Shown here: positions 1 to 27,822 of the stretch, piece after piece
How positions within the stretch are numbered: the first letter of the stretch is position 1
How the letters are laid out: each line of letters opens with the position of its first letter
From: a virus
Virus record (IMG/VR): IMGVR_UViG_3300008259_000366
Location: 1-27,822 of that record
Length of the DNA: 27,822 nucleotides
Strand: one strand, 5' to 3'
Position numbers and translations under genes: made by a program
The notes under the pieces: generated by a model
Databases searched by the model: none
What the model was told of the DNA's origin: nothing
Seen by the model: only the letters and a program-made list of their open reading frames with translations

Positions 1-393
1 CCGAAAAGATTGATTTCTTATGATATATTACCTGTCGAAAATTTTGGTATAGATAGATTAGAACTAAAAAAATTGGCAGAAATTAATGGTACTGACTTTG
101 ATTTCATGGTTGGGGACACATTGAATATCGAGATCGAAGAAACTGATTTATTATTCATAGACACTTATCATGTTTATCAACAATTGATCGTAGAATTAAA
201 CAATCATGGTAATAAGTCAAAGAAATATATAATAATGCATGACACAACTAAGTTTGGCGAAAGAGGGGAATGTAATGAAGGCGATGGATTAATGAAAGCC
301 ATTTACGAGTTTATCTCGAATAATCCTAATTGGATTATTTATGAAAAATTTGAAAATAATAATGGGTTAACAGTATTAAAAAGATTAAAATGA
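1..393 (+). CDS. Class I SAM-dependent methyltransferase-like protein, left-truncated
   Basis: The frame is open to the left edge of the window, so the N-terminus and the usual glycine-rich SAM-binding loop are missing; the TTG at position 10 is not a convincing start. What remains looks like the C-terminal half of a Rossmann-type methyltransferase. An acidic strand reads LLFIDTYHVYQQL, followed by a strand-turn KYIIMHDTT, as in small-molecule or sugar methyltransferases of the Methyltransf_24/cephalosporin hydroxylase type. The C-terminus (GLTVLKRLK) is the usual final beta strand. Its TGA stop overlaps the start of the next gene (ATGA), so the two are probably translationally coupled. The neighbours are glycosyltransferases, so a role in modifying a sugar or surface polymer is plausible. 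The substrate cannot be read from the sequence. Confidence 0.6.
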   Translation, partial: PKRLISYDILPVENFGIDRLELKKLAEINGTDFDFMVGDTLNIEIEETDLLFIDTYHVYQQLIVELNNHGNKSKKYIIMHDTTKFGERGECNEGDGLMKAIYEFISNNPNWIIYEKFENNNGLTVLKRLK

Positions 394-1154
394 TAGAGGT
401 TAATTTTATAATAACTGTTTACGATAAGGAAGAATATTGGCCTTATTTAAAAGATATAATTAACAAATATAAAAATATAAAAAGTAATTTTGTAGTTTGT
501 TACAGCGGAATCGATGACAATTTTGATTATGATATAAAGATTAAAAATTTGGTAAATGGTGGAAGAGGTAACAATCATCATGTAAATTCTTGTTCCTATG
601 CTGATATGGATTATGATTTGACAATAAAAGGTTACGAGTTTTTAAAAAAAAATAATGTAAAAAATTGGATAAAATTATCAGTCGATAGTTGGTTGTTGGA
701 TGAAAAAAAATTAATTGAAATATTAAATTTTATGAATGAAAATTCATTTGCATACGGAGGTAATATTTGGTATAGTCATATTAATTTATCAACAGATATT
801 TTTTTCGCAAACACACAAAAAAATAATATTTTTGAGGATTTAAAATTACACGGAAAAAAATTTTTGGATTGGTTATATGAAAAAAAAATACCAACAGGTT
901 TTGAAAATCTAATGAGGTATGTCGTCATACCATACGACCATTTTTTAATTTTAGATAGGGAGTTTTTAGAAGATGACAACCACAGACATGAATGTGGTAC
1001 ATTAGGTTGGTGTATGTTCCATAAATTAGAGAACAATATAAATTTTATGAAAAAATACAAATCAGATAATAACCCGCCAACATTTAGAAAAATAAAAGGT
1101 AATGATAGTCCATACAGTTTTGAGTGGTATCTACTTGATTCAGGACAAAATTAA
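390..1154 (+). CDS. Putative glycosyltransferase (GT-A-like)
   Basis: A 254-residue soluble protein that starts with a hydrophobic strand (VNFIITVYDKEEYW), like the first beta strand of GT-A glycosyltransferases. Around residues 95-103 it has KLSVDSWLL, placed where family members carry a metal-binding DxD; here it reads DSW, so the metal ligand is uncertain. No signal peptide or membrane segment is visible. The start overlaps the upstream methyltransferase stop by four bases, and the stop lies six bases before the TylF/HtrL fusion gene, so it sits in an operon of sugar-modifying genes. The gene is extremely A-rich, with many homopolymer runs of A, which makes it prone to indel errors. Family membership is inferred from shape and context rather than a diagnostic motif; a hypothetical protein is the alternative. 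Confidence 0.45.
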   Translation: MIEVNFIITVYDKEEYWPYLKDIINKYKNIKSNFVVCYSGIDDNFDYDIKIKNLVNGGRGNNHHVNSCSYADMDYDLTIKGYEFLKKNNVKNWIKLSVDSWLLDEKKLIEILNFMNENSFAYGGNIWYSHINLSTDIFFANTQKNNIFEDLKLHGKKFLDWLYEKKIPTGFENLMRYVVIPYDHFLILDREFLEDDNHRHECGTLGWCMFHKLENNINFMKKYKSDNNPPTFRKIKGNDSPYSFEWYLLDSGQN

Positions 1155-1160
1155 AAAAAT

Positions 1161-2597
1161 ATGATAGAAAAAATATTAAATTTCAATAATAAAAAAATTG
1201 ATCCGACTATAATAAATGAGCATCAAATAAAAAACTTAGTTTTTTATTTGATGGATACAATAATGTCAAATTTAGATGGTGATGTGGTTGAATTAGGATG
1301 TTATGTTGGGGAATCGTCAAAATATTTGATGAAAACTATAATAGAAACTGATTCAAAAAAAAAGTTATTCGTATATGATTCTTTTGAGGGTCTACCCCCA
1401 TTATCTCAATGGGAGGAAAACTCAGGTTGGAAACCGGGGACATTATCAACCACTCAAGATACTTTAATATCAAATTTTATACAAAACAATATACCAACAC
1501 CTATAATACATAAAGATTGGTTTTCTAATATTCCTGAAGAAAAATTACCAAATAAAATTTGTTTTGCATTTTTAGATGGTGATTTTTATGACTCAATCTA
1601 TGATAGTCTCAAAAAAATATACGATAGAGTTGTTGATGGTGGATATATAATTTTTCACGATTATGATAGGAGTGACTTGCCAGGTGTTAAAGCCGCTATA
1701 GAAACTTTTTTTAAAGAAAAAAACATTGATTTCGAAGTAACTCAAGTTACAAATCAATTAGGTGTTTTGAAAAAAAATAATAAATTGACTCAATTTTTAC
1801 CTAAAATTAATATAAAAAAGACAACACTTGTAACAGGATTATGGGATATTGGTAGAGGGGATCTTAATGAAGGTTGGTCAAGATCATTTCAACATTACCT
1901 GAATAAATTTGAAGAACTCTTAAAAGTAGATACCAATCTAATAATTTTTGGTGACAAAGAACTTGAGAAGTTTGTGTTTGATAGAAGGAGTTCAGAAAAT
2001 ACCCAATTTATTTTAAGAGATTTAAGTTGGTTCAAAAATAATGAATATTATGAACTAATACAAAATATTAGAAAAAACCCAAATTGGTATTCACAATCAG
2101 GATGGTTACCAGATTCAACTCAAGCAAAACTTGAGATGTATAACCCATTGGTTATGTCAAAAATGTTCTTGTTAAATGATGCAAAAATTGTTGACAGATT
2201 TAACTCAGAAAAATTATTTTGGATTGATGCAGGTCTTACAAATACCGTTCATTATGGTTATTTTACACACGATAAAGTATTAGATAAAATAAATCAAAAA
2301 TTTGATAAGTTCAACTTTATATGTTTCCCATACGATGGAAAGGTAGAAATACACGGATTTGAATATAAAAAGATGTGTGAATATTCAAATAGTGAAGTTA
2401 GTATGGTTGCAAGAGCGGGATTTTTTGGTGGTGATAAAGAATATATCTCAGAAATAAATTCTTTGTATTACCACTTATTAATGACTTCCCTTAAAGAAGG
2501 ATTGATGGGAACAGAAGAATCTTTGTTTACAATTTTAACTTATAAACATCCTGATTTAATAAACTATTATGAAATAGAAAATAATGGTATTAAATAA
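1161..2597 (+). CDS. TylF-type O-methyltransferase fused to HtrL/YibB-like domain
   Basis: A 478-residue two-domain protein. Residues about 35-200 match a TylF/macrocin-O-methyltransferase fold: the SAM loop VVELGCYVGESS (about 42-53), the acidic strand VYDSFEGLPP (about 71-80), the metal and catalytic strand FAFLDGDFYDS, and GGYIIFHDYD. Residues about 220-478 begin TTLVTGLWDIGRGDL and contain LIIFGDKELEKFV, FWIDAGL and GLMGTEESLF, which I recognise as the HtrL/YibB (WlaTC-like) family associated with lipopolysaccharide and capsule loci and probably glycosyltransferase-like. A fused methyltransferase and sugar transferase suggests stepwise modification of a glycan. It ends in a 14-base out-of-frame overlap with the GT2-like gene. 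That junction looks abnormal (see the next entry), and the fusion may once have continued into it. Confidence 0.7.
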   Translation: MIEKILNFNNKKIDPTIINEHQIKNLVFYLMDTIMSNLDGDVVELGCYVGESSKYLMKTIIETDSKKKLFVYDSFEGLPPLSQWEENSGWKPGTLSTTQDTLISNFIQNNIPTPIIHKDWFSNIPEEKLPNKICFAFLDGDFYDSIYDSLKKIYDRVVDGGYIIFHDYDRSDLPGVKAAIETFFKEKNIDFEVTQVTNQLGVLKKNNKLTQFLPKINIKKTTLVTGLWDIGRGDLNEGWSRSFQHYLNKFEELLKVDTNLIIFGDKELEKFVFDRRSSENTQFILRDLSWFKNNEYYELIQNIRKNPNWYSQSGWLPDSTQAKLEMYNPLVMSKMFLLNDAKIVDRFNSEKLFWIDAGLTNTVHYGYFTHDKVLDKINQKFDKFNFICFPYDGKVEIHGFEYKKMCEYSNSEVSMVARAGFFGGDKEYISEINSLYYHLLMTSLKEGLMGTEESLFTILTYKHPDLINYYEIENNGIK

Positions 2598-3285
2598 CTC
2601 AACAGATAGATCAACAGATCAAGGATATAAAGAACTGTGTGATAAATATGATTTTACAATTATAGATCCTGGTTCAAATTTAGGCATTTGTGGTGGCAGA
2701 CAATACATTGCAGAACACTTTGATAGAACAGATTCTGACTTTATGTTTTTCTTTGAAGATGATATGTTCTTTTATCCAAAAAAAGGTGAAGTATGTAAAA
2801 ATGGTTTTAATAGGTATGTAGACAATTTATATTCCAAAAGTTTAAAAATTATTCAAAAAGAAAATTTTGATTTTCTAAAACTTAATTTTACTGAGTTTTT
2901 TGGTGACAATTCAGTCCAGTGGTCTTGGTATAATACTCCACAATCAGTAAGAGAACAACTTTGGCCAGCTTATTCAAAGCTTCCTCAACAAGGGTTAGAT
3001 CCAAATGCTCCAAAAGCCAAATACAGTTCAGTTAGATCTTTAGAAGGAGTTCCTTATGTAACAGGAGAAGTATATTATTGTAATTGGCCACAAATTGTTT
3101 CAAAAGAGGGTAACAAAAAAATGTTTTTAGATACAAAATGGGCTCACCCATTTGAACAAACCTGGATGAGTTATATGTATCAAGAGACTGTTAAAGGAAA
3201 TATAAAGCCTGGTCTCCTTTTGATGACCCCAACTGAACATAATAGATTTGATCATTATTCTAGAGAATTGAGAAAAGAGAGTTAA
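2584..3285 (+). CDS. GT2-like glycosyltransferase lacking its N-terminus
   Basis: The 233-residue product starts directly with VLNNSTDRSTD, equivalent to the NNgSTD motif that normally lies about 30-40 residues into a family 2 glycosyltransferase. It continues with the nucleotide-sugar strand (GSNLGICGGRQY) and a metal-binding FFFEDDMFF, matching the DxD/EDD position. The usual first strand and P-loop-like start (IVIPTYN type) are absent. An in-frame TAG lies at 2575-2577, so no longer upstream reading is possible. The upstream fusion gene ends in the +1-shifted frame within the first codons here, consistent with an internal deletion plus frameshift that joined two genes or two domains of one protein. 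The truncated protein may be non-functional. The EDD region and C-terminal half look intact. Confidence 0.6.
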   Translation: MVLNNSTDRSTDQGYKELCDKYDFTIIDPGSNLGICGGRQYIAEHFDRTDSDFMFFFEDDMFFYPKKGEVCKNGFNRYVDNLYSKSLKIIQKENFDFLKLNFTEFFGDNSVQWSWYNTPQSVREQLWPAYSKLPQQGLDPNAPKAKYSSVRSLEGVPYVTGEVYYCNWPQIVSKEGNKKMFLDTKWAHPFEQTWMSYMYQETVKGNIKPGLLLMTPTEHNRFDHYSRELRKES

Positions 3286-3314
3286 AATCTTTTCTTATTA
3301 TTTAACTTTTTTGG

Positions 3315-3322
3315 TATTTATA
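3315..3322 (+). promoter_or_regulatory. Candidate late promoter TATTTATA before the structural cluster
   Basis: TATTTATA lies five bases after TATTTAT and just before the AAGG and ATG of the first BppU-like gene. It is the first intergenic space after the glycan genes, so it probably opens the virion-gene transcription unit. The same sense-strand heptamer precedes at least seven other genes in this window. The closeness to the ATG would imply a nearly leaderless transcript if the box acts at -10. Confidence 0.45.
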
Positions 3323-3326
3323 AAGG

Positions 3327-4163
3327 ATGGAATTCTTTATAAAACAAAATACCACCTTACCTCTTTTAAAAATGCAAATTGTAAAGGATGGTAAAACCGA
3401 TTATAGACACATATGTGACATTATTGAAAGGTCATCCATTTATTTTTCTATGGTTGATGACGCAACCGGTATTCCAAAAATAATTTCAGCAGGTGCTGGT
3501 TTTGTTAACAAGGTATTTATTGAACCAAATTCTTTACCTGAATATTATTTGTATTATAGATTTACAAAAAATGATACAAATAGATCAGGAAGATATAGGG
3601 GTGAATTTACACTTTTGAGTGATGAGGGGACTTTGGTTGTTCCATTATCTGACATTCTATACATTAACATTCCTGAAAATTTGGTTTCTGATGAATCTGA
3701 TGATAATTGTGGTGAACCAGGATTTCCTTGTTGTGATGATGATGAACCATTATCATATAGCTTCGAACTTAATATAATAGTTTCTTCGGGTTCTATTATT
3801 GTAGATTCTGAAATAATATCAGATAAACCACTCATAACCGATGCTACCGCAACTTTTGATACATTTTTATTAACGACTGAGGGAGACCCAATACAAGTCC
3901 CAACAGAAGTGACTATTAAACAGGGTGAAAAGATCGGATCAGTTCAATACACAATAAATGGTGATTACAATAATTTAAATGGATCGATTTCAATTGCCAA
4001 TATGAATATAGTATTTCTTGATAGATCTATCGATTATTCAACAGATGAAAATAGTCCTAAATTCGAACAATATATCAGTGATGCAATAATAACGGAAGTT
4101 AAGAATGAATATATACAAGTTGGTTTGAATATATATTTATCATATATCGATTCACCAAATTAA
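3327..4163 (+). CDS. Putative baseplate/fibre protein with BppU-like N-terminal domain (copy 1)
   Basis: A 278-residue protein. Residues 1-115 (MEFFIKQNTTLPLLKMQIVK onwards) are clearly paralogous to the product of 6670-7170: both share the start, IYFSMVD..T.IPKII, YYLYYRFTKNDTNRSGRYRGEF and a DEGT...LYINI ending. The shape, an opening strand then a polarised-material-law-like beta sandwich, resembles the N-terminal domain of phage upper-baseplate protein BppU (DUF2479-like), which anchors receptor-binding parts to the baseplate. A short Cys/Asp-rich hinge follows (CGEPGFPCCDDDEP, about 127-140), then a second beta-rich domain unrelated to the paralogue. Fifteen bases separate it from the large fibre gene downstream. 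BppU kinship is inferred from pattern; a virion role is well supported by context. Confidence 0.5.
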   Translation: MEFFIKQNTTLPLLKMQIVKDGKTDYRHICDIIERSSIYFSMVDDATGIPKIISAGAGFVNKVFIEPNSLPEYYLYYRFTKNDTNRSGRYRGEFTLLSDEGTLVVPLSDILYINIPENLVSDESDDNCGEPGFPCCDDDEPLSYSFELNIIVSSGSIIVDSEIISDKPLITDATATFDTFLLTTEGDPIQVPTEVTIKQGEKIGSVQYTINGDYNNLNGSISIANMNIVFLDRSIDYSTDENSPKFEQYISDAIITEVKNEYIQVGLNIYLSYIDSPN

Positions 4164-4177
4164 ACAAAACCTATAAG

Positions 4178-6661
4178 ATGCTAACAGGAAAAACAATCAA
4201 CCAATTATCACCAATAGATCAGGTTTATTCAGATCTAAATTTACCATCAGAATATGATGGTTATACATATAAAGTATCATTCGATCAACTTAGAAAGTCA
4301 ATTTCTGATTATATTACAGGAGTTACTCCTTCTGCAACGGCAACCATACCTGTAACCCCAACCCCTTCTAATACCCCTTGTTTTAGTAAATGTAGACAAT
4401 ACAATATTATAAATTCAGGCCCAAATCAAGCTATTGTTCAATACTTACTATTAAGAGATTGTTGTAACCAAAATATTATCGGATATCTTTCTCCTTCGTT
4501 AGTATCTCAAAATCAACTCTCCCAAGGAGTTTACTACATTAGTAATTTATCAGACATAACAGGGTCAACAATATCAGGCGGATGTTATTCACTAGAATTT
4601 GGAAACACAACAGGTATATTACAATATAGTGGATATTCAAATGTAAGTTCTTTTATTGATTGTCAAACTTGTCTAAATTTAACAGGAAATTATTTAGATT
4701 GTTCTTCTTGTCCAACGGGATATACTTGGTCTCCTTATACAGGAACCACTTGTATATCGATAGATATAACAGGATCAACACAACCTACAGGAACTCAACT
4801 TCCGATATTGGCAATATGGGATGATTTTACAGATATAAACACATCTCTTTTTTGTGGCCACATTCAACCTTGGAATAGTTGGGGATCGATTTTATTTGAC
4901 ACAGGTTATGATATAAATGGTAACGGTAGTTATCAACCTATATATGACGGTGGGACTGGATTGTGGAACTCAGTTATTGCGACTAATTATGTCGGTGGAA
5001 CTATGTATTTAATTAGCCCATTACAAAGATCTGGGGTTTGGGCCTCATTATCTAATCCACCATATTTCCAATCCCCCAATAATTGGAGTTATTTTGATTC
5101 AACGAACGCCACTGCTCGTTGGTTTGGTATTGTTGATACTATAGAATCTACAGGTCAAACTTTTTATGTTGGGATTTGCGGTCCAACATATTGTTTGAGA
5201 TTAAATGGAAATACCATACTTCAAACTGATTTTACATCAGGATTTACCACATCTACAGGTGTGACATGGGATACTAATGTTGAAAGTATAGAAAATAGTA
5301 ACCAATGGACTTGGAAAATTTACCCTGTTTATTTTCCTGCTGGACTAAATACAATTGAATTGTTAACCACCAATATGTCAGGTCTTATTCCAAGACCTGT
5401 GTTTGGTTGTGAAATATATGATAATAGTTATCAAGAAATTTTTTCCGCAACTCAAATTTCAAATCTAAACATAATTTATTCAACTATAAATAGGGCTATA
5501 AGAATTGCCGACTATCCAAACAGTTCAATAACTCAAGTACCACCAATTAACTGTTTTGACACAACTTATCCAATTTGTTTCAATTCGGAATACGATAACA
5601 CTTCCACATTAGTTAACATTGACATTCATTATTGGGATTGTAACGCTGATTATGAATTTAATTTATGGGAGTATTACCAAAGTGGATCCTCATTTACCAT
5701 AAGTGGTGGAACAAGTGGGTCAACACCCCAAATGTTAGTTTATTTACCATATTATATGACAAATGCGGTTTCGTATTCTTATGGTGTTCCAAATATATTT
5801 ACTTTGAATCCACCAGACACTGGTTTTACCAATTTTAATACATATCACGGATTTGGTTGTCCATCAGGATATTACTATGATAGATTAAATGATATTTGTG
5901 TGAGAATATCATATTGTGAAGGACAACAATCAACCGGAACAACATGCGTTACACCAACACCGACACCGACACCATTACCACCGACACCGACACCAACTTC
6001 ATATAGTGGAGTTTGTTCCATCGTTGTATCAAGTAATTGTGGTGTAACAACAGCAACAACTCAATCATATATTAATGGATATCCTTCGTATTCTTTTTCA
6101 TTCCCATATAATCCACAAACAAATTGGGTTCAGAACATATATTGGACAATAGAATGGGATGGAATTAAGTGGATTGTAATTGAGCACTGGAATAATACAA
6201 CCACAACAGCTTCAGTTTTACTTGGTAATAATTTATTACCGATAGGGTCTACAACTCAGTGGGTTGGTAATATTTTTTCGAATACTAGCGTGTGTGTATT
6301 GGATTATAATAACTTCTTTACCTATGGGTTATATAATAATTGTCCAACTCCTACCCCATCAACAACTCCACCTGTAACTCCAACTCCGACATCTTGTTTC
6401 GGTTGTAGAGAGTGGTATTACAACAATCAAAATGCATTCAATGTTACACTATATTATTCAGATTGTTATAGTGGTCAACAATCAACCATACTCTCAGGGT
6501 TTACAACAGGATATACAGAATGTATTTTAAACAATCCTTGGCACAATCCATTACCACCGAATAGTTCTCTAACACTATTACCAATTGGTAATTGTTGTTC
6601 TGTAAGTCCAACCCCCACACCAACACCAACGGTAACCCCAACGGAAACAAATAAAGGATAA
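4178..6661 (+). CDS. Large cysteine-rich fibre-like structural protein with PTP linkers
   Basis: An 827-residue protein opening with MLTGKTINQLSPIDQVYSDL and FDQLRKSISDYI, the short attachment-type N-terminus common in phage fibres. Pro/Thr-rich linkers (about residues 55-67, 590-608, 720-738 and 809-825) separate beta-rich blocks. Two similar Cys domains occur: CFSKCRQYNI...LRDCC near residue 68 and CFGCREWYYN...YSDC near residue 740. Two CP(T/S)GY elements (near 178 and 567) resemble EGF-type knots. Residues about 207-445 form a jelly-roll-like block with IYPVYFPAGLNTIELL and FYVGICGPTYCLRLNG, reminiscent of PA14/carbohydrate-binding sandwiches. No signal peptide or membrane segment is seen, as expected for a virion protein. 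It probably contributes to host-surface binding; the exact location on the tail is unknown. Confidence 0.6.
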   Translation: MLTGKTINQLSPIDQVYSDLNLPSEYDGYTYKVSFDQLRKSISDYITGVTPSATATIPVTPTPSNTPCFSKCRQYNIINSGPNQAIVQYLLLRDCCNQNIIGYLSPSLVSQNQLSQGVYYISNLSDITGSTISGGCYSLEFGNTTGILQYSGYSNVSSFIDCQTCLNLTGNYLDCSSCPTGYTWSPYTGTTCISIDITGSTQPTGTQLPILAIWDDFTDINTSLFCGHIQPWNSWGSILFDTGYDINGNGSYQPIYDGGTGLWNSVIATNYVGGTMYLISPLQRSGVWASLSNPPYFQSPNNWSYFDSTNATARWFGIVDTIESTGQTFYVGICGPTYCLRLNGNTILQTDFTSGFTTSTGVTWDTNVESIENSNQWTWKIYPVYFPAGLNTIELLTTNMSGLIPRPVFGCEIYDNSYQEIFSATQISNLNIIYSTINRAIRIADYPNSSITQVPPINCFDTTYPICFNSEYDNTSTLVNIDIHYWDCNADYEFNLWEYYQSGSSFTISGGTSGSTPQMLVYLPYYMTNAVSYSYGVPNIFTLNPPDTGFTNFNTYHGFGCPSGYYYDRLNDICVRISYCEGQQSTGTTCVTPTPTPTPLPPTPTPTSYSGVCSIVVSSNCGVTTATTQSYINGYPSYSFSFPYNPQTNWVQNIYWTIEWDGIKWIVIEHWNNTTTTASVLLGNNLLPIGSTTQWVGNIFSNTSVCVLDYNNFFTYGLYNNCPTPTPSTTPPVTPTPTSCFGCREWYYNNQNAFNVTLYYSDCYSGQQSTILSGFTTGYTECILNNPWHNPLPPNSSLTLLPIGNCCSVSPTPTPTPTVTPTETNKG
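5948..5999 (+). repeat. PTP-encoding microsatellite linker
   Basis: Short repeats of ACACCGACACC type encode VTPTPTPTPLPPTPTPTS in the fibre gene. Similar tracts lie at about 6343-6394, 6605-6645, 7077-7167 and 9058-9145. They encode flexible, extended linkers and give regions of near-identical DNA across neighbouring structural genes. Confidence 0.8.
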
Positions 6662-6669
6662 AAACTGAT

Positions 6670-7170
6670 ATGGAATTCTACATAAAAAAAGGTGCAACAC
6701 TACCTACTTTAAAATATCAAGTTGTAAAAGATGGTAGAAGTGATTATCATAGGTTTTATAACTATGTGACTGGTGACACTTTGTTTTTTTCTATGGTTGA
6801 CTCAACAACAAAAATTCCAAAAATTATAACAAGAAAAGGAAAGTTTGTTAAGTCGGAAGTAGATGATGAATATTATGCAACTTATAGATTCAGAAATTTT
6901 GATACAAATAAAGCGGGAAGATTCGAAGGACAGTTTTTAATTAAAACTGATGAGGGAACAATAGGGTTAGATCTTAAAGAAAAAATCTTTATCAATGTCG
7001 TTGAAACCATAATACCTGATCAATTTGATGGTAATGGTGGTGGATGTTATACAACTGACAACCCTTGTTGTCCTGTTCCATCATTTACACCAAGTAATAC
7101 CCCTTCGGTAACACCAACTCCAAGTATCACACCAACTCCAACATTAACTCCGACCCCAACAACACCATAA
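6670..7170 (+). CDS. Putative baseplate/fibre protein with BppU-like N-terminal domain (copy 2)
   Basis: A 166-residue paralogue of the 3327-4163 product. It shares the MEFYIKKGATLP start, VVKDGRSDYHRF, LFFSMVDSTTKIPKII, YATYRFRNFDTNKAGRFEGQF and DEGTIGLDLKEKIFINV. It lacks the second domain of copy 1; after a Cys motif (CYTTDNPCCP, about 129-138) it ends in a Pro/Thr tail (PTPSITPTPTLTPTPTTP). Nine bases separate it from the upstream fibre and three from the downstream gene, so all are probably one transcript. The pair therefore repeats the layout of small anchor gene followed by large fibre gene. It is probably a tail-tip or baseplate attachment component; the domain call rests on pattern, not on a search. 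Confidence 0.5.
   Translation: MEFYIKKGATLPTLKYQVVKDGRSDYHRFYNYVTGDTLFFSMVDSTTKIPKIITRKGKFVKSEVDDEYYATYRFRNFDTNKAGRFEGQFLIKTDEGTIGLDLKEKIFINVVETIIPDQFDGNGGGCYTTDNPCCPVPSFTPSNTPSVTPTPSITPTPTLTPTPTTP
7077..7167 (+). repeat. PTP-encoding low-complexity tail
   Basis: Degenerate repeats of CCAACTCC and ACACC type encode a C-terminal Pro/Thr/Ser run in the short BppU-like gene. The DNA resembles the tracts at 5948-5999 and 9058-9145, so it could support recombination between the structural genes. Confidence 0.75.
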
Positions 7171-7173
7171 TAA

Positions 7174-9243
7174 ATGCCATATCAAAATATAAATCAATAT
7201 AATTTTCCAAAATGGTATCTTCGTGAGGCATATGATCTGATGGATTTCAGTCTTGCATCAGATGAGGTTGATTATCTACAGGAAGTTGTTTTTTCACCAT
7301 ATTTAATTGGTCTTACAGATGGTAATAGATTACCAATATATTTTGATTTAAATAATTCAAACTCTTCTTTAAAACTAAATTTAACTTACAAAAATTATAA
7401 CACAGGTAATACAATAGTTTCTTTAAACTATTATAATCCTGATAATTTGGATTTAAATTGTTTTTCATCATACACATTATGTGATATAGGACTAACGGGA
7501 ACCGACAATGGTTTGGTTGATCAAATGACAGGAGAAACAATTTATATAACGCAAGGATTATTTCCAAGTAATTTAAAGTTTGATAGATACCATTTTGATA
7601 GGAGATTCAAAATGTGGCAAGTTACAGGTTATACCCAATCTCCAAATCATTTATTTTCAGGAATTTCCGCAAACACATTATATGAAATAATATCTCATTC
7701 AGGTGGAAGCGAAGGATATTATAATGAATTATATGGTGGATTCTATCAAGGATTCTTCAAGTTATATGGTTATGATTACGAAACTTTCCCACAAAGAACC
7801 AATAAGGGTTGGTCTGTAGAAATGTTATTAAGACCAAGAAAATTTGATATATATTCCGCATCGACAGGTGAAACATATTTGAACGAAATTTATCCAAATA
7901 ACAAAGATATATTCTTTTATTTTGGAACAAGAGCGGAAAATAAGTATTATCATTATCCTTCAGGTGTTACCGAATCCTTATCAGGATGTTTAAAAACTTG
8001 TGCTTGTTCTGATACTGGTGTAACTAATTCAAGATGTATTGAGGTTTATCCATCAACAGCGTCTACCGTAACAACTGAATATAATCCCTGTTGTAGTTGT
8101 GACAATATTACAACTTTAAATATTCCCGAAAAAGATCCAAAATTAGATACCATATCAAACGCTCTCGCATTTAGATTATGTGGAGATAATCCCGAAAGTC
8201 CCAATATTGGTGTTAGGGTTTTATATTTCACAGGTGGGTGTGAAACAACCGGAAGTTGTTCAGATACAGGGATAACTTATACAACAGGATATACCGTTGT
8301 TGAGTATTGTTCCACAAGGGGGATCTATGATGATTGTCTTGATACCGCGTTTGTTAATGGAGAAAGATGGTTACAGGTCGACGCTGTGTGGGAAAGATAC
8401 AAGTATTTGGATGATTGTGATTTGTTTTATAGAGGAGGACTATCCTCAATACAAAAAACAGAATATTTAGATAGTTTATCGAACGAGTCTGTTCTATTAA
8501 TTGAACCTCCAATCACTCATACAGGTGAAGAACCCGAAACTATTATAACAACACATTTAACTGAAAAGTATCTATATGATAGAGATTTTAGATTAGGACA
8601 ATTAAAGATTTATGTTAATGGCCGAATATTTTTTATAATTAATGATTTTGAAGAAATAATTCCAAGAGGATTAGATACGGAAAAAGAAAAACAAATTGGT
8701 GTTCCGTTTAATATTTCTTGGGGAGGAGGGACTCAAGGACTTCACGAAAATTTGGTATTTTCTGCGTGTCCCGAGTCACTGATTAATGAATACATCCAAG
8801 ATCCACAATTATTCCCAAATAATATTCTAAGTTCAACAACTTATTCTTCAATAACAACTAACATACTTTTAGAACAAAATTTTGGTGGAACATTCGATGG
8901 TGGTATATCACAATTTAGAATGTATACATTACCATTAACAGCATCTGAGGTTAAACATAATTTTAAGTTATTAAAAAATACTTTTATGATGTTTGATCCT
9001 GATTGTCCTGTTTGTTATACACAATGTGACAATGATTTTGAGGTGGTGGTATTTGAAACCACACCAACCCCTACACCATCAATTACTCCGACAAATACTA
9101 CCACACCAACACCAACCCCAACACCAACCCCAACAATCACGCCTAGTTCAGGTTTACCCCCTGAACCAATAATAGAAATAGAAAGCGGTGATGTGTTATT
9201 GGATGAGTCAGGCGATATTTTAACTGGCGAATTAGGCCCTTAA
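7174..9243 (+). CDS. LamG/concanavalin-like structural protein with PTP tail
   Basis: A 689-residue probable virion protein. Features suggesting a laminin-G/concanavalin-like sandwich are WSVEMLLRPRKFD (around residue 211), LGQLKIYVNGRIFFIINDFEEI (around 472) and FDGGISQFRMYTLPLTASEV (around 573), the typical closing strand of LamG domains. In between are Cys-rich inserts (CLKTCACSD and CCSCDN, around 271-311). The C-terminus has a Pro/Thr linker (about 628-664) and an acidic segment IIEIESGDVLLDESGDILTG, which looks like a natural phage structural-protein ending. The stop is TAA at 9241-9243, and the next gene continues in exactly the same frame with no ATG between, so read-through would make a fusion. 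It is probably a fibre or baseplate component that binds sugars; this is inference. Confidence 0.55.
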   Translation: MPYQNINQYNFPKWYLREAYDLMDFSLASDEVDYLQEVVFSPYLIGLTDGNRLPIYFDLNNSNSSLKLNLTYKNYNTGNTIVSLNYYNPDNLDLNCFSSYTLCDIGLTGTDNGLVDQMTGETIYITQGLFPSNLKFDRYHFDRRFKMWQVTGYTQSPNHLFSGISANTLYEIISHSGGSEGYYNELYGGFYQGFFKLYGYDYETFPQRTNKGWSVEMLLRPRKFDIYSASTGETYLNEIYPNNKDIFFYFGTRAENKYYHYPSGVTESLSGCLKTCACSDTGVTNSRCIEVYPSTASTVTTEYNPCCSCDNITTLNIPEKDPKLDTISNALAFRLCGDNPESPNIGVRVLYFTGGCETTGSCSDTGITYTTGYTVVEYCSTRGIYDDCLDTAFVNGERWLQVDAVWERYKYLDDCDLFYRGGLSSIQKTEYLDSLSNESVLLIEPPITHTGEEPETIITTHLTEKYLYDRDFRLGQLKIYVNGRIFFIINDFEEIIPRGLDTEKEKQIGVPFNISWGGGTQGLHENLVFSACPESLINEYIQDPQLFPNNILSSTTYSSITTNILLEQNFGGTFDGGISQFRMYTLPLTASEVKHNFKLLKNTFMMFDPDCPVCYTQCDNDFEVVVFETTPTPTPSITPTNTTTPTPTPTPTPTITPSSGLPPEPIIEIESGDVLLDESGDILTGELGP
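9058..9145 (+). repeat. PTP-encoding microsatellite linker
   Basis: An ACCAACACCAACCCC-type tract encodes TPTPTPTPTPTITPSS near the C-terminus of the LamG-like protein. It is the purest of the five Pro/Thr tracts in this cluster. Confidence 0.8.
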
Positions 9244-9258
9244 TATAAAATAAAAAAT

Positions 9259-11721
9259 ATTTCATACAAAAAAATATCCGAATTACCAGAATTCAGTGGA
9301 TCTACATACCAAACTTGGTTATTAATAAATAACTCAGGAGAAACCGAGACTTTTAAAATCCAAAAGGAAGATTTTATTTCAGGATTATCAAACAACATTG
9401 AGGTTACTTATTCAGAACTTGTTGATAAAATCACTGGTGAAACCTTAAACATTGGAGGTTATTACATCATAACTGATTTTAAAACTTGTTATGATCAACC
9501 TGATTATGATTATAATCAAAACGCAATAACTTCAGGCATCTATAAAGATGATACAACAATACAACCAATAATTGTTTTTGCAACAAGTTCAAACACAATT
9601 AGTGATGTTGCATATCAACCATCATATCCTAATGACAGAATTAGATACGATTGGACTTTTAGTGCGACTGAAAGAACTAGTGGGGTTTCTTATGGTAGAA
9701 TTAGTGAAAGAATTGATGAATTTAGTAATAGAACGGATTATGACCACAGAACAATTTTATTCAAAAGATATAGATATTATGAAATTTCATTAAACGATCC
9801 ATATCAAGGAACTGTAGAGGTTATTAGTATTTCAGGAACAGTAATGACAGTTTCTGGCACAGGAACCAATTTCTTGAGTAGTGTTTCTGTCGGTAATAAG
9901 GTTGGTTTTGAACCAAATAACGATGATTATAGGGTTTACGAAGTAATAAGTGTTGATAGTGATTCAGGAATGACTATCACAGGATTAACAACCGTCAATT
10001 TAATCCCAAATACTAAAATGTATTCTGCAGATTGGGATGAATATAGTAGTTATTATCAAAACAATGTGGACGACCCGTCTGTGTTTGAAGAGTATTATAC
10101 TTTTCAGGGTACTGATAATTTTAACAACTATATTGGTAATCATGCTAACTTATATGATTGGGAGGAGAATGATTTTCTTTTAGCCAATAATGTTTTTCAT
10201 ACTAGATTTATAGGTAATAAATTTGGTGATAGTTGTTATAACAACACATTTTTTGATGATTGTCATGATAATAACATTGGAAACCATTTTTATAACAACA
10301 TCACCGATGATGACTTTGATGGTAATGTCATTGGAAATTATTTTTACAATAATAGAATTACCTCAAATTTCCAATATAATAGAATTGGTGAAAACTTTTA
10401 TAACAACTATATAGTTCAAAATAGTTTTTACAGAAATAATATTATGAATGATTTCCGAGACAATGAAATAAGTGGTGGAGATTTTCAAAATAATGAAATT
10501 GGTAATCAGTTCAATAATAATAAAATTAAAGAACAATTTTATAAAAACGATATTGGTAACGGATTTTATCAAAATAAAATTTATTGGGGGGCTTATGGTA
10601 ATTTAATTGGTAACGGGTTTAATCAAAATGACATTTATTGTCAATTTTATGATAATGTTATTGGTGAATATTTTTACAATAACACATTAGGTGATATATT
10701 AAACCCATCAAGTAGAGAATTTTATGAAAACAGAATAAGTGTTAGATTTGAATCCAATACAATTACTGATAATTTTTATAGAAATGAAATCGGAGTTGGT
10801 TTTTATAGTAATGAGATAAGCGGATCAACATATACCAATAGAATCGGTGAACAATTTGAGAATAATACAATATATGGTGACTTTTATGACAACCAAATAT
10901 TCAATGAATTTAAGGGTAATATAACATATGGAGACTTTAATACTAATAAAGTAGATTGGGGATTTACTGCAAATGAAATTAGTGGGTCTTGTTTTGATAA
11001 CGCATTCGGGCCTTATATTATTAGTAATGACTTTTTGGGTTCTGTTTTTGGAAATACATTTGTAGGTGGTGTTGTTGGAAATACTATTGGTGATGATTTT
11101 GCCACTAACAATATCGGTATTAATTTTATTAATAACACAATAGGCGAAGGTTTTGGATATGGAGGTTCAACACCACAAGGTAATATCATAGGTAATGGTT
11201 TTATTGATAATATGATAGGTGAGTATTTCTATAACAACTCTATTCCAGATAATTTTGATAATAATATCATAGGAAATTATTTCCAGTGGAATGTCATTAA
11301 CACAAATGTTAATACGGTTGATTTTACAACTTACTATGGAGTTATTCAAGCAGTCACATATGTCTCAACAGGGACTGGTGCAACTGATAATACATATACC
11401 GCATTAACAGGTACTACAACCGGCACTGGCGTTAACGCATCTTTTGATATTGTAGTTTCAGGAGGAACTGTTACTGGTGTTACTATAAACACTTATGGTA
11501 AATTATATCAAACAGGTGATACGATAACAATACTTGGAACACAAATAGGAGGTATCGACCCTGATGATAATATCGTATTTACTGTTACGGAAGTTACCGA
11601 AACTCCACCAGTATATGAACCCTTTACCTGTTATATTTTTGAAAGACAGGGTGGAGTTAAAAGGTTGTCATATTATGATGCTTCAGATGTCTTACAAATT
11701 AGTACTTTAAATAACAATTAA
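9259..11721 (+). CDS. Asn-rich beta-solenoid fibre protein, non-ATG start
   Basis: The open frame runs from the TAA at 9241-9243 to 11721; the first ATG is only at 9844. I place the start at ATT 9259, because the residues after it (SYKKISELPEFSG, then WLLINNSGETETFKIQKEDF) are a recognisable phage-fibre N-terminus of KISELP type, so MSYKKISELP would be the expected beginning. That gives 820 residues. Residues about 290-685 are a run of roughly nine-residue units of form I-G-x-x-F-x-x-N-x (IGNYFYNNR, ITSNFQYNR, IGENFYNNY), in which IG-type and non-IG units often alternate. This predicts a beta-solenoid with an Asn ladder. A Gly/Thr-rich beta domain (about 695-815) closes the protein. It is probably a fibre or tail spike; no catalytic residues are evident. 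Confidence 0.65.
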   Translation: MSYKKISELPEFSGSTYQTWLLINNSGETETFKIQKEDFISGLSNNIEVTYSELVDKITGETLNIGGYYIITDFKTCYDQPDYDYNQNAITSGIYKDDTTIQPIIVFATSSNTISDVAYQPSYPNDRIRYDWTFSATERTSGVSYGRISERIDEFSNRTDYDHRTILFKRYRYYEISLNDPYQGTVEVISISGTVMTVSGTGTNFLSSVSVGNKVGFEPNNDDYRVYEVISVDSDSGMTITGLTTVNLIPNTKMYSADWDEYSSYYQNNVDDPSVFEEYYTFQGTDNFNNYIGNHANLYDWEENDFLLANNVFHTRFIGNKFGDSCYNNTFFDDCHDNNIGNHFYNNITDDDFDGNVIGNYFYNNRITSNFQYNRIGENFYNNYIVQNSFYRNNIMNDFRDNEISGGDFQNNEIGNQFNNNKIKEQFYKNDIGNGFYQNKIYWGAYGNLIGNGFNQNDIYCQFYDNVIGEYFYNNTLGDILNPSSREFYENRISVRFESNTITDNFYRNEIGVGFYSNEISGSTYTNRIGEQFENNTIYGDFYDNQIFNEFKGNITYGDFNTNKVDWGFTANEISGSCFDNAFGPYIISNDFLGSVFGNTFVGGVVGNTIGDDFATNNIGINFINNTIGEGFGYGGSTPQGNIIGNGFIDNMIGEYFYNNSIPDNFDNNIIGNYFQWNVINTNVNTVDFTTYYGVIQAVTYVSTGTGATDNTYTALTGTTTGTGVNASFDIVVSGGTVTGVTINTYGKLYQTGDTITILGTQIGGIDPDDNIVFTVTEVTETPPVYEPFTCYIFERQGGVKRLSYYDASDVLQISTLNNN
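10120..11320 (+). repeat. Tandem degenerate repeat encoding the solenoid
   Basis: About 40 degenerate units of roughly 27 bases encode I-G-x-x-F-x-x-N-x. Repeated DNA words such as ATTGGTAACGG and TTTTATAACAA recur through the region. Some units have an extra residue. Confidence 0.8.
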
Positions 11722-11733
11722 AAAATTTAAAAA

Positions 11734-11924
11734 ATGAGAATCTGTATATTATGTGAAGAAAGCAAAGTTCTTCAAGCAAGAGAAAAAATGAAAAATGATA
11801 ATATCTTAAAAATAGATTTATCACCAACAGGAGAATTACCTGCAACTTAATTGAGGCAATGAACCCAAAGGAATTTTTGGCAAAACACAATTTGAAAAAG
11901 ATTGGAAAATACGGAAACCTATAA
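11734..11924 (+). pseudogene. Broken small gene in two frames
   Basis: ATG 11734 opens a 38-residue reading (MRICILCEESKVLQA, ending SPTGELPAT) that stops at TAA 11848-11850. A second frame, 0 versus +1, then reads LIEAMNPKEFLAKHNLKKIG and stops at 11922-11924. The two look like the front and back of one small phage protein of the MRICILCEE type, joined by an internal deletion that also changed the frame. That reading rests on my recollection of the family, not on a search. The back fragment overlaps the start of the oxygenase gene by about 20 bases. The gene lies directly after the fibre cluster with an A-rich leader (AAAAAATTTAAAA). Confidence 0.45.
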
Positions 11925-12531
11925 GATAAAAAAAAAGTTTATCTCAAAAGATGAAGTAAACCAAATAGTAAATTGGATTGATTCTGTTAATCATAGTGGT
12001 AATGATAGTAATCATCACCTAACAGAATTATCCAAGACACTTAATGGTAAATCTTATATGTTTGATATTTCCAACACTCCGCTAACTAATTACATAACAA
12101 AGTTCCAATCAATATCTGACGTATCAAAAGAATCATTACCCGACTTCATTGACAATATAATAGAAAGAATATCTAAAGAATTAAATTTAAAAAAGGATAA
12201 TGTTTATCTTCAGGCGGTTGATATGAATAAAGGGGGAAAAATAGATCCCCATTATGATGCGTCAATTGATGGATATGTTAATTACAAATGTAACATAAGT
12301 GTATTATCGGAAGATTATGAATTATTTTTAGATAAAGAGTCAATTAAAATTCAAGAAACTGATTTATATGGATTCGAGGCTTCATTATATAAACATTGGA
12401 CAAATGAATTTAATTCAAGAAGAGTATTTTTAAGTTTTGGGTTTATATTACCTTATGAGATTTTAAATAGAACTAAAAATGACCCAAGAGTTAGACTAAG
12501 TAAAAGAATTGAAAAATATTTTCAAAATTAA
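11902..12531 (+). CDS. 2-oxoglutarate/Fe(II)-dependent dioxygenase-like protein
   Basis: A 209-residue soluble protein with the double-stranded beta-helix signature of 2OG/Fe(II) oxygenases: H117-x-D119 in KIDPHYDAS, a distal H165 in YKHWT, and R173/R174 in RRVFLSFGF nine residues later for 2-oxoglutarate binding. Such enzymes hydroxylate proteins, nucleotides or small metabolites; the substrate is not visible. No ATG is available: in-frame TGA codons at 11860 and 11890 limit the start to TTG 11902, and the next Met is residue 53. The natural start may have been an ATG here (MENTETYKIKKKF) changed to TTG, or it may have been lost with the damage in the preceding gene. It belongs to the accessory enzyme stretch with GT9 and sulfotransferase genes. 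Confidence 0.65.
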   Translation: MENTETYKIKKKFISKDEVNQIVNWIDSVNHSGNDSNHHLTELSKTLNGKSYMFDISNTPLTNYITKFQSISDVSKESLPDFIDNIIERISKELNLKKDNVYLQAVDMNKGGKIDPHYDASIDGYVNYKCNISVLSEDYELFLDKESIKIQETDLYGFEASLYKHWTNEFNSRRVFLSFGFILPYEILNRTKNDPRVRLSKRIEKYFQN

Positions 12532-12546
12532 AATACATAAAAATAA

Positions 12547-12576
12547 TTTGATTTTTAGATAAAGTTTCTATATTTT
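12547..12576 (+). promoter_or_regulatory. Possible Bacteroidota-type promoter (TTTG / TATATTTT)
   Basis: TTTG at 12547-12550 and TATATTTT at 12569-12576 are 18 bases apart, close to the Bacteroidota primary sigma consensus TTTG and TAnnTTTG with about 19 between. The pair lies 14 bases before the ATG at 12591 in a 59-base intergenic gap. In DNA this AT-rich the match could be chance. Confidence 0.3.
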
Positions 12577-12590
12577 TCTGATAAAAAGAT

Positions 12591-12851
12591 ATGGAAAACA
12601 AGTTTGTAACACAAGAAGAAATGGACGAAATAAAGTCCGTTCAAAAGGATTATGAAAAGGTCTCTAAAGATTTGGGTGGTATTGAACTCCACAAAATTGC
12701 TTTGGAAGAACAAAAACAAGGATTAATTAATTTCATCAACCAAATTAGAGAAAAAGAAATGGATTTGGGTAAAAGATTGAATGAAAAGTATGGTGAAGTT
12801 TCTATTAATCCTTTAACAGGCGAAATAATTCCCGCAGATGTTAAAAAATAA
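12591..12851 (+). CDS. Small coiled-coil protein, function unknown
   Basis: An 86-residue, highly charged protein. Residues about 8-67 (EEMDEIKSVQKDYEKVSKDL and following) have a helical pattern with regular hydrophobic positions, consistent with one long coiled coil. A compact C-terminal turn reads SINPLTGEIIPA. No signal peptide or membrane segment is present. It opens a transcript after a 59-base gap that contains a possible host-type promoter, and its stop overlaps the start of the GT9-like gene by 14 bases. I do not recognise a family; size and charge would fit a small structural or assembly helper. Confidence 0.6.
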   Translation: MENKFVTQEEMDEIKSVQKDYEKVSKDLGGIELHKIALEEQKQGLINFINQIREKEMDLGKRLNEKYGEVSINPLTGEIIPADVKK

Positions 12852-13212
12852 GTATTCTATCTTTCATTTGGAGGGTGGTTTGGGTAAGCACATTGCCGCG
12901 ACTGCGGTTGCTCGATGTATAAAAAACACTCATCCTGATCGAGAACTAATTATTGTTTGTGCATATCCAGAAATTTTTATTAATTTGGATTTTGTTCATA
13001 GGGTATTTAGAATTGGGACAACACCTTATTTTTATCAAGACTATGTTCTTGATAGGGATAGTTTGTTGTTTAAACACGAACCTTATTTTACAACAGAACA
13101 TATACATAAACAATTGTCATTGATTGAAAACTGGTGTAAACTTTATAACTTAAATTATAATGGTGAAAAACCTGAGTTGGTTTTTAATTTCAGACAAAAA
13201 CAAAGAAAGTAG
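12838..13212 (+). pseudogene. GT9-like glycosyltransferase, N-terminal part (frameshifted)
   Basis: A 124-residue reading with a heptosyltransferase-type (GT-B, family 9-like) N-terminal domain: IFHLEGGLGKHIAATAVARC (residues 8-27) is the GGxGk loop, then ELIIVCAYPEIFINLDFVHR. It ends at a TAG just after PELVFNFRQKQ. The natural continuation is found in the +1-shifted frame from 13160 on, which supplies the C-terminal domain. The linker that should join them (in the family, a strand followed by a Gly-rich turn such as a KP..L.QTNGG type element) is absent. This suggests an internal deletion of a few dozen codons plus a frameshift rather than a single-base slip. As it stands, the split enzyme is probably inactive. 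Confidence 0.6.
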
Positions 13213-13663
13213 ATTTCCTTATTCTTGGAGTCGTGATATGCCTCCTTATGTTGTTGAGGGATTGATCAATCATTATAAAAATGATTATCATATTCTGCAT
13301 GTTTGTAATGATCAGGCTTTTACTTATGATGGTTCTGAACCAGTAAAAGAACAAATGTTAAATATGGAAATATTATCAATTCTACTCTCTTCAAATAAAA
13401 GGGTGTTAATTGATTCCTGCTTACAACACGCATCCGCAGCCTTAGGTCTTAAGTCTACGGTTCTTTGGGTTGGAACAGACCCCAAAGTATTCGGTTATGA
13501 TCTTCACGATAATATTAAATGTAAGGATTTGGGAGATTTCAAATTACCTGATAGTTACCTATTTAATTTCTCATTCAATGGAGAGTTATATGAATGTCCT
13601 TCAATTGATGGAGATCTTTTTGATTTAGATAGAATTATAGATAGTATAGACCACAATGGTTAA
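13160..13663 (+). pseudogene. GT9-like glycosyltransferase, C-terminal part (frameshifted)
   Basis: A 167-residue reading in another frame, overlapping the N-terminal part by 53 bases. Useful homology begins at about residue 17 (RFPYSWSRDMPPYVVEGLIN); the residues before it are an out-of-frame reading of the upstream half. It holds the donor-binding half of a GT-B enzyme: NDYHILHVCNDQAFTYD, then RVLIDSCLQHASAALGLKST and VLWVGTDPKVFGYDLHDNI, matching the DSx-x-x-HxAAALG segment of GT9 transferases. Together with 12838-13212 this was almost certainly one gene of about 290 residues or more. Its stop overlaps the start of the sulfotransferase by eight bases, so translation of this frame may still be needed for coupling. 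ATG 13160 is the only early start. Confidence 0.6.
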
Positions 13664-14474
13664 GAAAGTTTTTTTCCAAAGTTCATTACCAAGAGCGGGA
13701 TCGACCCTTCTTCAAAATATCTTGGGACATGACCCAAGATTTTATGTTACACCAACATCTGGTGTTCTTGAGTTATTATATGGTGCAAGAGGTAACTTCA
13801 CCAATTCCCCCGAATTCAAAGCACAAGATCAAGAACTAATGAAAGAAGCTTTTGCTAGTTTTTGTCGAGAAGGAATGTTAGGTTATTTTAATTCACTAAC
13901 AGATAAACCCTATGTGGTTGACAAAAGTCGTGGTTGGGGAGTTCATTACAATTTTTTAAACTATTTTTATTCAGACCCAAAAATTGTTTGTTTGGTTAGA
14001 GATCTAAGATCGATTTATTCTTCGATGGAAAAGAAATTCAGAGAAAACCAACATCTTGACAATACAATAGTTGATCACTCTCAAATGAAAGGAACCACAA
14101 CAGAAAAAAGAATAGATATTTGGGCAAACTCCCAACCAATCGGATTGGCAATAGAAAGACTTTACCAAGTTTTCAAAGAAAGAAATAATGATAAAATTTT
14201 ATTTGTGAGGTATGAAGATTTAATAAGTGATTCACAAAATCAAATGAATAGAATTTATAATCATTTTGGAATAGATAGTTACACTCACAATTTTGAAAAT
14301 ATAACACAAATTACAAAAGAAGATGATTCTGTATATGGAATATACGGAGATCATAAAATTAAAAATAAAATTGAGGTGTTAGAAGATGATTCCGAATTAA
14401 TTCTTGGAAAGAATGTTTGTGATTGGATAAAAAACAATTACAGATGGTATTATGAAATTTTTCAATACCAATAA
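13656..14474 (+). CDS. Sulfotransferase
   Basis: A 272-residue cytosolic-type sulfotransferase that transfers sulfate from PAPS to an acceptor hydroxyl. The 5'-phosphosulfate-binding loop is near the N-terminus (SLPRAGSTLLQNIL, residues 10-23). The 3'-phosphate-binding element is LVRDLRSIYSS (residues 113-123), followed by VRYEDLI later in the chain, all in the usual order. Length matches the Sulfotransfer family and both ends look complete. It follows the broken GT9-like gene with an eight-base overlap, and other glycan enzymes lie at 390-3285, so sulfation of a sugar on the virion or on host surface polymer is the likeliest role. No export signal is present, consistent with action in the host cytoplasm. 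The acceptor cannot be deduced. Confidence 0.8.
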   Translation: MVKKVFFQSSLPRAGSTLLQNILGHDPRFYVTPTSGVLELLYGARGNFTNSPEFKAQDQELMKEAFASFCREGMLGYFNSLTDKPYVVDKSRGWGVHYNFLNYFYSDPKIVCLVRDLRSIYSSMEKKFRENQHLDNTIVDHSQMKGTTTEKRIDIWANSQPIGLAIERLYQVFKERNNDKILFVRYEDLISDSQNQMNRIYNHFGIDSYTHNFENITQITKEDDSVYGIYGDHKIKNKIEVLEDDSELILGKNVCDWIKNNYRWYYEIFQYQ

Positions 14475-14504
14475 CTTAATTGACATTAACCAATAAGATT
14501 TTTA

Positions 14505-14515
14505 TATTTATTTAT
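14505..14515 (+). promoter_or_regulatory. Candidate promoter motif TATTTATTTAT upstream of polymerase
   Basis: Overlapping TATTTAT-type words lie 12 bases before a short ATG reading at 14528 and 57 bases before the polymerase ATG at 14573. It is the same sense-strand motif as before the tail genes. Confidence 0.4.
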
Positions 14516-14527
14516 TAGTTAAGGTAA

Positions 14528-14566
14528 ATGTCGACAAACGCTCGGCAGCTAATACACCAAATTTAA
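14528..14566 (+). other. 12-codon leader ORF or gene remnant before polymerase
   Basis: ATG 14528, preceded by TAAGGTAA, encodes MSTNARQLIHQI and stops at TAA 14564-14566. It is in the same frame as the polymerase gene and six bases before its ATG. Its DNA is richer in G and C than its surroundings. It reads like the first codons of a normal gene cut short, or like a leader peptide controlling polymerase translation. Confidence 0.3.
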
Positions 14567-14572
14567 AATATA

Positions 14573-15790
14573 ATGATACCACAAGAAGAAATTAAATCAT
14601 TTCTCGAGGGAAATGATGATGAAAAGTATATCGTCTCAATTGAGTTCGATTATCAATCCGATCTAATTTACAAAATCAAAGAAATACCAGGTCAAGGTAA
14701 AGTTATTCAATCCGACAACTTTATTCCTTTTGCTTGGGTTGGAGATCTCAGACAATTTAATTTTTATGGGTCCTCAAAAGCGTTACAAAAACAAAACATA
14801 ACAAAATACGGAATCGTGATTGAAAAGTTGCGAACCGATGATAATGAAAGACTTGAGAATGGACTTAACTATATGGTTAAGTCCCTCAAGGGTTATCGAT
14901 CACTTATTCAATTTTTTAGAGATGGTGGTCTTGATCCTTATGGTGAGGGAACAAGAGACAGTGTTTTGATTCTCCCTCCAGTTGAACAGTATCTTATCCA
15001 AAAAGAAAAAAGGCTTTTCAAAGGATATGATGAATACAATGATATTACTCGATTTGTATTTGACTTAGAGACCACTTCATTAGAACCAAAGGATGGAACA
15101 ATCTTCCTAATCGGTATGAAGACCAACAAGGGGTTTATGAAGGTCATACGCTGCACCAATGAAGAAGAAGAGAGACAAGGTATCATAGAATTTTTCAGGA
15201 CAATAGATGAACTTAAACCATCAATTATTTGTGGACACAATGTATTCAACTTTGACTTCCATTGGATATTTGAAAGGTCAAGAATATTAGGTTTGGATAT
15301 TAAAAAAGTGTGTCGAGCTTTAAATCCAAATCACACAATTAAACAATCTGAAAGTTTATTGAAACTTGCAAATGAAGTTGAGAAATTTATACAAACTTCC
15401 ATTTGGGGTTACAATATTATCGACACTTTACACTCTGTTAGAAGGGCTCAAGCGATTAACTCAAATATTAAATCTGCGGGTCTTAAATATATTACCCAAT
15501 ATATCGAGGCTGAAGCTCCTGATCGTGTATATATCGAACACGATAGTATTGGTGATCTATATGATAAAAATGAAGACTATTGGTTAAACATTAAGAATGG
15601 AAAATACAAAAAAGCTGACGATCCAAAACTTGAAGACTTGGATAAAAAATTTCCTGACACATATATCAAAATTACTGGACTACAGGTAGTTGAAAGGTAT
15701 CTTGAGGATGACTTGGACGAAACACTAATTGTGGATGAAGAATTCAATCAAGGATCATTTCTTCTTGCATCTTTGATTCCCACAACATAA
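14573..15790 (+). CDS. DNA polymerase family B, N-terminal and exonuclease part (gp43-like)
   Basis: A 405-residue product carrying the N-terminal and proofreading domains of a T4 gp43-like replicative polymerase. ExoI is FDLET with D164 and E166, ExoII is GHNVFNFD with N223 and D228, and ExoIII is YLEDD with Y376 and D380, so the 3'-5' exonuclease site is complete. It ends NQGSFLLASLIPTT and then TAA at 15788-15790. The polymerase domain resumes in the same frame right after (QRVSTMGTATLW). Related polymerases have a Tyr at the stop position as far as I recall, so TAT or TAC to TAA is a likely single change. With the downstream part the total is about 902 codons, the size of T4 gp43. Either a split polymerase, as known in some T4 relatives, or a nonsense mutation or error. 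Confidence 0.85.
   Translation: MIPQEEIKSFLEGNDDEKYIVSIEFDYQSDLIYKIKEIPGQGKVIQSDNFIPFAWVGDLRQFNFYGSSKALQKQNITKYGIVIEKLRTDDNERLENGLNYMVKSLKGYRSLIQFFRDGGLDPYGEGTRDSVLILPPVEQYLIQKEKRLFKGYDEYNDITRFVFDLETTSLEPKDGTIFLIGMKTNKGFMKVIRCTNEEEERQGIIEFFRTIDELKPSIICGHNVFNFDFHWIFERSRILGLDIKKVCRALNPNHTIKQSESLLKLANEVEKFIQTSIWGYNIIDTLHSVRRAQAINSNIKSAGLKYITQYIEAEAPDRVYIEHDSIGDLYDKNEDYWLNIKNGKYKKADDPKLEDLDKKFPDTYIKITGLQVVERYLEDDLDETLIVDEEFNQGSFLLASLIPTT
15788..15790 (+). other. In-frame TAA splitting the DNA polymerase
   Basis: A single TAA separates ...LIPTT from QRVSTMGTATLW with no frame change. The ATG at 15806 follows 15 bases later, after AAAGGG, which could serve as a ribosome site for restart. Confidence 0.8.
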
Positions 15791-15805
15791 CAAAGGGTAT
15801 CTACT

Positions 15806-17281
15806 ATGGGAACTGCAACTCTTTGGGAAATGCAAATGAGAGCTTGGAGTTATAAACATAAGTTGGCAATACCCGCAAAACAGAGCAAGGCTGAGTTTGT
15901 AGGGGGACTTTCTCGATTACTCAAAGTTGGGTACTCTAAGAATGTATTGAAGCTTGACTACTCTTCTCTTTATCCATCTATTCAACTTGTTCACGATGTA
16001 TTTCCTGATTGTGATATTACAGGGGCAATGAAAGGAATGTTATCATATTTCAGAACTTCAAGGATTTTATATAAAAACTTGGCGAGCGAATTTGAGAAGT
16101 CAGATCCAAAAAAATCTAAATCATACGATCGTAAACAGTTACCCATTAAGATTTTCATCAATTCTATGTTTGGTGCGTTGTCTGCGCCTCAAGTTTTTCA
16201 TTGGGGTGATATGGATAAGGGTGAACAGATTACAACAACGGGTCGACAATACCTTAGGATGATGATCAAATTTTTTATGAAAAAAGGGTATACTGCGTTG
16301 GTAATGGATACTGATGGGGTCAATTTTAGTTGTCCTGCGGATGCTGAGGATCGTGAATATATTGGTAAAGGATTGAATTGGAAAGTTAAAGTCGGAAAAG
16401 TCTATAAAGGTTGTGAAGCGGATGTTGCAGAATTTAATGACATTTTTATGAGAGGAGAAATGGCTCTTGATACTGACGGAACTTGGCCAGCGTGTATAAA
16501 CCTTGCTCGTAAGAACTATGCGGTAATGGACGCAAAAGGTAAAATTAAACTTACTGGTAATACAATTAAGTCCAAGAAAATGCCTCTTTATATTGAGGTG
16601 TTTTTAGATGAGGCGATCAAAATGTTATTAGAAGGAAAAGGTCAGGAGTTTATAGAATATTATTATGAGTATGTAACCAAAATATTTGAAAAAAGAATTC
16701 CACTTCTTCAAATCGCTTCCCGAGCTAAGGTTAAGTTAACAATAGATGATTATATCAAAAGGAGCAAACAAACAACAAAGGCGGGAAATTTGATGTCTCG
16801 TCAAGCACATATGGAACTTGCAATAAAAGAATCTATGTCCGTAAATCTTGGTGATGTAATTTACTATGTGAATAATGGAACAAAAGCTTCTCACGGAGAT
16901 GTTCAGAAAAAGGGGGATCAAGTAATTTTAAATTGTTATAGAATAGATGACAAGGAGTTGGGTAGTAATCCTGATATGACTGGTGAATATAATGTCCCCC
17001 GAGCAATATCAACATTCAATAAAAGAATTGAGCCCTTATTAGTTGTGTTTGGTGAAGAGGTTAGAAAAGGTTTGTTGGTCACAGATCCTTCTAAAAGAGA
17101 ATTCTATACAAAAGGACAATCTGAACTTATAAATGGTGTCCCATTTGAAGATGGTGATCAAGATAAATTAGATGATGTTTTGAATCTATCTGATGATGAA
17201 GTTAAATATTGGGAAAGAGTTAATATGAACCCCGAATATATGTATGAATTGGCAAATGAGGGTTGGGTAGAATATGTTTAA
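15806..17281 (+). CDS. DNA polymerase family B, polymerase domain (gp43-like)
   Basis: A 491-residue product with the palm, fingers and thumb of a T4-like family B polymerase. Motif A is KLDYSSLYPSI (catalytic D51), motif B is KIFINSMFGALSAP (K115, N119, with Phe where T4/RB69 have the fidelity Tyr), and motif C is VMDTDGVNF (D168 and D170, with Gly in place of the common Ser). A thumb region follows (KKMPLYIEVFLDEAIKMLL). It acts with a clamp and loader at the phage replication fork. The start shown is the first ATG after the in-frame TAA; five codons upstream (QRVST) belong to the same domain. The 3' end meets a minus-strand gene on a shared TTAA, so both stops overlap. Catalytic residues are intact. 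Confidence 0.85.
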   Translation: MGTATLWEMQMRAWSYKHKLAIPAKQSKAEFVGGLSRLLKVGYSKNVLKLDYSSLYPSIQLVHDVFPDCDITGAMKGMLSYFRTSRILYKNLASEFEKSDPKKSKSYDRKQLPIKIFINSMFGALSAPQVFHWGDMDKGEQITTTGRQYLRMMIKFFMKKGYTALVMDTDGVNFSCPADAEDREYIGKGLNWKVKVGKVYKGCEADVAEFNDIFMRGEMALDTDGTWPACINLARKNYAVMDAKGKIKLTGNTIKSKKMPLYIEVFLDEAIKMLLEGKGQEFIEYYYEYVTKIFEKRIPLLQIASRAKVKLTIDDYIKRSKQTTKAGNLMSRQAHMELAIKESMSVNLGDVIYYVNNGTKASHGDVQKKGDQVILNCYRIDDKELGSNPDMTGEYNVPRAISTFNKRIEPLLVVFGEEVRKGLLVTDPSKREFYTKGQSELINGVPFEDGDQDKLDDVLNLSDDEVKYWERVNMNPEYMYELANEGWVEYV

Positions 17282-17613
17282 TGCATCTTAATTCCATCAC
17301 TACTTACAATATACCAAGTATCAAAAGCATATATAAGTTCTATTGCAGATCCACTATGTAATTCTATTTCATCAAAATCTTCATCTATTTTACCATTGTC
17401 AGGGATAATCAAAACGGTAGTCATAGCCTTTATGGTTATGTGTTCTGAATGAAACGAACTTAGTTTTACTTTGCAATGTTCGATGTTTTTGATAACCAAA
17501 AAACTTTCACAACCAGTTTCATATATGGGGTCTGAAATTGTTACTTGTTCAGAACATTTGATTGTGTTTCCCCTAAATGATTTTAAAATGGGTAAACTTT
17601 TTATTATTGACAT
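17278..17613 (-). CDS. Hypothetical small protein downstream of neck gene
   Basis: A 111-residue, mostly beta-type protein: SIIKSLPILKSF at the start, then SFLVIKNIEHCKVKLSS and a C-terminal IELIYAFDTWYIVSSDGIK. The WYIxSSDGIK ending resembles small beta-sandwich or decoration proteins of phages, but I do not recognise the family. The gene begins one base after the stop of the gp13-like gene on the same strand, so the two are probably co-transcribed, which favours a virion or assembly role. Its stop codon overlaps the polymerase stop on the opposite strand (TTAA). No signal peptide or membrane span is present. Confidence 0.55.
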   Translation of the reverse strand: MSIIKSLPILKSFRGNTIKCSEQVTISDPIYETGCESFLVIKNIEHCKVKLSSFHSEHITIKAMTTVLIIPDNGKIDEDFDEIELHSGSAIELIYAFDTWYIVSSDGIKMH

Positions 17614-17614
17614 A

Positions 17615-18727
17615 TTAAATTACATAAATTTGGCGAGGTAGTGCTCTAAATTTAAGTGCTTTATTTAAATTTTCAGCAATTAATGCCTCTTTTTCCATTT
17701 GTTTTTCAGGTCTCATCCTTTCGAGTCTTAATTTGAGCTCTTCTTCCAATTTGGATTTTTCATCTTTAGCTTCTGTTGCTAAACTTTGATAGTCCATTGT
17801 AAGTTCACTATCGGGAGTTTTCAAATTACCTGAGTATTTTCCCCTTACTCTTGATAAGGTTTCTTTAACATACGCAATAAAATATCTACGAACCCATTGT
17901 TGTGCAGGATTATTAAGTTCATCCCAAGTTATAGAGTCCAAAGGAACATCTGATGGTAGTTTAATGATGTCAGGATTGGCCTTTAGACATTTATCACGAT
18001 CTTCAGGACCAACATCATAATACCAATACCATACTTTTCCTTTCATTAAATTTGAATTACCAAAGTCAAATTTACCTCCTGGTACATTCATCAAGTGTAA
18101 AGCTTTCTTTCCATCAGGAAGTGCGGTAACTCTGTAAGTTAAATCACCGGCAATGATTCTTCTCTGAATATTAACTTCTTGAAGTCTCAATAACATATCA
18201 AATGCTGGCATCAGGGTGTAACTACCAGTGTATCCCATTTGAGCGAATCCACCAGGTCCACCTAATCCCGCGCCACCAAATCCTCCAAAAGTCCAAGGAT
18301 CCCATAACATATTGTTAAGTTCAGGCGCGGTATACCACATTATTTCATTAATTTCCCTGTTTGCGGGTATTTCGTAGATTTGTTGGCCTTTTACAAGTTC
18401 AATATAATCTTTATTTAAAACCCAATCCCCACCAGCTTGTAAACCAACAATTTTGGAATAAGCGTATGTGTATCTTGTTTGGTAATCTAAACTTCTTGTT
18501 GTAAATGCTCTTGTTAAAGATTGGGTGTCCAAATTTAAATCATACAATGATGTCCATTGTGATTCAATCAACCAATCTTGTACATATTGAGAATAGTCAC
18601 CAATAGCAAAATCCAAAAGAGAGTCCATCATTTCATCCTCAATTTCAATACCTCTTAGAGGCGCTCCCAATAAGTGTCTTATTTTTGTATATAGTTTGGA
18701 TCTACCGGGTTCTGAGATTACTGACAT
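17615..18727 (-). CDS. Putative neck protein (gp13-like)
   Basis: A 370-residue protein with N-terminal SEPGRSKLYTKIRHLLGAPL and a helical start, a Gly-rich central loop (FGGFGGAGLGGPGGFAQ, about 148-164), then WVRRYFIAYVKETLSRVRGK and a charged helix (about 310-350). The ending is ALKFRALPRQIYVI. Long helices plus a conserved aromatic core fit a head-completion or neck protein, and the location next to gp14- and gp15-like genes and the sheath mirrors the T4 order 13-14-15-18-19. It is longer than T4 gp13 (309), and I cannot align the two by eye, so the name is an inference from context. It would act in joining head and tail. A TATTTAT motif lies 15 bases upstream of the ATG. Confidence 0.5.
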   Translation of the reverse strand: MSVISEPGRSKLYTKIRHLLGAPLRGIEIEDEMMDSLLDFAIGDYSQYVQDWLIESQWTSLYDLNLDTQSLTRAFTTRSLDYQTRYTYAYSKIVGLQAGGDWVLNKDYIELVKGQQIYEIPANREINEIMWYTAPELNNMLWDPWTFGGFGGAGLGGPGGFAQMGYTGSYTLMPAFDMLLRLQEVNIQRRIIAGDLTYRVTALPDGKKALHLMNVPGGKFDFGNSNLMKGKVWYWYYDVGPEDRDKCLKANPDIIKLPSDVPLDSITWDELNNPAQQWVRRYFIAYVKETLSRVRGKYSGNLKTPDSELTMDYQSLATEAKDEKSKLEEELKLRLERMRPEKQMEKEALIAENLNKALKFRALPRQIYVI

Positions 18728-18742
18728 TAGATTTGTTTATCT

Positions 18743-18749
18743 ATAAATA
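18743..18749 (-). promoter_or_regulatory. Candidate late promoter TATTTAT for the neck gene
   Basis: ATAAATA on the plus strand reads TATTTAT in the sense of the gp13-like gene, 15 bases before its ATG, within a 32-base gap behind the helicase stop. Confidence 0.45.
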
Positions 18750-18759
18750 TATTGATAAA

Positions 18760-20526
18760 TCAAATCATTGAGTTAATCTTGGACATTATTTCCTCAACAA
18801 TATCACCATTATTTAGGTTATCACCCATAACCTGATTAATAATTTGTTTCTTATGTGATAAGATATCATAAATTGCCCCCTCCACTGTATTCTCAAAAAT
18901 GGGATAATAAACTAATACATTATTTTTTTGCCCATATCTGTAAGCTCTGTCTTCGGCTTGGGCGTGATCTGAAGGAACAAAAGAAAGATCATTCATAACA
19001 ATTACCTCACCAGCGGTGAGAGTAATACCAACACCCGCAGCTTTTAGATTTCCAACAAACACTTTAATTTTATCATTATTCTGAAACTCATCAATTGCGT
19101 GTTGTCTTGCTATTTCGGAACAACTTCCATCCAAATAAACCGCCTTTTTTCCAAAGTGACTATGAATTCTGTGAAGAGTATCTGTAAAGTTTGTGAACAC
19201 AATAACTTTCTTATCTTGTTCTAAAATGTTCTCACAAAGTTCTATTGTTGATTCAACTTTCTCATTTGCGATTACTTGTCTAACTTTCATCAGTTTTGAA
19301 AATTGAATTGTTAGTGATGATGATTCATCTCTTTTATTTCGATACCAATCAAAGTATTCACCCATTAGTTCTTCATATTCTTTTGACTTAAGTTTTAGAT
19401 AAACAGGTGTAATGATTTTTTCAGGAAGATCCAAAACATTTTCCTTTAAACGACGAAGTATTTGAAGTGAGGTTCTTTCTCTTAATTCATCTAAGTTTGT
19501 TGCACCATTTGTATTCCAAATCTTTTTGTTACCACCAACTCTGAATTGATATCCCCCACAATATCTTATAACATATGCTTGCCAGTTTAGTGACACAGGA
19601 CTATCAACCAATCTTAATAAATTGTAATAATCAATTGGTCTTGAGGTCATTGGTGTTCCCGTTAAAAGCCAAAGTCTATCAACATTTTTAACAAAGTCGT
19701 TTACCAGCTTTGTTCTGATTGCTTGAGAATTTTTGATATAATGACACTCATCCAAAATAACCAAATCAAAATTTGATTTTAAAAGAATAGATTCTTCTTT
19801 GTTTTTTGGATCGTGAAAGTTTTTTATAATGTCATAGTTAACAATCACAAAATCAGCATCTTCGTATTTTTTTCCCTCACAAATATAGATAGATCTATCT
19901 GTGTAGTTTTGTATTTCTCTAAACCAATTAATTTTGAGTGATGCAGGACAAACGATTAATATCTTTTTTGATTTGGTTTCAATCGATGAGATAATGGTAG
20001 AAGTTGTTTTACCCAAACCCATATCATCGGCTAATATAAATTTTTTATTACTTGTTAATTTTTCAATAGCTTCCTTTTGATGAGATAAAGGAGGTCTATG
20101 TTCATACTTTATATAATCAATCTCAATAGGTTCGGTTCTATTACTTTTAATAATTGCGGATTTTGGAACCCACATATCTTGAATTGTATCTCCACTAAAA
20201 AACTTTCCCCATATGTGATACGATGTGTCTTTTTCAACTAAGATCTTTTCTACCCATAATTGTTTTGGTATTGACACTAACAATTTTTCGTCAGCAAACT
20301 TCTTAGAAAAATAGAAATCTAAATCAACCCATTTTTTGGCAACCTTTGGGTTTGTGGTATGGTAATTTAAAATGTAATCGGATTGAGCGCGAGTAGGATA
20401 GAACTTCTTATTTGTTTTTAAGTTGTTCTGTAGTTTTAAAAGATAGTTATTAGATCCTTCGTAATTGGATAAAATATCTAAAGCTTTTTGTTCTATCGTT
20501 TTGATGGTATTTTCCACAATAATCAT
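18760..20526 (-). CDS. SNF2-family DNA helicase/translocase
   Basis: A 588-residue superfamily 2 ATPase of the SNF2/SMARCAL1-like type. Motifs are in order: Q-like region and PLSHQKEAIEKL (146-157), Walker A DDMGLGKT (167-174), DECH box (259-262), LTGTPM (288-293), motif V AAGVGITLTAG (496-506), and motif VI QAEDRAYRYGQ (523-533). The QAEDRAYRYGQ signature distinguishes SNF2 proteins from DEAD-box helicases. N-terminal residues 1-140 contain FYFSKK, WGKF and MWVPKSAI, possibly a HARP-like DNA-binding part. Likely role: DNA annealing or branch migration in replication and recombination-dependent replication, comparable in role to T4 UvsW though a different subfamily. It starts only 30 bases from the divergent gp14-like gene. 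Confidence 0.85.
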   Translation of the reverse strand: MIIVENTIKTIEQKALDILSNYEGSNNYLLKLQNNLKTNKKFYPTRAQSDYILNYHTTNPKVAKKWVDLDFYFSKKFADEKLLVSIPKQLWVEKILVEKDTSYHIWGKFFSGDTIQDMWVPKSAIIKSNRTEPIEIDYIKYEHRPPLSHQKEAIEKLTSNKKFILADDMGLGKTTSTIISSIETKSKKILIVCPASLKINWFREIQNYTDRSIYICEGKKYEDADFVIVNYDIIKNFHDPKNKEESILLKSNFDLVILDECHYIKNSQAIRTKLVNDFVKNVDRLWLLTGTPMTSRPIDYYNLLRLVDSPVSLNWQAYVIRYCGGYQFRVGGNKKIWNTNGATNLDELRERTSLQILRRLKENVLDLPEKIITPVYLKLKSKEYEELMGEYFDWYRNKRDESSSLTIQFSKLMKVRQVIANEKVESTIELCENILEQDKKVIVFTNFTDTLHRIHSHFGKKAVYLDGSCSEIARQHAIDEFQNNDKIKVFVGNLKAAGVGITLTAGEVIVMNDLSFVPSDHAQAEDRAYRYGQKNNVLVYYPIFENTVEGAIYDILSHKKQIINQVMGDNLNNGDIVEEIMSKINSMI

Positions 20527-20545
20527 AAAAATAGTAAATTTAAAC

Positions 20546-20552
20546 TATTTAT
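20546..20552 (+). promoter_or_regulatory. Candidate late promoter TATTTAT for the gp14/gp15-like genes
   Basis: TATTTAT ends four bases before the ATG at 20557, in the 30-base gap between the divergent helicase and gp14-like genes. The motif helps choose 20557 over an upstream in-frame ATG at 20488 that lies inside the helicase gene. Confidence 0.45.
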
Positions 20553-20556
20553 CAAT

Positions 20557-21069
20557 ATGAACAAAAAGGTTCCAATTACCAGATTAGGTAAGTTCTTTGA
20601 TGGCCAAGATTATAATTTGGACATCGATATGGGTGAAGAGTGGTTACTTGGTGATATGAATTTCACTTTGGTTCTTTATAGAGTTGATAGACTAAGAACC
20701 AAGATCGATGATGTATATGGTGAGGTTTTACCCGATGGTGTAAAGTTTCACCCACCAATAGAATTTAAAGCTTATGTTTTGGTTAATGCCCCTGAAAACA
20801 GATATATCGGAACATCTCAAGTGGTTCAAACAGAACCAGGAAATATGAGATTTTCGGTATATACTAAACACCTTGATGAGTTAGGAATAGAAATTGGGTT
20901 AGGTGATTATATTGGATACTATGAAACAGAAGATACTGTTAGATATTATTCAGTAGTAAATGATGGTAGAATTGTTTCAGATAATAAACATACATATGCA
21001 GGATTCAAACCTTTTTATAAAACATATATTGCAAGTCCTGTTAATAATAATGAATTCAAAGGAATATAA
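20557..21069 (+). CDS. Putative neck protein (gp14-like)
   Basis: A 170-residue protein starting MNKKVPITRLGKFFDGQDY. The frame is open 69 bases further up, but that part lies within the divergent helicase gene, and the TATTTAT motif favours the ATG at 20557. It contains LGDMNFTLVLYRVDR, FKAYVLVNAPENRYIGTSQV, and a C-terminal LGDYIGYYETEDTVRYYSVV and YAGFKPFYKTYIASPV. The beta-rich composition and position directly before the gp15-like gene, sharing the A of TAATG with it, fit a neck or tail-completion protein equivalent to T4 gp14. Assignment is by gene order and pattern recall; T4 gp14 is longer (256). It would act at the head-tail joint. Confidence 0.5.
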   Translation: MNKKVPITRLGKFFDGQDYNLDIDMGEEWLLGDMNFTLVLYRVDRLRTKIDDVYGEVLPDGVKFHPPIEFKAYVLVNAPENRYIGTSQVVQTEPGNMRFSVYTKHLDELGIEIGLGDYIGYYETEDTVRYYSVVNDGRIVSDNKHTYAGFKPFYKTYIASPVNNNEFKGI

Positions 21070-22103
21070 TGATATTTGGTAAAAAAATAAAAAAGCACAT
21101 TCCTCTTGAACCTCAGAGTATTCTGTTGGAAAGAAGAAGACAACTTTTAGAAAAAATCAATCAAGATGGAACTTATTTACCCAAGTCGGTTTTACACGCG
21201 GATTTGGATCGTGGATTTTTGGATTTTACAAAAGATCAACTCAAAACTACTGTCGCAGGTAAAACAATACCTATGATTGACATTTTGATTACAACACAGA
21301 ATTGGGCTCAGTTTACTGAAACTTGGAACATACACGACTTGGATGATAATGTGTCATTGCCATTTATTACTGTAATTCGTCAACCTGAAGTTAAATTTGG
21401 AACCAATCCTGCTCTTATGTATAACATTCCAAATAGAAAACAATATTTTTATGCGTCGGTCCCAACTTGGGATGGTAATAGAAAAGGTATGGATGTATAT
21501 ACAATACCCCAACCAGTTCCTGTTGATATCACATACCAAGTTAAGATTGTTTGTAATAGGATGAGAGAAATAAACGAGTTCAACAAAATTGTTTTGGAAA
21601 AATTTTCATCAAGACAATCTTATCAAATCATTAAAGGTCATTACATACCAATTGTTATGAATGATATAAGTGATGAATCTGTAAAGGAGGTAGAAAAAAG
21701 AAAGTATTATATACAGACATATTCTTTTACATTATTAGGATTTCTAATAGATGAAAATGAATTTGAGGTTAATCCTGCAGTTACTCGAGTTTTACATATG
21801 GTAGAGACAAATAAGAAAATCAAAAAAAATATACCAACTAACAAAGAAATTAATAAAACAGAATTAGATGTAAAATTTTTGAATGGTAATACCTCATTGA
21901 GTGATGTTTTTGATTATAGAGTAGATCTTAGTTTATTAGATTCCGTAAATGTGATCACCTATGATGTTTTTATAAATGGGGATTTTTTTGGTACAGATGT
22001 GGACTTGATTCAGATAAATACAAATGATAATATTACTTTTAATATTACAAAGTTGAATGTTATGGAAGACTCCAACATTAGATTCAAAACAATAATAGTT
22101 TAA
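21069..22103 (+). CDS. Tail sheath terminator/stabiliser (gp15-like)
   Basis: A 344-residue protein. Residues about 80-235 match the tail-terminator pattern: IPMIDILITTQNWAQFTETW, FITVIRQPEV, PVPVDITYQVKIVCNRMREI, EFNKIVLEKFSSRQSYQIIK and YYIQTYSFTLLGFLIDENEF. In T4, gp15 caps the tube and sheath and joins the tail to the neck. The C-terminal 90 residues (from about 250) are an extra beta-rich domain absent from the 272-residue T4 protein. Translation is probably coupled to the upstream gp14-like gene by the TAATG overlap. The stop abuts a convergent minus-strand small gene with no gap. Confidence 0.65.
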   Translation: MIFGKKIKKHIPLEPQSILLERRRQLLEKINQDGTYLPKSVLHADLDRGFLDFTKDQLKTTVAGKTIPMIDILITTQNWAQFTETWNIHDLDDNVSLPFITVIRQPEVKFGTNPALMYNIPNRKQYFYASVPTWDGNRKGMDVYTIPQPVPVDITYQVKIVCNRMREINEFNKIVLEKFSSRQSYQIIKGHYIPIVMNDISDESVKEVEKRKYYIQTYSFTLLGFLIDENEFEVNPAVTRVLHMVETNKKIKKNIPTNKEINKTELDVKFLNGNTSLSDVFDYRVDLSLLDSVNVITYDVFINGDFFGTDVDLIQINTNDNITFNITKLNVMEDSNIRFKTIIV

Positions 22104-22253
22104 TTATTCACCATATATATCTTTATTTTGTTTACAATTTTCAATTATTAATTTTTCAACAAATTTATAAATTTTTAATCCTTTTTTTTCACAATAAGAT
22201 TTTAAAATTTCGTGTGTTTTACTACTGATTTTTAGATTTTTAATGTCTTTCAT
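22104..22253 (-). CDS. Small ribbon-helix-helix-like protein
   Basis: A 49-residue basic protein in the gap between gp15-like and sheath genes: MKDIKNLKISSKTHEILKSY, followed by CEKKGLKIYKFVEKLIIENC and KQNKDIYGE. A short strand (NLKIS), a helix (SKTHEILKSYCEKKG) and a second helix (KIYKFVEKLIIEN) match the small ribbon-helix-helix pattern of Arc/MetJ-type DNA-binding proteins. It begins directly at the first base after the gp15-like stop, on the opposite strand. A TATTTAT motif lies 39 bases upstream of its ATG. A transcription regulator of phage genes is the likely role, but a chance open frame cannot be excluded. Confidence 0.6.
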   Translation of the reverse strand: MKDIKNLKISSKTHEILKSYCEKKGLKIYKFVEKLIIENCKQNKDIYGE

Positions 22254-22292
22254 ACTTTTAGATAATTTAGGTAGAATTTATTATCCTAATTC

Positions 22293-22299
22293 ATAAATA
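22293..22299 (-). promoter_or_regulatory. Candidate promoter TATTTAT for the small RHH-like gene
   Basis: ATAAATA on the plus strand is TATTTAT in the sense of the 49-residue gene. It sits in the 122-base divergent gap shared with the sheath gene. Confidence 0.35.
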
Positions 22300-22336
22300 C
22301 TTTTCATAATGTAAAGTATTTTGACATTTATTTGAA

Positions 22337-22343
22337 TATTTAT
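22337..22343 (+). promoter_or_regulatory. Candidate late promoter TATTTAT for tail sheath
   Basis: TATTTAT lies 32 bases before the sheath ATG, followed by a nearly pure A/T leader dominated by A. The tube gene on the other strand has the same motif at 31 bases with a similar A-rich leader. Confidence 0.5.
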
Positions 22344-22375
22344 TTGTAAAATAAACAAAAAAAATATAAAAAATA

Positions 22376-25300
22376 ATGGCAACATCTAGTAAAGTATTTG
22401 TGTCGCCTGGTGTGTACACCTCAGAAAGAGAATTGAGCTTCGTGGCTCAAAGTGTGGGTGTGACAACATTAGGTATTGTGGGTGAAACTCTGAAGGGGCC
22501 TGCATTCGAACCTATCTTCATAACTAACTATGATGAATTCAGAACATATTTCGGTGATACAAAATCCGAAAGATTTGTTAATACCCAAATCCCAAAATAT
22601 GAATCTGCTTACATCGCTAAATCCTACCTACAACAATCTAACCAATTGTTTGTAACAAGAATTCTGGGTCTATCGGGTTACGATGCGGGCCCATCTTGGT
22701 CTATTACAAGTATTGCAAATGTTGATTCCTCTACCGTAGTTTCAACAAGTACTGCACAAAATATCAACACTTTGACTTTTAGTGCTTTAACATATTCAGC
22801 ATTTACTGAATCATCAATCGAAGTAATCGGAACAGGATCTTTACCGTTTAGTGGTATGTTAAGTACAACATTTACAGACAACAATGGTAATAGTGTTACT
22901 TTATTGGAATCGTTAGAAGGGTTCATTTCCGATCAGATTTCAAATTCGGGTGCTAACTATACTACAGATGTAAATTATTACGGATCTTTAGATTCTGCAG
23001 ATATTGCAACTGTTGAGGGTCTTGGATATACTGCATCGACAAATGTATTTGGTGTTCAGAATTTAGATTTTACCGCAAATACACTAACTTCTTATTTAAA
23101 CAATACTTGGTTCTATACTTTGTTCGATTCTACAAATTGTACATATGTAGGATATTCTTTCACATTTGCACTTTCATCTTATGATGCTATAAGTGTACCA
23201 ACAGAAATTACTGGTGGTATCGATATATACTACAATGAATTTTCAGGAACGTGCTATTGTGATTATGAAGGTTTGGTTTTAGCAACTCTAAGATCACGCG
23301 GTTTATCAATTGACCAAGGACCTGAATATCAAGTTTCAGCAACAACAGGTGTTGTTATGGATTGTTCAGGTGATTATGCACAAGTAAACTCTAATCCTTA
23401 CGCGGCATTTGGAATTTCAGGATTAACCGTATCTGGTGATGTATTTCAGTTCGAAGTTTCTTTACAAGATAATGATCAGAATTTTATTTCTAAAGTTTTA
23501 GGTAAAGGTAACTTTGACAAGTCAGCAACAGAAGTACCTGTATTTGTTGAAGAGGTTTATCCTGTGATGTTATATAACTTGTATATGAATTCATATATTA
23601 AAGGTTTAAATTGTACATTAGTTTCATTACCTAGTGCTAGAAGTGGTAATCAATATTCTTTGGGTTATTATTTGGATAAATTCCAAACTCCTGAAACTCC
23701 TTGGGTTGTATCTGAACTTCGTGGTAATGTAGTTTACAAGTTATTTAAAGTTATTTCAATCTCTGATGGTAACGCGGCTAACACAGAGGTAAAAATTTCA
23801 ATTGCAAATCTTTCATATGTTGATGGTACATTTGATGTATTTGTTAGAGATTTTTACGATACCGATAGAAATCCTGTTGTGTTTGAAAAATTTGAAGGTT
23901 GTACAATGAATCCAAATCTTAACAACTATGTTGCTAAGAAAATAGGTACTAGTAATGGTGAGTACGCAACACTATCAAAATTCATTATGTTGGATGTAAA
24001 TGAGTTTGCACCAATTGACACATTACCTTGTGGTTTTGAAGGATATGTACTTCCTACTTACTCAGGTTACTCTAATTGTCCTTTGACTTCCGCAAAACCA
24101 CCAAAACCAATTTACAAAACTAAAGTTAACTATCCTGGTGAAGTAATCTACAATCCTCCTTTTGGAGCACCTATTCAATCGTTGGGTGACAAACCAAGAA
24201 GACAATATTTAGGTTTTACAAGTACAATTGGTGTTGATTCTGACCTTTTACAATATAAAGGTAAACAAAATAATGATCTTTGTGTTGCAACGAATGATTT
24301 AGTTTGGAATTATTTAACTAGAGGTTTCCATATGGACTCAGGTGCAACTGTAATCACAATAGGTGAAGATTATGTTACAAGTGGTCAACAAGCGTTTGAT
24401 TGTGGTGCTGGTGACTTTACATCAGATCCTCAAGATCCGAACAACCCTTATTATTACCTTTATTCTAGAAAATTCTCTTTAGTATTCCAAGGTGGTTTTG
24501 ATGGTTGGGACACATACAGACAATGGAGAACAAATACTGATGAATATCAGATCGGTAAACCTTCATATTTGGCAGGTTCTTGTCCTACAATTAGATTCCC
24601 TCAAGCAACAGGATGGGGAGCATTTAAAACTATCAATAACGATGGTAACATTATTGATTATGCAAACACTGATTACTACGCATATTTGATAGGTATGCAA
24701 ACATTCGCAAATCCAGTGGCAATTAATATAAATGTATTGGCAACTCCTGGTATAGATATGTTCAACAACCTTGAACTTGTTAAGTCAGCAATAGATATGG
24801 TTGAACAAGACAGAGCGGATTCAATATATATCGTTACAATGCCTGATTGGGAAATGTACACACCTACAAATCAGAACCCTAACGATTACATATTTCCTGA
24901 AGATGCTGTTGATAGATTAGAAGATACTGAAATAGATTCTAACTACACAGCAACTTACTTCCCTTGGGTATTGACCCGTGATAATGTAAATCTTACTCAG
25001 ATATACATTCCACCTACAGCTGAAGTTACTCGTAACTTGGCTCTTACAGATAACATCGCATTCCCTTGGTTCGCAACTGCGGGTTACACAAGAGGTCTTG
25101 TAAATTCTGTAAAAGCTCGTAAGAAAGTAACTCAAGAAGATAGAGACATCCTGTATAAGGGTAGAATTAACCCAATCGCTACCTTCCAAGATGTAGGTAC
25201 TGTAATTTGGGGTAACAAAACTCTTCAAATCTCTGAAGGAGCCCTTAACAGAATCAATGTTCGTCGTTTGTTGTTACAAGCAAGAAAACTTATCTCCGCT

Positions 25301-25558
25301 GTGGCAGTAAGACTTCTGTTCGAGCAAAATGATGAAAAACTTCGTCAGGATTTCTTAGACGCTGTTAATCCTATCCTTGATGCTATCAGAAGAGATAGAG
25401 GTTTGTTTGACTTTAGAGTAACAGTTTCCTCTTCCGCTGAAGATTTTGATAAACAACAATTGAGTGGTAAGGTTTATCTCAAACCTACAAAAGCTCTTGA
25501 ATTTATCGACATCGAATTCTTGATCACTCCTCTTGGAGCGTCTTTCGAAGACATTTAA
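22376..25558 (+). CDS. Tail sheath protein (gp18-like), very large
   Basis: A 1060-residue contractile tail sheath subunit, against 659 in T4. The N-terminal domain is typical: VFVSPGVYTSERELSFVAQS, GIVGETLKGPAFEPIFITNY and YIAKSYLQQSNQLFVTRIL. The C-terminal core is also typical: KGRINPIATFQDVGTVIWGN, LNRINVRRLLLQARKLISAV, FRVTVSSSAEDFDKQQLSGK and EFIDIEFLITPLGASFEDI. The extra length lies in the middle (about residues 105-700), in beta-rich Thr/Ser/Gly-rich sequence that probably projects from the outside of the sheath. Conserved elements resume at GGFDGWDTYRQWRTNTDEYQ (from about 707). A strong hairpin terminator follows. Codons at the 3' end use CGT and CTT more than most neighbours, consistent with high expression. 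Confidence 0.92.
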   Translation: MATSSKVFVSPGVYTSERELSFVAQSVGVTTLGIVGETLKGPAFEPIFITNYDEFRTYFGDTKSERFVNTQIPKYESAYIAKSYLQQSNQLFVTRILGLSGYDAGPSWSITSIANVDSSTVVSTSTAQNINTLTFSALTYSAFTESSIEVIGTGSLPFSGMLSTTFTDNNGNSVTLLESLEGFISDQISNSGANYTTDVNYYGSLDSADIATVEGLGYTASTNVFGVQNLDFTANTLTSYLNNTWFYTLFDSTNCTYVGYSFTFALSSYDAISVPTEITGGIDIYYNEFSGTCYCDYEGLVLATLRSRGLSIDQGPEYQVSATTGVVMDCSGDYAQVNSNPYAAFGISGLTVSGDVFQFEVSLQDNDQNFISKVLGKGNFDKSATEVPVFVEEVYPVMLYNLYMNSYIKGLNCTLVSLPSARSGNQYSLGYYLDKFQTPETPWVVSELRGNVVYKLFKVISISDGNAANTEVKISIANLSYVDGTFDVFVRDFYDTDRNPVVFEKFEGCTMNPNLNNYVAKKIGTSNGEYATLSKFIMLDVNEFAPIDTLPCGFEGYVLPTYSGYSNCPLTSAKPPKPIYKTKVNYPGEVIYNPPFGAPIQSLGDKPRRQYLGFTSTIGVDSDLLQYKGKQNNDLCVATNDLVWNYLTRGFHMDSGATVITIGEDYVTSGQQAFDCGAGDFTSDPQDPNNPYYYLYSRKFSLVFQGGFDGWDTYRQWRTNTDEYQIGKPSYLAGSCPTIRFPQATGWGAFKTINNDGNIIDYANTDYYAYLIGMQTFANPVAININVLATPGIDMFNNLELVKSAIDMVEQDRADSIYIVTMPDWEMYTPTNQNPNDYIFPEDAVDRLEDTEIDSNYTATYFPWVLTRDNVNLTQIYIPPTAEVTRNLALTDNIAFPWFATAGYTRGLVNSVKARKKVTQEDRDILYKGRINPIATFQDVGTVIWGNKTLQISEGALNRINVRRLLLQARKLISAVAVRLLFEQNDEKLRQDFLDAVNPILDAIRRDRGLFDFRVTVSSSAEDFDKQQLSGKVYLKPTKALEFIDIEFLITPLGASFEDI

Positions 25559-25580
25559 TCGAAGGATACACAAAAAAGAA

Positions 25581-25608
25581 ACCCTCACAGAAATGTGGGG
25601 GTTTTTTA
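25581..25608 (+). terminator. Rho-independent terminator after sheath
   Basis: An eight-base-pair stem, ACCCTCAC paired with GTGGGGGT (one T-G wobble), with loop AGAAAT and six T residues after it. It lies 22 bases past the sheath stop, and A residues upstream can pair with the T-run. Confidence 0.9.
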
Positions 25609-25661
25609 TTATATATTAATTTATTATCAAACTTTTATTAATAAAAAAAAATAATAAGCAC

Positions 25662-25695
25662 AAAAAAAATCCCATACCTGAATACGGGATTTTTG
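25662..25695 (-). terminator. Rho-independent terminator after tail tube (bidirectional)
   Basis: Stem AAAAATCCCATA against TACGGGATTTTT with one A/C mismatch and loop CCTGAA. Read on the minus strand it is followed by a run of eight T, directly behind the tube stop; read on the plus strand it has five T and backs up the sheath terminator. Confidence 0.85.
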
Positions 25696-25708
25696 TTTGT
25701 AGTAAATT

Positions 25709-26197
25709 TTAGTAAACTAACACACAACGATCCATACGCATCGAACAAGAGATAGATGCTAATGCATCACTATTGTATGCTAATGTGTCGAAGTTTACAT
25801 CTCTTAGGAAGGTTCCATATAGAATCCACTTTTCAACAACCACACCAGTCGGATCTAACATTTCAAGATCAACATCTTTTTTGTAACCGGCAGCATAACC
25901 CATACGACCTGTAACAGATTCAGCACATAGACGAACCCACTCCATAAGAGCTTGAGACGCGGATGGGCCAATTGGGTCTCTGAACTTAACATTAAGTTCA
26001 CTCCAAGTGAATCTACCAGCTACATAAGTTGATGTATTCAAGAAAGGAATTTCAACCGCATTTACGGTAATATGTGGTCTGGCAGTAGACTCCACAAACC
26101 ATTCGTTGATACCCAATGAGGTTGGGAAACGAAGAATAAATCGATTCTGTCGTTTTGGCTCATAAGGTATGGGCATTTTCATTAATAAATCAGCCAT
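25709..26197 (-). CDS. Tail tube protein (gp19-like)
   Basis: A 162-residue protein, close to T4 gp19 (163). It starts MADLLMKMPIPYEPKRQNRF and continues with ILRFPTSLGINEWFVESTAR, VEIPFLNTSTYVAGRFTWS, LNVKFRDPIGPSASQALMEW and YAAGYKKDVDLEMLDPTG, ending LASISCSMRMDRCVLVY. These are recognisable tube-subunit elements; stacked hexameric rings of such a protein form the inner tail tube through which DNA passes. Unlike T4, where 18 and 19 are adjacent and co-oriented, here it runs opposite to the sheath and converges on paired terminators. The A-rich leader and TATTTAT box 31 bases upstream match those of the sheath, suggesting matched expression. Confidence 0.9.
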   Translation of the reverse strand: MADLLMKMPIPYEPKRQNRFILRFPTSLGINEWFVESTARPHITVNAVEIPFLNTSTYVAGRFTWSELNVKFRDPIGPSASQALMEWVRLCAESVTGRMGYAAGYKKDVDLEMLDPTGVVVEKWILYGTFLRDVNFDTLAYNSDALASISCSMRMDRCVLVY

Positions 26198-26228
26198 TGT
26201 ATTATAGTTTTTTTGTTTTTATTTATTT

Positions 26229-26235
26229 ATAAATA
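26229..26235 (-). promoter_or_regulatory. Candidate late promoter TATTTAT for tail tube
   Basis: ATAAATA on the plus strand reads TATTTAT in the sense of the tube gene, 31 bases before its ATG, followed by an A-rich leader. The surrounding word TATTTATAAATA is palindromic, so it also contains the T4-type TATAAATA box on this strand. Confidence 0.5.
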
Positions 26236-26282
26236 TATTACCCAAGTAATTTTTTCTATTTACTTTAAATAATTTTTCAAGA

Positions 26283-27173
26283 TTATGTACTAGTATCTTT
26301 TTTACCATCTTTAGATAAATCTTCTTTTTTCTTAACACCACCAGCAGTAGAATAAATCTTTAAAATATCTTCTTGTTTATCTTTAAAATGTTGTTTCATA
26401 CTTTCTATATTCTTTCTATCATCATCTGAGAAACCAATTGTAGGTATGAAATTATTACTAACCTTATTTTTAAATGATATTTTTCTATCTTTTCGTAATT
26501 TATTAATATGACTTTGATTTTCCAAGTATTTGGACAATTGTTTAACATAATTAATAAACTCCTCCATAGCTTGGATTTTTAAAATCTCGGGTTTTTGTGC
26601 CCCCGACTCGTTTCCATAACTCACAGGATAGAATTTACACATATCTAAATATTCTCTTAAGACTTCGGAATCTGATAGACTTTCTTCATCCGTAAAATCT
26701 CTAAATTTTTTCAAGTTTTTTAAGATCTCTTCTTTATCTAAACCTTTATAGTCGGATATAATCATATTATATACCGTATTTTTTATCGTTTCGGGACTAT
26801 GACCCCTTGCTGTTATTATTGCAAATATTGATCCGCCATTAACACATTCTAAAAAATCAGACCAAGCGGGTCCTGGTTTAGCTAACATAACATCCGTCAT
26901 AAACCTTTCATCACCTTTTACTGTAAAGTTTCTAAAAGCTTCTTCCGCGAAACCCACAATCTTAGATCCCTTGTATTCAAATGATTCAAGACCAACTTTA
27001 CTTCTATAATGAGCAAAGTCTTCAGTGGACATACCAACTTCACTTCCTTTTTCATCAATAAGAACAATTTGGGTCGGCATTTCCAATATATTGTCATCCC
27101 AATCAAAAGCGTAATATTTCATATCGGGAGTTCCCTCCTCGGTCATACCTTCTTTTAAATTTCTTCTTTTCAT
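26283..27173 (-). CDS. HAD-superfamily phosphatase-like protein
   Basis: A 296-residue protein with the four HAD elements spread across it. Motif I is YAFDWDDNIL, with nucleophile D24 and acid/base D26. Motif II is FAIITARGHSP, with T121. Lys in AQKPEILK (K194) is a candidate motif III. Motif IV is IGFSDDDRKN (249-253 region). HAD enzymes hydrolyse phosphate esters; in phages they include nucleotide and polynucleotide phosphatases, but no kinase domain is seen here, and the substrate is unknown. The C-terminal 45 residues are Lys-rich and likely disordered. M18 is an alternative start just before motif I. The gene lies behind the tube gene on the same strand with its own TATTTAA-like box about 21 bases upstream. 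Confidence 0.7.
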   Translation of the reverse strand: MKRRNLKEGMTEEGTPDMKYYAFDWDDNILEMPTQIVLIDEKGSEVGMSTEDFAHYRSKVGLESFEYKGSKIVGFAEEAFRNFTVKGDERFMTDVMLAKPGPAWSDFLECVNGGSIFAIITARGHSPETIKNTVYNMIISDYKGLDKEEILKNLKKFRDFTDEESLSDSEVLREYLDMCKFYPVSYGNESGAQKPEILKIQAMEEFINYVKQLSKYLENQSHINKLRKDRKISFKNKVSNNFIPTIGFSDDDRKNIESMKQHFKDKQEDILKIYSTAGGVKKKEDLSKDGKKDTST

Positions 27174-27188
27174 TATGATTAACTTGTA

Positions 27189-27201
27189 TATTTATTAAAT
27201 A
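27189..27201. promoter_or_regulatory. Divergent promoter region with TATTTATTAAATA
   Basis: Plus-strand TATTTAT (27189-27195) lies 25 bases before ATG 27221. Overlapping plus-strand TTAAATA (27195-27201) reads TATTTAA toward the HAD gene. The 47-base gap between the divergent genes is otherwise A/T-rich without other signals. Confidence 0.4.
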
Positions 27202-27220
27202 TCATAATTTTCAATAATTA

Positions 27221-27822
27221 ATGAACTTAGATCATTTCATAGACATATTTGGTGATAGTTATGAATCACAACAAGAAATTTTAAAATGGTTTGGATCATA
27301 TGAAAGATTTTTTTCCATATGCACCAAGTCAGGGAAAATAATTAATCTTCTTGAACAAATAGATAATGACACAGAAGCAATTTATTATCATTGGGTTCTA
27401 AATCACGGAACCAAAGAAGAGAAAAGAAAAATATATAATGCAATTGTTAATGAATTTAATGACATTGAAAAGAAAGATGACACATATGTTTGGATTGGTA
27501 TAAGAGAGGATTTAAGTGAGTTATTTTGTCATTCATCAAGAAGAGATTGGTCACCAAGGGAAGTTGCCCAAAAGGTCTTACAAGGTGATGTAGATACATT
27601 TAATGACTATTGGACGGATGATGTTATGGATAATGTTTATGATTATCTAACAACTCAGAATCAAAACTATGTTAAACAAAGGGTTAAAGAAGAGATATTG
27701 GGTCAAACAATCAAAGCAGGAACAGAGTTATTAGAAGATTATGAGAATGAAGATGGTGAAGTTTTAATTACAAATGAAAATGTGGATATCTTTTTAGAAA
27801 ATTATGAAACATTGTCTTGGAT
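27221..27822 (+). CDS. Hypothetical acidic protein, right-truncated
   Basis: From ATG 27221 the frame is open for 200 codons to the window end, with no stop. The product starts MNLDHFIDIFGDSYESQQEI and contains FGSYERFFSIC, EAIYYHWVLNHGTKEEKRK, IGIREDLSELFCHSSRRDWS and LQGDVDTFNDYWTDDVMDNV. It is acidic, mostly helical by pattern, and has no signal peptide or membrane span. I do not recognise a family. It is divergent from the HAD gene, and a TATTTAT motif lies 25 bases upstream. In T4 the portal and prohead genes follow the tube gene, but nothing here resembles portal; what lies to the right is not visible. Confidence 0.6.
   Translation, partial: MNLDHFIDIFGDSYESQQEILKWFGSYERFFSICTKSGKIINLLEQIDNDTEAIYYHWVLNHGTKEEKRKIYNAIVNEFNDIEKKDDTYVWIGIREDLSELFCHSSRRDWSPREVAQKVLQGDVDTFNDYWTDDVMDNVYDYLTTQNQNYVKQRVKEEILGQTIKAGTELLEDYENEDGEVLITNENVDIFLENYETLSW

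Follow-up and report, generated by a model that had tools for sequence, protein, structure and literature searches.

A single in-frame TAA in a phage family B DNA polymerase gene probably reflects an isolated substitution

A replicative DNA polymerase gene that is interrupted by one in-frame stop codon could encode two cooperating subunits, could be read through, or could carry a point error. This question is raised by the uncultivated virus record IMGVR_UViG_3300008259_000366, whose entire length (27,822 bases, one strand) constitutes the window analyzed here. The window is likely to be part of a larger genome; relatives reside on contigs of up to 322 kb. A preliminary description had listed a new two-subunit split, stop read-through, and a point error as explanations. 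Here, we compared the interrupted gene with its relatives and weighed these possibilities against each other.

A polymerase reading frame broken by one TAA

The family B DNA polymerase frame spans positions 14573 to 17281 of the plus strand and is broken at residue 406 by a single in-frame TAA (15788 to 15790). The exonuclease half (14573 to 15790) comprises 405 amino acids, ends at this TAA, and matched PF03104 (7.8e-10) and phrog_262 (3.8e-17). Beyond the stop, 496 sense codons continue in the frame of the ATG at 14573 until a TAA at 17279 to 17281; this polymerase half (15791 to 17281) matched PF00136 (1.7e-12) and phrog_262 (2.9e-30). Family B motifs are present in both parts, namely, the exonuclease DxE motif in the form of DLET and the palm motifs A (DYSSLYPS), B (NSMFG), and C (DTD within MDTDG). 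The motif columns D164, E166, D462, S465 to P468, N530, G534, and D579 to D581 were invariant in the alignment, and the polymerase read through the TAA aligned end to end with the single open reading frames (ORFs) of relatives, which have about 900 to 976 codons. The initial observation that two intact halves lie in one frame with a single TAA between them was thus confirmed, and by its motifs the window gene qualifies as a member of the family B DNA polymerases.

The preliminary description had also assigned the gene to gp43 of T4-like phages. While its identity as a polymerase holds, the T4-like label is loose: the annotated matches were phages of Salinibacter and of Anabaena/Nostoc/Dolichospermum with 24 to 28% identity, and the 17 phage records that the polymerase half matched at 1e-5 included no T4-group record. 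Most probably, the gene encodes an ordinary replicative DNA polymerase of family B, made as a single chain, from a large uncultivated tailed phage.

The interrupted codon in relatives

Each half, as well as three more remote relatives, served as a query against IMG/VR, and the matches were reduced to 141 distinct gene sequences, excluding the window. The interrupted column was covered by 138 of these and was occupied by Tyr in 130 and by Phe in 8, in line with the Tyr that the preliminary description had given for relatives; the stop was found in the window only. At the nucleotide level (137 relatives), the codons were TAT (118), TAC (11), and TTT (8). A degenerate scan of IMG/VR that allowed TAA, TAG, TGA, or TGG at the codon in the context PTT-x-(E/Q)R...T(M/I)GTATLW returned 0 matches, and no relative showed matching pieces in different frames. 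Scanning with the exact context and the variable base left open gave no match to a second assembly of the same virus, in a data set from which very near records may have been excluded. A search of genome contigs for a link to a host found no relative.

The nearest relative, L002, is a 23.7-kb contig with 82% nucleotide identity over the polymerase region and 93% amino acid identity (96% for the exonuclease half and 91% for the polymerase half). It carries TAT at the interrupted codon within an intact frame of 904 codons. The polymerase genes of the window and L002 are each 2,706 nucleotides long over the aligned span, with no inserted sequence and with the stop in the window only. Most other relatives share about 59 to 75% amino acid identity with the exonuclease half and run straight on into the polymerase half. 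The head-tail adaptor and helicase neighbor genes of the window are common to G001 and G002, the two contigs that were compared. At polymerase residue 781 (window position approximately 16915), many relatives contain a C-terminal insertion of variable length (about 20 to 30 residues), which is absent in the window and in L002 to L005.

Selection and conservation on both sides of the stop

The dN/dS ratios between the window and L002 were 0.032 for the exonuclease half and 0.041 for the polymerase half, with synonymous sites near saturation. Such values indicate that past selection was strong on either half. When 72 distinct full-length proteins, among them that of the window, were aligned, 418 columns reached a conservation of 97% or more. 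The window departed from 17 of these; L002 shared 15 of the departures but not the other two, which are the stop and residue 797. Neither the dN/dS ratios nor the conserved columns reveal decay past the stop, which leaves a recent change, a change that is not real, or a harmless one. The departures common to the window and L002 are located mostly in the exonuclease half (12 of 15, e.g., residues 222, 224, and 229 near the FD motif), and the two sequences may represent a stem lineage with an unusual proofreading domain.

Further lesions in the window and in control loci

Two other genes of the window, both on the plus strand, are broken. A glycosyltransferase-like gene (HtrL_YibB; 1818 to 3282) shows a frame change at about 2590, where approximately 197 nucleotides are missing, and is a single ORF in about 30 relatives. 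A gene of unknown family (12838 to 13663), which resembles a GT-B glycosyltransferase by eye, changes frame at 13203 with the loss of approximately 68 nucleotides and corresponds to one 325-amino-acid ORF in the L002 contig. Both parts of the latter gene are conserved (dN/dS of 0.07 and 0.11), and therefore this lesion looks recent, too. The two broken genes belong to an accessory, variable region and could represent real losses; three fresh lesions in one 27.8-kb contig are nevertheless unusual.

Additional differences were observed in the window. In the ORF at 1161 to 2597, a TylF-type methyltransferase (PF05711) is fused to an N-terminal portion of an HtrL_YibB glycosyltransferase-like protein, and the counterpart of this ORF in the L002 contig has no methyltransferase. 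A further ORF (6670 to 7170, 166 amino acids), a paralogue of the ORF at 3327 to 4163, aligns with no more than the initial 145 or so residues of a 593-amino-acid ORF in the L002 contig; approximately 1.3 kb is missing between it and the next gene.

As a control, 80 loci around the polymerase gene (about 5 to 9.6 kb each) were examined, and a strongly supported gene-breaking lesion was detected in L033 only. This lesion is a lone TGA (L033, positions 3752 to 3754) at polymerase residue 324, where the related L036 has a Leu codon. It lies inside the exonuclease domain and would yield no clean domain split. Several weakly supported stops (3 to 4 queries) inside the exonuclease gene of control loci were taken as matches of out-of-frame ORFs, the gene's own frame having no stop. 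The frequency of lone nonsense codons in the polymerase gene is thus about 1 per 141 distinct relatives; a stop results from about 6% of single substitutions in this gene. Scans over many windows will hit lone stops of this sort without any underlying biology.

Weighing of recoding, read-through, and a functional split

The location of the TAA at a Tyr column, in frame within an essential and otherwise intact gene, is what reassignment of this codon to Tyr (or Gln) in the phage would produce. Yet TAA terminates 22 of the 25 main ORFs of the window, and no second in-frame TAA was found in the other window genes when these were compared with relatives. Stop-recoded phages avoid the recoded codon as a terminator and carry it in frame in many genes; the window displays the opposite pattern. 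The use of TAA as a terminator effectively refutes a reassignment, the probability of which we regard as negligible. Read-through, in which a suppressor tRNA of host or phage or near-cognate reading would yield the full-length enzyme, would restore the known architecture and could profit from the codon CAA that follows the stop, since TAA followed by C is a weak termination context. It is disfavored because TAA is the normal terminator, no tRNA gene was found in the 27,822 bases of the window (the part of this virus's genome that the tRNA survey covered), and no TAA-reading tRNA was among the ARAGORN calls for the loci with tRNA genes in six large relatives. tRNA genes were present in 6 of the 10 large relatives and had ordinary anticodons, apart from one uncertain two-base anticodon. 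A tRNA with such an anticodon belongs to a cluster of at least 12 tRNA genes in G004 (a 282-kb relative; L136, L153, L158, L160, and L162). Moreover, no relative has a stop at this column. Read-through therefore appears very improbable. Literature searched for read-through or for consensus errors in phage metagenomes yielded nothing useful.

A functional split would imply that translation stops at the TAA and restarts at the ATG at 15806, 15 nucleotides past the stop, and that an exonuclease subunit of 405 amino acids associates with a polymerase subunit of 491 amino acids (from Met 412), in analogy to gp43A/43B. Several features fit this arrangement. The motifs are kept in both halves, each of which appears to have been under strong selection, and 43A/43B of phage 25 copurify and are active (PMC2988022). 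Alignment to Thermococcales archaeal PolB structures placed the stop after the exonuclease match and ahead of palm motif A, at a site that we read as an interdomain linker. An AlphaFold model of the L002 polymerase (mean pLDDT of 65) had values below 50 at the junction (residues 387 to 418), which suggests a loop, modeled with low confidence, at the break. A split could be accommodated at this position, which in itself is no indication of one. Unusual residues near the break (QRVSTMGTATLWEMQMRAW) are common to the window and L002; however, L002 itself is unsplit. Both restart cues of the preliminary description, the ATG at 15806 and the upstream AAAGGG, exist, but their role as restart signals is unsupported: among 137 uninterrupted relatives, 126 have the Met 412 ATG and 36 have an AAGG/AGGG/AGGA-like string, in both cases as ordinary coding sequence. 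The cues thus appear to be inherited from uninterrupted coding sequence. None of the 138 relatives covering the column is split, and the stop-permitting scan (0 matches) together with the 141 distinct relatives rules out a natural split clade. Known phage splits contain an inserted spacer or endonuclease gene and not a lone substitution. Because no relative shares the stop and the restart signals occur in uninterrupted relatives, a new two-subunit split gains no positive support, and we consider it unlikely. Its special form, a first-step gene split without insertion, in which one nonsense substitution and termination-reinitiation at a preexisting ATG codon would generate a two-subunit polymerase, is rather unlikely as well. 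If true, it would mean that a single base change can divide an essential polymerase, a step that is usually credited to mobile elements.

An isolated substitution as the most probable explanation

We propose that the TAA very probably represents an isolated substitution, either an error of consensus, assembly, or amplification or a loss-of-function mutation that arose recently in a defective variant. The substitution is confined to this one assembled sequence, and the lesion would be recent or not real. The contig's two other lesions, both out-of-frame deletions (about 197 and 68 nucleotides), are counted toward an error or a dead copy. Counted against both is the placement of the stop, which lies in a tolerant interdomain place and is closely followed by an in-frame ATG, as would be expected of a working split. 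Since no second assembly of the virus was found and the verdict comes from the assembled sequence alone, an error is indistinguishable from a true mutation. We lean toward an error. Deletions of 68 and 197 nucleotides are atypical of base-calling errors, and some of the damage may have truly occurred. The point error of the preliminary description, extended to a dead copy, is thus the option that we favor. As a caution, a lone in-frame stop in an assembled contig of a phage needs to be tested against relatives before it is read as a split or as recoding.

Comparison with known split and uninterrupted polymerases

Split PolB genes are known in phages, and that of Aeromonas phage 25 is functional (PMC2988022). 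In the T4-like Aeromonas phages 25 and 44RR, the family B polymerase is encoded as two reading frames (gp43A/43B), as in the window, but intercistronic sequence or a seg homing endonuclease lies between the halves, and the split is found in more than one phage (PMC2988022). The window differs from these phages in having one substitution in one contig; judged by inserted sequence or an endonuclease between the cistrons and by occurrence in more than one phage, it would not be classed with the gp43A/43B type. In the Pseudomonas jumbo phage MIJ3, PolB is reported to be split by an HNH endonuclease/split-intein gene between the halves (PMC6892783); MIJ3 and the window share two ORFs for one PolB, with the insertion in MIJ3 only. 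The uninterrupted IMG/VR polymerases (e.g., L002, L003, and L012) have the same gene and domain order as the window, mostly with 59 to 96% amino acid identity in the exonuclease half, and carry Tyr or Phe at the position of its TAA.
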